Shown here: one piece after another, positions 1 through 42,917 of the stretch
Numbering within the stretch: position 1 is the stretch's first letter
How the letters are laid out: each line of letters opens with the position of its first letter
NCBI GenBank assembly: GCA_019637095.1
Contig: JAHBWG010000080.1
Coordinates: 1 to 42,917 of the forward strand
DNA: 42,917 bases
Reading direction: 5' to 3'
Source: Sandaracinaceae bacterium
GTDB lineage: Bacteria; Myxococcota_A; Polyangia; Polyangiales; Sandaracinaceae
Made by a program: the position numbers and the translations under genes
The notes under the pieces: model-generated
What the model saw: the letters and a program-made list of their open reading frames with translations, nothing else
What the model was told of the DNA's origin: nothing
Databases searched by the model: none

Positions 1-81
1 CCCGATCGGCGAAGGTGGCGCCGATCCGCCGGCGATCGCCGCGCTCTCGCGCTCGCAACGGGGACGCCCGAGCTCGGCGAT

Positions 82-106
82 GGGCCCCGCGGTTCCTCGC
101 GGGCCC
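82..106. terminator. GC-rich hairpin, possible terminator
   Basis: The arms GGGCCC(C)GCG and CGCGGGCCC enclose a short loop (GTTCCT). It lies about 170 bp beyond the stop of the minus-strand ExbD-like gene. No T-tract follows on either strand, so a terminator role is a guess. The rest of 1-273 shows no gene I can support. Confidence 0.3.
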
Positions 107-273
107 CGCCGATCCTGAACAGAGATGGGACCGAGCCCGTCATCGCGGCCCGGCGCGCGCTGCTCGACACGCGACGTGATCCGCGGCGCCTCGATCGATC
201 TGACCCGCGATGCCGCGCCGACCGCTCCACGCGCCCCTGAGCGCGCGCCTCCTCCGCCGATCCCACCGAGATC

Positions 274-777
274 TCATCCGCCTCCGCGCGCGCGAACCGG
301 CCGCACCGCGAGCGCGATCCCGCCGTAGCCGGCCTGCGCGATCGAGAAGAGCACCTTGCGCACCGCGCGGTAGTCGACCTCGCGGCTCGCCTGCACGACC
401 ACGTGGCCCGGGAAGTCCTCGCCCGGGTGCAGCACGGCCCAGCTCTGCCGTTGGATCTCGAGGTCGCGCACGAGCGGCTCGACCCGCTCGACGCCCGCGC
501 TCGCGAGGAGCGCTCGCGTGTCCGCGACGCGGCGACCGTCGATCGTGATCTGGTCGGCGTCGATCGCGACCACGGGCGCCTCCGGTCCGTCCGTCCCGTG
601 GCTCGCCTCGGGCAGGCCGGGCAGGACGGTGATCTCTCCGCTCGTCCCGAACGACATCAAGAGGAACACGACGACGGTGAGCAGGAAGTCGATGAAGGGG
701 ACGAGCGCGATCGGCGTGTCGACGGCGCGGCGCGCGCGAGCGCGGCGCGGCGCGGCGCCCGGGGCGTGGATCGACAT
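274..777 (-). CDS. ExbD/TolR-family biopolymer transport protein
   Basis: A 167-residue protein with a short basic N-terminus, one membrane segment (about residues 22-43) and a periplasmic domain. This is the ExbD/TolR layout. Pro27-Phe28-Ile29-Asp30 at the start of the membrane helix matches the conserved ExbD aspartate that couples proton flow to TonB or Tol energisation. The frame stays open further upstream, but the ATG at 777 puts the membrane helix at the normal distance and has an AAAGG-like site in front of it. No ExbB/TolQ partner adjoins it, although the left edge is cut at 1. Family call firm; partner system unknown. Confidence 0.8.
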   Translation of the reverse strand: MSIHAPGAAPRRARARRAVDTPIALVPFIDFLLTVVVFLLMSFGTSGEITVLPGLPEASHGTDGPEAPVVAIDADQITIDGRRVADTRALLASAGVERVEPLVRDLEIQRQSWAVLHPGEDFPGHVVVQASREVDYRAVRKVLFSIAQAGYGGIALAVRPVRARGGG

Positions 778-994
778 GGAGGGACCGCCTTTCGTGGCCG
801 TTCGACGCCACGCCGAGGGAGGCGTTCCCAGGATCTTCGCTCGCGAGCGAGGTGACGTTCGGCCCGCGGTCGGTCTCGGGGCGCGGTCGGTGCCCGGCGG
901 TGCGGCGCTCACGACGGAGCGCGGGCGGGGTCTCGACGTCTCTTTCCTCTCGCGCGCGGGGCGTCGCCTCACGCATGCTCGGTGCGGAGGCGCC

Positions 995-1348
995 ATGGGT
1001 GGGGGGATCGCGGAGACCGAGCTGTCGGACAAGAGGGTCACGGCGGACGTTCTCGACCGTATGGTGCAGCACTACCGGCGCGCGCCCGGCGACGTCTGGC
1101 TCATCGACGCTTCGAGGGTGACCTCGTTCTCGCCCGACTCGGTCAGCCACGCGGTCGAGCATTTCGTCGACCTGAACCGGCGCCTCGGGCTGCGGGTGAT
1201 CGTCGCCGTGATCACGAGCCCGCTCGTCAGGATGGGCGCGGCGACCGCGTCGATGTCCCTCCGTGCCCTGAAGTCGCCGATCGAGATCGTCGTCGTCGAG
1301 TCGCGCGCCGAGGCGATCCGGCGCGCGCACGCCCTGCGGCCCGTGTGA
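995..1348 (+). CDS. STAS/SpoIIAA-like small protein
   Basis: 117 residues. A core beta strand (VWLIDASRVTSFSP), an amphipathic helix (the VSHAVEHFVDLNRR stretch), another strand (RVIVAVITS) and a closing strand (IEIVVVES) give the alternating pattern of STAS or SpoIIAA-like domains. These act as small regulatory or membrane-associated switches. There is no signal peptide, so it is cytoplasmic. The ATG at 995 is chosen because GGTGCGGAGG (981-990) sits just upstream. It is divergent from the ExbD-like gene. The fold is inferred from pattern, not from a family-specific residue. Confidence 0.6.
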   Translation: MGGGIAETELSDKRVTADVLDRMVQHYRRAPGDVWLIDASRVTSFSPDSVSHAVEHFVDLNRRLGLRVIVAVITSPLVRMGAATASMSLRALKSPIEIVVVESRAEAIRRAHALRPV

Positions 1349-1399
1349 GCCGACGGAGCGAGTCGAGAGCGGTTCGGCGCGAGCGCGCCGGCTCGCCCG

Positions 1400-2290
1400 T
1401 CAGCCGGCGCCGAGGGCGGCGCGCAGCGCGTGCTCGTCCACGATCGCGTCGCGCGCGGTGAGGCTGCGCGGATCGCGCGCGGACGGGTCGCGCCACGCGC
1501 GCACCGCGGCGCCCACGCACGCGACGTTCGCGGCGTACCAGGGATCGCCCGCGCCGTCGGTGTCGTCGCCCGCGCCGTCGGTGTCGTCGCCGAAGCGCCA
1601 AGGCTCGCCGACGCGGTACTGGCCGCGCCACGCGAGGGTCCCCGCGGCGGTGTCCACCTCGATGGCGTAGTCGATGCCGGGCCTCGCGGCGCGCCCTACG
1701 GCGAGCGCGACCGGCGCCGAGCCGGCGAGCGTGGCGTAGAGCGCGTCGAGCGTGACCTGCGGCGGCGCGAGCGGGGCGAGCGGACCCACGATCCCGCGCA
1801 CGAGCGCGAGCGGGTGGCCCGCGATCTCGCGGGCGCGCTCGATCACCGAGGCCTCGCCGTCGAGCCGGACGTCGAGCGCGACGCGCACCGCGCGCGGGCC
1901 GGCCTCGCGCGCGCGCCGGGCGAACGCGTCGGCGGACGGAACGAACGGCAGCGCGTAGCTCACGACGATGCGCTCGCCTGCGCTCGCCGCGAGCGCGAGC
2001 AGCGAGGGCGGCGGGCGATCCCACGTGAGCGGCTTCTCGCAGATCAAGCGCGCGTGCGCGAAGCGCTCGACGAGCGCGGCGTGGTCGCGCGAGGGCGCCG
2101 CGACGACGACGACGTCGACGTCGTCGATCGCGTCGAGCGCCGTCGTGCCGAGGGGCACGCCCTCGCGCTCCGCGATGGCGGCGGTGCGCGTCGCGTCGAT
2201 GCCGACGAGCGCGACGACCTCGACGCCCGCGGCGCGCAGCGTCCCGACGTGCGCTCGGCCCCACCCCGTCCCGATGATCGCGCCGCGCAC
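1400..2290 (-). CDS. Gfo/Idh/MocA-family NAD(P)-dependent oxidoreductase
   Basis: 296 residues. The N-terminal Rossmann motif GTGWGRAHVGTL (residues 7-18) and the conserved CEKPL (84-88), whose Glu-Lys-Pro is the family signature, identify a sugar- or inositol-dehydrogenase-type oxidoreductase. The substrate cannot be told. GTG at 2290 is preferred because the Rossmann strand begins there and TACGCT lies 7 bp upstream. Near the C-terminus a perfect two-copy 21-bp repeat (1545-1586) encodes GDDTDGA twice, an acidic insertion likely to be length-variable. It is divergent from the small membrane protein gene. Confidence 0.85.
   Translation of the reverse strand: MRGAIIGTGWGRAHVGTLRAAGVEVVALVGIDATRTAAIAEREGVPLGTTALDAIDDVDVVVVAAPSRDHAALVERFAHARLICEKPLTWDRPPPSLLALAASAGERIVVSYALPFVPSADAFARRAREAGPRAVRVALDVRLDGEASVIERAREIAGHPLALVRGIVGPLAPLAPPQVTLDALYATLAGSAPVALAVGRAARPGIDYAIEVDTAAGTLAWRGQYRVGEPWRFGDDTDGAGDDTDGAGDPWYAANVACVGAAVRAWRDPSARDPRSLTARDAIVDEHALRAALGAG
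1545..1586. repeat. Two perfect tandem 21-bp copies inside the oxidoreductase gene
   Basis: Each copy runs TCGCCCGCGCCGTCGGTGTC plus a final G on the plus strand and encodes the heptapeptide GDDTDGA on the minus strand. The repeat is in frame, so gain or loss of a copy would not break the gene. Confidence 0.9.
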
Positions 2291-2297
2291 GGGACGC

Positions 2298-2303
2298 AGC
2301 GTA
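2298..2303 (-). promoter_or_regulatory. TANNNT -10-like element (TACGCT)
   Basis: TACGCT lies 7 bp before the GTG at 2290 and fits the leaderless pattern seen at other genes in the window. Confidence 0.5.
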
Positions 2304-2427
2304 CCGCGGCGAGCGGGCCGCGGTGAGGCGATGCCCACGCGGTGGCGAGCGCGCCCCGGTGGCGAGCGCGCGCGATCGCGCTGGCTCCCTTGACGAAGCG
2401 GGCGCGCGCGCCCAAGACCCTCGCGCG

Positions 2428-2709
2428 GTGAGCCCGACCCGAGCCGAACTGATGGACGACGAGCTGGCGCGCCTCGCCGAGGAGGGCGGCGCCCTCGAGC
2501 GCGAGTGGCGGAGGATCCCGTACCTCTTCGGGCTCGGCCTGTTCGCGGTGCCCGTCTACTGGATCGGGGGGCCGCTCGCGGCGCTCGGGGTGGTGCTCGC
2601 CACGCCCTGCCTCGTCGGCACGGCGGCCTACCTCGTCGGCGTGCGGCGGCGCGAGAACCGAGAGCTCCACGCGGAGCTCGAGCGCGAGCGCGCGCAGCTC
2701 GAAGCCTGA
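2428..2709 (+). CDS. Small two-helix membrane protein with C-terminal charged helix
   Basis: 93 residues from GTG 2428; ATG 2452 would give 85. A charged N-terminal helix (DDELARLAEEGGALEREWRR) precedes two membrane segments joined by a short Gly-Gly-Pro turn. An Arg/Glu-rich tail (RRRENRELHAELERERAQLE) is probably a cytoplasmic coiled coil. I recognise no family and assign no function. Its stop codon overlaps the first bases of a dispersed repeat. Confidence 0.6.
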   Translation: MSPTRAELMDDELARLAEEGGALEREWRRIPYLFGLGLFAVPVYWIGGPLAALGVVLATPCLVGTAAYLVGVRRRENRELHAELERERAQLEA

Positions 2710-2742
2710 ATCCAGGCCTCCTGACGTATCCCTGCCCGTCGG
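2708..2742. repeat. Dispersed 35-bp repeat, copy A
   Basis: GAATCCAG, CTCCTGACGTA, CCTGCC and TCGG occur in this order and spacing both here and at 42844-42878. That is 29 of 35 identities, with the differences in adjacent pairs. The copy begins within the stop codon of the upstream gene and directly precedes the 88-bp repeat array. Confidence 0.7.
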
Positions 2743-2758
2743 GCTCTGCGGAGAGTGG

Positions 2759-3030
2759 CTCGCGCGAAGACGCGAAGAGATGCTCGGCGGCTCTGCGGCT
2801 TCGCGCGAGCTCTCATCGGGTCGCGCAGGGAGCATTCCGCTCGCGCCAAGACGGGAAGACGCGAAGAGATGCTCGGTGGCTCTTTGGCTTCGCGCGAGCT
2901 CTCATCGGGTCGCGCGAAGCATTCTGCGCGCGCGAAGGCGCGAAGACGCGAAGAGATGCTGGGCGGCTCTTTGGCTTCGCGCGAGCCCTCATGGGGTCGC
3001 GCGCGAAGCCTCCCGCTCGCGCGAAGAGCG
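2759..3030. repeat. Three tandem copies of an ~88-bp repeat plus a partial fourth
   Basis: The marker GAAGAGATGCT recurs at 2774, 2863 and 2950 (spacings 89 and 87 bp). Each unit holds ACGCGAAGAGATGCT, a GGCTCT core, GGCTTCGCGCGAGC and TCATCGGGTCGCGC. The arms CTTCGCGCGAGC and GCTCGCGCGAAG are inverted, so each unit can fold. Several frames are open through it and give Arg/Ser/Ala-rich peptides, which look spurious. The type resembles the CGCGAAGACGCGAAG-like interspersed repeats common in many bacterial phyla. With copy A of the 35-bp repeat it fills the 374-bp gap 2710-3083; I see no gene there. Confidence 0.85.
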
Positions 3031-3083
3031 AAGAAACCCTCGGCGCCCACCTGCGGGCCGGTCGACGCGGTGCCGCGCGCGCG

Positions 3084-3749
3084 TCACGCCTCCGGCGCGG
3101 CGAGGAGGAGCCGGTTCTTGGCGGTGATCGCGGCGGGGATCGTCTGCGTGTGCACGCGGTAGCCGCGCGCGCGCAGGCGCGCGGCGCGCGTCGCGTCGAT
3201 CGCGAGCGCGGGGTCCATCCAGCCCTCGAGCCCGCCGGCGTCGTTCCGGTCGAACGAGTGGCAGCACGGCAGCACGGCGACCCGCGCGCCCGCGGCGCTC
3301 GCGCGCTCGAGGACCTCGTCGGTGAGGCCGCCGCACGCGTGCGCGGACACGACGAGGTCACCGGCGTCGAGCGGGACCTCGTCGATGGAGGCCTCGAGGC
3401 GGGTGACCCGGCCCTCGAGGCGCGGCCACGCGGCGACGAGCACGTCCGCGACGCGCGCCGCGCTCGCGGGCAGGCGGCGGTCGACGGCGAGCGCGGTCGG
3501 CGAGGTGTCGTCGAGGATCAGGCAGAGGTGCGCGATCAGGCCGTGGCCGCACGCGAGGTCCACGACGCGACCGCCGCGGAAGCGGCGGCGCACGCGCCGC
3601 GCGACCTCCCAGGACTCCCAGAGCTCCTTGCGCGGCACGCACTCGGCGTCGCACAGCGCGCGGCCGATGCGCGCGAACAGCGTCTCGCCCTCGAAGCGCG
3701 CGAGGTCGCGGCGGTTGAGCGCGGTGCGGCGGGAGGGGTGGAGGGACAT
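3084..3749 (-). CDS. SAM-dependent methyltransferase (Methyltransf_32-like)
   Basis: 221 residues. Motif I VVDLACGHG (62-70) binds SAM. Later come AHACGGLTD (136-144) and LPCCHS (160-165), a His-Ala-Cys-Gly plus Pro-Cys-Cys-His combination that I associate with the Methyltransf_32 group, which includes RNA and poorly characterised methyltransferases. ATG 3749 is chosen because residues upstream of it are low-complexity. TAGTAT lies about 37 bp upstream and could be the -10 of a leadered transcript. Substrate unknown. Confidence 0.75.
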   Translation of the reverse strand: MSLHPSRRTALNRRDLARFEGETLFARIGRALCDAECVPRKELWESWEVARRVRRRFRGGRVVDLACGHGLIAHLCLILDDTSPTALAVDRRLPASAARVADVLVAAWPRLEGRVTRLEASIDEVPLDAGDLVVSAHACGGLTDEVLERASAAGARVAVLPCCHSFDRNDAGGLEGWMDPALAIDATRAARLRARGYRVHTQTIPAAITAKNRLLLAAPEA

Positions 3750-3895
3750 CGTGCGGGCCGAGGCCGGGCGGGCGGCGAGGAATACTACCGGGATCTCTCG
3801 AGGAGTCCTCCCGGCTCCACGAGGATGCGTCGTTCGGACGCGCCCCCGCGCCACTCGCCGCGCTGCGCGCCGCGTCGTGCTACGCCCACGGCGTC

Positions 3896-4780
3896 GTGCG
3901 TTCCCGGTGGCTGAAGGTGGCCGCGCCGCTGCTCCTCGCGGGCCTGCTCGCGGGCGCCCTCGCGATCGCGAGCCAGCTCGCCGGCGAGGCGCGCGTGCTC
4001 TCCGCGGACGGAACGCCGGCGCTCGCCGCGCCGCGCGACTCAGGCCTCGACGCGAGCGCGGCCGCCGATTCGGGCGACGACGCCGCGGACGGACCGGCCG
4101 CCGCCGTCGCCGAGGACGCGTCGTGGCGCTACGAGCGCGGCGCGCTCGTGCGGCCGCCGGCCGACGAGGCGTACGCGTGCACGCAGCCCGACGTGGCGAT
4201 CGAGCGCAGCCATGGCTGCGAGGCGGGGCGCCCGTACCCGCACTGTCGCTGGCGCCTGCCCGATCCGGCGGATGGCGAGTACGCGATCTGGCGCAACACG
4301 ATCGACGAGCACCGCTGGGCGCGGCCGGGGCTCGTCTCGCTGCTGCTCGCGGTGGCCGCCGAGTACCGCCGCCGCTGGCCCGGCGAGCAGCTCGTCATCG
4401 GCGACCTCGACGCGCCCGGGCCGCGCCACCAGACGCACGACCGCGGCGTCGACGTGGACCTCTACCTCCCGCACGCGATGATCGCGCGCAACGACGGGGG
4501 CGGTCGCTACCCCGACAACTACGAGGGCCGCGCGCGCGGTGAGGTCGCGAGCCTTCGCGCGCGCGTGATGGACCTCGCGAAGATCCTCGCGACCTGCGCG
4601 GGCGGGCAGATCCGCATCTACTACAACGATCCGGACGTGATCCGCCCGTTCCGCGCGTGGTTCGACGAGCGCGGGCTGAGCTCGGACGTCGGGCCGCCGA
4701 TGCGGATGCACAACGACCTCCACCGCTTCCACTTCCACCTCACGGTCCACGACGACGTCGCGCCGCTCCCGGCGCGGTGA
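3896..4780 (+). CDS. MepA-like (peptidase M74/LAS) peptidoglycan endopeptidase, membrane-anchored
   Basis: 294 residues. An uncleaved anchor or signal (about 7-27) is followed by an Asp/Ala/Ser-rich linker (46-75) and a catalytic domain. HQTHDRGVDVDLY (178-190) and the C-terminal HRFHFH (276-281) supply the metal-binding His/Asp set of LAS-type murein endopeptidases, which cut peptide cross-links. Two Cys pairs in the middle (near 95-117) suggest an oxidising periplasm. GTG 3896 follows TACGCC by 9 bp. Activity is inferred from motifs. Confidence 0.8.
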   Translation: MRSRWLKVAAPLLLAGLLAGALAIASQLAGEARVLSADGTPALAAPRDSGLDASAAADSGDDAADGPAAAVAEDASWRYERGALVRPPADEAYACTQPDVAIERSHGCEAGRPYPHCRWRLPDPADGEYAIWRNTIDEHRWARPGLVSLLLAVAAEYRRRWPGEQLVIGDLDAPGPRHQTHDRGVDVDLYLPHAMIARNDGGGRYPDNYEGRARGEVASLRARVMDLAKILATCAGGQIRIYYNDPDVIRPFRAWFDERGLSSDVGPPMRMHNDLHRFHFHLTVHDDVAPLPAR

Positions 4781-4986
4781 GGTCTTCGAGCCGCGGCGCT
4801 GGCGCGCGCCGCGCTCCACGCGGAGCACGCGCAGGTGGGACGCGGCGGGCGCGAGTGCACGGGAGTTGGACGGATCGAGGGCCCGTCGCGCGCGATCGCG
4901 CCGCGTTGGCGCGGTCCGCTGCGGAGTCGAGCCCGCACCGCGCGCGGCGGCGAGGCCGGCGCGCGGGTTGCTCATCGGTCTCGTTG

Positions 4987-6441
4987 ATGTCTCGGTCGCC
5001 GGCGCCTCGTTCGATGATCCCGCGGCGAGGGCTGTCGCTCTCCCTCGCGCTCTTCGCGCTGAGCTGCGTCGCGTCGAGCGGCGTCGCGCGCGCCCAGTGG
5101 GCCGGCACGCCGTGGCCCGGCGTCCGCTACCTCGAGCGCACCGACCCGGGCCCTGTGCGCGTGCGCGCGCTCGAGGTGGACCTCTGCGATCCGGGCATGA
5201 CGATCCGCGCGACGCGCCCCGCGGAGGCGAACCGCACTGTGTCCGCCTGGGGCAGCGCGGTCGGCGTGCAGGCGGCGGTCAACGCGAACATGTGGCACTG
5301 CGGCGCGCTGTGCGGCGTCGGCATCGGCAACTCGGAGCGCTTCGCCGCGGACGACGACGCGCACTGGGGCTACCTCTCGTTCTCGCCCGACGGCGTGGAC
5401 TACCCGTGGGACTACGAGGTGCACCTGCCGCCGATCTGGGTCGAGCAGGCGGTCGGCGGTCACCCGCGGCTCGTGAACGACGGCGCGCCGATGCCGGAGT
5501 TCGCGGGCGGCTGCCTCGAGCGGCACCCGCGCACCGCGGCGGGCTTCAGCCACGGCCGCGAGCGGCTCATCCTCGCGATCGCCGACGGCCGCAGCACGAG
5601 CAGCGTCGGCATGACGTGCGCGAGCATGGCGCGGCTCATGACCGAGCTCGGCGCGCACGAGGCGATCAACCTCGACGGCGGCGGCTCGACGACGATGTGG
5701 CTCTCGGATCGCGGCGTGGTGAACCGTCCGTCGGACGGCGCGCAGCGCACGGTGCGCAACCACCTCGGCGTCTTCACGCACGGGGAGGGCACGCCGCGGC
5801 ACTGCGGCGCGCACCGCGCGCTGCCGGTGGAGGCGGGCGTGCTGCGGCCGGTGAGCGCGGAGGTCTCCGGCGCGTTCCGCTTCAGCCTGCTCGACCTGCG
5901 CCTCTGGCCACAGGGGTTCATCGACGCGTACGCGCGCGGTCCGGCGCTCGAGGCGCCGCGGCTCGTGCGCGCCGACGGTGATCCGGCCATCTACCTGATC
6001 GATCGCGGGCGTCGCCGTCACGTGACGAGCCCGCGCTCACTCGTGGGTTGGCACCTGCACCACGTGGCGGTCGAGGTGCTGCCCGCGGCGGAGGTCGCGG
6101 CGATCCCGCTCGGGCCGCCGCTCACACAGTTCGCGTACCTCGCGGTCTCGCCGGCGCACGAGGTGTTCCTCGTCGACCACCCGGAGCCGATCGAGCCGCC
6201 CGAGCCGCCCGAGCCGCCCGACCCGCCGGTGCAGCGGGACGCGGGGACGCCGACCGCGCCCGACGCGGGGCTGCCGGCGGAGCTCGACGCGGGCGCGCCC
6301 GCGCTCGTCGACGCGAGCGCTTCGCCGATCGACGCGGGCGGCTCGACGCTGCGCGGGACCTGCGCCGCGACGCCTCCGCGCGGCGCGTCGTGGGCTGCGC
6401 TCGTCGCCCTCGCGCTCGTCGCGCGCGCCCGGCGTCGCTGA
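4987..6441 (+). CDS. Phosphodiester glycosidase-family (NAGPA/DUF2233) exported protein with MYXO-CTERM-like tail
   Basis: 484 residues from ATG 4987; ATG 5014 would remove nine residues and leaves the signal peptide intact (LSLSLALFALSCVASSGVARAQ). The catalytic-type domain spans roughly 50-280 and carries the hallmark INLDGGGSTTMW (about 227-238) of the family that includes the mannose-6-phosphate uncovering enzyme. A second region (about 310-395, around VYLID-like IYLIDRGRRRHV) looks like a wall- or ligand-binding module. Then come Pro/Glu repeats, a DAG-rich linker and a tail of Cys, hydrophobic helix and Arg cluster. That tail is MYXO-CTERM-like, predicting sorting to the cell surface. 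Some 200 bp upstream (4781-4986) hold nothing I recognise. Confidence 0.8.
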   Translation: MSRSPAPRSMIPRRGLSLSLALFALSCVASSGVARAQWAGTPWPGVRYLERTDPGPVRVRALEVDLCDPGMTIRATRPAEANRTVSAWGSAVGVQAAVNANMWHCGALCGVGIGNSERFAADDDAHWGYLSFSPDGVDYPWDYEVHLPPIWVEQAVGGHPRLVNDGAPMPEFAGGCLERHPRTAAGFSHGRERLILAIADGRSTSSVGMTCASMARLMTELGAHEAINLDGGGSTTMWLSDRGVVNRPSDGAQRTVRNHLGVFTHGEGTPRHCGAHRALPVEAGVLRPVSAEVSGAFRFSLLDLRLWPQGFIDAYARGPALEAPRLVRADGDPAIYLIDRGRRRHVTSPRSLVGWHLHHVAVEVLPAAEVAAIPLGPPLTQFAYLAVSPAHEVFLVDHPEPIEPPEPPEPPDPPVQRDAGTPTAPDAGLPAELDAGAPALVDASASPIDAGGSTLRGTCAATPPRGASWAALVALALVARARRR

Positions 6442-6534
6442 AGAGCGCGCGCCTCGCACCGCAGACGGCGCTTCCTCCCTCCTCATCGCGGCTCCTCGTC
6501 CTTCGCAGAGAGCACGGCGGACGGCGCGGCGAGC

Positions 6535-7191
6535 TCACGGCGTGGCGGCGCGGATCGCGTCGCGCACGGCCGCGTCGGCGGCGCGGTACGCGTCGCGATC
6601 GGCGGGGTGGAGCGCGGTGTCGTTGAGCACGTCGGCGACGCGGCAGCGGCGCCCGCCCCACGCCAGCTCGATCGCGCTGCCCGCGCGGTGCGGCGCCGGC
6701 GGCATCGAGCGCGTGCGCACGCGCGCGAGCCCGTGCGTCTCCAGCGCGGCGTAGAGCGCGTCGAAGGCCGGCGCGTCGAGCGGCACGCACGCTCGCGCGC
6801 GATAGTGCGCGCGCAGGTGGCCCGGCATGTCGTCCTCGGGGCACGCGCGGCCTGCGCCGAAGAGCGCCCAGCGCGCCAGCCGCTCCGGCGCCTCGTACTC
6901 GTGGATCGAGAGGTACACGACGAGGTCGTCCGGCCGCGCCGCCGGCAGATCCGGGCACGCGCGCGCGAGCTCGGGCGAGGGCTCCTCCTCTTCGCGCGGC
7001 GGGACGGGCTCGCGCGGCGCGGCGGGCTCGCCCTCGTGAGGCGGCCCCTCGGGCTGGAGCGCGGCCGCTCGTGACGCGGGCGCCGCCTCGCGCTCCGCGA
7101 CGGCCTCGCTCGCCCCCGCGGCCGGCTCGCGCGAGCTCCCGCACGCGAAGGCGAGGGCGAGCATCGGCAGCACGGGGAGGGTCGAGCGCAC
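6535..7191 (-). CDS. Putative lipoprotein of unknown function
   Basis: 218 residues from GTG 7191. The signal VRSTLPVLPMLALAFAC ends at a possible, imperfect lipobox Cys. An Ala/Glu/Pro-rich linker (about 20-70) leads to a folded domain that begins near DLVVYLSIHEYEAPERL and has paired Cys (CP, AC, RRC). I do not recognise the domain. The ATG at 7224 is in frame, but TACACT 7 bp before GTG 7191 favours the shorter form. It is divergent from the zinc-ribbon gene. Confidence 0.6.
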   Translation of the reverse strand: MRSTLPVLPMLALAFACGSSREPAAGASEAVAEREAAPASRAAALQPEGPPHEGEPAAPREPVPPREEEEPSPELARACPDLPAARPDDLVVYLSIHEYEAPERLARWALFGAGRACPEDDMPGHLRAHYRARACVPLDAPAFDALYAALETHGLARVRTRSMPPAPHRAGSAIELAWGGRRCRVADVLNDTALHPADRDAYRAADAAVRDAIRAATP

Positions 7192-7198
7192 GCGCGTG

Positions 7199-7204
7199 AG
7201 TGTA
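7199..7204 (-). promoter_or_regulatory. TANNNT -10-like element (TACACT)
   Basis: Lies 7 bp before GTG 7191 and decides that start over the upstream ATG at 7224. Confidence 0.5.
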
Positions 7205-7302
7205 CGGCGCCGACGTCGGGACATCCCTGGCGCAGGCCGCGGCACGTCGACGGCGTGGTGTCGCGTGACCGACCGCCGCTCGCCGGCTCCGAGGCCAACG
7301 TC

Positions 7303-7671
7303 ATGGCGCACACGCGCTGGTGCGACGCTCCGCTGCGCTGCGCGCGGTGCGAGATCGAGAGCGGTGGACGCGAGACCGGCATGTACAGCGGCCATCTCGT
7401 GGGCGAGCGCGAGGACCAGCGGGCGGCGCCGGGCGACACGATCGCAGCCGAGCGGTGGGCCTGCCCGCGCTGCCACCTCGGGCAATGGGTCCTCGTGACG
7501 TTCGAGCGGATCGACGGCACCGCGGTCCGGTTGCTCGCGGTCGAGCACGCGCTGCCCGAGGACGAGACCCTCGCGCGCTGTCACTTCATCAGTCGCGAGA
7601 TGGAGGGCGACGGCTTCTTCGAGGTCACCGCGCAGAACGTCGCCGCCTGCGTCGCGCGATACCCGCGCTGA
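7303..7671 (+). CDS. Small zinc-ribbon protein
   Basis: 122 residues from ATG 7303; GTG 7255 is an in-frame alternative. Two CxxC knuckles, CARC near residue 10 and CPRC near residue 50, form a probable zinc ribbon. A strand-rich part (QWVLVTFERIDG) and an acidic C-terminal half follow. There is no signal peptide. No nucleic-acid or enzyme partner can be named. It is followed after 43 bp by the CpaB-like gene. Confidence 0.6.
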   Translation: MAHTRWCDAPLRCARCEIESGGRETGMYSGHLVGEREDQRAAPGDTIAAERWACPRCHLGQWVLVTFERIDGTAVRLLAVEHALPEDETLARCHFISREMEGDGFFEVTAQNVAACVARYPR

Positions 7672-7699
7672 GCGTCGCGAGGCGCCTCGTCGATCGTGG

Positions 7700-7705
7700 T
7701 AACCT
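7700..7705 (+). promoter_or_regulatory. TANNNT -10-like element (TAACCT)
   Basis: Lies 9 bp before GTG 7715 of the CpaB-like gene; no clear -35 is visible. Confidence 0.45.
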
Positions 7706-7714
7706 GGCGGCCAC

Positions 7715-8512
7715 GTGAACCGAACGCTGCTCATCCTGTCGGGCGCGCTGCTCGCCGCCGGGGTCGCCTTCTTCGTCGTCTACGCGGACGCGTACGTCGA
7801 AGAGGAGACGGGCGGCGCCCGCGTGCTCGTGGTGGCCGCCGCGCTCGACATCCCGTTCGGGCGGCCGATGCAGCGCGAGTGGCTGCGCACCGAGGAGCTG
7901 CCGCAGAGCTACGTCGAGGACCGCCACATCCGCGCCTCGGAGCTGCGCACGCTCGTCGGCGTGCCGCTCGCGCAGTCCGTCCGCTCGGGCGAGGCGATCC
8001 TGCGGACCGACGTGTCCGTCTTGTCCGATCAGCAGCGCACGCTGTCCGCGGAGATCCCGCACGGCAGCCGCGCGATGGCGATCGAGGCGCAGCAGGAGTC
8101 GTCGCACGCGGGGCTGCTGCGGCCGGGCGATCGGGTCGACGCGATCCTCATCCTGGGCGACCGCCGCGTGACCGACTCGGGGCGCGCCGTCGTCGTCGCG
8201 CAGAACCTGCTCGTGCTCGCGGTCGGCCAGTCGCTCCAGTCGGAGTTCGACGACGACCGCGATCGGCCGGGCCAGTACTTCACCGCGCGCGTCAGCCTCG
8301 AGGTCGACCTCGAGGAGGCGCAGCGTCTCACGATCGCACGACAGCAAGGGAGGTTGCGCCTGCTGCTGCGCAACCCGAACGACGCGACCGAGCTCGCGGC
8401 TCCCCCCGAGGTGCTCGAGCCGCACCTGCTCGATCGCGCCCGGCGGCAGTCGTGGCTGCGGCGCTTCGCGCTCGTGCAGCCGGCGCCCGACGAGGATACC
8501 GCGGCGAACTGA
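7715..8512 (+). CDS. cpaB: CpaB/RcpC-like Flp pilus assembly protein
   Basis: 265 residues with an N-terminal membrane anchor (about 4-24), then a SAF-like domain that starts with VLVVAAALDIPFGRPM and includes GVPLAQSVRSGEAIL. A second domain follows, with MAIEAQQESSHAGLLRPGDRVDAILI, here cited as its start MAIEAQ and its end GDRVDAILI. That order is typical of CpaB, the periplasmic assembly factor of Tad/Flp pili. No other tad gene lies nearby, so it is an orphan copy or the edge of a dispersed set. GTG 7715 starts right at the anchor. Confidence 0.85.
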   Translation: MNRTLLILSGALLAAGVAFFVVYADAYVEEETGGARVLVVAAALDIPFGRPMQREWLRTEELPQSYVEDRHIRASELRTLVGVPLAQSVRSGEAILRTDVSVLSDQQRTLSAEIPHGSRAMAIEAQQESSHAGLLRPGDRVDAILILGDRRVTDSGRAVVVAQNLLVLAVGQSLQSEFDDDRDRPGQYFTARVSLEVDLEEAQRLTIARQQGRLRLLLRNPNDATELAAPPEVLEPHLLDRARRQSWLRRFALVQPAPDEDTAAN

Positions 8513-8515
8513 CGC

Positions 8516-8521
8516 TATGAT
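8516..8521 (+). promoter_or_regulatory. TANNNT -10-like element (TATGAT)
   Basis: Lies 6 bp before ATG 8528 and only 3 bp after the stop codon of the CpaB-like gene, so the methyltransferase can be transcribed independently. Confidence 0.5.
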
Positions 8522-8527
8522 GGGGGT

Positions 8528-9553
8528 ATGGCGAGCCTCACCACCGGCGTCACGTCCCTCGCGTACGGCGCGCAGCACCTCGGCATGTTGGTCCCCGCGG
8601 CGGTCGCGCAGCGCGTCGTCCGCTTGGTGGGCGGCGTCGCGGCGCCCACGCCGGACCGCAAGACGATCGAGGAGCTCCGCAAGCGCCTGCGGGCGTTGAT
8701 GGCGAAGGACCTCGCCAACGTCGAGGAGGGGCTCTACCCGCGCCGCCTGCTCTTCCAGGTGCCGGTGGGCAAGTACGCGCGGGCGTTCCCGCGGCTCGTG
8801 CTCGACTTCCCGCGCTCGATCGTGCGCCGGCGGATGCGCGCGTACCGCGACCTGCCCGACGAGGTCGACGACAAGCTCTACCCGCCGTACTTCCGCCGGA
8901 CGTTCCACTGGCAGACCGACGGCTACCTCTCGCGCCGCTCCGCCGAGCTCTACGACGTCGGCGTCGAGTTCCTCTTCGCGGGCACCGCCGACGTGATGCG
9001 CCGGCAGGTGATCCCGCCGATCACGCGCTGGCTCGAGGCGAACGGAGGCCCGCGCGGCAAGCGCCTGCTCGACGTCGCGTGCGGCACCGGCCGCACGCTC
9101 GCGCAGCTCCAGCTCGCGCACCCCGCGCTCAAGCTCTACGGGCTCGATCTCTCGCCCTACTACGTGCAGCTCGCGCGCGAGTCGCTCGACGACGTCGCGC
9201 TCGTCGCCGAGAACGCGGAGGCGATGCCCTTCGCGGACGCCACGTTCGACGTGGTGACGAGCACGTACCTCTTCCACGAGCTGCCGAAGAACGCGCGCCG
9301 CAAGGTCCTCGCGGAGATGGTCCGCGTGCTCAAGCCCGGCGGCCTCGTCGTGATCGAGGACTCGGGCCAGCTCGTCGAGGCGGGCCCCATCGCCTTCTTC
9401 CTCCAGCGCTTCCCCGAGGACTTCCACGAGCCCTTCTACGCGGAGTACCTCGCGGACGACCTCGCGATCCCGATGGCCGAGGCGGGCCTCGTGAACGTAC
9501 AGACGCAGCCGTGCTTCGTCGCGAAGGTGATCGTCGGCGACAAGCCGCGTTGA
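8528..9553 (+). CDS. Class I SAM-dependent methyltransferase with N-terminal extension (UbiE-like core)
   Basis: 341 residues. The last ~190 form a Methyltransf_11/UbiE-type core: motif I LLDVACGTGRTL (about 180-191), acidic GLDLS after motif II, AENAEAMPFADATFDVV, and VLKPGGLVVIEDSG. About 150 residues precede it and include a basic amphipathic stretch (PRSIVRRRMRAY) and FHWQTDGYLSRRS. The extension may position a lipid or quinone substrate. Substrate undetermined. Confidence 0.85.
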   Translation: MASLTTGVTSLAYGAQHLGMLVPAAVAQRVVRLVGGVAAPTPDRKTIEELRKRLRALMAKDLANVEEGLYPRRLLFQVPVGKYARAFPRLVLDFPRSIVRRRMRAYRDLPDEVDDKLYPPYFRRTFHWQTDGYLSRRSAELYDVGVEFLFAGTADVMRRQVIPPITRWLEANGGPRGKRLLDVACGTGRTLAQLQLAHPALKLYGLDLSPYYVQLARESLDDVALVAENAEAMPFADATFDVVTSTYLFHELPKNARRKVLAEMVRVLKPGGLVVIEDSGQLVEAGPIAFFLQRFPEDFHEPFYAEYLADDLAIPMAEAGLVNVQTQPCFVAKVIVGDKPR

Positions 9554-9697
9554 CGCGCTCCCGCCCGCCCACCGAGCGCCCCCGCGTCCGCCGCGTCCGC
9601 TCGCGCCGTCCGTGCGCCTCGTGGGACGCCGAGCGCGAGCGTCCCCGCGCCGGGCACGGGCCGATCGCCCCGCCGGTGGATGTGGCACCTTGCCGGA

Positions 9698-10297
9698 ATG
9701 AAGACGCCTCGCGTCGGGCTCGCCGCCGCCGCCGCGCTCCTCCTCGCCGGCTGCTCGTCGCGCTCCGAGTCGGCGCTCTCGTCGCCCGCCGGCTCCGCGA
9801 TCCCCGAGGGGACGCCGACACCGCCAGCGGCCCCGACCGGGGGGCGAGCGGTCATCCCCCCCGCGCCGTGCGAGACGGACGCCGACTGTCGGCTCTCCTG
9901 GAATGCCTCGTGCGGGTGCCGCTGTCTGGCGCTCGGCGCGGAGCCCGGCGAGCCCGCCTGCGCGCGCTCCGGCGCCGCCGGCTGCGGCGGGGACCCCTGC
10001 ATCGGCGCGCGCGCCGTCTGCGATCCCGTCCGCCACCTCTGCATCGCGCAGCGCCTCCCCGCCGGCGCGCAGCGCGGGCCCTGCGCATCCGACGCCGACT
10101 GTCGACTGCGCATCGACTGCGACTGCTCGTGTGACCCCGTCCTCGCGTCCTCGCCCATCCCCGAGGGGGAGGCCTGGCTCCGCATGTGCAACGGGGGGCC
10201 ACCGCCCAACTGCGGCGCACAGAGCCCGTGCGCCGACTACGGCTCGCGCTGCGATCCCGACACCTCGGCGTGCGTGCTCGTGGCCGCGTCGCGCTGA
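9698..10297 (+). CDS. Cys-rich lipoprotein with duplicated Cys module
   Basis: 199 residues. The signal MKTPRVGLAAAAALLLAGCS has a classic LAGC lipobox. A Ser/Pro/Thr linker is followed by two related halves, each opening with C-x2-DADCRL (near residues 56-63 and 123-130), then a dense C-x-C cluster and a PC-x-C pattern ending CDP-x4-C. The layout is an internal duplication of a disulfide-rich domain typical of secreted myxobacterial proteins. No function assigned. ATG 9698 is chosen for the signal peptide. Confidence 0.7.
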   Translation: MKTPRVGLAAAAALLLAGCSSRSESALSSPAGSAIPEGTPTPPAAPTGGRAVIPPAPCETDADCRLSWNASCGCRCLALGAEPGEPACARSGAAGCGGDPCIGARAVCDPVRHLCIAQRLPAGAQRGPCASDADCRLRIDCDCSCDPVLASSPIPEGEAWLRMCNGGPPPNCGAQSPCADYGSRCDPDTSACVLVAASR

Positions 10298-10609
10298 GCC
10301 GGGGACGCCACGTCTCGCGGGTCGCGCGCGAGGAGTGAGCGGGCCCTCGGGAGCTCGCGGTCGAGCGCCTCGGCTCGCGCGAGCCGCCGCCTCGAGGCCT
10401 GGCGCGAGGGCATCTTCCAGGTCTGCTGGCAACAGCAGCGAGGCTCCGGCCTCGCGGTGACGCTGAGCGACGCCCTCGACCGCGGACTGCGACTGGCTCG
10501 TCGAGCGCATCGGCCAGCAACACGCGCCGGCGAGGTCCTCGCCGAGAGGTCTCGCCGCGCGCGCCGGTCGCCTTGCGCCGTCCCCGCGCGCGCACATCTC
10601 CCGGTCGAC
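10298..10609. other. Noncoding gap, no supported gene
   Basis: 312 bp between the Cys-rich lipoprotein and the serine hydrolase. Frames are open in several directions but show only composition-driven peptides, with no start site, motif or repeat that I trust. It could hold a decayed gene; I cannot identify one. Confidence 0.5.
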
Positions 10610-11785
10610 ATGGCCGCTCCGCGCATCGAGGGCACCGTCGCGGCTGGCTACGAGCGCGTGCGCGCCGCGTTCGCGCAGAACTTCGTCGAGCGCGGCGAGC
10701 TCGGCGGCGCCGTCTGTGTCTACCGCGACGGGGAGAAGGTCGTCGACCTCTGGGGTGGGCTCCGCGACCGCGCGAGCGGCGCGCCGTTCCGCGAGGACAC
10801 CATGGCCGTCGTCCACTCGACGACCAAGGGGCTCGCTGCGATGGTCCTCGCGCTCCTGCACTCCCGCGGGCTGCTCGACTACGACGAGCGCGTCGCGACG
10901 TACTGGCCGGACTTCGCGATGGCGGGCAAGGAGCGGGTCACCGTGCGCCAGCTCCTCGCGCACCAGGCGGGGCTGCACGCCTTCGACGAGCGCGTCGATC
11001 GCGCCGTCGTCGCCGACCTCGAACGCCTCGCCCGGATCATGGAGCGCCAGCGCCCCGCGTGGCCGCCGGGCGAGCGGCAGGCCTATCACGCGATCACGCT
11101 CGGCTTCTACGAGGGCGAGCTCGTGCGGCGCCTCGATCCCGCGCACCGCACGCTCGGCCGAGCCTTCGACGAGGACATCGCGGCGCGGCTGCGCCTCGAC
11201 GCGTACCTGCGCGTCCCCGAGTCGATCTCCGACGCGCGCCTCGCGCCGCTCGAGGCGCCCTCGCTCCTGCGCCGCCTCCGCGCGATGCCGCTCTCGTTCA
11301 CGCTCGCGGCGATGAACCCCCGCTCGGTGCTTCACCGCGCGCTCATCGCGAACCCGGGGACGGGCTTCTACCTCGACCCGCGGCGCGTCGTCGTGCGCGA
11401 GCTCGAGGCGCCATCGGGCCTCGCGGTCGCCAGCGCCCGCGCGCTCGCGAGGGCGTACGGCGTCTTCGCGAGCGGCGGCCGCGAGCTCGGGCTGCGCCCC
11501 GAGACCCTCGCGGAGCTCGAGGCGCCCGCGAGGCCGTCGCGCAACGGCTTCCACGACGAGCTCTTCGGCGCGGAGGCGCGGTTCTCGCTCGGCTTCATGA
11601 AGCCGAACGAGAGCGTCCGCTTCGGTCACGACGACCGCGCGTACGGCGCGCCGGGCACGGGTGGATCGATCGGCTACGCGGATCCTTCACGGGGCATCGG
11701 CTACGGGTACGTCACGAGCCGCATGGGGCTGCACCTCGAGGGAGATCCGCGCGACCTCGCGCTCCGCGCCGCGATCCCGGAGTGA
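10610..11785 (+). CDS. Serine hydrolase, beta-lactamase/EstB (class C-like) family
   Basis: 391 residues. Ser70-Thr-Thr-Lys73 is the SxxK nucleophile motif, Tyr159-His-Ala161 is in the place of YxN, and GTGGSIGY near 345 corresponds to the third active-site strand. The family comprises esterases, peptidases and class C-like beta-lactamases. There is no signal peptide from ATG 10610, so it is probably a cytoplasmic esterase/peptidase of the EstB/LACTB type rather than a resistance enzyme. Longer frames upstream look composition-driven. Confidence 0.85.
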   Translation: MAAPRIEGTVAAGYERVRAAFAQNFVERGELGGAVCVYRDGEKVVDLWGGLRDRASGAPFREDTMAVVHSTTKGLAAMVLALLHSRGLLDYDERVATYWPDFAMAGKERVTVRQLLAHQAGLHAFDERVDRAVVADLERLARIMERQRPAWPPGERQAYHAITLGFYEGELVRRLDPAHRTLGRAFDEDIAARLRLDAYLRVPESISDARLAPLEAPSLLRRLRAMPLSFTLAAMNPRSVLHRALIANPGTGFYLDPRRVVVRELEAPSGLAVASARALARAYGVFASGGRELGLRPETLAELEAPARPSRNGFHDELFGAEARFSLGFMKPNESVRFGHDDRAYGAPGTGGSIGYADPSRGIGYGYVTSRMGLHLEGDPRDLALRAAIPE

Positions 11786-11808
11786 GGCACGCGGCGCTCT
11801 GAGCGCGC

Positions 11809-11825
11809 CGCCGGTTTCGCCGGCG
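11809..11825. terminator. Hairpin between convergent genes, candidate bidirectional terminator
   Basis: CGCCGG, loop TTTCG, CCGGCG. It sits between the converging serine hydrolase and Uma2-like genes. There is no T-run, so a terminator role is weakly supported. Confidence 0.3.
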
Positions 11826-11877
11826 TGTCGCGGCGGGTGGAGCGAGCGCGCTGGCGGCGCTCGCCGCGCTCGCGCGC

Positions 11878-12627
11878 TCACTCGTCGTCCAGAGCGTCTC
11901 CGAGGGCGCGCAGACGCGCGGCGAGCCGCTCGGCGCGCTCGCGCTCCCGCTCGGCGCGCTCGCGCTCCCGCTCGGCGCGCTCGCGCTCCCGCTCGGCGCG
12001 TTCCGCGCCCGTCGGGATCGGCTCGCCGTTCGCGAGCGCCCAACGGAGCCAGCGGTCGTGGTGACCCTCGAAGGCACCCTCCCACTCGACGAGCGCGAGG
12101 CCGAGGTCCTCGAAGCGTGAGTCGAGCCGCGGCACGTACCCGCCGCCGGCGAGCGCGAAGGCGCGCACGCGGACGTCGCCGAGGCGCCCGAACGGGTCGT
12201 ACACGACGTAGTGCGCGACGCGGATCCGCTCGTAGGTGCGGAGCTTCTCGTCGAGCTCGCGGCCCTCCCGGTTGGAGACGATCTCCACCACGACGTCCGG
12301 CGGCTTGCCGTAGCGCCAGACGAAGTACGAGCGGTGCTTCTTCGGCGCGAGGTCGCGGGGGAGCGTGACGTCGACGCTCAACAGCACGTCGGGCACGAGC
12401 GGCGGCTCGTCGGGGTTGTAGAACAGCCCTACGTTGGCCATCGCCACGAACGGGCGAGGCTCGCCGGCGCCGGGCGGACCGCTCCACGACTCGTGGAGCG
12501 CCGAGCCGAGCAGGCGCTGCGCCTTCTCCTGGTATACGCCGTCCAAGGGAGCGTCGTCCTCCGTCACGAGCACCGACTCGTCCGGCTCGTCCACCTCCCA
12601 GCCGCTGTCCGCCGCGCGCTCCGCCAT
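11878..12627 (-). CDS. Uma2-family (DUF820) putative PD-(D/E)XK-type protein with repetitive tail
   Basis: 249 residues from ATG 12627; GTG 12663 is an in-frame alternative. DGVYQEKAQRLLG, then LVPDVLLSVDV and DVVVEIVSN carry the spaced Asp and Glu residues of the Uma2 endonuclease-like fold. HYVVYDPFG and WEGAFEG are also usual there. The C-terminus is a charged helix of three exact ERERERA-type heptads coded by 21-bp repeats, so a variable coiled coil. TATGGT 6 bp upstream supports ATG 12627. Cellular role of Uma2 proteins is largely unknown. Confidence 0.8.
   Translation of the reverse strand: MAERAADSGWEVDEPDESVLVTEDDAPLDGVYQEKAQRLLGSALHESWSGPPGAGEPRPFVAMANVGLFYNPDEPPLVPDVLLSVDVTLPRDLAPKKHRSYFVWRYGKPPDVVVEIVSNREGRELDEKLRTYERIRVAHYVVYDPFGRLGDVRVRAFALAGGGYVPRLDSRFEDLGLALVEWEGAFEGHHDRWLRWALANGEPIPTGAERAERERERAERERERAERERERAERLAARLRALGDALDDE
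11928..11990. repeat. Three perfect 21-bp tandem repeats in the Uma2-like gene
   Basis: The unit is GCTCGGCGCGCTCGCGCTCC plus C, with a partial fourth copy to about 12002. Being 21 bp, it keeps frame and lengthens a charged Arg/Glu helix by seven residues per copy. Confidence 0.9.
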
Positions 12628-12633
12628 GACGAG

Positions 12634-12639
12634 ACCATA
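12634..12639 (-). promoter_or_regulatory. TANNNT -10-like element (TATGGT)
   Basis: Lies 6 bp before ATG 12627 and supports that start. Confidence 0.5.
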
Positions 12640-12688
12640 GACGAACCGCGCGGCGCGAACCACCGCGCGCCCGCGGCGAGCGCTGCGC

Positions 12689-14620
12689 TCAGGTGCGGAC
12701 GCGGCGGCGCACGATGGGCACGTCGGCCGGCTCGCCCTGGCCGCCGCGCGAGACGCGCAGCACCACGGTCGTGCCCTCGACGCCGCGGATGCGATCGATC
12801 GCGCCGTTGAAGCCGAGCGCGGTGACGGGCTGCCCGTCCACCGCGTGCACGAGGTCCCCGCGCGCGAGCCCGACGAGCGCCGCGCCGCCGCCCTCGACGA
12901 CGCGCTGCACCATCAGCGCCTCGCCGTGCGGCATCATCACGACGCCGATCCCGGCGAGCTCGGTGCGCGGCTCCTCGCCCTCCTCGACGGGCGTGAGCTC
13001 GACGTCGACGCGCTCGACCGTGCCGGGCGCGAGCAGGAGGCCGCCGAGGATGCGCTCGTGGTGCCCTTCCGCCGAGACGCGAACGCTCGCGTGCGTCTCG
13101 CCGACGCCGTCGAGCGCGTAGCTGCCGTCCGCGCCGGAGACGGCGGTCGCGAAGAGCGGCACCGCAGAGCTGCCCGCGCCGAAGCGGCCCTCGAGGGCGA
13201 TCGTCGCGCCCGCGAGCGGCTCGCCGCGGCTGGTGACGACGCCCTCGATGCGACCACCGCGCCGCAGGGTGATCGTCACCGGCGGCGCGCCGTGCGGGCC
13301 GACGGTGATCATGACGGGCGCAGACGGCGGGAAGCCGCGCGAGGTCGCGACGAGCTCGAGCTCGCCCTCGGTGAGCCCGCCGAGCTCGAAGCGCCCGGAC
13401 GCGTCGTAGCTCGACGCGCTGCCGACCGGCTGGCGCACGAGCGCGTCGCGCGCGGTCCGCGCGATCACCGTGAACGCGGGCACTGGCTCGCCCGCCTCGT
13501 CGAGCACGCGCCCGCTCGCCGAGAGGCCGCGCTCCATCACGACGCGCGCGCTCGCCTCGCCGGTCGCGACGCCGCGCACGTACGTGGTCGGGTGGCTCGG
13601 GTGCGTGGCGACGAGCACGTGCGTGCCGGCGTCGAGGCCCTCGATCGCGAAGTCGCCGCCCTCGTCGCTCGCGCTCTGCCCCGAGGGGTGCAGGCCGCGA
13701 CCCTGGAAGTGCGCGACCACGACGACGCCCTCGACCGGCGCGCCGCGCGAGTCCACGACGCGCCCCGCGATCCTGCCGCTCGCGTCGAGGCGCTCGTCGG
13801 TCAGCTCGACGCGGATCGGCTCGCTCGACTCGCGCCACCCGAAGCGCGCGCGGCCGGCGCCGTGGGTCGGGTGCGTCGCCTCGACCATCGCGCCCGGCCA
13901 GCCTCCGACCCGGACGCGCCCGTCCGCGCCCGTCGTGAACGTCGCCTCGAGCGGCGCCATCGTGCGCTCGCCGCTGTCCGCGCCGTGCAGTCGCACCGTC
14001 GCCCCCGCGACCGGCGCGGCGTCGCGCACGACCTCGACCTCGCGCTCGGAGAGCGGCGCGAGGTGGACGACCGCGCCCTCGACGCGCCGGCCCGGCGTCG
14101 CCTCGAAGACGACCGCGCTGTGCCCCCACTCGGGCGCATAGGGCAAGAACCCTTGCGCGCTGACGACGGAGAGGACGTACCTCCCCGCCGCCGAGACGCG
14201 GAGCGAGAAGCGCCCGTCGGCGCCGGTGGTGACGCTCGTCGAGGTGCCGTCGTGCACGAAGACGAGCTCGGCGCCGGCGATCGCGCGGCCGTCGCGGCTC
14301 GAGACGACGCGGCCGGTGAGGCTCCCCTCGGGGCTCGCCGGGTCGGCGGCGACGGTCGCCGTCGGGAGCCACACGCCGAGCGGCGGCCCGGCGCCCCAGC
14401 CGCCGTCCGGCGCGAGCGCCCGCGCCTCGCCTTCGCCCGCGCCCGCGTCGCCCGCGAGCCCGCCCGCGCCCAGGCCCGAGAGCTCCGCGTGGCCCGCGCC
14501 GCCGCCGCCGAGGCCGAGCGCGCCGAGCGGGTCGTCGCTCGCGAGCCACCACGCCGCGAGCGCCAAGACGATCGCGAGCCCGAGCGCACCCGCGACGAGC
14601 CCGCGGCGACGGTCCGGCAT
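12689..14620 (-). CDS. Membrane-anchored protein with carboxypeptidase-regulatory-like repeats and C-terminal PDZ domain
   Basis: 643 residues from ATG 14620; ATG 14632 adds four. A single N-terminal membrane helix (about 8-28) and a Gly/Ala linker precede four to five Ig-like carboxypeptidase-regulatory (CarboxypepD_reg) domains. Each shows a GRV-x5-G-x-P-x-x-G motif and a DGRF/Y-x-L finish; examples are GRVVSSRDGRAIAGAELVF and GRVVDSRGAPVEGV. The last ~85 residues form a PDZ-like domain (ALVGLARGDLVHAVDGQPV). It is probably a periplasmic scaffold, with no protease domain seen. TATGAG 7 bp before 14620 favours that start. It is divergent from the B-box/YIP1 gene. Confidence 0.8.
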   Translation of the reverse strand: MPDRRRGLVAGALGLAIVLALAAWWLASDDPLGALGLGGGGAGHAELSGLGAGGLAGDAGAGEGEARALAPDGGWGAGPPLGVWLPTATVAADPASPEGSLTGRVVSSRDGRAIAGAELVFVHDGTSTSVTTGADGRFSLRVSAAGRYVLSVVSAQGFLPYAPEWGHSAVVFEATPGRRVEGAVVHLAPLSEREVEVVRDAAPVAGATVRLHGADSGERTMAPLEATFTTGADGRVRVGGWPGAMVEATHPTHGAGRARFGWRESSEPIRVELTDERLDASGRIAGRVVDSRGAPVEGVVVVAHFQGRGLHPSGQSASDEGGDFAIEGLDAGTHVLVATHPSHPTTYVRGVATGEASARVVMERGLSASGRVLDEAGEPVPAFTVIARTARDALVRQPVGSASSYDASGRFELGGLTEGELELVATSRGFPPSAPVMITVGPHGAPPVTITLRRGGRIEGVVTSRGEPLAGATIALEGRFGAGSSAVPLFATAVSGADGSYALDGVGETHASVRVSAEGHHERILGGLLLAPGTVERVDVELTPVEEGEEPRTELAGIGVVMMPHGEALMVQRVVEGGGAALVGLARGDLVHAVDGQPVTALGFNGAIDRIRGVEGTTVVLRVSRGGQGEPADVPIVRRRVRT

Positions 14621-14681
14621 CGCCGTACTCATAGGGCACGGCGCGGTCGCGCGCACGCGCCACGCGCGGTACAAGGAAGGC

Positions 14682-15530
14682 GTGAGCGCGGTGGCGACCG
14701 AGGCGGGCGTCCCCCTCTGCGCCTCCCACGAGGGCGCGCAGTCCACGGGCACGTGCGCGCGCTGCGGCAACTTCGTTTGCCCGCTCTGTCTGGACGAGCT
14801 CTCCGCGCTGCCCGACCACTGCGAGGCGTGCCGCGAGCGCGAGGGCGGCGGCCTCATCGCGTTCGAGCGCGGTGACGTGGGGCTCTTCGCGCGCTGGGGC
14901 CGCACCACGCGCGACGTGCTCTTGTCGCCGACGCGGACGTTCGAGGCCGTGCGGCCGGGCTCGCTCGGCGCCTCGATGGGCTACGTCGCGCTCACCGGGC
15001 TCGGGATCGGCTCGGTGTTCGCGATGTGCATCGGCTCCCTGATCGTGGTGATCGCCGCAGCCGGTCTGGTCGGCGATGCGTTCCCCGACGCCGAGCCGGC
15101 GGTCTTCCTCGGCGTCCTCGTCGCCGCGGCGTTCTTCTACGTGATCATGTTCCCGCTCGTGCTGATCACGTCGGCGTGCGTGCGCGCGACGATCTTCCAC
15201 CTCGCCGCGCGGCTCGGCGGCGGGCGCGCGGACTACGCGACGTCGCTCTGGGCGACGGGCTACCTGCACGCGATCGCGCTCGCGTACCTGCCGCTGGTGG
15301 TGCTGCAGCAGATCCCCGTCGTCGGGGTGTTCGTCGGGCTGCTCGGGCACCTCGCGGTCGAGGTGTTCTACGCGCTGCAGCTCACGACGGCCGCGCGCCG
15401 CTACCACCAGCTCGCCGACGGGCGCGCCGCGCTCGCGGGGTGGTCCGGCTTCCTCGTGATCGTCGTTCTCGGGATCACGTGTTGCCTCGGCAGCTTCGTG
15501 CTGTTGGCGGCCGTCGGTGGGCCCCGGTAG
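14682..15530 (+). CDS. B-box-type zinc-binding plus YIP1-like multi-pass membrane protein
   Basis: 282 residues from GTG 14682; GTG 14691 is possible. The N-terminal C-x2-H/C-x2-C zinc knuckles (LCASHEG, CARCGNFVCPLC, HCEAC) resemble bacterial B-box-like modules. A YIP1-type core of about five membrane helices follows, with SPTRTFEAVRPGS before the first. TACAAG 6 bp before GTG 14682 fits the leaderless pattern, whereas AAGGAAGG would suit GTG 14691. The stop overlaps the next gene by one base. Role in membranes unknown. Confidence 0.75.
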   Translation: MSAVATEAGVPLCASHEGAQSTGTCARCGNFVCPLCLDELSALPDHCEACREREGGGLIAFERGDVGLFARWGRTTRDVLLSPTRTFEAVRPGSLGASMGYVALTGLGIGSVFAMCIGSLIVVIAAAGLVGDAFPDAEPAVFLGVLVAAAFFYVIMFPLVLITSACVRATIFHLAARLGGGRADYATSLWATGYLHAIALAYLPLVVLQQIPVVGVFVGLLGHLAVEVFYALQLTTAARRYHQLADGRAALAGWSGFLVIVVLGITCCLGSFVLLAAVGGPR

Positions 15531-15685
15531 TGGCGGCGGGGCTCTGCGGCGGCTGCGCACACGCGCGGCGCGTCGAGACACGCCGCGGCACCGTCTACCT
15601 CCGTTGCGTGGCGCCCGGCCTGCCCAAGTACCCGCTGCTCCCCGTCCTGTCGTGCGCGTCGCACGCGCCGCGCGCGCTCGCGTGA
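15530..15685 (+). CDS. 51-aa small zinc-site protein (Cys/His, LPKYPxLPV family)
   Basis: The start GTG at 15530 shares its G with the preceding stop TAG, so translation is probably coupled. The peptide has CGGCAH near the N-terminus, VYLRCVAPG and LPKYPLLPVLSC. This arrangement matches a widespread small-protein family with four Cys and a Lys-Tyr-Pro-x-Leu-Pro-Val motif, probably a metal knuckle. It is short but conserved-looking. Family recognition is from memory of the pattern; function unknown. Confidence 0.7.
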   Translation: MAAGLCGGCAHARRVETRRGTVYLRCVAPGLPKYPLLPVLSCASHAPRALA

Positions 15686-15692
15686 CGTCGCC

Positions 15693-16373
15693 TCATCGCA
15701 CGAGGCGGAAGCCGAACATCGGCGTCCCGAGCGCGCCGAACGCGCGCACCCAGAGCGGCAGCAGCATCTCGGTGCCGCGCGCGGTCGTGATGTCGCCGAG
15801 ATCGATCACCTGCTCCCAGCCGAGCCACTCGGTGAGCACCTGCGTCACCTGCCGCTTCGCGTCGGCGTCGTTCCCGCTGACGAACATCGTCGGCTGCGCC
15901 TCGCCGAGGAGCGAGGGCGCGACCATCACCGGCGCCGAGACGATGTTGAGCGTCTTGACGATCTTCGCCTTCGGGAACGCGCGCTGCGCCTGCTCGCCGA
16001 GCGAGTCGTCGTTCGAGACGAAGAGGCGTGGCGGCATCCCTCGCGAGAAGTCGAGCGGGTTGGAGATGTCGACGACGATCTTGCCGTCGAGGGCGGCGCC
16101 CGCGCCCTCGAGCACGGCGAGCGTCGCGTCGCCCTTGGTCGCGACGAACACGAGCGCGGCGTCGCGTACGGCGTCCGCGAAGGTGGCGACGGCGACGCCC
16201 GGCGCCGACTCGAGCCACGCGGCCACCGGCGGGTCGCCGAACGCGCCCGGCTCCGTCTTGGCGAGGGTGGCCGCCGGGTCGCGCGTCCCGAGGGCGACGT
16301 CGTGCCCGAGCGAGGCGAGCTTGTGCGCGATGGTCTTGCCCACCATCCCGGTGCCGAGGACTGCGATCTTCAT
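15693..16373 (-). CDS. NADPH-dependent F420 reductase/NADP oxidoreductase coenzyme F420-type protein
   Basis: 226 residues. LGTGMVGKTIAHKLASLGH (6-24) is the Rossmann dinucleotide motif. ALGTRDP (27-33), VDISNPLDF (about 100-108) and VKTLNIVSAPVM are the family's other landmarks. Such proteins reduce cofactors such as F420 or flavin, or act as putative NAD(P)-binding reductases; in non-F420 organisms the substrate is unclear. GGAGAG-like sequence (AAAGGAGAG) precedes ATG 16373. It is divergently paired with a LysR gene. Confidence 0.85.
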   Translation of the reverse strand: MKIAVLGTGMVGKTIAHKLASLGHDVALGTRDPAATLAKTEPGAFGDPPVAAWLESAPGVAVATFADAVRDAALVFVATKGDATLAVLEGAGAALDGKIVVDISNPLDFSRGMPPRLFVSNDDSLGEQAQRAFPKAKIVKTLNIVSAPVMVAPSLLGEAQPTMFVSGNDADAKRQVTQVLTEWLGWEQVIDLGDITTARGTEMLLPLWVRAFGALGTPMFGFRLVR

Positions 16374-16414
16374 GGTCGTCTCTCCTTTCGCCGCGCGCCG
16401 CGGCTCGATGCTCT

Positions 16415-16454
16415 CGATCTAGATCGCGGAGCTGAGGTGTACAATGGTGTCCAT
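16415..16454. promoter_or_regulatory. Divergent promoter region with candidate LysR operators
   Basis: Perfect palindrome CGATCTAGATCG (16415-16426) and inverted repeat ATGG-TGT-CCAT (16444-16454). For the reductase gene, minus-strand TTGTAC (16439-16444) and TAGATC (16416-16421) are 17 bp apart. For the LysR gene, TACAAT (16440-16445) is a -10-like box. The boxes overlap the palindromes, as in LysR-regulated divergent pairs. Confidence 0.5.
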
Positions 16455-16481
16455 GGTCATCCTTTCGATGACGAGAAGTTT

Positions 16482-17390
16482 ATGATGATCGAGTTGAGCG
16501 GCATCCCCGCGTTCGTGGCGGTGGCGGAGCGGCGCTCCTTCCGCGAGGCGGCGACGGCGCTGGGCGTCACGCCGACCGCGGTGAGCAAGGCGGTCGCGAG
16601 GCTCGAGGCGCGGCTCGGGACGCGCCTCTTGCACCGCTCCTCGCGGCACGTCGCGCTCACCGCGGAGGGCGAGGGTTACCTGCGCCACTGCCGCGCCGCG
16701 CTCGACCGGCTCGCCGCCGGCGAGGACGAGCTCACGCGCGCGGCGCAGGTCGCGCAGGGGCCGGTGGCGCTCTCGACCTCCTCGGTGCTGGGCCGCGCGG
16801 TCGTGCGGGCGCTGCCGCGCCTCGTCGCGCGCTACCCGCGCATCGCGCTGTCGATCTCGTTCAGCGACCGCGCGGTGCGCCTCGACGCGGAGGAGATCGA
16901 CGTGGCGATCCGCATCGGGCCGCTCGGCGACTCCGCGCTCGTGCGGCGGCGCCTGCGCACGCCGCGCTGGGTCACCGTCGCCGCACCCGCGTACCTCGCG
17001 CGCGCCGGCGAGCCGGCCAGCGTCGAGGCGCTCGCCGGCCACGCGTGCCTCGCGTTCACCCGGCCGCGCGGCGGCGTCGCGCCGTGGCAGTTCGCGGGCG
17101 GCCGCCCCTTCGCGCCGCCGGCCGCGCTGCGCCTCGATCGGGGCGAGCTCCTCGTCGACGCGGCGGTCGCCGGGCTCGGGATCGCGCAGGCGTTCGACTT
17201 CCTCGTCGAGGAGCCGCTGCGCGCGGGCGCGCTCGTGGAGGTGCTCGCTGAGCACGCGGCGCCCGGACCGCCGGTGCACGCGCTCACGTTACCGGGGCGC
17301 CAGGCGGTGCCGCGCGTGCGCGCGCTGCTCGACTTCGCCGAGGAGCTGCTAGGGCGCCACGCTGCGGCGCACGGGGAGGCGGGGCCGTAA
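16482..17390 (+). CDS. LysR-family transcriptional regulator
   Basis: 302 residues. The winged-helix DNA-binding domain (about 3-62) has the standard FREAATALGVTPTAVSKAVA and LEARLGTRLLHRSSR elements. A periplasmic-binding-protein-like effector domain follows (about 90-290). The divergent reductase gene is its likely target. Start ATG 16482 has ACGAGAAG in front; ATG 16485 is equivalent. Effector unknown. Confidence 0.9.
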   Translation: MMIELSGIPAFVAVAERRSFREAATALGVTPTAVSKAVARLEARLGTRLLHRSSRHVALTAEGEGYLRHCRAALDRLAAGEDELTRAAQVAQGPVALSTSSVLGRAVVRALPRLVARYPRIALSISFSDRAVRLDAEEIDVAIRIGPLGDSALVRRRLRTPRWVTVAAPAYLARAGEPASVEALAGHACLAFTRPRGGVAPWQFAGGRPFAPPAALRLDRGELLVDAAVAGLGIAQAFDFLVEEPLRAGALVEVLAEHAAPGPPVHALTLPGRQAVPRVRALLDFAEELLGRHAAAHGEAGP

Positions 17391-17637
17391 GGGGCCGCGA
17401 GCTCACGGCGCCGTCCCGAGCCCCGGACCCCCGCGAACCGGACGGCGGCGTGACGTCGTCGGGCCCCGAAGACGCCATGCTCACTCGATGAGCGCGGGCG
17501 CGGACGGTCCGCGGCCCGAGGCATCGCTTCGCGCCGGCTTCGCACTACTTCACCGGCCGCGCCATTGACCCGGGCCGACCGCGCCGCAGGATGAGGCTCG
17601 GACCGGACGGGGTGTCGAGCGACGGCGGAGGAACGCG

Positions 17638-18711
17638 ATGCTGAGGGCTTTCGGTGGAGAGGTGCGGGACGCGCGGCTCGAGCGCGTGCAGAGCTCGCCG
17701 TGGTTCGACGGGCGACGCTTCCGCAATGCGGTGCCGACCTCGCTCGCCGTGCCGAGCCTCGGGATCGCGTGGGAGTACGTGACGGGCCAGAGCGAGCGGG
17801 TCCCGCGTGAGGCGCTGCCTGTGCAGCGGCCCGAGCTGCGGCCGGGGCACGGCGAGCCGCTCGAGATCACGTGGCTCGGGCACAGCACCGCGTTGATCGA
17901 CCTCGACGGCCGCCTGTTCTTGACCGATCCCGTGTTCGGGACGCGGAGCGGCCCCGTCTCGTTCGCCGGCCCCAAGCGCTTCCACCCGCCGCCGATCGCT
18001 CCGCGCGAGCTGCCGCCGCTCGACGCCATCCTCGTCTCGCACGATCACTACGATCACCTCGACTACCCGACGGTGCGCGCGCTGGCCGCCCGCGAGACGA
18101 CCTGGATCACCGCGCTCGGCGTCGGCGCGCACCTCGAGGCGTGGGGCGTGCCGCGCGAGCGCATCGTCGAGCTCGACTGGTGGGAGTCGCACGAGCTCGG
18201 CGGCGTCGAGATCACGGCGACGCCGGCGCGTCACTTCCAAGGGCGCGGCCCCGGCGCGAGCGCCGCCACCTTCTGGTGCGGGTTCGCCATCCGAGGGCCC
18301 CGCTCGTCGGCGTGGTTCTCGGGGGACACCGGGCCGTGGGACGAGGGCTTCTCGAGTATCGGTGAGCGGCTCGGCCCGTTCGATCTGTCGATGATCGAGA
18401 TCGGCGCGTGGCACCCGTCGTGGGGCACCATCCACCTCGGCCCCGAGAACGCGGTCCGCGTGCACGAGCTCGTCCGCGCCAAGACGCTCATGCCGGTGCA
18501 CTGGGGCACCTTCAGCCTCGCGCTCCACGCTTGGGATCAGCCGATCGGCCACCTGCTCGAGCTCGCCGAGCGCGACGGCGCGGAGCTGCTCTCGCCGATG
18601 ATGGGCGAGACGGTGCACCGCGAGGCCGGCGTGCACGCATACTGGCGTGCGCGGCGCGCGGCCCGAGGGCGCTCGCCCGAGCCGCGCCTGCTCCCGAGCG
18701 CGACGGGCTGA
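17638..18711 (+). CDS. Metallo-beta-lactamase-fold hydrolase (NAPE-PLD/UlaG-like)
   Basis: 357 residues. WLGHSTALIDLDG, LTDPVFG, the metal motif HDHYDH (135-140), ATPARHFQGRG, FSGDTG and PVHWGTF form the complete metal site of the NAPE-phospholipase-D-like/UlaG branch of the MBL fold. Substrates in this branch are phospholipid amides, lactones or unknown phosphodiesters. There is no signal peptide. ATG 17638 follows GGCGGAGGAACG. The 247 bp upstream show no gene. Substrate undetermined. Confidence 0.85.
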   Translation: MLRAFGGEVRDARLERVQSSPWFDGRRFRNAVPTSLAVPSLGIAWEYVTGQSERVPREALPVQRPELRPGHGEPLEITWLGHSTALIDLDGRLFLTDPVFGTRSGPVSFAGPKRFHPPPIAPRELPPLDAILVSHDHYDHLDYPTVRALAARETTWITALGVGAHLEAWGVPRERIVELDWWESHELGGVEITATPARHFQGRGPGASAATFWCGFAIRGPRSSAWFSGDTGPWDEGFSSIGERLGPFDLSMIEIGAWHPSWGTIHLGPENAVRVHELVRAKTLMPVHWGTFSLALHAWDQPIGHLLELAERDGAELLSPMMGETVHREAGVHAYWRARRAARGRSPEPRLLPSATG

Positions 18712-18804
18712 GTTGGTCGAGGGCGCCCGAGCGCCACGGAGCCGCGCCCCACCCACCGCGGGGCGACGAGGCTGCGATCCGGCGCTCGCGAAAAGTCCCA
18801 AGGA

Positions 18805-18818
18805 GCGATCGCGATCGC
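18805..18818. repeat. 14-bp perfect palindrome upstream of the TPR gene
   Basis: GCGATCGCGATCGC reads the same on both strands, is flanked by GGA/TCC, and so extends as an imperfect hairpin. It lies 56 bp before ATG 18875 and could be an operator, although GCGATCGC is common in sequence of this composition. Confidence 0.35.
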
Positions 18819-18874
18819 GCTCCAAGCGTCACGTCGGCGCACGAGCCCCCGAGCGCGCCGCGGGAGGAGGACCC

Positions 18875-21800
18875 ATGCCCCGGATGCGCTTGGCATCGCG
18901 GTCGGGCGCGCTCGCGCTCGCCGTGTGCGTTCTGGCCTTCGAGTCGCCGCTGCTCGCTCAGGAGTGCATCGTGGACACGGTGCAACGATCGTTGTCGAGC
19001 TGCGCGGGCGTCGAGCGGGCGTCGCCGCGCGGCCCCGGGCGCGCGGGGCCACGCGCGCTCGCGCCGAGCCAGCCGGCGCGGCCGGGCACGGCGCCCGCCC
19101 GTCCGTCGGTCGCGCCGCCCTCGCGCGCGCCGAGCGATGCCTCGCGTCAGCACCGGGTCGCCGCGCTGATCGAGCGCGAGCGCGAGGTGCTCGATCGGCT
19201 GCTCGCGCGCATGGATCCGCGCGATCCGCAGCGCGCCGAGGTGCTCGCGCGGCTCGCGTCGACGCTCGACGAGCTCGCGCGCATCGACGAGACGCGGGCG
19301 CGCGCGCTCGACGAGCCGATCTTCCTCGCGCAGCGGCAGGGACCCCGCGGGCGCGCGCGCGCGCTCGCGCAGCAACGCGCCGCCGCCGAGGCCCGCGCGC
19401 GGGACGCGCGCGAGGCGATGGCTCGGACGCTCGTCGCGCTCGTCCAAGACTTCCCGTCGCGCCCTCGGGCCGACGAGACGCTGCTGTCGCTCGCGCTCAC
19501 GCTCGAGGCGCTCGGGCAGGGGCCGCGCGCGCTCCAGGTCTACCACCGGCTCCTGCGCGAGCACCCGCAGAGCCGCTTCGTCCCGCACGCCTACCTCGCG
19601 TTCGCGGAGCGCGCGTTCAGCCGCGGCGCGCTCGACGAGGCGCGGCAGTTCTACGAGCGCGTGCTGACGATCCCCGCGGAGTCGAACGAGCTCTACGGCT
19701 ACGCGCTCTACAAGCTGGCGTGGGTCCGACACGACCTGGAGGATTTCGCGGGTGCGCTCGACGCGTTCGTGCGCGTGCTCGAGCACACGCGGGCTTTCTC
19801 GGATCGCACCTCGTCCGCCGCGCTCGCGCGGCAGAGCCGCCGCGAGCTCGTCCTGCCGTACGCGCGCGCCGCGCGCCCCGATCGGGCGCTCGCGTTCTTC
19901 CGCCGCGTGGCGTCGAGCGAGGACGAGGCGCGCGAGATGTTCGAGGCGCTCGCGCACCTCTACTTCGACATGGGCCGCTGGCCGGAGACGATCCGGGTGC
20001 ACCAGGCGCTGATGGCGCTCGCGCCGGGCGCGGAGGGTCTCTGCGGCTGGCAGGCGCGCGTGCTCGACGCGACGATCGCGTCGCGGCCCAAGCCCGAGCA
20101 GGTGCGCGAGGCGCGGCGGCTCGCCGACGTGCGAGCGACGTTCGGCGGCGCCGGGCACGCGGCCGACGCGATCCGCCGCTGCGACGAGGAGACGGCGAGC
20201 GCGCTCGTCTTGCTCGCGACCGCGTGGCACCGCGAGGCGGTCGGCACCGACGAGGCGCCCGGCACGCGCGATCGCGCGACGATGGAGCACGCGGCCGCCC
20301 TCTACGAGCTCGTCGGCGCGCGGTTCCCCGACCTCGCGGCGATGGACCTGCCGCGCATCGACCGGCGCGATCGCCCGAGCGCCGGCGACCTCGCGTTCTT
20401 CCACGGCGAGCTGCTCTACGCGCTCGAGCGCTGGCCGGAGTGCGCGCGCGCGTACGAGCGCGCGGTCGAGCGGGACGCGTCGCCGCAGCTCGTCGCGGAC
20501 GCGGCGTACGGCGCGGTGCTCTGCCACGACCGGCACCTCGGCGCGCGGCCGCCGCCGCCGGCGCCCGCCGATCGCGCGCTGGCGGAGCGCGCGTTCACCG
20601 ACGACGAGGCCCGGATGGCGCGCACGTTCGCGCGCTTCGCGTGCGTCGCCCCCGAGCACGAGGAGCTCCCGATCGTGCTCTACCGCTGGGCGCGCCTCCA
20701 CTACGAGGCGAACCAGCTCGAGCGGGCCGCGGTGCTCTTCCGGCGGGTGGCCCTGCACCACGCGCGGAGCGAGGTCGGCGAGTACGCGGCCAACCTGTAC
20801 CTCGACGCGCTCAACGCGCTCGGCGAGCGACGAGGCCGCGCGGCATGCTTCGCCGAGCTCGAGCGCGCGCTCGAGCCGCTCGATCGCGCGCACTGCGGCG
20901 CGGGCGTCGGCCACCCCACGCTCTGCGCGCTGACCGCGGGCCTGCGCTGCCAGCTCGGCGCGCGCCGCGCGGTGGCGGCGGACGTGGCGCCGGCGGATCG
21001 GGCGCGCCGGCTGCTCGCGCTAGCCCGCGACGGCGGCTGCCTCGACGCGCCCGCGCTGCTCTACGACGCGGCGATCGCGTACGAGCAGGCGCGCCTGCTC
21101 GGCGCGGCGATCCGCGTGCGCACCGTGCTCGTCGAGCAGTACCCGGGCGACCCGCGGGCGCGCCGCGCCCTCGCGCTCATCGGCGCGAACTACCACGCGC
21201 TGGCGATCTACGAGCTCGCGGCGGACTGGTACGAGCGCTACGCGCGCGAGGGCGAGCCGTGCGATCCGAGCGCGGCGCCCGGCCCGTGCCCCGATGCGGC
21301 GGACGCGCTGCGCCACGCGGTGACGTTCCGCCTCGGGCTCGGGCAACGCGCGGAGGCGCTCGCGGGCGCCGAGCTGTTCCAGCGCCGCTTCGCGCGGGCG
21401 CACCCCGCGCTGGCGGCGGCGGTGAGCTACGACGTGGGCGCGCTGTTCGAGAGGGCCGAGGACTGGCCGCGGCTGGTGGAGCACTACCGGGCGTTCCTGC
21501 GCCGCCACGGGCGGCACGCGAGCGTGGCTCGGCGCGCGGCGGCGCACGTCGCGATCGCGCGGGGGCTGATCCGACAGGGGCAGCGCGACGCCGCGTCGCG
21601 CGATCTCGCCGCCGCGGCGGCGCTCTACGCGGGCGCGCAGGACGCGATCCGCGCGATGGCGCTGCCGCCCGAGGCGGAGGCGGTCGAGCGCTACGCGCTG
21701 CGCGACGCCGTCGCCGAGGCGCGCTACGAGCAGGCGGAGGGGCGCCGGCTCGCGTTCGAGGCGCTGCGGTTCCCGGCGCTGCGCGGCGGCGGCTCGATCG

Positions 21801-22279
21801 AGCGCGTGAACCAGTGGGCGGCGCGCGAGCTCTTGCCGTGGATCGAGCGCAAGCAGGCGCTGATCCGCGAGGCCGAGGCGGCGTACGCGCTCGTGGCGCC
21901 GCTCGGCGTGCCGCGCTGGCGGATCGCGGCCGCCTCGCGCCTGGGCGACATGTACCTCTCGCTCGTGACGGAGGTGCGCGCCTCGCCGGTGCCCGACGTG
22001 ATCGCGCGCTACGCGGAGGCGCTCGAGGCGTACGAGCGCGCGCTCGACGAGGCGACCGAGGAGCCCGCGGCGGTCGCGATCGAGCGCTACCAGAGCTGCC
22101 TCGCGACGGCGACCGACGTGCGCTGGTTCGACGAGCGGAGCCGGCGCTGCGAGCGCGCGCTCCACCAGCTCGACGCGGCTCACTACCCGCTCGCCGTCGA
22201 GCTGCGCGGCGCGCCCTCGCACGAGCCGCCCGCCTCGGCGCCTCCCGGCCCGCCGCGCGCCCTCACCGAGGACGGCTGA
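18875..22279 (+). CDS. Large exported tetratricopeptide-repeat protein
   Basis: 1134 residues. A signal peptide (about 1-29, cleaved near LLAQE) is followed by a Pro/Arg-rich linker (50-90) and then helical repeats throughout. TPR pattern is clearest at about 190-310 (DETLLSLALTLEALGQGPRA, FAERAFSRGALDEARQFYERV, YKLAWVRHDLEDFAGALDAF). Paired helices continue to about 1090. A Pro-rich tail ends the protein. It is probably a periplasmic scaffold. GGGAGGAGG (18862-18870) just before ATG 18875 decides the start. No enzymatic domain seen. Confidence 0.8.
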   Translation: MPRMRLASRSGALALAVCVLAFESPLLAQECIVDTVQRSLSSCAGVERASPRGPGRAGPRALAPSQPARPGTAPARPSVAPPSRAPSDASRQHRVAALIEREREVLDRLLARMDPRDPQRAEVLARLASTLDELARIDETRARALDEPIFLAQRQGPRGRARALAQQRAAAEARARDAREAMARTLVALVQDFPSRPRADETLLSLALTLEALGQGPRALQVYHRLLREHPQSRFVPHAYLAFAERAFSRGALDEARQFYERVLTIPAESNELYGYALYKLAWVRHDLEDFAGALDAFVRVLEHTRAFSDRTSSAALARQSRRELVLPYARAARPDRALAFFRRVASSEDEAREMFEALAHLYFDMGRWPETIRVHQALMALAPGAEGLCGWQARVLDATIASRPKPEQVREARRLADVRATFGGAGHAADAIRRCDEETASALVLLATAWHREAVGTDEAPGTRDRATMEHAAALYELVGARFPDLAAMDLPRIDRRDRPSAGDLAFFHGELLYALERWPECARAYERAVERDASPQLVADAAYGAVLCHDRHLGARPPPPAPADRALAERAFTDDEARMARTFARFACVAPEHEELPIVLYRWARLHYEANQLERAAVLFRRVALHHARSEVGEYAANLYLDALNALGERRGRAACFAELERALEPLDRAHCGAGVGHPTLCALTAGLRCQLGARRAVAADVAPADRARRLLALARDGGCLDAPALLYDAAIAYEQARLLGAAIRVRTVLVEQYPGDPRARRALALIGANYHALAIYELAADWYERYAREGEPCDPSAAPGPCPDAADALRHAVTFRLGLGQRAEALAGAELFQRRFARAHPALAAAVSYDVGALFERAEDWPRLVEHYRAFLRRHGRHASVARRAAAHVAIARGLIRQGQRDAASRDLAAAAALYAGAQDAIRAMALPPEAEAVERYALRDAVAEARYEQAEGRRLAFEALRFPALRGGGSIERVNQWAARELLPWIERKQALIREAEAAYALVAPLGVPRWRIAAASRLGDMYLSLVTEVRASPVPDVIARYAEALEAYERALDEATEEPAAVAIERYQSCLATATDVRWFDERSRRCERALHQLDAAHYPLAVELRGAPSHEPPASAPPGPPRALTEDG

Positions 22280-22446
22280 GGGAGGCGCTCGCGCGCCGGA
22301 GGGCGGGCGCGCACGGCGACGTCGCCGCGAAAGGTGCGCACGCGCTGAACGCGACCGACGCGCCGCTCGTGATCGAGGGCGTCGAGGCCCCCGCGGAGCC
22401 GCGCCCCCTGCTGCCTCGCGTCATCCCCGCGCGCGCGCGAACGCGG

Positions 22447-22452
22447 TACGAT
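22447..22452 (+). promoter_or_regulatory. TANNNT -10-like element (TACGAT)
   Basis: Lies 6 bp before ATG 22459; no -35 is evident. Confidence 0.5.
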
Positions 22453-22458
22453 GGGTCC

Positions 22459-22947
22459 ATGCGGATGCGCGTCGCGGTGTGGGTCGCGGTGGCGAGCCTG
22501 GGGGTGAGCTTCGCGATGGGCGCGAGCGTGGCGCGCGCCGACGTGGTCGGGCCGCCGCCGACCGACTGCCCGCTCGGCGCGCGCGGGAGCACGTGCCACG
22601 GGATGGAGTACTGCTCGCCGCGCTCGTGCACGACGGGCGCGGACTGCGCTGGCGGGGAGATCTGTCAGTCGCGCGATCTGTGCGTCACGAGCCGGTCGTG
22701 CGGCGGGCGGCTCGAGCCCGACGCGGGGCCACCGCCGCCGGTGACGGTCGTGCTCGGCGAGTGCAGCGGCGGCGCATGCGGCACCGGCGCGTGCGAGAGC
22801 CGCATGGTGTGTGTCCCCGACGGGACGCCACCCGGGACGGGCGGCGGCGGCTGCGCGTGCAGCGCGTCGGGGCGCGAGGGGACGTGGCTCGGGCTCGCGG
22901 TGGCGCTCGTCGCGGTGAGCGCGTTCGCGGTGCGCCGCCGGCTCTGA
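22459..22947 (+). CDS. MYXO-CTERM-type Cys-rich surface protein
   Basis: 162 residues. A signal peptide (about 1-28, ending VARADVV) is followed by a Cys-rich region (CPLGARGSTCHGMEYC, CTTGADCAGGEIC, CESRMVC) with a short DAG-Pro linker. The C-terminal GGGGCACSAS, hydrophobic helix and RRRL ending is the MYXO-CTERM sorting layout, in which the protein is processed near the Cys and anchored at the cell surface. Function of the ectodomain unknown. The gap 22280-22458 contains no other gene I can support. Confidence 0.8.
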   Translation: MRMRVAVWVAVASLGVSFAMGASVARADVVGPPPTDCPLGARGSTCHGMEYCSPRSCTTGADCAGGEICQSRDLCVTSRSCGGRLEPDAGPPPPVTVVLGECSGGACGTGACESRMVCVPDGTPPGTGGGGCACSASGREGTWLGLAVALVAVSAFAVRRRL

Positions 22948-22967
22948 GCGAGGCGAGGGGGAGGCGG

Positions 22968-23441
22968 ATGGAGCTCACGTTCCACGAGGTCGGGCAGGAC
23001 GTGGTCGTCGCGACGCGGCCGGGCCTGCTCGTCACCGCCTGGGGCGGCGCGATCCAGAAGGACAAGATCCAGCGCATGGACGGCGTGATCCGCCGGCTCG
23101 TCGAGGTCACCGACGGCGGCCGGTACAGCTCGATCACGATCGTCGAGCCGACGATCTCGATGCGCTTCGAGGACGACGCGCGCGAGACGTCGATGCGCTT
23201 GCAGAAGCGCTGGGCGCCGCACATCCGCGCCCTCGCGTACCTCGTCGAGGGGATGGGCTTCTTGCCCGCGGCGGTGCGCACGCTGACCGCGGGGCTCCAC
23301 CTCGTGACCCGCGCGCCGTACCCGCTGAAGGTGTTCCGCGACGCGGGTGAGCTGTCGGGGTGGATCGCGTCGGAGGACGGGCCGCCGAGCGCGGTGGTGA
23401 TCGACGCGGTCGATCGGGCGCGCCTCAAGCTCGCGCGGTGA
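22968..23441 (+). CDS. STAS/SpoIIAA-like protein
   Basis: 157 residues. A strand-helix pattern (VVVATRPGLLVTAWGG, RYSSITIVEPT, IRALAYLVEG, PLKVFRD) resembles SpoIIAA-like STAS domains and the product at 995-1348, although identity between the two is low. Cytoplasmic, no signal. AGGGGGAGG precedes ATG 22968. It converges with, and overlaps by 17 bp, the gene on the other strand. Family call tentative. Confidence 0.5.
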   Translation: MELTFHEVGQDVVVATRPGLLVTAWGGAIQKDKIQRMDGVIRRLVEVTDGGRYSSITIVEPTISMRFEDDARETSMRLQKRWAPHIRALAYLVEGMGFLPAAVRTLTAGLHLVTRAPYPLKVFRDAGELSGWIASEDGPPSAVVIDAVDRARLKLAR

Positions 23442-23979
23442 CGAGCGGCGGCCGCGCGAGGTGGGTGCGCACGAGGTCGGCGCAGCTCGCCTGCGCGTGC
23501 CGCATCGCGGCGACGAGCGCGCAGTCGCCTGCATCGAGCAAGGCGGCTTGCACGGCGCTCGAGGCGGCGAGCGGCGCGTCCTCGGGGTGCGCGACGCTGC
23601 GCAGCGCCGCGAGCGCGGCCATCGCCGCGGCGGCGACCGCGGGGTCGGGCGCGCCGTCGACCGCCGCTTCGAGCGCGGCGTCGAGCGCGGCGTGATCGGC
23701 CGGCGGCTCGCCGCCCTCGACGTACCTCTCGAGCGCGTCGAGCGCGACGCGTGGGCGCTCCTCCGCGTCGGGGAGGTACGGGAGCGCGAAGCGGGCGCAC
23801 GCGCACGCGGCCCGCGTGATCGCGCGGCCGTCGGCGCCGGCGCGCGCGGCGACGCCGAGCAGCCAGTCGCCCCGCGGGCACTCGTCCCACGCGCGCGGCC
23901 AGTCCTCGCCGAACGGGCGCGCCCACCGCACCACGTCGTGGTGCGCGCCCTGCGCCTCGAGCCAGCGCCAGACCTCCAC
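23425..23979 (-). CDS. Alpha-helical protein, possibly Imm5-like (putative immunity protein)
   Basis: 184 residues from GTG 23979. CPRGDWLLGVAARAG, AACACARFALPYL and EERPRVALDALERYVEGG recall the Imm5-type helical fold, which also occurs away from toxins. No toxin gene is nearby, so an immunity role is unsupported. TACGCT lies 7 bp upstream of the GTG. The C-terminus converges with the STAS-like gene. Confidence 0.5.
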   Translation of the reverse strand: MEVWRWLEAQGAHHDVVRWARPFGEDWPRAWDECPRGDWLLGVAARAGADGRAITRAACACARFALPYLPDAEERPRVALDALERYVEGGEPPADHAALDAALEAAVDGAPDPAVAAAAMAALAALRSVAHPEDAPLAASSAVQAALLDAGDCALVAAMRHAQASCADLVRTHLARPPLVTARA

Positions 23980-23986
23980 GCCCCAG

Positions 23987-23992
23987 AGCGTA
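23987..23992 (-). promoter_or_regulatory. TANNNT -10-like element (TACGCT)
   Basis: Lies 7 bp before GTG 23979 and supports that start over longer frames. Confidence 0.5.
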
Positions 23993-24076
23993 CCAGACGG
24001 GCTCCGTTGCCCGGCGTCGGCGAAAAGCGTAACGCCCCACTGCGTTGCGCGAGCTCCCGGTGCTATACCGGTGCGC

Positions 24077-24955
24077 ATGAAGGGCAAGACGGCATTCATC
24101 ACGGGGGGCGCCTCCGGCATCGGCCGCGCGCTCGGCGAGGCGCTCGCGGTGCGCGGGGCGACGGTGATCCTCGCCGACCGGCAGATCGAGCTCGCGCGCG
24201 AGGTCGCGGCGGCGATCTGCTCCAACGGAGGGCGCGCGGAGGCGCGGGAGCTCGACGTGCGCGACGCGTCGGCCTTCGTCGCGCTCGCCAACGACGTCGC
24301 CGCTCGCCACGGCGGCATCGACTACTTCTTCAACAACGCCGGCATCGGGGTGGGCGGGGAGATGGCCGACTACGACCGCGACGCGTGGGACGAGGTGCTC
24401 GACGTGAACGTGCGCGGCGTCGCGTACGGGATCCAGGCGGTCTACCCGATCATGCGCCGCCAGCGGCGCGGCCACATCATCAACACCGCGTCCGTCGCGG
24501 GGCTGTTGCCCGCGCCCGGGCTCGGCAGCTACGCGGCGAGCAAGCACGCGGTGGTCGGGCTGAGCAAGGCGCTGCGCATCGAGGCGGCGGCGTTCGGCGT
24601 GCGCGTCTCGGCGCTCTGCCCGGGCGTGATCCGCACGCCGATCCTCACCGGCGGCGTGTTCGGCCGCCACGTCGGTCGACAGCTCGTGGAGGAGCAGCTC
24701 CGCGAGACGATGGAACGCATGCGCCCGATGGAGGCCGCCGAGTTCGCCGTCGAGGTGCTCGAGGACGTGGAGCGCGACGAGCCGTACATCGTGGTGCCGC
24801 GGTGGTGGCGCGCGATCTGGCTCGTCGACCGCTTGTTCCCGCGGCTCGGGCTCTGGGCCTTCGGGCGCGTCCACGCGAAGACCCTCGCGGCGATCGACGC
24901 GCACGGCGTCGAGGCGAGCGGCCGCGAGGCGCCGGCCCCCGGGGTGCACGCGTGA
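24077..24955 (+). CDS. Short-chain dehydrogenase/reductase (SDR)
   Basis: 292 residues. TGGASGIG (9-16) binds NAD(P), NNAG near 85 is structural, and the catalytic Tyr152-x3-Lys156 (SYAASKHAV) with an upstream Ser (NTASVAG) is complete. A C-terminal segment with VVPRWWRAIWLVDRLFPRLG may bind membrane or lipid. TATACC lies 7 bp before the ATG. Its stop overlaps the next start by 4 bp, so the two are translated together. Substrate unknown. Confidence 0.9.
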   Translation: MKGKTAFITGGASGIGRALGEALAVRGATVILADRQIELAREVAAAICSNGGRAEARELDVRDASAFVALANDVAARHGGIDYFFNNAGIGVGGEMADYDRDAWDEVLDVNVRGVAYGIQAVYPIMRRQRRGHIINTASVAGLLPAPGLGSYAASKHAVVGLSKALRIEAAAFGVRVSALCPGVIRTPILTGGVFGRHVGRQLVEEQLRETMERMRPMEAAEFAVEVLEDVERDEPYIVVPRWWRAIWLVDRLFPRLGLWAFGRVHAKTLAAIDAHGVEASGREAPAPGVHA

Positions 24956-25323
24956 GCGGGCTGATCGTCTACCACTACCCCGGCTGCTCGACGTGCAAGC
25001 GCGCGAGGAAATGGCTCGAGGCGCGCGGGCACACGCCGCGCCTCGTCGACCTCGTGGCGACGCCGCCCTCGCAGGCGAAGCTGCGCGCGCTGTGGGAGGC
25101 GTCGGGCCTGCCGCTCGCGAAGCTCTTCAACACGAGCGGGCAGAGCTACCGCGCGGGTGGCTGGAAGGATCGCCTCGCCTCGGCCACCGAGGACGAGGCG
25201 CTCGCCGCGCTCGCGGCGGACGGCAAGCTGATCAAGCGCCCGATCGTCGAGGCGCCGGGCGGCCGCGTGCTCGTGGGCTTCCGCGAGGCGGACTACGCGG
25301 GCGCGTTCCCCGCCTCGAGCTGA
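24952..25323 (+). CDS. ArsC/Spx-family (YffB-like) thioredoxin-fold protein
   Basis: 123 residues from GTG 24952, in a GTGA overlap with the SDR stop. YPGCSTCKRARKWLEARG has the CxxC motif (Cys12, Cys15) of the Spx/YffB branch; LIKRPIVE and GFREADY are also family hallmarks. These are arsenate-reductase-like or regulatory thiol proteins. The pair with the SDR suggests a shared redox role. It converges with the HD-domain gene and overlaps it by 31 bp. Confidence 0.85.
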   Translation: MSGLIVYHYPGCSTCKRARKWLEARGHTPRLVDLVATPPSQAKLRALWEASGLPLAKLFNTSGQSYRAGGWKDRLASATEDEALAALAADGKLIKRPIVEAPGGRVLVGFREADYAGAFPASS

Positions 25324-26648
25324 TCCGCGAGCGCGCGGAGCGCGTCGGCGCGCGTCGAGGCGATCTCCGCGGTCGCGCGGGCGACGTCGACGACGACGGA
25401 CTGCGGGAGCCGCGTGAGCAGCGGCCAGCCGTCCGCGGCCTCGAGGGCGCGGTCCGTGCGCTCGCCGCCGAGGTGCGCGTAGAGGTACGCGGCGAGCGGC
25501 GAGTGGCGCAGATCGAACCCGGAGTCCTTCTTGCGGCCCTCCGAGAGCAGGCGGAAGACCGCCTCGTCCACGTCCTCGCCGAAGGTGGGCAGCTCGCCGA
25601 GGAGATCCTCGAGCCGGCGGCTGTCCGCCTCGAAGGGCAGGTCGCCCATGAACAGCGAGACCGGCGCGTCCCCCCCCGTGAGCTGCGCGAGGCTCTCGAG
25701 CAGGCGCGCGGCGAGCACCTTCTGCCGCAGGTAGCGCGTGCCGCGCCGCAGGTTCGTGCGCACGCGCCCGAGCATCGCCTCGAGCTCCGGCCCGCTCGGC
25801 GTGCCGCGGAACACGCGGAAGATCCGCGAGGCCTCGAGGCTCGACAAGAAGCCTTCCATCTTGCTCATCGCGCTGCGGTACTCGCGGAGCGTGTACGCGG
25901 GCATCCGCAGCGTGGGGTTCGTCTCCGGGAGGATCTCCCACGTGTGGCTGAGGAACGCCGCGGGGTCGTCGTACGCGAAGTTGCCGATGTCGCGGTTGGC
26001 GACCTCGACGGCGCGGCGCACCGCGCGCTCGACGCCGTCGGGCCCGAGGCCGAGGGCGTGCTCGCGGTCCGCCTCGGCGAGCCGCTCGGCGAGCAGGTCT
26101 TCGGCCTCCTGTGGCCGGAAAGGGATCGTCGCCTCGATGCACGTCACGACCTCGGCGAGCGTCCGCAGGTCGAGGTGCGACTCGAGCGAGCGCACCGCGA
26201 GCAGCGCCGACGCGAGCTCGTTGAGGCCCGACTGGAACGTGACGGGCTGGCCGGGCTCGAACCCGAAGATGCGGGCGACCAGCGCGCGCAAGACGTCTCT
26301 CGAGGGATCGAACGCGCGGAGCTCGACGTGGTCTCGGTCGACGTGGAGCGCGTCGCCGAGCACGGCCTCGAGGCCGCGCGGCAGGCCGCCGTCGACCTCG
26401 CAGTAGACCGTGTCGTGGAACAGGATCGCGAGCGACCCGATCGCGTCGTTGCCCGGGTTGACGGTGAAGACGTGCTCCACCGTGTGGTAGCTGCGGCCGC
26501 GCCCGCTCATGCTGGAGTGGATCACGACCGCCCAGCGCTCGAGCGCCGAGGCGTCGACCGGTCTGCCGAGCCCCTCCATCGCGACGCGGAACATCTCCGC
26601 GAGGCGCGCCAGGGTCGTCGGACCTTCGGATTGGGCGGGTTGGATCAT
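25293..26648 (-). CDS. HD-domain-like predicted metal-dependent phosphohydrolase
   Basis: 451 residues. RSYHTVEHVF (His55, His59) and ILFHDTVY (His78-Asp79) form the N-terminal HD metal site. The remaining ~350 residues are helical, with no second domain I recognise. HD proteins hydrolyse nucleotides or cyclic dinucleotides. ATG 26648 is the first in frame; TAAGCT about 30 bp upstream is a possible -10. Substrate unknown. Confidence 0.7.
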   Translation of the reverse strand: MIQPAQSEGPTTLARLAEMFRVAMEGLGRPVDASALERWAVVIHSSMSGRGRSYHTVEHVFTVNPGNDAIGSLAILFHDTVYCEVDGGLPRGLEAVLGDALHVDRDHVELRAFDPSRDVLRALVARIFGFEPGQPVTFQSGLNELASALLAVRSLESHLDLRTLAEVVTCIEATIPFRPQEAEDLLAERLAEADREHALGLGPDGVERAVRRAVEVANRDIGNFAYDDPAAFLSHTWEILPETNPTLRMPAYTLREYRSAMSKMEGFLSSLEASRIFRVFRGTPSGPELEAMLGRVRTNLRRGTRYLRQKVLAARLLESLAQLTGGDAPVSLFMGDLPFEADSRRLEDLLGELPTFGEDVDEAVFRLLSEGRKKDSGFDLRHSPLAAYLYAHLGGERTDRALEAADGWPLLTRLPQSVVVDVARATAEIASTRADALRALADQLEAGNAPA

Positions 26649-26765
26649 CGAGGTCGGCGCCCGACGGGCCGGGCGAGCTTAGCAGGCGCGGCCCCTCGCG
26701 CGCGACCCGTCCGTCGCGGTCGAGCCTCGGAGGCCGCGGGGCGCCTCTCCTCGCCGCGCCGAGGG

Positions 26766-26794
26766 TTGACCGCGCGGCGCGCCGGGCGTACGGC
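26766..26794 (+). promoter_or_regulatory. Promoter: TTGACC, 17 bp, TACGGC
   Basis: A five-of-six -35 (26766-26771) and a -10-like TACGGC (26789-26794) have the ideal 17-bp spacing. The ATG is 9 bp after the -10, so the transcript would be almost leaderless. It is the best two-box promoter I found in the window. Confidence 0.55.
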
Positions 26795-26803
26795 GCCTGC
26801 GTC

Positions 26804-28066
26804 ATGCGCCCGCTCGCTCTCGCCCTCACGCTGCCCTTCGTGTTCCTCACCGCGTGCGACGCGGGCGCGCCCGACGACGCCGCCGTCGGCGCCGACGCCG
26901 GCGCGTCCGACGCGGGCGGCGCGGACGCGGGTGCGACCGACGGCGGGGCCCTCGACGCGGGCGCGACGGATGGTGGGGCGATCGACGCGGGGCCCGGCGA
27001 GTGCCCGCGCGCGCTCGCGCCGGCGGACCGCGTGCGTCGCGTCGTCGTCTCGCACCCGTTCACCGACGGCGGCGACGACGACCGCTACGAGGTCCTCACG
27101 CTCGCCGAGGACGGCACGCTCGCGCAGCCCGGCACGACGTTCAACATGCGCCGCGCGAGCGGCGGCGAGATCGTGTTCACGCCCGACGGCGAGATCGGCT
27201 TCGTCGCGCAGAGCGACGGCTCGGTCGGGGTGTTCCGCCTCGACGCGGACGGGCGCCCGACGGTGCTCAACCCGGCGCTGCGCGAGGGCTTCTACGCGAG
27301 CCACGTCGTCATGGATCCGTCCGGCGCGCACGCGTGGGTGCTCGACGCGCAGTGGCGCGAGTCGGGCGGTGGGATCTACCGCCTCGCGATCGGCTGCGAC
27401 GGGCGTGTGCGCGCGACGACGAAGGTGGCCGAGGCGCGGCTCGCCTACGCGATGGCGCTGCGCGCCGACGGCCGGGCGCTCGTCGCGGCGCGCGACATCC
27501 TCGACTCGCCCGAGGGCGCGGACGCGCACCTCGTCGACCTCGGCGCGCCCGCGGTGCGCGCGAGCGCGGACGCGTTCGACGACGACTGGATCGCGTCGTC
27601 GGCGGCGCTCAGCGCGAACGGGCGCCACTTCCTCGTCGCCGACAACGCGGCGTTCTCGGGCGGCGATCGGGTCGCGGTCGTCGGCGTGGCCGGCGACGCG
27701 CTGAGCCGCGTCCAGGTCCTCTCGCCGATCCAGGATCCGGTCTCGATCGCGCTCTCGCCCTTCGACGACCTCGCCCTCGTGGTGAGCGGGTTCGGCGACG
27801 CGATCTTCGTCGTCGACTACACGCCCGACGCGGCGAGCCCGTTCGCGGTGCGCGGCCCGCTCACGTACGTGGGCGCGCGCCCCGCGCTCCCGGGCGCCGC
27901 GGTCACGATCACGCGCGGCGCGCTCCGCGGCCTCGTGCTCGTGGCGGAGAACGTGTCGGTGCGCCGCGTGCGCTTCGACGGCGGCGGCGCCGTCACCGAC
28001 CTCGGCGCGCACTCCGTCGGCGAGGGCGTGCCCGCGATCGTCGGCGCCATCGGCGTCCAGCCCTGA
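26804..28066 (+). CDS. Propeller-like lipoprotein
   Basis: 420 residues. The signal MRPLALALTLPFVFLTAC has an LTAC lipobox. A linker of repeated DAG/DGG units (about 24-65) leads to repeated strands of the type GEIGFVAQSDGSVGVFRLDADG and VVMDPSGAHAWVLDA (given here as shorter pieces: GFVAQSDGSVGVF and DPSGAHAWVL). This matches a seven-bladed beta-propeller surface lipoprotein. The ligand is unknown. It is next to, and convergent with, an L,D-transpeptidase gene. Confidence 0.75.
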   Translation: MRPLALALTLPFVFLTACDAGAPDDAAVGADAGASDAGGADAGATDGGALDAGATDGGAIDAGPGECPRALAPADRVRRVVVSHPFTDGGDDDRYEVLTLAEDGTLAQPGTTFNMRRASGGEIVFTPDGEIGFVAQSDGSVGVFRLDADGRPTVLNPALREGFYASHVVMDPSGAHAWVLDAQWRESGGGIYRLAIGCDGRVRATTKVAEARLAYAMALRADGRALVAARDILDSPEGADAHLVDLGAPAVRASADAFDDDWIASSAALSANGRHFLVADNAAFSGGDRVAVVGVAGDALSRVQVLSPIQDPVSIALSPFDDLALVVSGFGDAIFVVDYTPDAASPFAVRGPLTYVGARPALPGAAVTITRGALRGLVLVAENVSVRRVRFDGGGAVTDLGAHSVGEGVPAIVGAIGVQP

Positions 28067-28092
28067 GGCCAGCCCGAGCCGACGCACCGGGA

Positions 28093-30147
28093 TCAATTCA
28101 CGGCGGGCTCGGCCTCGGCGCGCGCCTGCGCCTGTAGCTCGGCGGGGAGAGGGAAGAAGCCGGTCGGGGGGCGCGTGGCGTTGCCGCGGATGTTGCCGGG
28201 CAGCACCTCGACCGGCACCGGCGGGTCGAGGTCGAACAGGAACCCGCGCTGCGTCAGCTCGAGCACGTGCATCTCCTCCGAGCCGGCCGGGCGCAGCTCG
28301 CGCCGCAGCGACGCGGCGATCTGCCCCTGCGTCGTGTACGCGCGGTGGTGCAGGAGGAAGCCGCCCATGCGCACCGCGAGGTGGTTGAAGAGGCGGTGAC
28401 AGCCGTGGCTGTAGCCGCGCAGGATCGAGCGGTAGCTCACCGAGCCGTGGCTGCGGATGCCGTTGTCGAGCAGCTCCGCGCCCGGGCCCTCGCCGCGCTG
28501 GATGTGGTGGATGACCATCGCGAGGCCGTACGCGCTGTCGTAGCCCGGCCCCGTGATCGAGTCGTTCACGCGCCAGGTGCTCCCGGAGCGCACGAGCAGC
28601 TCGTCGTCGGGCGTCGAGGGGGGCGGCAGCCACGCGGGGCCGGCGATCAGGTGCCGCCAGATCCGCGGGCCCACGTCCGACTCCTTGTACCGCATGCCGA
28701 CGCCGCCCTGTGGGTTCACCTCGGGCTGCCACCCGCCGATCGTCGTGTTCCAACGCACGAGCGCGATCTCGCGGCCCTCGTGGCGCGCGAAGATCGTCGT
28801 GACCGGGCGGTTGCGCTGCACCATGCCGCGCGGGCGGCCGTCGGGGGTGAAGGGGAACGCGTAGTGGACGTCGCCGCGATCGATCTCGACGCGCAGGTCC
28901 ATCTGCCGCGAGTGGTACTCGGGCGGCGGCGGCAGCGGCAGCGCGACGACGCGGTGGTCGGCGCGCTCTCGCGCGTGCGCGTCGAGCCACGCGAGCGCCG
29001 CCGCCGGGTCCGTCCAGCCGAGCGCGCGCGCCGCGGCGTCCGTCTGCGCGGAGACGAGATCCGGCGCGCCGTTCGGGAGCGGGGGCACGCGCCCGACCGC
29101 GCGGAACTCGTCGTCGATCTGGAGCTGGCGGCCGACGACGGTGCCCCACTGGTTGCTCGCGGAGCCGTCCTCGAGGATCCCCGTCGCGTCGACCACGCGC
29201 TCGCGCAGCGCGCGCAAGAGGGTGAGGAAGTCGAGCTCGCGGCTGTCCATCGTCAGCGAGGCGCGCGTCGTCTCGTCGAGCCGGCCGGCGAGGCTGATGA
29301 TCATGTGGCGCGACTGCCAGATGCGGATCGCGCGGCCCGTGTGCGCGTCCAGCTCCCCGTCGCGCGCGCGAGAGGAGAGCGTCCCCTCGCAGCGCAAGTG
29401 CGCTTGCACCGCGCGGATCGCCGCGACCACGGGCTCCATGCGCCGAAGGCGCCGCACCTCTTGCGCTTCGCGCGAGTTGCTCCCGTCGTCGAGCGCGTCG
29501 ATGGACGGAAGGCGCCGACGCCGCGCCACGTCCTCGAGCCGGCGCCGCAGGACCTGCACCGACATCACGCGGCGGCGCTGCCCGGTGGGGTCCGAGCCGG
29601 GGCGGATCGTGTCGTCGAGCGACGCGATCGCCGCGTCGTCGACCGCGTCGTGGCAGCGGTGCCGCTCCTCGTCCGCGAGGCGCGCGCGCACCACGTTCAG
29701 CGTGGGGAAGATGCCGTAGAGCTCGAGGTGCCGCTCCATCGGGTCGCGCTGGCGGCGGTGCTGCTCGTTGGCGAGCCGGAGGAACTCGCGGCGGTACGGC
29801 TGGCGGCCGCGCGCGCCGAGCGAGGGGTCCTCCGTGAAGATCGTGGGCGCCCAGGCCTCGCCGAGGTCGACGAGGGCGAGCCCGCGTCGCTCGGCGCGCT
29901 CGCGCGTGACGGGGCGGCGCGCTCGGCCGTCCGTCCAGAACGGGATGTCGCCCGGCGGGCCGGTCTCGTCGAGCTCCTCGTCCACCCCGACGGCGTCCGC
30001 GCGCGCCTCGTCGCTGCCGCCCTCGGTCACGCGCGCCTCGTGCGTCTGTCCGACCGGCTGCGCGGGCCCCGAGGGCCCCGCGCACGAGCCGAGCGCGATC
30101 GCGATCGCGAGGGCGTGGGATCGGGAGCTCGTCGCGTGCTGGACCAT
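28093..30147 (-). CDS. L,D-transpeptidase (YkuD) lipoprotein
   Basis: 684 residues from ATG 30147. The signal ends in ALGSC, a good lipobox. A helical N-terminal half includes a peptidoglycan-binding-like stretch (GRLDETTRASL). The YkuD catalytic motif is SHGCHRLFN with Cys near residue 583, preceded by the conserved IRSHGSVSY. These enzymes cross-link peptidoglycan or attach proteins to it. His replaces the more usual residue after the Cys, before Arg. TATGGG 5 bp upstream supports the start; the RBS-like GGGTGAG is an alternative. Confidence 0.85.
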   Translation of the reverse strand: MVQHATSSRSHALAIAIALGSCAGPSGPAQPVGQTHEARVTEGGSDEARADAVGVDEELDETGPPGDIPFWTDGRARRPVTRERAERRGLALVDLGEAWAPTIFTEDPSLGARGRQPYRREFLRLANEQHRRQRDPMERHLELYGIFPTLNVVRARLADEERHRCHDAVDDAAIASLDDTIRPGSDPTGQRRRVMSVQVLRRRLEDVARRRRLPSIDALDDGSNSREAQEVRRLRRMEPVVAAIRAVQAHLRCEGTLSSRARDGELDAHTGRAIRIWQSRHMIISLAGRLDETTRASLTMDSRELDFLTLLRALRERVVDATGILEDGSASNQWGTVVGRQLQIDDEFRAVGRVPPLPNGAPDLVSAQTDAAARALGWTDPAAALAWLDAHARERADHRVVALPLPPPPEYHSRQMDLRVEIDRGDVHYAFPFTPDGRPRGMVQRNRPVTTIFARHEGREIALVRWNTTIGGWQPEVNPQGGVGMRYKESDVGPRIWRHLIAGPAWLPPPSTPDDELLVRSGSTWRVNDSITGPGYDSAYGLAMVIHHIQRGEGPGAELLDNGIRSHGSVSYRSILRGYSHGCHRLFNHLAVRMGGFLLHHRAYTTQGQIAASLRRELRPAGSEEMHVLELTQRGFLFDLDPPVPVEVLPGNIRGNATRPPTGFFPLPAELQAQARAEAEPAVN

Positions 30148-30243
30148 TCTCACCCATAGTTCTGCGTACATCCGGGCCGCGATGCAAAGATTCAACAGAC
30201 CTCGGGCCGCGCGCGATTCCGGCGCGGTGTCGCGCGCGTCGGC

Positions 30244-32277
30244 TCAATGCGCTGCGAGCACCATGTCGATCGCGAGCGTGCGCCCCGGGAGCGGGAAGCC
30301 GAGCAGGTCGAAGCCGCGCTGGTCGAAGACGTCGCGCACGACCGCGTCGACGCGCAGGCGGCCATCCCAGACCGCGAGCGTGACCCCGACCCCGAAGCGC
30401 GTGCGGGCGGCGAGGGCGCTCGTGTTCGCCGGGTCCCAGGAGGTCTCCGAGACGTGCTCGACGTCGACGAACGCGCCGAGCACGTCGAGCGGGCCGACGC
30501 CGAGCGCGCGCACCTCGGGTCGCGCGTAGCCGGTGAGCCACGGGCGCAAGGGGAGCTGTCGCTCGCGGCCGAGGTGCTCGGTCCACGTGCCGAGGAGGGT
30601 CCAGGCCGTCACGAGCGTGAAGTGCCGCTCGAGCTCGACGCGCGCGCCGAGCTCCGCGCCGGCGAGCGTGGCGCTCGCGACGTTCTCGGGCACGGCCTGG
30701 TAGAGCGTGTTGCGCCGGTAACGGATGAGGTCGCTCGCGAACGTGACGAACCCGCGGAGCTCCGCGCGGCCGCGCAGCGCGCCGCTCTGGCCGGCGAGCA
30801 CGAGCCCGAGGTCGATCGTCTCGGCGCGCTCCGGCGCGAGCGTCGCGACGCCGACGAGGAAGCCCCGGTCGCCGAAGAGCTCGACCTGGTTGGGCACGCG
30901 GGTCGCGCTCGCGACGCTCGCGGCGATCGTCACGCCGCGCGCCGGCTCGAGCGCGCCGCCGAGCCGGAAGGTCGGCGCGAGCGTGATCGAGCTCGCGGCG
31001 GGCGCGCCGAGGTGATCGGGCCGCAGATCGGAGAGGCGCGCGCCCACGAGCGCGAGCCGCGCCGACGGCCGCAGCTCGGCGCGCACTCCGTCGAGCGCGC
31101 CGAACGCGCGCGCCTCGAGCGCGAGGTTCCCCTCGTCGCGCGCGCTGTCCTGGTTCGGCGTGCGCGCGAGCCGATCCGTCGGCCACAGCGACTCGTGGAC
31201 GTAGAGGGCCGCGCCGATGAGCTCGAGCCAGTCGAGCGCGCGGCCGGCCGCGGCGACACGCACGGTCGCGCGCGCGGCGAGGTCGTCGGCCTCGACCGGC
31301 ACGAGGCCGATCTCCGCGAGCGGGTCCGACAGCGTCCGGCGCCGTACGCCCGCCGCGACCGAGAGCGCGAGGCGCCACGCGGCGACGTCGTCGGCGCGGC
31401 CGCCCTCGCTCATCGCGTAGCTCACGCCGGCGAGCCCCTCTCCGTCGGCGCGCCGGGTGTGGAGGGCGGGCTGGACCGCGCGACCGGGCACGCCGCCCTG
31501 ACGCCCGCGGCCCAGGACGAGCGCGCTCAGCACGCCGTCGCCGAGGCGCAGCGTCAGGTGGCCCAGGCCCGCGCCCTCGCTGAGCCACGCGTTCTCGCGC
31601 CGCCGCTCGACCTCGTCGGCGCCGTCGAGGAGCGTGACCGACGCGGTATAGGGGAAGTCGCTTTGCGTGCTGGTCGCGCCCGCCGCGACGAGCCACGCCG
31701 CGTCGCCGTGGGCGCCCGCGTGCATCGCGCGGCCGTGCGCGAGCCCGTAGGCGCCGAGCCCGCCCGCCGCGCCGAGCGCCGGCCCGCGGCCGGCCTCGCG
31801 CGGGACGAGCCGCAGGACGCCGCCGATCCCGGAGCGCGCGAGCCAGCTCGGCGCGCCGCCGCGGTAGACCTCGACGCGGTCGAGCACCCAGAGCGGGATC
31901 GACGAGAGGTCGAACGGGCTCCCGTCCGCGGTCGTGAGCGGGACGTCGCCGAACAGGATCTCCACCTGGTCGGCCTCGCTCCCGCGGAGCGAGAGGGTGG
32001 TCGGGCTGCCGAAGCCTCCCGAGCGCAGCGCGCGCGCGCCGGGCGCCTCGAGCACCGCGTCGGCGAGCGTGTCGAGCGCGGTCGGCCGCTCGGTGGCGTC
32101 GATCTCGGTCGCGCTCGCGCTCGGATCGTCGCCCCCCGCGCGCGCCATCGGGCGGGGCACCTCGGCGGTGACGCCGAGCTCCTCCTCGTCGTCCTGGGCG
32201 TCCTGGGCGTCCTGTGCCGCCGCGCGTGCCTCGAGCGCGAGCACGACGGACAGGGCGATCGCCGAGACGCGGTGCAC
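30244..32277 (-). CDS. TonB-dependent outer-membrane receptor (BtuB-like)
   Basis: 677 residues from GTG 32277. A signal peptide (about 1-22) is followed by a possible TonB box (EELGVTAEV, near 32-40). The plug domain has LSLRGSEADQVEILFGDVPL and SSIPLWVLDRVEVYRGGAPS (first part quoted short: LRGSEADQVEILF). A long barrel with alternating strands runs to residue 677, ending in VLAAH rather than the usual aromatic residue. The plug resembles vitamin B12/siderophore receptors. It is 1 kb from a cobalamin riboswitch but on the other strand, so not under its control. TATGGG is 6 bp before the start. Confidence 0.85.
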   Translation of the reverse strand: MHRVSAIALSVVLALEARAAAQDAQDAQDDEEELGVTAEVPRPMARAGGDDPSASATEIDATERPTALDTLADAVLEAPGARALRSGGFGSPTTLSLRGSEADQVEILFGDVPLTTADGSPFDLSSIPLWVLDRVEVYRGGAPSWLARSGIGGVLRLVPREAGRGPALGAAGGLGAYGLAHGRAMHAGAHGDAAWLVAAGATSTQSDFPYTASVTLLDGADEVERRRENAWLSEGAGLGHLTLRLGDGVLSALVLGRGRQGGVPGRAVQPALHTRRADGEGLAGVSYAMSEGGRADDVAAWRLALSVAAGVRRRTLSDPLAEIGLVPVEADDLAARATVRVAAAGRALDWLELIGAALYVHESLWPTDRLARTPNQDSARDEGNLALEARAFGALDGVRAELRPSARLALVGARLSDLRPDHLGAPAASSITLAPTFRLGGALEPARGVTIAASVASATRVPNQVELFGDRGFLVGVATLAPERAETIDLGLVLAGQSGALRGRAELRGFVTFASDLIRYRRNTLYQAVPENVASATLAGAELGARVELERHFTLVTAWTLLGTWTEHLGRERQLPLRPWLTGYARPEVRALGVGPLDVLGAFVDVEHVSETSWDPANTSALAARTRFGVGVTLAVWDGRLRVDAVVRDVFDQRGFDLLGFPLPGRTLAIDMVLAAH

Positions 32278-32395
32278 GGCGGCCCCATAGCGCAGACGGG
32301 CGCGCGTCGCGATCGCGCCGGCCCTCGGGAGGGGATGGTGCGCCCGGGCGGGGCGTACCAGCGTGAGCGAGGTACGCTCGGGCGCGGGAGTGAGG

Positions 32396-32809
32396 ATGGA
32401 CGACGGCGGGTTCAGCTTCGGCTACTTCATGGCGGAGGGCGGCGCGTCGATGTGGGCCGCGCTGTGCTGCGGGAGCTTCGGGAACACGCTCGCGCTCGTG
32501 GCGCTGGGCGTGCTCGTGGCGAGGAAGCGCGCCGCGGCGATCGGCGTGGGCGCGGCGACGCTGCTCGCCGGGGTCGGCACGCTCGGGGTCGGGGTGCTCG
32601 GCTACTGGCTCGGGGTGCGCGCCGTGGACCAGGCGCTCTTGGCCGCCGACGCGGCGTTCGTGGCGGAGATGCGCGAGCGCGGGCTCTCCGAGGCAGCGAA
32701 CAACCTCTGGCTCGGCGGGCTCGCCTCCGCGGTGCCGCTCCTGGTCGGCGCGCTCGCGATCGCCGTGGGCGCGCTGCTCCCGCGCGGTCGCGACGACCGC
32801 GCCGAGTGA
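32396..32809 (+). CDS. Small three-helix membrane protein, possibly ExbB/TolQ-like
   Basis: 137 residues. The N-terminal FMAEGGASMW followed by three membrane segments recalls the start of MotA/TolQ/ExbB proteins, but it is short and lacks the long cytoplasmic loop. It is divergent from the TonB receptor gene, with 118 bp between. GTG 32363 is an in-frame alternative. ExbB-like identity is a guess. Confidence 0.5.
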   Translation: MDDGGFSFGYFMAEGGASMWAALCCGSFGNTLALVALGVLVARKRAAAIGVGAATLLAGVGTLGVGVLGYWLGVRAVDQALLAADAAFVAEMRERGLSEAANNLWLGGLASAVPLLVGALAIAVGALLPRGRDDRAE

Positions 32810-32855
32810 CCGCGCGGCGCGAGCTCGACGCGCGCGAGCACCCCTCGGCAGACCG

Positions 32856-33212
32856 TCAATACCCGGTGTCGCGCAGCGCCTCGATCCGGCGCACGTCGTC
32901 GCGGCTCGCGATGCGATGGAGCGTCGCGATCTGGACCTGGCCGACGGCGACGAGCCCGAGGCGGGTGAGCAGGAGCGACGAGAGGACGTCGTCGCCGGGC
33001 GGGCGGCGGTGGAAGAAGACCTTCACGGCGAGCCGCTCGTCCGTCCCGCGGCGGACGGTCACGGCCAGGTCGGGATCGAGCCGATCGAGGTGATCGTCGG
33101 TCCACGTCGGCGCGGGGCTCTCGGTGCTCACGAGGACGATCGGGGCGGAGGGCGCGCCGCAGGCGAGGCACAGCGCGAGGGACAGGGAGGCGAGGGAGAG
33201 AGATCGGGTCAC
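32856..33212 (-). CDS. Small lipoprotein of unknown function
   Basis: 118 residues from GTG 33212; GTG 33248 adds twelve. The signal SLSLASLSLALCLACG ends at a Cys. The mature part has ERLAVKVFFHRRPPGD and LLTRLGLVAVGQVQIATL, and has the size and pattern of an inhibitor- or propeptide-like alpha/beta domain, which I infer only weakly. Its start lies just before the cobalamin riboswitch on the opposite strand. Confidence 0.5.
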   Translation of the reverse strand: MTRSLSLASLSLALCLACGAPSAPIVLVSTESPAPTWTDDHLDRLDPDLAVTVRRGTDERLAVKVFFHRRPPGDDVLSSLLLTRLGLVAVGQVQIATLHRIASRDDVRRIEALRDTGY

Positions 33213-33270
33213 CCTCCACTCGTGACGCGGCGGAGCCGTTGCATTCACGCGCGGTTCGGGCCAGGCTGCC

Positions 33271-33458
33271 GGCGTTCGTGGTTCTGCCGCGTTCGCGCGG
33301 CGGCGAAGAGGGAACCCGGTGAGAGTCCGGGACTGCCCCGCAGCGGTGAGCGGAAACGACCGTCGCCATCGTGCACTGGGCCTCGGCCTGGGAAGCGGTG
33401 ACTACTAGGTGCCTCGTCGAAGGCGTGTCCGCGAGTCCGAAGACCTGCCACGGATGCC
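33271..33458 (+). promoter_or_regulatory. Cobalamin (B12) riboswitch
   Basis: All core elements are in order: P1 arms (33271-33281 with 33448-33458, 11 pairs with two G-U), GGGAACCCGGTGAGAGTCC, CTGCCCCGCAGCGGTGA, CACTGGGCCTCGGCCTGG, GGAAGCGGTGA and the B12 box AGTCCGAAGACCTGCC. The pattern matches the class-I (AdoCbl) type. TTGCAT (33239) and CAGGCT (33262) are weak -35/-10 candidates that would start the RNA at about P1. The downstream palindrome TCGGGATCCCGA (33484-33495) abuts the Shine-Dalgarno AGGGGAGG, suggesting translational control. Confidence 0.95.
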
Positions 33459-33483
33459 GCGTTTCCTATCGTTCGCGGCGGTT

Positions 33484-33502
33484 TCGGGATCCCGAGGGGA
33501 GG
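33484..33502 (+). promoter_or_regulatory. Palindrome overlapping the Shine-Dalgarno site, likely expression platform
   Basis: TCGGGATCCCGA can fold on itself and its end merges with AGGGGAGG (33495-33502), seven bases before ATG 33510. Cobalamin-dependent folding could hide the ribosome site. No T-run for a terminator is present. Confidence 0.55.
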
Positions 33503-33509
33503 TTCCGAG

Positions 33510-34256
33510 ATGGCTTCGGTCCACACCGTTCTCATCTTCTTCGCGTTGGTTTCGCTCCAGTTCTCGCTCGCCGGCTGCGACGGCGTGTCCATGCCCGGGA
33601 CGGGTGACGCCGGCCCGCCGACCGTCGCCCGCGCCGACACCGTGGTCGACGCGCCCGGCGCGGGCGCCGGACCGTTCCGCGACCCGAGCCGCGCGATCGA
33701 CGGGGTGCGCGGCGGCGGCCTCGGCGCGGGCAGCCTCGACGTGTACTCCATCGACTATGGCACGCACCTCGTCTTGTCATGGGGTGGCCGCCGCGTGCTC
33801 GACGGCCCGGGCGTCGACCTCGTCGTGTTCGAGAACCCGTTCCACTACGGAGACGGGCTCACGTTCATGGACCCGGCGATCGTCGAGGTCTCGGTCGACG
33901 GCGAGGCGTGGGTCGCGCTCCCGCACGAGTACGCGGCCGACGACCCGAGCGTGTACTCCGCGCGCGGCGCGGACTGGCGAGGCTTCGCGGGCGTCACGCC
34001 GGTGACCCTGCACGAGGAGCATCACCCGGTCGATCCGTTCGATGTCAGCGCGGCCGGCGGCGACGGCTTCGATCTCGCGACGCTCCCCGACGAGGGCGAG
34101 GCCGGACGGATCCGGCGCGAGGGCGCCGCGCTCGTGCGCATCCGCGCCGCCCACGATCACGTCGATCCGCGCACGGGCGCGCGCTACCCGCGCGATCCCG
34201 TCGCGAACGGGCCGGACATCGACGGCGTCTACGCGCGCTACGTGAGCGCGTGGTGA
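33510..34256 (+). CDS. Riboswitch-controlled surface lipoprotein (LIC_13355-like)
   Basis: 248 residues. The signal ends with LAGC, followed by a DAG linker. The rest carries GVDLVVFENPF, DPAIVEVSVDGEAW and DPRTGARYPRDP, patterns of a secreted family (LIC_13355-type) that I associate with cobalamin loci. It is the first gene behind the riboswitch and is translated from AGGGGAGG. Its stop overlaps the next start (GTGA), so the pair is coupled. Family recollection is unverified; the riboswitch link is solid. Confidence 0.75.
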   Translation: MASVHTVLIFFALVSLQFSLAGCDGVSMPGTGDAGPPTVARADTVVDAPGAGAGPFRDPSRAIDGVRGGGLGAGSLDVYSIDYGTHLVLSWGGRRVLDGPGVDLVVFENPFHYGDGLTFMDPAIVEVSVDGEAWVALPHEYAADDPSVYSARGADWRGFAGVTPVTLHEEHHPVDPFDVSAAGGDGFDLATLPDEGEAGRIRREGAALVRIRAAHDHVDPRTGARYPRDPVANGPDIDGVYARYVSAW

Positions 34257-35452
34257 GGGTCGCCCTCGTGCTCGCGCTGGCGTGCGGATGCACCGCGCCA
34301 TCGGGCGACTGCGCGCGCGCCGACCTCGCGCCGCCGCCGCGCGCGCCGGCCTACGCGCTCGTCGCGAGCGACTACTCCTCGAGCGCGATCGGCCTGCTCG
34401 ACACCGACGGCTCCGTGATCACAGCGGCGTGGCTCGACTCCGGCGCGCGGCCGCCGGGGGTCGTCGCGGCCCTGAGCGGCGACGTGGTGCTGCCGACCGC
34501 GCCGTTCGCGCCGTGCACGGTCGTCCTCGTCGACCGGTTCGGCACCGACGTGGTCAGCTGGCTCGACCCGTGCGGCGGCGAGCCGGTGCGCGGGCAGCTC
34601 GACGTCGGGCGATCGCTCGCCTCGAACCCGCACGACGTCTTGCGGGTCGGCGCGGCCGCGTGGGTCACCCGCTACGGCGTGGGCCTGGGCGCCGCGGCCG
34701 ACTCGATCGAGCGCGGCAACGACGTCGTGGTCGTCGAAGGCGGTCGCATCGCGCGCCGGATCGATCTGGGCGCGCTCGCCGACGACGGCGAGACGTTCGC
34801 CCGCCCCGATCGGATGGCGCGCATCGGGCCAGCCGGCGCGGAGCAGGTGGTGGTCGGCCTCGGGCGGCTCTCGGCGGACTTCATGCGGACCGGCCCCGGC
34901 GCCGTCGCGCTCGTCGATCCGCGCACCCTCGAAGCGCGGCTCGTGCCGATCGCGGGGCTGTCGGGCTGCGGCGAGCTCGATCCGATCGGCGAGGTGGTCG
35001 TCGTGACGTGCCAGGGCGAGGCGTTCGGCGACGCGGCGGCGCGGCGCGCGCGCGCGGGCGTCGTCGCGCTCGGCCTCGATGGCGCCGGAGGCCTCGTGGA
35101 GCGCGCCGCGTTCCGCGCGGCCGAGCATCCGTCGCTGCCCGTGCCCACCGGGCCGACGATCGCGCTCGCGGAGGACCGCTGGCTCACCGTCGCGTTCGGG
35201 GACATCCCGGCGGGCACGCCGGATCGCGCGCTCGGGATCGCGCGCGGGCAGGCCGAGGTGTGGCTCGAGGCGGCGCCGTTCACGCTGGGCGAGGGCGTCT
35301 ACGACGCCGCGCACGATCTCTTGCTCCTGCCCGACGCGGGCGCGAGCGTGATCCGGCGGCTGCGCGGCGACGGGACCGAGCGCGAGCCCATCGACGCGAC
35401 CGGCTGCCACGGGCTCCCACCGCGCGAGATCGCGCGCGTCGCTTTTCCGTGA
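34253..35452 (+). CDS. Beta-propeller-like lipoprotein in the cobalamin operon (BtuG analogue candidate)
   Basis: 399 residues from GTG 34253. VRVALVLALACGC has Cys at 11 and 13 as possible acylation sites. Repeating strands follow: YALVASDYSSSAIGLLDTDG, TVVLVDRFGTDVVSWLD and LTVAFGDIPAG. A late LLLLPDAGASVIRRL shows another blade. A propeller lipoprotein under B12 control is the architecture of Bacteroides BtuG, which binds B12 on the surface. Homology is not shown. It is overlapped by the upstream gene and followed by a Kazal-type lipoprotein. Confidence 0.75.
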   Translation: MRVALVLALACGCTAPSGDCARADLAPPPRAPAYALVASDYSSSAIGLLDTDGSVITAAWLDSGARPPGVVAALSGDVVLPTAPFAPCTVVLVDRFGTDVVSWLDPCGGEPVRGQLDVGRSLASNPHDVLRVGAAAWVTRYGVGLGAAADSIERGNDVVVVEGGRIARRIDLGALADDGETFARPDRMARIGPAGAEQVVVGLGRLSADFMRTGPGAVALVDPRTLEARLVPIAGLSGCGELDPIGEVVVVTCQGEAFGDAAARRARAGVVALGLDGAGGLVERAAFRAAEHPSLPVPTGPTIALAEDRWLTVAFGDIPAGTPDRALGIARGQAEVWLEAAPFTLGEGVYDAAHDLLLLPDAGASVIRRLRGDGTEREPIDATGCHGLPPREIARVAFP

Positions 35453-35484
35453 CGGATCCGGCGCGCCCCGGCCACGCACCCGGC

Positions 35485-36930
35485 ATGAACCGTCCGAGCG
35501 CGGTCGCGCCTTCTCTTCTCTTCGGGCTCCTGTTCCTGTCGCTGGCCGGCTGCCAGCGCGTCCACGTCGGCACGCACGACGGCGGCGCCGAGGACGCGGG
35601 CGAGCGCGTGCGCTGCGGGCCGGTGACGTGCGAGCAGGGGCAGGTCTGCTGCAACGCGAGCTGCGGCATCTGCACGGCGCCCGGCGGCACCTGCGTCGAG
35701 ATCGCGTGCACCACCGAGTGCGCGGGCAACGCGGAGTGCGCGCCGGACGAGTACTGCGCGCTCTCGCACTGCCCCGACGGGCGCCGCGACGGCGTGTGCG
35801 TGCCCCGGCCCGAGGCGTGCCCCGAGTACTACTCGCCGGTCTGCGGCTGCGACGGGCGCACGTACGACAACCCCTGCTTCGCGAGCGGGTCGGGCGCGGT
35901 CGTCGCGCACGCCGGCGCCTGCACCGGCCCGTGCGCGCCGATGGACGCGCGGGGCCAGGGGGACTGCGCGGCGATCGTCGGCATCGTGTGGGATGGCGCG
36001 CGCTGCACGTACATCGGCGGCTGCTCGTGCGTGGGCGCGGACTGCGGCGCGACCTACGCGACGCTTCACGACTGCGAGGTCGCGCGCGCCGGCTGTCACT
36101 CGTGTGCGCCGCAGGACTTCCGCGGAGAGGGGCCCTGCGAGGCCGAGCTCGGCACGTACTGGGACGGGACGGCCTGCCGCACGATCAGCGGGTGCCGGTG
36201 CCTCGGCGCCGACTGCGACAACGGCTGGCCGGACCCGATGGCCTGCCAGGTCGCGCACCAGCACTGCTTCGGGCCGCCCCCCGGGTGCACCACCTCCGCC
36301 GACTGCCCGATGGGCGAGTGGTGTCAGACCCCGCGCGGCGCGTGCGGCGGGCCCGGGACGTGCGTCCCGCCGGCGCCGCCGGGCTGGTCCTGTCCGGATC
36401 CGGGCCCGCCCGTCTGCGGCTGCGACGGCGTCACGTACGGGTGCGACGCCATGGCGATCTCGCTCGGGGTGAACGTCGCGAGCGACGGCGCCTGCAACGG
36501 CTCGTGCGCGCCGCAGGACGCCTCGGGGGAGGGCCTCTGCGACGGGTTCTTCGGGTACGCGTGGACGGGGATGAGCTGCTTCGGCGTGTCCGGCTGCAAC
36601 TGCGTGGGGCGCGACTGTGGGAGCCTCGCGATGACCGAGGAAGAGTGCCTCGCGCGCTACGCCGGCTGCGAGCGGGCGCCCGGCGGTGAGTGCGGCGGCT
36701 TCGCCGGCTTCGTCTGCCGCCCCGACGAGTGGTGCGACTACGAGTCGGGGCCCGGGCGCCCCGGCTGCGGCGCGGCCGACGACCTCGGCCGGTGCCGTCC
36801 GCGCCCGGTCGACTGCACCTTCCTCGAGGACCCGGTGTGCGGCTGCGACGGCCGCACGCACGGCAACGAGTGCATGGCGAACGCCGCGGGCGTCGACATC
36901 GGCGCGCGCGGCGCCTGCCCGATGCTTTGA
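35485..36930 (+). CDS. Kazal-type multidomain Cys-rich lipoprotein
   Basis: 481 residues. LSLAGC is the lipobox, and a DGGAEDAG linker follows. Three Kazal-like modules (PVCGCDGRTYDNPC near 117-130, PVCGCDGVTY near 309, PVCGCDGRTHGNEC near 450) alternate with three ~57-residue modules starting CAPxD and containing GCxCxGxDC (near 150, 206, 341). Order: K-A-A-K-A-K. Kazal domains inhibit serine proteases. ATG 35485 is 32 bp after the propeller gene, so it is likely in the same operon. Confidence 0.75.
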   Translation: MNRPSAVAPSLLFGLLFLSLAGCQRVHVGTHDGGAEDAGERVRCGPVTCEQGQVCCNASCGICTAPGGTCVEIACTTECAGNAECAPDEYCALSHCPDGRRDGVCVPRPEACPEYYSPVCGCDGRTYDNPCFASGSGAVVAHAGACTGPCAPMDARGQGDCAAIVGIVWDGARCTYIGGCSCVGADCGATYATLHDCEVARAGCHSCAPQDFRGEGPCEAELGTYWDGTACRTISGCRCLGADCDNGWPDPMACQVAHQHCFGPPPGCTTSADCPMGEWCQTPRGACGGPGTCVPPAPPGWSCPDPGPPVCGCDGVTYGCDAMAISLGVNVASDGACNGSCAPQDASGEGLCDGFFGYAWTGMSCFGVSGCNCVGRDCGSLAMTEEECLARYAGCERAPGGECGGFAGFVCRPDEWCDYESGPGRPGCGAADDLGRCRPRPVDCTFLEDPVCGCDGRTHGNECMANAAGVDIGARGACPML

Positions 36931-36963
36931 GCCGCGGTACGCACTCGGAGGCGGCCAGCGTGC

Positions 36964-36969
36964 TAGCGT
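36964..36969 (+). promoter_or_regulatory. TANNNT -10-like element (TAGCGT)
   Basis: Lies 5 bp before GTG 36975 and suggests the next gene has its own promoter rather than sharing the cobalamin operon. Confidence 0.45.
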
Positions 36970-36974
36970 AGGAC

Positions 36975-37838
36975 GTGCGCGACGACGTCCCGAGCCTGAC
37001 CGCGCGCGCGGTGGCCCTGGCCCGCGGGGTGGCCTCGCTCCCCGGGGGGCGGCGCGCACCGGCGCCCGATCCGCTCGCCGCGCGGCTGCTCGATCCGCTG
37101 CTCGGCCGCGCGCTCGACGGGCTCGCCCCGATCGCCGCGTTCACGCCCGCCGTCTCGTGGGCGCTGCGCCTCGCCTCGCTCGGGCTCGTCGATCACCTCG
37201 CGCTGCGCACCGCCGCCATCGACGCGGCCCTGCGCGCCGCGTGCGCGCGCGACGTCCCACAGGTCGTGTTGCTCGGCGCCGGGCTCGACGCGCGGGCGTT
37301 CCGGGTGCCGGAGCTCGCGGGGCGGCGCGTGCTCGAGGTCGATCACCCCGCGACGCAGCGCTTCAAGCGGCGGCGCGTCGAGGGCCTCACGCCGTTCGCC
37401 TCGGAGCTCCGCTTCGTCTCGGTCGACTTCACCCGCGAGGACCTCGGCGTGCGGCTCGCCGAGGAGGGGCACGACACGACGCGCGCGACGTTCTGGATCT
37501 GGGAGGGCGTCGTGCCGTACCTGCCCGAGGAGGTGACGCGCGCGACGCTCGCGACGCTCGCGGCGCGCTCCGCGGCGGGGAGCGGGCTCGCGGTGACCTA
37601 CGGGACGCGTGACGACGCGCTCTGGCTCGCGCGGCTCGGCGCGCCGGTGCACCTCGCCTTCCGCGCGCTCGGCGAGCCGCTCCACGGGCTCACGACCGTC
37701 GAGCGCATGCAGGGGCTGCTCGCGGCGACCGGCTGGCATGTCGAGCACGACAGCGGCCCCGCGGACTGGCGCCGTCGGTTCGGCTACGGGCGCCTGCTGA
37801 CGATCGAGGAGCGCCTCGCGGTCGCGACGAAGGCGTGA
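36975..37838 (+). CDS. Leucine-carboxyl-methyltransferase-like SAM-dependent methyltransferase (TIGR00027-type)
   Basis: 287 residues. VVLLGAGLDARAFRV (about 97-111) is the glycine-rich SAM motif with the conserved Asp-Ala-Arg, VLEVDHPATQ (117-126) holds the acidic residue, and IWEGVVPYLPEEV follows. This is the LCM/PPM family, which methylates carboxyl groups or small acids. Substrate unknown. GTG 36975 follows the TAGCGT box. Confidence 0.85.
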   Translation: MRDDVPSLTARAVALARGVASLPGGRRAPAPDPLAARLLDPLLGRALDGLAPIAAFTPAVSWALRLASLGLVDHLALRTAAIDAALRAACARDVPQVVLLGAGLDARAFRVPELAGRRVLEVDHPATQRFKRRRVEGLTPFASELRFVSVDFTREDLGVRLAEEGHDTTRATFWIWEGVVPYLPEEVTRATLATLAARSAAGSGLAVTYGTRDDALWLARLGAPVHLAFRALGEPLHGLTTVERMQGLLAATGWHVEHDSGPADWRRRFGYGRLLTIEERLAVATKA

Positions 37839-37905
37839 GCGCGGCGCCCGATCGCCGCGCGGCCGACTCGGCTCGGGCTGGACGGGCGCGGCAGGAGCCG
37901 CGACA

Positions 37906-39300
37906 GTGACGGGCGTGCGGGCGCGCGCGACGGCTCCCTCTGGGGCGCTCCTGGTGGCGCTGTTCGCCGTCGCGCCGGCGTCGGGCGATCGGCCGCCGGA
38001 GCCGGCGCGCCGCTACGAGGTGTCGGTCGACGAGGCGCTCGAGATCCTGCGCGCGCGCCTGTGCTTCGCGGATCGAGCGCCGGCGCGCCTCGCGCCCGGC
38101 GTGCCGGAGGCGGCGGTCGCGCTGATGGACGCGACGGACGACGCGGGGCGCCCCATCGCGACGCGGCGAGGGATCGTCGAGACGGCGGGGCTGCCGCCGG
38201 GCTCATGCGTGCGCTACCGCGTCGACCTCGGGGCGGCGATGCGCTCGACGCGCTTCGCCGTGAGCGCGGGCGGTGAGCACGTGAGCACGCAAGGGGTGTG
38301 GCTCTGGCGCGACGCGGGCGCGGCGCCGCCGCGCGCGTCGCTGCGCTTCTCGTTGCCCCGCGGCGTGGTCGTCTCGACGCCGTGGCCATCGGGTCCCGAT
38401 CGCACGCTGCGGCTCACCCAGACCGCGTTCACGCGGCCGGGGTTCGTCGCGTTCGGGCGGCGGGCGCCGCGCGCGGTGGAGCGCGCGGGGGTGTGCGCGC
38501 GTCTCTTGCCGCTCGGCGACGGCTGGGCGCTCGACGACGACGCGCTCGCCGCGTGGCTCGCCGAGACGATCGACGGCGTCGCGAGCGTGCGCGGGAGGTT
38601 CCCCGTCTCGGATCTGCTGGTGATCCTGGTGCCGGCGCACGGCGACCAGGTCGCGTTCGGGATGGTGCGGCGCGGGGGTGGCTACGCGGCGCTCTACCTC
38701 GTGGGGCGCGACGCGACGCGCGAGACGCTGCGGCGGAGCTGGGTCACCTGGCACGAGCTCTCGCACCTCTTGCTCCCCGCGCTGCGGTCGCGCGACGCGT
38801 GGCTCTACGAGGGGCTCGCGACCTACTACCAGGAGGTGCTGCCGGCGCGGCGCGGCGTGCAGCCGCCCGAGCGAGCCTGGGCGACGCTCGCGGAAGGGTT
38901 CCGCCGCGGGGCGCGTAGCGCCGACACGACGCCGCTCGGGGACGCCTCCGCGGCGATGATGCAGACGCGCGGGTTCGAGCGCGTCTACTGGGCGGGCACC
39001 GCGTTCGCGCTCGAGGCGGACGTGGCGCTGCGCGGCCGTGGCAGCTCCCTCGACCACGCGCTGCGCCGCGCCGCGCCGCGGTGGCGTGGCGACGCGACGA
39101 TCTGGGACGCGGAGCGCCTCCTCGCTGCGCTCGACGGGGCAGCGCCGCCGCTCCTCGCGCCGCTCGGCGCGCGCTGGACGGCGCAACGTTCTTTCCCCGA
39201 TACGGACCGCCTGCTGAGGCGGCTCGGCGTGCGACCGGGTGACGGCGTGCTCGAGGACGGCGAGCTCGCTCGGGTCCGCGACGCGATCATGGCGCCGTGA
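37906..39300 (+). CDS. Gluzincin-type metallopeptidase, exported
   Basis: 464 residues from GTG 37906 (GGAGCC just before). A short signal peptide (about 8-26) precedes a beta-rich N-terminal half, then the zinc motif HELSH (283-287) and WLYEGLATYYQ with Glu302 as the third ligand, the M1/M61-type arrangement. The C-terminal region is helical. It resembles peptidase MA-like/M61 proteins but is not a close match. The stop abuts the stop of the next gene on the other strand. Confidence 0.75.
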   Translation: MTGVRARATAPSGALLVALFAVAPASGDRPPEPARRYEVSVDEALEILRARLCFADRAPARLAPGVPEAAVALMDATDDAGRPIATRRGIVETAGLPPGSCVRYRVDLGAAMRSTRFAVSAGGEHVSTQGVWLWRDAGAAPPRASLRFSLPRGVVVSTPWPSGPDRTLRLTQTAFTRPGFVAFGRRAPRAVERAGVCARLLPLGDGWALDDDALAAWLAETIDGVASVRGRFPVSDLLVILVPAHGDQVAFGMVRRGGGYAALYLVGRDATRETLRRSWVTWHELSHLLLPALRSRDAWLYEGLATYYQEVLPARRGVQPPERAWATLAEGFRRGARSADTTPLGDASAAMMQTRGFERVYWAGTAFALEADVALRGRGSSLDHALRRAAPRWRGDATIWDAERLLAALDGAAPPLLAPLGARWTAQRSFPDTDRLLRRLGVRPGDGVLEDGELARVRDAIMAP

Positions 39301-40812
39301 TCACTCGGTCACGACGACGTGGCTGCCGCGAAGCTCGGTCTGCTCCGTCGCGACGCCGTGCCATCCGTCGGGCAGGCGCGGCCACGTCCGCGCGAACACG
39401 TAGTGCGCGTCGTGCGGCGTGAGGTTCACGCAGCCGTGCGAGCGCGGCAGCCCGAAGCCCGTGTGCCAGAACGCGGTGTGGAGCGCGTAGGCGCCCTCGA
39501 AGTACTGCGTCCACGGCACGTCCTCGATCGAGTAGCGATCGTCGGTCATGTCGGAGCCGAGGTTGCTCATCGTGTCGGTCACGTGCTTGCGCCGGATCTC
39601 GAAGATCCCCGTCGGTGTCGCGTGGCCCTCGAGGCCGGTGGAGACGAGCGTCGCGTAGCGCGGCGTGTCGCCCTCGTAGAGCACCAGCGTCTGCTCGCTC
39701 AGATCGACGTGCACCCAGGGCTCGTCGGGCGCGACGCCGTCGGGGCGCGCGATGCGCTCGGCGACGGACGCGAACCACGCGCGCAGGTAGCGCGGTCCCG
39801 CGCTCGTCCCGAGCACGTGCACGAGCTGGCCGCCGACGTTGCGCCGGCCCTCCCAGCCCTCCAGCCAGGTCTGCCGCTCGATCGCGGGCGCGTCGTCGTC
39901 GTTGACGAGGGCGCCGTCGTCGCCGAGCCGCATCGGGCGCGCGGCGCGCACCGTCCACGCGATCGGCAGCGTGCGCTCGGGCCCGAGCTCGACGCCGCGG
40001 AACGTGTGGCCGCTGCGCGGCTCGAGCTGCGCCTGCTTGATGAAGCGGCCCTGCGTGGTGCGCACGAACCGCCGGAACGCGCGCAGCTCGAAGCCGCTCG
40101 ACGCGACGTAGAAGCCGCGGTCGAGGTAGCGGTTCACGACCGCGGTGCCGCGCGGGCCGTCGTCGCTCTCGCCGGCGAGGTAGCGGCGGGCGCGCCGCTC
40201 GTCGATCGCGAGCAGCTCGCGGAACCGGTCCGCCTTCGCGCCGGCGGCGCGCTGCTCGTCGCGCGACGGCAGCCGGTGGTACTCGGGCACCGTCGACTCG
40301 CGCACGTACCAGTAGTCGTAGGGCAGCGCCGCGTCGCGCGCGATCGGCGGCAAGACGAGCGCGCCGCGCGCGCGCGCCGCCTCGACCTGCCCGTCCTTCC
40401 AGCCCTCGAGCGTCGGCTCCTCGAGCTCGATCGGCTGCTCGCGCACCTCGAGCGCGTCGTCGTCGCAGACGTAGCCGAGCGGGTGCGCGCGGCGCCACGC
40501 GGCGCAGCCCGGGCCGCGCGTCGCCTCGCTCGCGAGGCGCACGCGGGCGCCGGTGCGCAGCCACCCGACGACCGGCGCGCCCTCGTCGGGCCGCGTGCGG
40601 ATCGTCGTCACGATGCCCGTGAACGCCGCGTGCATCGGGTACTCCGCGTCGAGGCGGGCCGCCGCGCGCTCCTCTTCGGTCGCCTCCGGCGGGAGCGCCG
40701 CCTCGGCGCGATCGGCCGCGGACACCGCCGCGGCCTCGATGTCGGCCGTCCCCTCGCGCTCTGCTCCGCAGGAGGCCAGCACGAGCGACAGGGCCGCGGC
40801 GAACGAGCGCAT
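39301..40812 (-). CDS. L,D-transpeptidase (YkuD) lipoprotein with SH3-like N-terminal region
   Basis: 503 residues. LVLASC is the lipobox. A small SH3-like region (TAFTGIVTTIRTRPDEGAPV, here in part: GIVTTIRTRP) lies near 50-100. The YkuD domain at the C-terminus has HVDLSEQTLVLYEGD, TPTGIFEI and the active-site SHGCVNL with Cys near 461. It is a peptidoglycan cross-linking or anchoring enzyme. TAGGCC is 8 bp before ATG 40812. The second such enzyme in the window. Confidence 0.85.
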   Translation of the reverse strand: MRSFAAALSLVLASCGAEREGTADIEAAAVSAADRAEAALPPEATEEERAAARLDAEYPMHAAFTGIVTTIRTRPDEGAPVVGWLRTGARVRLASEATRGPGCAAWRRAHPLGYVCDDDALEVREQPIELEEPTLEGWKDGQVEAARARGALVLPPIARDAALPYDYWYVRESTVPEYHRLPSRDEQRAAGAKADRFRELLAIDERRARRYLAGESDDGPRGTAVVNRYLDRGFYVASSGFELRAFRRFVRTTQGRFIKQAQLEPRSGHTFRGVELGPERTLPIAWTVRAARPMRLGDDGALVNDDDAPAIERQTWLEGWEGRRNVGGQLVHVLGTSAGPRYLRAWFASVAERIARPDGVAPDEPWVHVDLSEQTLVLYEGDTPRYATLVSTGLEGHATPTGIFEIRRKHVTDTMSNLGSDMTDDRYSIEDVPWTQYFEGAYALHTAFWHTGFGLPRSHGCVNLTPHDAHYVFARTWPRLPDGWHGVATEQTELRGSHVVVTE

Positions 40813-40897
40813 CGCGCCGTGGCCTACCAGAGCGCGCGCGGCCCGCAAGCGCGCCCGCGCGGGTGTAAGCGCGCGCCGCGGTGCGCGTTGGGCGCGC

Positions 40898-41164
40898 ATG
40901 AACCTCCGCCGCTGTCCCTGCTGCCCCGCCTTCCTGCCCTCCGGCGCGCCCTCCTGCGCGCTTTGCGCCCGCGCGATCCCGCGCTGGCTGCGCCGCGCCG
41001 CCGTCCTCGTCGGCGGCGCGGGCGCCGCGGTGACGCTGTCCGCGTGCTACGGCGCGCCCTGCGCCGGCGGCGGGGGAGCCTGCTACGAGACCTTCCCGGA
41101 GCCGGCCACCGAGTGCGCCGACCGCTCGGCGGCGGGCGGCGACGGCGCCTGCGACGAGCCGTGA
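40898..41164 (+). CDS. Small zinc-ribbon/membrane Cys-rich protein
   Basis: 88 residues. CPCC (6-9) and CALC (20-23) are probable zinc knuckles, followed by one membrane helix (about 31-48) and a Cys-rich tail (CYGAPCAGGGGACYETF). No family recognised. ATG 40898 has no strong RBS; TAAGCG is 26 bp upstream. Confidence 0.5.
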   Translation: MNLRRCPCCPAFLPSGAPSCALCARAIPRWLRRAAVLVGGAGAAVTLSACYGAPCAGGGGACYETFPEPATECADRSAAGGDGACDEP

Positions 41165-41174
41165 TCGCTCCGGC

Positions 41175-42272
41175 TCATTCCACCAGGAACATGTGGCGCG
41201 GCCCGCGCAGGCCGGTCGGCGTCCCGCCGATCGTGCGGCTCGGCGCGCCGGTCCCGCCGACGAGCGCGTCGAACACGTAGAGGTCCGCGTTCTGTCGGTC
41301 GCTCACGTAGACGGTCCCGTCCGCGCCGACGAGGATCCCCGCGAGGTTCGCGCGCTCGGGGCTGACCGCGATCGTCTGCGGCGTCACCGATCCGGTCGCG
41401 CTCGCGACGCTCGGGACCACGTAGATCGTGCCCGTGTCGTCGACGGCGAGCAGGTTGCCGGCGCCGTCGATCGCGATGTCGGCGAGGCCGTTCCACACGT
41501 CGCTCTCGAAGATGCGCGCGGGCGTCGTCTCGCCGTCCGCGGTGCCGGGCGCGTCGAACACCAGGACACGGCTGTGGTTGGTGTTCGCGCCCGAGGTGTC
41601 GACGACGTAGAGCGCGCCCGTCGCGTCGAACGCGAACGCGTCGACGCTCATGCGGAGCGAGCCGCTCGTCGCGTGCGGCGCGCGATCCGGCGGGCCGAAG
41701 GCGCGCGACGGCGCGAGCGCTCCGTCGAAGGCCGCGCCCGAGACGTCGTCGTACACGAGCACGCCGCTCGCGGCCATCGGCACGCCGACGTAAAGCCGGT
41801 CGGCGCTCGCGTCGTAGCCGAACGCGACCACGGTCGAGAGCGATCCATCGGTCACCTCGCGATCGCGCGGCGTCTCTCCGTCCGCGCTCGCGAGCGAGTC
41901 CCAGCCGATGATGCCGCCGTTCTGTCGGCCGACGAGCAGGCGGCCGCTCGTGGTGATCGCGATGGCGCGCGGCTGGAAGAGCCCGGTCGCGGCGCCGAGG
42001 GGCTGCGAGGTGCGCGGCGTCACCGGGCCGTCGGCGGTGTTCGCGGCGGCGAAGCTCGTCAGGTCGTCGTTCGTGTTCACGACGTAGAGCCACGGGCGGG
42101 CGCCGCTCGTGGTCGGGCCGGCGTCGGTCGCGGCGTCCGCGCCCGGCTCGCTCCCCGCGTCCGCGGGCGACGAGGCGTCGGTGCCCTCGGCGGGATCGCC
42201 GTCGCACCCGAGGGCGACGAGCAAGAGCGACGAGAGGGCGAGGCGGGCGGCGCCGGCGAGCGGTTCGAGCAT
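41175..42272 (-). CDS. Propeller (NHL-like) lipoprotein
   Basis: 365 residues. The signal ends in LVALGC. A DASSPADAG linker (about 25-50) is followed by strands of NHL-type propeller repeats (IAITTSGRLLVGRQNGG, FGYDASADRLYVG, FAFDATGALYVVDTSG, IAIDGAGNLLAVDDTG, ILVGADGTVYVSDRQNA). Function unknown. AAAGGAG before ATG 42272 supports the start; TATGGA lies about 49 bp upstream. Third propeller lipoprotein in the window. Confidence 0.75.
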   Translation of the reverse strand: MLEPLAGAARLALSSLLLVALGCDGDPAEGTDASSPADAGSEPGADAATDAGPTTSGARPWLYVVNTNDDLTSFAAANTADGPVTPRTSQPLGAATGLFQPRAIAITTSGRLLVGRQNGGIIGWDSLASADGETPRDREVTDGSLSTVVAFGYDASADRLYVGVPMAASGVLVYDDVSGAAFDGALAPSRAFGPPDRAPHATSGSLRMSVDAFAFDATGALYVVDTSGANTNHSRVLVFDAPGTADGETTPARIFESDVWNGLADIAIDGAGNLLAVDDTGTIYVVPSVASATGSVTPQTIAVSPERANLAGILVGADGTVYVSDRQNADLYVFDALVGGTGAPSRTIGGTPTGLRGPRHMFLVE

Positions 42273-42387
42273 GGATCTCCTTTCGCGACCGGAGTCGAAT
42301 CTCCGCCGCGCGGTCCCTCCATACGCGATGCGTGCCAGCGCCTGGCGCGGGGGAGTCGTGCCGGTCGGGGTCGAGGGAGAGCAAACC

Positions 42388-42397
42388 TTGCCGGCAA
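42388..42397. promoter_or_regulatory. Palindrome TTGCCGGCAA between two lipoprotein genes
   Basis: A perfect 10-bp palindrome flanked by a repeat of GCAAAC (42381 and 42394). It may be an operator for the propeller gene downstream on the minus strand, or chance. Confidence 0.3.
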
Positions 42398-42409
42398 ACT
42401 CCGGCGCGC

Positions 42410-42790
42410 TCAGGGCTGTGTCTGGCAGCTCGCCGCCGTGCAGGAGCTCTCGCACGTCGCCGCGCCGCCGCACTGGAGCTGGCAGCTCTGCGTGCAGCCG
42501 GTGAGCCGGCAGACGGACGTGCCCGAGCACTGGACCTGGCAGTCGTTGCCGGGGCAGTCGATCTCGCAGCGCTCCGCGTCGTCGCACTGCATCTGGCAGC
42601 CACCTTCGGGGCAGGCGTGATCGCAGCGCGACTCGCCGGCGCACACGAAGTCGCACCCGCGCCCCTCGCACTCGAACGCGCAGCTCGCGCCTGCCGGACA
42701 GCGGCAGTCTGCGCCGCGACACGTCTCGCGGCCGCAGCCGGCGAGGCAGAGGCCCACGAGCACGAGCATGGCGAGGAAGAGTCGTTGCAT
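42410..42790 (-). CDS. Lipoprotein with five 19-residue four-Cys repeats
   Basis: 126 residues. LAGC at 16-19 is the lipobox. From Cys31 there are five units with pattern C-x5-C-x3-C-x4-C-x3 (31-49, 50-68, 69-87, 88-106 with inner spacing swapped, 107-126). Twenty-three cysteines are in the mature protein. The regularity suggests a disulfide-stapled solenoid or a metal-binding protein. I know no named family that fits. TACGCT 7 bp upstream supports ATG 42790. Confidence 0.7.
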   Translation of the reverse strand: MQRLFLAMLVLVGLCLAGCGRETCRGADCRCPAGASCAFECEGRGCDFVCAGESRCDHACPEGGCQMQCDDAERCEIDCPGNDCQVQCSGTSVCRLTGCTQSCQLQCGGAATCESSCTAASCQTQP

Positions 42791-42797
42791 GTCGCCG

Positions 42798-42803
42798 AGC
42801 GTA
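42798..42803 (-). promoter_or_regulatory. TANNNT -10-like element (TACGCT)
   Basis: Lies 7 bp before ATG 42790. Confidence 0.5.
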
Positions 42804-42843
42804 CGCCCCCGGGCGGCCTCGCGTCGATGGTCGCGCCCGGTCG

Positions 42844-42878
42844 GAATCCAGATCTCCTGACGTACTCCTGCCTCTCGG
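42844..42878. repeat. Dispersed 35-bp repeat, copy B
   Basis: Matches copy A at 2708-2742 in 29 of 35 positions. Here the central hexamer is AGATCT, in copy A AGGCCT; both are palindromes. It lies 53 bp upstream of the Cys-repeat lipoprotein start, and no gene is seen between it and the window end. Confidence 0.7.
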
Positions 42879-42917
42879 TGCCGGTCGAGCGGCGGAATCG
42901 CGGCGATCGCCGCGCCA

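Follow-up and report, generated by a model that had tools for sequence, protein, structure and literature searches.

A probable BtuB/BtuG/BtuH-like cobamide uptake module with sequence-divergent lipoproteins beside a cobalamin riboswitch in a Sandaracinaceae bacterium

The locus described here is very probably a BtuB/BtuG/BtuH-like cobamide capture-and-import module with sequence-divergent lipoproteins. It was found in a window of 42,917 nucleotides, which is the whole stretch of DNA analysed. The basis of the assignment is the riboswitch, the protein families, the protein folds and the linkage across genomes. Lipoprotein-assisted, riboswitch-controlled B12 uptake, so far known from gut Bacteroides, would now extend to myxobacteria, and the lipoproteins of the myxobacterial module escape sequence searches.

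Cobalamin riboswitch and leader

The cobalamin riboswitch aptamer (RF00174; 33262-33466, forward strand) was identified by covariance-model search of the window with 111.5 bits (gathering score 31.5; E 2.9e-27). The match is full length, from model position 1 to 189 of 189, and P1, the core and the B12 box are all aligned. A preliminary description had claimed a B12 riboswitch with every core element, including the B12 box and a matching P1, and had named the Rfam cobalamin model as the check; the claim was verified by this clear match. It is the sole RNA-family match at gathering score in the window. A weak second riboswitch preceding the TonB-dependent receptor (TBDR) gene was considered and ruled out by a permissive rescan of 30000-37500. 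No second cobalamin element was found in that interval, which indicates that no riboswitch precedes the TBDR gene.

A hairpin at 33484-33508 (forward strand) was predicted by RNA folding of 33455-33540, with a z of only -1.6. It contains part of the Shine-Dalgarno sequence GAGGGGAGG (33494-33502) and is the probable expression platform. The fold of the whole leader is not more stable than its shuffles (z -0.88), and the platform is therefore regarded as putative. In the sister genome G002, the sequence shows a 10-bp stem between the Shine-Dalgarno and the aptamer's 3' edge. No terminator-like site was found preceding ORF1, and the sigma-70 promoter scan gave no match.

Lipoproteins of the operon

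The riboswitch is followed by three co-directional open reading frames, ORF1, ORF2 and ORF3, which had been described as three lipoprotein genes, two of them coupled by a GTGA overlap. The overlap was found as described: the stop codon TGA of ORF1 and the start codon GTG of ORF2 share GTGA at 34253-34256, which indicates translational coupling. The lipoboxes of ORF1 and ORF3 are clear (LAGC in both); that of ORF2 is weak in the window copy (ALAC/CGC) and clearer in homologues, e.g. LLAAC.

ORF1 (33510-34256, forward strand) scored 139 bits against NF033170, for which the curated cut-off is 120, and is a member of the LIC_13355 family by score. Its structure model (pLDDT 91.8) was compared by VIA with known structures. 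The top row is the B12-binding domain of BtuH2 (Z 12.8, rmsd 3.4, 163 aligned) and the second row is the H-domain of BtuG1 (Z 12.2, rmsd 3.6, 167 aligned); discoidin domains reach Z 11.3 and lower, and BtuH is ahead by only about 1.5 Z. BtuH chains were not retrieved from the PDB by the profiles of ORF1 or of its Bacteroidota relatives. Without sequence homology to BtuH, ORF1 is not classed as a BtuH member. Membership in the DUF4465/BtuJ family (PF14717) was also considered and ruled out, as Pfam gave no hit and hhalign gave 0.2%. The model, the NF033170 score and the riboswitch linkage together point to ORF1 as a BtuH-like lipoprotein, predicted to bind cobamides.

In another reading, ORF1 is a discoidin-type adhesin for carbohydrate or matrix and its placement behind a riboswitch is unrelated to uptake. 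Discoidin and CBM32 domains nearly match the BtuH score, and refolded recombinant LIC_13355 binds laminin and plasminogen (PMC11891782). However, across phyla the family is repeatedly linked to riboswitches, BtuB-like receptors, BtuG-type propellers and DUF4465, which makes this reading extremely improbable.

ORF2 (34253-35452, forward strand) is a predicted beta-propeller lipoprotein with a BtuG-like fold. BtuG accounts for the best 7 Foldseek and the best 9 VIA matches of the ORF2 model (VIA: Z 28.1, rmsd 3.2, 303 aligned). The confidence of the model is middling (pLDDT 74.8), and many other propellers follow close behind, at 24-26.6 in VIA compared with 28.1 for BtuG. A relationship of ORF2 to BtuG/DUF5074 by sequence profile was ruled out: there was no Pfam hit, hhalign gave 5.7% and the PDB profile search was empty. 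Lacking such homology, ORF2 is not classed as a BtuG member. Neither the ORF1 family nor the ORF2 family has PDB relatives by sequence profile.

ORF3 (35485-36930, forward strand) carries Kazal domains, with 31.6 bits for Kazal_1 against a Pfam cut-off of 21 and Kazal_2 likewise above its cut-off. It lies 32 bases downstream of ORF2 and has the same orientation, an order that is retained in G005 and G008. The whole three-gene operon could accordingly be one B12-capture machine, in which ORF3 binds B12 or shields the lipoproteins from proteases. This is unlikely: close orthologues of ORF3 were found only in those two genomes and in G002, where the gene is encoded on the opposite strand; in most relatives that have a riboswitch-ORF2 unit, no ORF3 orthologue adjoins it; and other Kazal paralogues sit elsewhere in the bacterium's own genome. 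ORF3 has no independent link to B12, and its membership in the module is doubtful.

TonB-dependent receptor

The TBDR gene (30244-32277, reverse strand) is located about 1 kb upstream and is divergent from the riboswitch operon. Pfam Plug and TonB_dep_Rec both exceed the cut-off. When the family profile was searched against the PDB, BtuB made up 10 of the 11 best chains (E 3e-41), the remaining one being an unassigned TonB-linked receptor. With 62.4 bits, the receptor is below the cut-off of 599.7 of the BtuB equivalog TIGR01779, and it is therefore called BtuB-like only.

The best NCBIfam match of the single TBDR sequence is the myxochelin receptor MxcH, far under cut-off, and the iron-binding propeller lipoprotein XusB is among the structure matches of ORF2 (Z 25). 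The lipoproteins and the receptor might hence import another corrinoid, a tetrapyrrole-like ligand or a siderophore, with a riboswitch that merely senses cobalamin status. This is highly unlikely, since the receptor family profile places BtuB many orders of magnitude ahead of siderophore receptors, BtuG outranks XusB for ORF2, and the cobalamin-riboswitch linkage recurs across phyla.

The preliminary description had reported no B12 biosynthetic or ABC-transporter gene and had proposed a surface B12-capture module. The absence of a transporter holds only inside 33271-36930, as the receptor lies next to that interval. For ORF1 and ORF2, surface capture is backed by the protein family, the fold and the conserved association with the riboswitch; for ORF3 it is not supported. 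A stand-alone capture module without transport is not supported, because the BtuB-like receptor gene adjoins the module and, in relatives, belongs to the operon itself.

Linkage across genomes

In the sister genome G002 (L092), a single operon riboswitch-ORF1-ORF2-TBDR was found, with the TBDR orthologue as the third gene. An operon riboswitch-TBDR-ORF2 is present in G001, G006, G018, G030 and G034. The BtuG-style linkage, ORF2 plus a btuB-like gene under a cobalamin riboswitch, is thus seen in relatives; the receptor gene in the window is divergent and is not itself downstream of the riboswitch. A cobalamin riboswitch was located at most 5 kb upstream of 19 of the 27 ORF2 homologues of relatives, where about 0.02 would be expected.

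Eighty loci were collected by ORF1 similarity alone. A same-strand cobalamin riboswitch is upstream in 64 of these 80, in many phyla, and a matching TBDR is present at 39. The riboswitch coordinates of L132 and L137, from whole-genome search, were unconfirmed on the loci themselves and were left out of the count. The Bacteroidota relatives of ORF1 either carry a fused DUF4465 or have DUF4465 and DUF5074/BtuG-type proteins as neighbours.

Comparison with known systems

BtuB-BtuG-BtuH cobamide uptake loci have been described in B. thetaiotaomicron (PMC6143338, PMC8941943, PMC10404256), and BtuG was previously termed exclusive to Bacteroidetes (PMC6143338). The cobalamin riboswitch, the BtuB-type receptor, the propeller lipoprotein and the BtuH-type lipoprotein are shared with the present locus. 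The present host, however, belongs to Myxococcota rather than Bacteroidota. Sequence similarity to BtuH or BtuG could not be detected for ORF1 and ORF2, the receptor gene is divergently oriented and does not follow the riboswitch, and the locus is without BtuFCD. In BtuH2 the contacts to cobalamin include Asn399 and Gln333 (PMC8941943). The propeller and the BtuH domain are fused in BtuG1 of Bacteroides, whereas the window has two separate coupled genes. The module had been thought not to be described; this is a fair statement on Myxococcota and the LIC_13355 family, although systems of this type are known from Bacteroides.

Similarly, DUF4465/BtuJ proteins (PF14717) are extracytoplasmic B12 scavengers in several phyla, including Myxococcota (PMC13398666, PMC12751083), and adjoin BtuB and propellers. 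They are a separate family (augmented jellyroll) without profile similarity to ORF1. Though unlike, the two families are adjacent or fused in Bacteroidota.

Proposed mechanism and cobamide metabolism

In the model that follows, ligand binding and surface exposure are inferred, and so are the ORF2-receptor complex and the sign of regulation. At low intracellular cobalamin, the riboswitch would permit translation of ORF1 and ORF2. At high cobalamin, the aptamer would close, and the hairpin at the ribosome-binding site would block translation. The BtuH-like ORF1 and the BtuG-like propeller ORF2 would reach the outer membrane and capture scarce cobamides, with ORF2 probably as the lid or hand-over partner of the TBDR, which would move the cobamide into the periplasm. 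Import would then probably be finished by the sole FecCD-type ABC importer detected in the genome, and the imported cobamide would serve B12-dependent methionine synthase, among others.

MetH is present in the bacterium's own draft genome, and a search there for CbiC, which marks de novo B12 synthesis, found none. The module suggests that this myxobacterium needs cobamides supplied by its prey or its surroundings. As a separate observation, the lipoprotein at 26804-28066 does not resemble the lipoprotein under the second riboswitch.

The LIC_13354-LIC_13355 pair of Leptospira

B12 is an essential nutrient for Leptospira, a zoonotic pathogen. The LIC_13355 superfamily (NF033170 plus relatives in Bacteroidota, Pseudomonadota and PVC) and the LIC_13354 family appear, with reasonable probability, to be cross-phylum cobamide-binding lipoproteins, with LIC_13355 structurally related to BtuH and the Leptospira pair scavenging B12. 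For the orphan LIC_13355 family this is a function open to experiment, and the partner LIC_13354 extends it to two proteins of the pathogen. In Leptospira, LIC_13354 is currently labelled an exoprotein and LIC_13355 an adhesin; unlike the reading of ORF1 given here, LIC_13355 is described as laminin- and plasminogen-binding (PMC11891782), and the literature found reports no B12 role. LIC_13354-LIC_13355 is probably a cobamide-scavenging pair. The LIC13354-like domain has no match in the PDB. At ten Myxococcota loci, this domain occurs in the upstream neighbour of the LIC_13355-family gene, as in Leptospira, for which published tables only were used; the arrangement of the Leptospira pair is mirrored in myxobacterial B12-riboswitch operons.

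The riboswitch operon and a neighbouring receptor gene

The cobalamin riboswitch RF00174 (33262-33466, forward strand) was matched by the Rfam covariance model over its full length (111.5 bits, E 2.9e-27), confirming the preliminary description of a B12 riboswitch at the head of these genes. It was the sole Rfam match at gathering score across the window; rescanning 30000-37500 at permissive settings gave no further RNA element of note. Three genes follow on the same strand: ORF1 (33510-34256), starting 43 bases 3' of the riboswitch; ORF2 (34253-35452), whose GTG start overlaps the ORF1 TGA as GTGA, the coupling proposed earlier; and ORF3 (35485-36930), which carries Kazal domains. The preliminary description had overlooked a TonB-dependent receptor gene (TBDR) at 30244-32277 on the strand opposite to the operon. 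Very probably, this myxobacterial locus encodes a BtuB/BtuG/BtuH-like module for the capture and import of cobamides, with predicted B12 binding. The kind of system is already known from the Bacteroides receptor, beta-propeller lipoprotein and B12-binding lipoprotein, and the myxobacterial locus is a variant of this type. No such module in Myxococcota was described in the literature searched, where the only related mention was that DUF4465 occurs in this phylum; subscription papers were mostly outside its scope, so the claim of novelty is limited to that literature.

No terminator-like site was found between the aptamer and ORF1. The Shine-Dalgarno sequence GAGGGGAGG (33494-33502) lies partly inside a predicted hairpin (33484-33508; weak, z -1.6), and in the relative G002 it could pair over 10 bases with the aptamer's 3' edge to form a stem, as read from the sequence. 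Known cobalamin riboswitches suggest, by analogy, that control is probably exerted through a translational OFF switch.

On the reverse strand, a small lipoprotein-like ORF (32856-33248) begins 14 bases away from the riboswitch; its homologue in the relative G005 is also divergent from a riboswitch (L094:9325-10419, 2.2e-20). A TIGR00027-type SAM-dependent methyltransferase (36975-37838, forward) and an L,D-transpeptidase (YkuD) protein (39301-40899, reverse) flank the region, with no B12 link seen for either.

Assignment of the receptor and operon context

When the TBDR profile (14 homologues) was searched against PDB, E. coli BtuB was the top match (3e-41), followed by the Bacteroides BtuB chains 8bmx, 8p97, 8p98 and 8blw and one unassigned TonB-linked receptor, 9gbc; Cir, PqqU/YncD and haem receptors ranked after these. 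The single-sequence NCBIfam search placed MxcH first and TonB-B12 second, both far below cut-off. The BtuB-like assignment of the TBDR draws on the family profile together with operon context.

In G002, the riboswitch, ORF1, ORF2 and TBDR share one strand in this order; the ORF3 orthologue there points the opposite way. The order is riboswitch, TBDR, ORF2 in five relatives (G001, G006, G018, G030, G034), riboswitch, ORF1, TBDR, ORF2 in two (G011, G036), and riboswitch, ORF1, ORF2, ORF3 in G005. Among 27 ORF2 homologues from 38 relatives, sampled blind to riboswitches, 19 were preceded by a same-strand riboswitch at a distance of no more than 5 kb (about 0.02 expected). These gene orders and this linkage indicate that the divergent TBDR of the window is most simply a rearranged form of a conserved riboswitch-BtuB-propeller unit. 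ORF3, counted earlier as a third member of the module, has no independent reason to be placed in B12 uptake; its close orthologues were confined to G002 (opposite strand), G005 and G008.

Predicted structures of ORF1 and ORF2

ORF1 scored above the curated NCBIfam cut-off for NF033170, the LIC_13355 family lipoprotein (139 vs 120 bits). Its AlphaFold2 model (mean pLDDT 91.8, 33 sequences) had as top VIA match residues 313-592 of BtuH2 of B. thetaiotaomicron, the B12-binding domain of that protein (Z 12.8, rmsd 3.4, 163 aligned), followed by the BtuG1 H-domain, residues 392-660 (Z 12.2, rmsd 3.6, 167 aligned); BtuG1 was also the best Foldseek match. Discoidin- and CBM32-type domains ranked below, from Z 11.3 downward, with AlyQ at 9.7. 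The similarity of BtuH to such domains, e.g. AlyQ, was reported as modest only (PMC8941943). As the margin over discoidin domains is modest, the modeled fold is read as BtuH-like within the discoidin type. We infer, chiefly from gene context, that ORF1 binds B12.

ORF2 had no Pfam or NCBIfam match. It was modeled as a beta-propeller (pLDDT 74.8, four sequences), for which the best Foldseek matches were all BtuG structures (7/7, E 1e-8), as were the best VIA matches (9/9, Z 28.1-27.4; other propellers 24-26.6). A search for a sequence-level tie to BtuG found none. ORF2 resembles BtuG in predicted fold and in context, yet is not filed as BtuG.

The ORF1 family across phyla

Scanning genome contigs with the ORF1 alignment gave 80 loci from Myxococcota, Bacteroidota, Gammaproteobacteria, Burkholderiales, Planctomycetes, Verrucomicrobia and candidate phyla. 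A same-strand RF00174 lay upstream in 64 of the 80 within the DNA retrieved per locus, against a roughly estimated chance expectation of order 0.1. Whole-genome riboswitch coordinates plus the core motif gave 46 of these (20 re-verified by Rfam on the locus), and Rfam on the locus itself gave 18 more, two of them weak. A TBDR matching the window's profile was present in 39/80.

The distant Bacteroidota members belong to the same superfamily as ORF1 (hhalign 99.6%, E 1.7e-23). Their neighbours include DUF4465 (PF14717), for which B12 binding was shown in eight members (PMC13398666), and DUF5074 propellers, whose profile matches BtuG structures with E down to 1e-87. At L171:9707-11788 (Bacteroidota), ORF1-like (LIC_13355-like) and DUF4465 domains are fused in one 694-residue protein, encoded next to genes for a BtuB-like receptor and for a propeller resembling BtuG.

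Three genomes (G188, G106, G087; family f34, L126-L128) hold LIC_13355 homologues above the family cut-off with no cobalamin riboswitch found; either another regulator is used or the riboswitch was missed by stricter filters. A Pirellulales contig (L198) has two cobalamin riboswitches about 1.1 kb apart (9285-9507 and 10652-10870), which flank the start of an ORF1-like gene on either side.

The LIC13354-like domain and Leptospira

At ten Myxococcota loci (L114-L123), the interval between the riboswitch and the ORF1 homologue codes for a lipoprotein-like protein in which a domain of some 110 residues (SRFDW...YCQTxFDA...GCGGFxWT) is present once or twice, for example at G067:C197:4332-4667 (reverse strand). 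All three such proteins tested matched NCBIfam NF047669, LIC13354_fam, named after the neighbour gene of LIC_13355, at E 1.3e-3 to 1.3e-8, below cut-off. Of 52 genomes, 19 carry the domain, 14 of them shortly downstream of a cobalamin riboswitch; it has no known structure. It probably marks a further cobamide-related lipoprotein.

LIC_13355 was described as an adhesin-like lipoprotein binding laminin and plasminogen, with B12 unmentioned (PMC11891782). In L. interrogans, LIC13354 and LIC13355 both rose, 3.77- and 3.72-fold, in a host-implant model (PMC3953431). LBJ_RS15535, the LIC_13355 gene of L. borgpetersenii, and LBJ_RS15545, which carries the annotation of the lower-ligand enzyme CobT, stand two tags apart, an adjacency read from tag numbers; a shift in one common direction was reported for RS15530, 15535, 15540 and 15545 (PMC8055020). 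The module offers a useful functional prediction, namely a B12 role for LIC_13354 and LIC_13355.

B12 economy of the genome

The assembly that contains the window (9.25 Mb, 197 contigs) has two cobalamin riboswitches. It also has a B12-dependent methionine synthase activation domain, in two pieces on two contigs, and one FecCD permease adjoining a Peripla_BP_2 protein and a same-strand ABC-ATPase-like ORF. CbiC, the marker used for de novo corrin synthesis, was undetected in this 96%-complete draft, and the control search was positive in 7/14 genomes; the absence is suggestive of no de novo synthesis and falls short of proof. Together these features fit a B12 user relying on import.

The second riboswitch (L002/L212, C1:28268-28425) heads a lipoprotein without family matches, which adjoins a divergent ORF2 paralogue (98 bits).

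Follow-up and report, generated by a model that had tools for sequence, protein, structure and literature searches.

How are the cysteines of a small, Cys-rich exported protein arranged, and are they bonded to each other, to a metal or to nothing at all? This question is raised by a gene near the end of the window, i.e. the whole stretch of 42,917 nucleotides that was analyzed here. The reading we favor, to which we give a probability of about three in four, is that its product is an exported beta-solenoid in which every coil carries two disulfides; the window protein would have 11. The gene starts 127 bases from the contig end, where the window also stops. Its features, and the nearest downstream gene, are as follows.

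42410..42790, minus strand: whole gene, 126-aa Cys-rich lipoprotein precursor plus stop codon (ORF list, translation, coding support)
42734..42790, minus strand: signal peptide, aa 1-18, plus Cys19 of the lipobox LAGC, the proposed lipidation site (sequence itself and lipobox regular expression)
42701..42733, minus strand: N-terminal cap, aa 20-30, with C24 and C29 as a proposed pair, by elimination (conservation and AlphaFold2 strands)
42644..42700, minus strand: repeat 1, aa 31-49, proposed disulfides C31-C37 and C41-C46 (periodicity, AlphaFold2, pairing statistics)
42587..42643, minus strand: repeat 2, aa 50-68, proposed disulfides C50-C56 and C60-C65 (periodicity, AlphaFold2, pairing statistics)
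42530..42586, minus strand: repeat 3, aa 69-87, proposed disulfides C69-C75 and C79-C84 (periodicity, AlphaFold2, pairing statistics)
42473..42529, minus strand: repeat 4, aa 88-106, with a one-residue bulge (CRLTGC), proposed disulfides C88-C94 and C99-C103 (periodicity, AlphaFold2; the parser permits bulged strands)
42413..42472, minus strand: repeat 5, aa 107-126, proposed disulfides C107-C113 and C117-C122 (periodicity, AlphaFold2, pairing statistics)
41175..42272, minus strand: neighboring lipoprotein-like gene with a beta-propeller-type match (NHL, E 2.3e-4), 137 bp downstream (Pfam)

The precursor begins with MQRLFLAMLVLVGLCLAGC, by eye a signal peptide with a lipobox ending in Cys. It contains 24 Cys, one of which (C15) lies inside the signal peptide; the translation thus bears out the mature form of about 108 residues with 23 Cys described in an earlier note on this DNA, when counted from the lipobox C19. 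The reading frame is taken as real because the G+C content of its codon positions is 0.63/0.63/0.92 and because a relative from another genus, found by tblastn in one genome of the same family (G002) with 69% identity over residues 5-126, keeps 23 of the 24 Cys. A lipobox is recognized by regular expression in 75 of 97 family ORFs, including the window's own, so the protein is probably lipid-anchored. The outer-surface location suggested earlier is plausible from the lipobox.

The repeat units begin at C31, C50, C69, C88, and C107, an exact 19-residue spacing, and 14 of the 23 Cys have another Cys at +19. When the mature sequence was shuffled 20,000 times, with the best lag from 6 to 44 taken for each shuffled sequence, this score was never reached, so the five 19-residue Cys repeats first noticed from the sequence alone hold up. 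At the DNA level, the corresponding 57-nt period is seen as four copies of a 47-nt stretch at spacings of 57, 57, and 57. The repeats have diverged, with a mean identity between units of 32%, or 16% at non-Cys positions. The register C-x5-C-x3-C-x4-C-x3, which had been called strict, stands for units 1-3 and 5; the word is slightly too strong because unit 4 is internally shifted and reads C-x5-C-x4-C-x3-C-x3.

Relatives of the window protein were sought by pattern and by profile. A degenerate-pattern scan of 84,980 species genomes returned 41 stretches and 11 confirmed relatives, at least 4 of them loci already found by tblastn; 10 of the 11 come from Polyangia, Myxococcales or their subgroups, and 1 from an uncultured proteobacterium. 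A profile built from 12 proteins matches 76 of 183 genomes of the window's order (E<=1e-6) and, at E<=1e-8, 78 in a sample of 377 genomes from the phylum with completeness >=80. Many of the matched genomes have several matches each. In many members a low-complexity linker precedes the Cys-rich part. The window's own genome (G000) has three profile matches at E<=1e-6, and therefore probably contains two further members, diverged, or fragments. One protein, at locus L055, has two Cys solenoids separated by a GDGDG-type linker and was parsed as 24 strands.

These relatives were grouped into two sets, both drawn from the higher places of the profile match lists. For the discovery set, 30 loci, 60 more listed places, and the earlier loci gave 118 ORF hits, 97 without duplicates, and 78 representatives below 60% identity. 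The out-of-sample set consists of 63 loci (3 plus 60 listed places) with 63 ORF hits, reduced to 50 representatives; these were found with the same profile, have <60% identity to the discovery set, and all lie outside the window's order, either within its class or elsewhere in the phylum. Among all 128 representatives, coil length is 19 in 705 of 1042 coils, 18 in 186, and 20 in 80, counting coils of the eight commonest lengths; periodicity is thus a property of the homologues as well.

Searches of protein libraries gave the window protein no Pfam match at E<=10 and a weak best match in NCBIfam (YdhT, E 0.05, aa 46-112), which could be a hint of a related coil pattern or reflect composition only. 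Its best sequence match in the PDB, a ferredoxin (E 0.43), is taken as chance, and the plasmid and phage collections contain no match at E<=1e-3. Among the 78 discovery representatives at E<=0.1, only 1 matches Pfam and at most 4 match NCBIfam (best E 0.05). The single Pfam match is to DUF2807 (head GIN domain, putative adhesin), at a sub-threshold E of 0.048, and the other 77 have none; a longer protein, at L115, scores 13.6 bits against DUF2807, whose curated cut-off is 24.2. Pfam was also run on 9, then 6 longer relatives. We regard the matches to DUF2807, YdhT, LptM, and RtxA_C, which fall below curated cut-offs where these are shown, as chance or leads, and likewise those to MARTX, 'invert_tail', and YnfE (E 0.06-0.09); library matches without a displayed cut-off all have E > 0.04. 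A match to TrAA12 in the long L055 protein has an E of 5.4e-6 but 25.4 bits against a cut-off of 30.9 and is regarded in the same way. A full-text literature search, whose coverage largely leaves out subscription journals, shows no description of such a family among the matches listed. The domain family is widespread in Myxococcota and has no described counterpart in the libraries searched, and it was fair of the earlier note to say that it did not recognize the family.

What fold do the repeats adopt? In 523 C-xxx-C strands of the family, the middle residue is V, I, L, M, F, Y or W in 69% of cases and its two neighbors in 7% and 13%, a pattern that suggests the in/out alternation of a buried strand. 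AlphaFold2, run with a 12-row alignment, returns a beta-solenoid (pLDDT 88.6, pTM 0.77) with twelve strands, two per coil, in agreement with the solenoid proposed from the repeats alone. Nine of its strands (mature residues 18-23, 29-33, 37-41, 48-52, 56-60, 67-71, 75-79, 86-90, and 94-97) overlap the nine C-xxx-C (one C-xxxx-C) segments of the repeats. Two more, at mature residues 4-6 and 11-13, lie in the N-terminal cap, where C24 and C29 are conserved in >=90% of 12 aligned sequences; their pairing with each other in the window protein is proposed by elimination. A divergent member, L028, modeled from its single sequence, gives a poor pLDDT of 50.9 and a similar strand spacing.

AlphaFold2 is reported to over-predict beta-solenoids for perfect repeats, the case of imperfect repeats being left open there (PMC11795689), and for this reason our case is not rested on the model. 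The window repeats are far from perfect (16% identity outside Cys), and both the in/out pattern and the pairing described below are independent of AlphaFold2.

The structure that we propose on these grounds is that of an exported lipoprotein whose mature part would form a flat, two-sheet parallel beta-solenoid, the fold being predicted. Each 19-residue coil would consist of two C-x-h-x-C strands, with both Cys and h pointing inward and x mostly polar and outward. The last Cys of one strand would then face the first Cys of the next across the turn and form a disulfide with it, and because this would happen at each turn both edges of the coil would be stapled, by C-x5-C at one turn and C-x4-C at the other, with a hydrophobic pair in the center. 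The 22 Cys other than the lipobox Cys19 would thereby give 11 disulfides.

The pairing was tested on how Cys are kept or lost in relatives. Proteins were parsed by dynamic programming into strands of five or six residues and turns; the two Cys at strand ends are scored independently, so the parser has no built-in preference for pairs. An earlier parser without bulged strands had given 37 '-C' turns, many of them bulges like that of repeat 4. The six-residue-strand parser was adopted before the out-of-sample test, and the reported figures, which omit the two terminal strands of each protein, come from it.

Across turns, the discovery set (n=78) has both Cys in 533 cases, only the first in 5, only the second in 6, and neither in 43 (odds ratio 764). 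Within strands, the corresponding counts are 566, 46, 48, and 5 (odds ratio 1.3). When the same losses (104 of 1330 ends) were simulated as independent, double losses averaged 3.4 with a maximum of 7 in 100 simulations, compared with the 43 observed. The unchanged parser gave the same picture out of sample (n=50), with counts across the turn of 291, 2, 5, and 31 (odds ratio 902). For all 128 representatives, both Cys are present at 824 turns, one at 18, and none at 74 (odds ratio 792), and the odds ratio within strands is 0.6. Split by turn length, the counts of both, one, and none are 379/1/50 for x5, 346/6/5 for x4, 81/9/15 for x3, and 18/2/4 for other lengths. In the discovery set, 64 of 104 lost Cys have S, V, A or G in their place. 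Moreover, among the 99 representatives with a recognized lipobox (the other 29 of the 128 were left out of this count), 92 have an even number of Cys beyond the lipobox Cys (P = 5e-20). The exceptions thus amount to a single Cys at 18 of 916 turns and an odd number in 7 of 99 proteins. Taken at the level of sequence, these patterns are strong evidence that disulfides join the Cys flanking each turn, and we infer that the pairs are oxidized in the cell.

Could the pairs be bound to a metal instead? The earlier note had left the choice between a disulfide- and a metal-stacked solenoid. In the metal version, facing Cys pairs of neighboring coils would form four-Cys sites for Zn, Cu or Fe-S along each edge, as a metallothionein-like surface trap, and it is in keeping with such sites that Cys make up 21% of the mature protein, that the Cys pairs are stacked, and that losses along an edge are correlated. 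Specifically, the coil-to-coil correlation on the same edge has an odds ratio of 2.7-3.1 in the discovery set and 20-27 in the out-of-sample set, or 6.4-7.4 when both are combined, all far below the ratio across the turn, and double losses in neighboring coils of the same edge number 23 vs 7.5 in shuffles. Disulfides alone do not demand such a correlation, which thus counts against our main explanation. Four-Cys sites, however, predict that retained pairs come in even runs, whereas runs along an edge are even in 143 cases and odd in 151 (128 representatives), and 36 of 76 double losses stand alone on their own edge. In addition, eleven pairs cannot all sit in four-Cys sites, and neither the window protein nor the 78 members match a metal-protein family in Pfam or NCBIfam. 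The disulfide half of the earlier proposal is thus well supported by pairing, parity, and AlphaFold2, while its metal half is disfavored by the two-by-two pairing and the lack of a preference for even runs, and we consider it unlikely.

An improbable alternative is a beta-solenoid in which reduced Cys are merely stacked, the pairs co-varying through packing while staying unbonded. There is a precedent in the Brevundimonas Knotted Solenoid, a bacterial beta-solenoid with recurrent Cys like ours, in whose crystals close Cys pairs are unbonded; unlike the window family, it is triangular and has a conserved Phe alongside its Cys, with no disulfides observed (PMC13123833). Profile searches of the window's own genome returned no DsbB and no VKOR match, which also suits reduced Cys, but the same genome has 13 Thioredoxin_4 matches (in fewer ORFs than matches) and the protein is exported. 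Mere packing neither forbids lone Cys nor demands even totals, so the scarcity of lone Cys (18/916 turns) and the even numbers (92/99) are evidence for disulfides.

A string of small Cys-rich modules without a solenoid, either EGF/defensin-like or of the type of TraA, which is myxobacterial and exported like our protein and whose tandem Cys repeats (TIGR04201, three invariant and two marginally conserved Cys each) are proposed to form a rigid stalk in Myxococcus xanthus (PMC3325183), is barely credible given the AlphaFold2 model, the absence of any such module when 78 members were searched against Pfam and NCBIfam (E<=0.1), and coils that lack Cys at one edge and yet keep register and alternation, as a solenoid would. 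TIGR04201 is not among the four NCBIfam families matched by the 78 members at E<=0.1, in a library that may lack the model.

Returning to the proposed disulfide-bonded solenoid, the losses also tell how its two edges may differ. Most double losses (50 of 74) fall at x5 turns, and double losses at two successive turns are seen 4 times vs 9.1 expected. Because losses cluster by edge, it appears that disulfides can give way to small or aliphatic residues at one edge, with the other edge still stapled. Members with Cys pairs lost at one edge include those at L041, L066, and L162. Some members depart from the usual coil in other ways. At L024:4803-5348 and L040-L042, stretches of V-x-V or I-x-I strands lie ahead of the Cys coils, which we read as if hydrophobic coils ran on into stapled ones. 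In L059, L074, L077, L094, L109, and similar proteins, x3 replaces many of the x4 turns, and in L074 and L077 both Cys are missing at the short turn (CGVIV-GPG-SVVNC type).

The model was also compared with known structures. A Foldseek search of the PDB found no match at E<=0.001. A second look at 37 chains with VIA placed the C-terminal domain of human CAP1 (1k8f_A) in the first row, with Z 8.9, rmsd 3.3, and 102 residues aligned, near the usual background. The two share 5% identity, the Foldseek E is 4.4 with a probability of 0.12, and no sequence relation was found; the CAP1 Pfam family is matched neither by the window protein (E<=10) nor by the 78 members (E<=0.1). The structural match may reflect only a common arrangement.

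The hyperactive antifreeze beta-solenoids of insects (Tenebrio, midge) have short flat coils of 10 or 12 residues with one disulfide each. The window family resembles them in its short coils, predicted flat beta-solenoid, and proposed disulfides in successive coils, and differs from them in its 19-residue coils of two strands, the proposed disulfide at each edge, its bacterial origin, and its lipobox. Ice binding is not indicated, since no rank of T-x-T strands is seen: among 160 parsed ORFs, a face has at most two consecutive ones.

What might such a protein do? We tentatively suggest a rigid, protease- and denaturant-resistant, lipid-tethered surface element, serving as a spacer or as a scaffold that binds through a polar flat face. 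One face of the window protein presents Q-x-Q strands in three successive coils (CQMQC, CQVQC, and CQLQC), which are kept in the 69% relative, and the opposite face has, by eye, Asp or Glu at 5 of 10 outward positions. This may be a binding face.

Whatever the role, the disulfide pattern is fully specified and testable, and was derived from sequence alone. The natural double losses offer, coil by coil, a ready series for measuring how much a disulfide contributes to a beta-solenoid, and two staples per coil make the scaffold attractive for protein engineering. The family is also a case with AlphaFold2-independent evidence, usable to check AlphaFold2 solenoid predictions.

Gene neighborhoods were compared for 14 stretches, i.e. 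the last 15 kb of the window and 13 loci, using crude gene calls. A functional link with the propeller-like neighbor was considered and is not supported, since in the loci compared its tblastn matches lie only in four copies of the same locus. Leaving aside family members and genus g6, the shared neighbors identified belong to large superfamilies that carry little functional information. They include seven Ser/Thr kinases (L013, three in L015, two in L020, and L028), sigma-54 activators (L014, L017, and L020), and a response regulator (L014), as well as short-chain dehydrogenases that adjoin the Cys gene in L015 and L027 in different orientations. Some pairs of neighbors were identified on one side only, namely MatE (L027), alpha-amylase (L013), and a histidine kinase (L014). 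The protein encoded by a long ORF at 28096-30195 (minus strand) of the window matches L023:8225-10264 (34% over 617 aa, E 3e-93), and the latter has no Pfam match at E<=1e-5. Scans for promoters and terminators found none, the sigma-70 consensus being unsuited to 75% G+C.

VKOR proteins make disulfides, and in genus g6 (G005 and G008) the family gene is directly followed by a VKOR gene (E 1.7e-14); next come the genes for a protein whose OmpA match is below threshold and for a Redoxin protein. The C-terminus of the g6 VKOR protein has a Thioredoxin_4 match just under the cut-off (22.6 vs 23.2 bits), and the proteins compared at the locus are 86-100% identical between the two genomes. Clusters of this type were noted at L018:8830-11344, L008:1960-3231, and L016. 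From its gene content, the run of VKOR, OmpA-like, and Redoxin genes downstream of a family member is likely a thiol-oxidation cluster. VKOR is present in 141 of the order's 183 genomes; among the matches listed, and judged by eye, it lies beside a family member in g6 only and about 4 kb away in G104. That the lipid-anchored stack of about 11 disulfides would itself be a redox-active relay or buffer on the envelope, loaded by dedicated VKOR-thioredoxin or redoxin partners such as those of g6 and with one edge switched in evolution between S-S and small or aliphatic pairs, seems to us very unlikely.

Other genes of the window were noted in passing. Another Cys-rich sequence, with VCGCDGRTY motifs that we take to resemble Kazal inhibitors, occupies the C-terminal part of the protein encoded at 34282-36930 (plus strand). 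The product of 39301-40899 (minus strand) has an L,D-transpeptidase (YkuD) domain (E 4.1e-19), and that of 36975-37838 (plus strand) belongs to the Leucine carboxyl methyltransferase family (E 2.4e-40).
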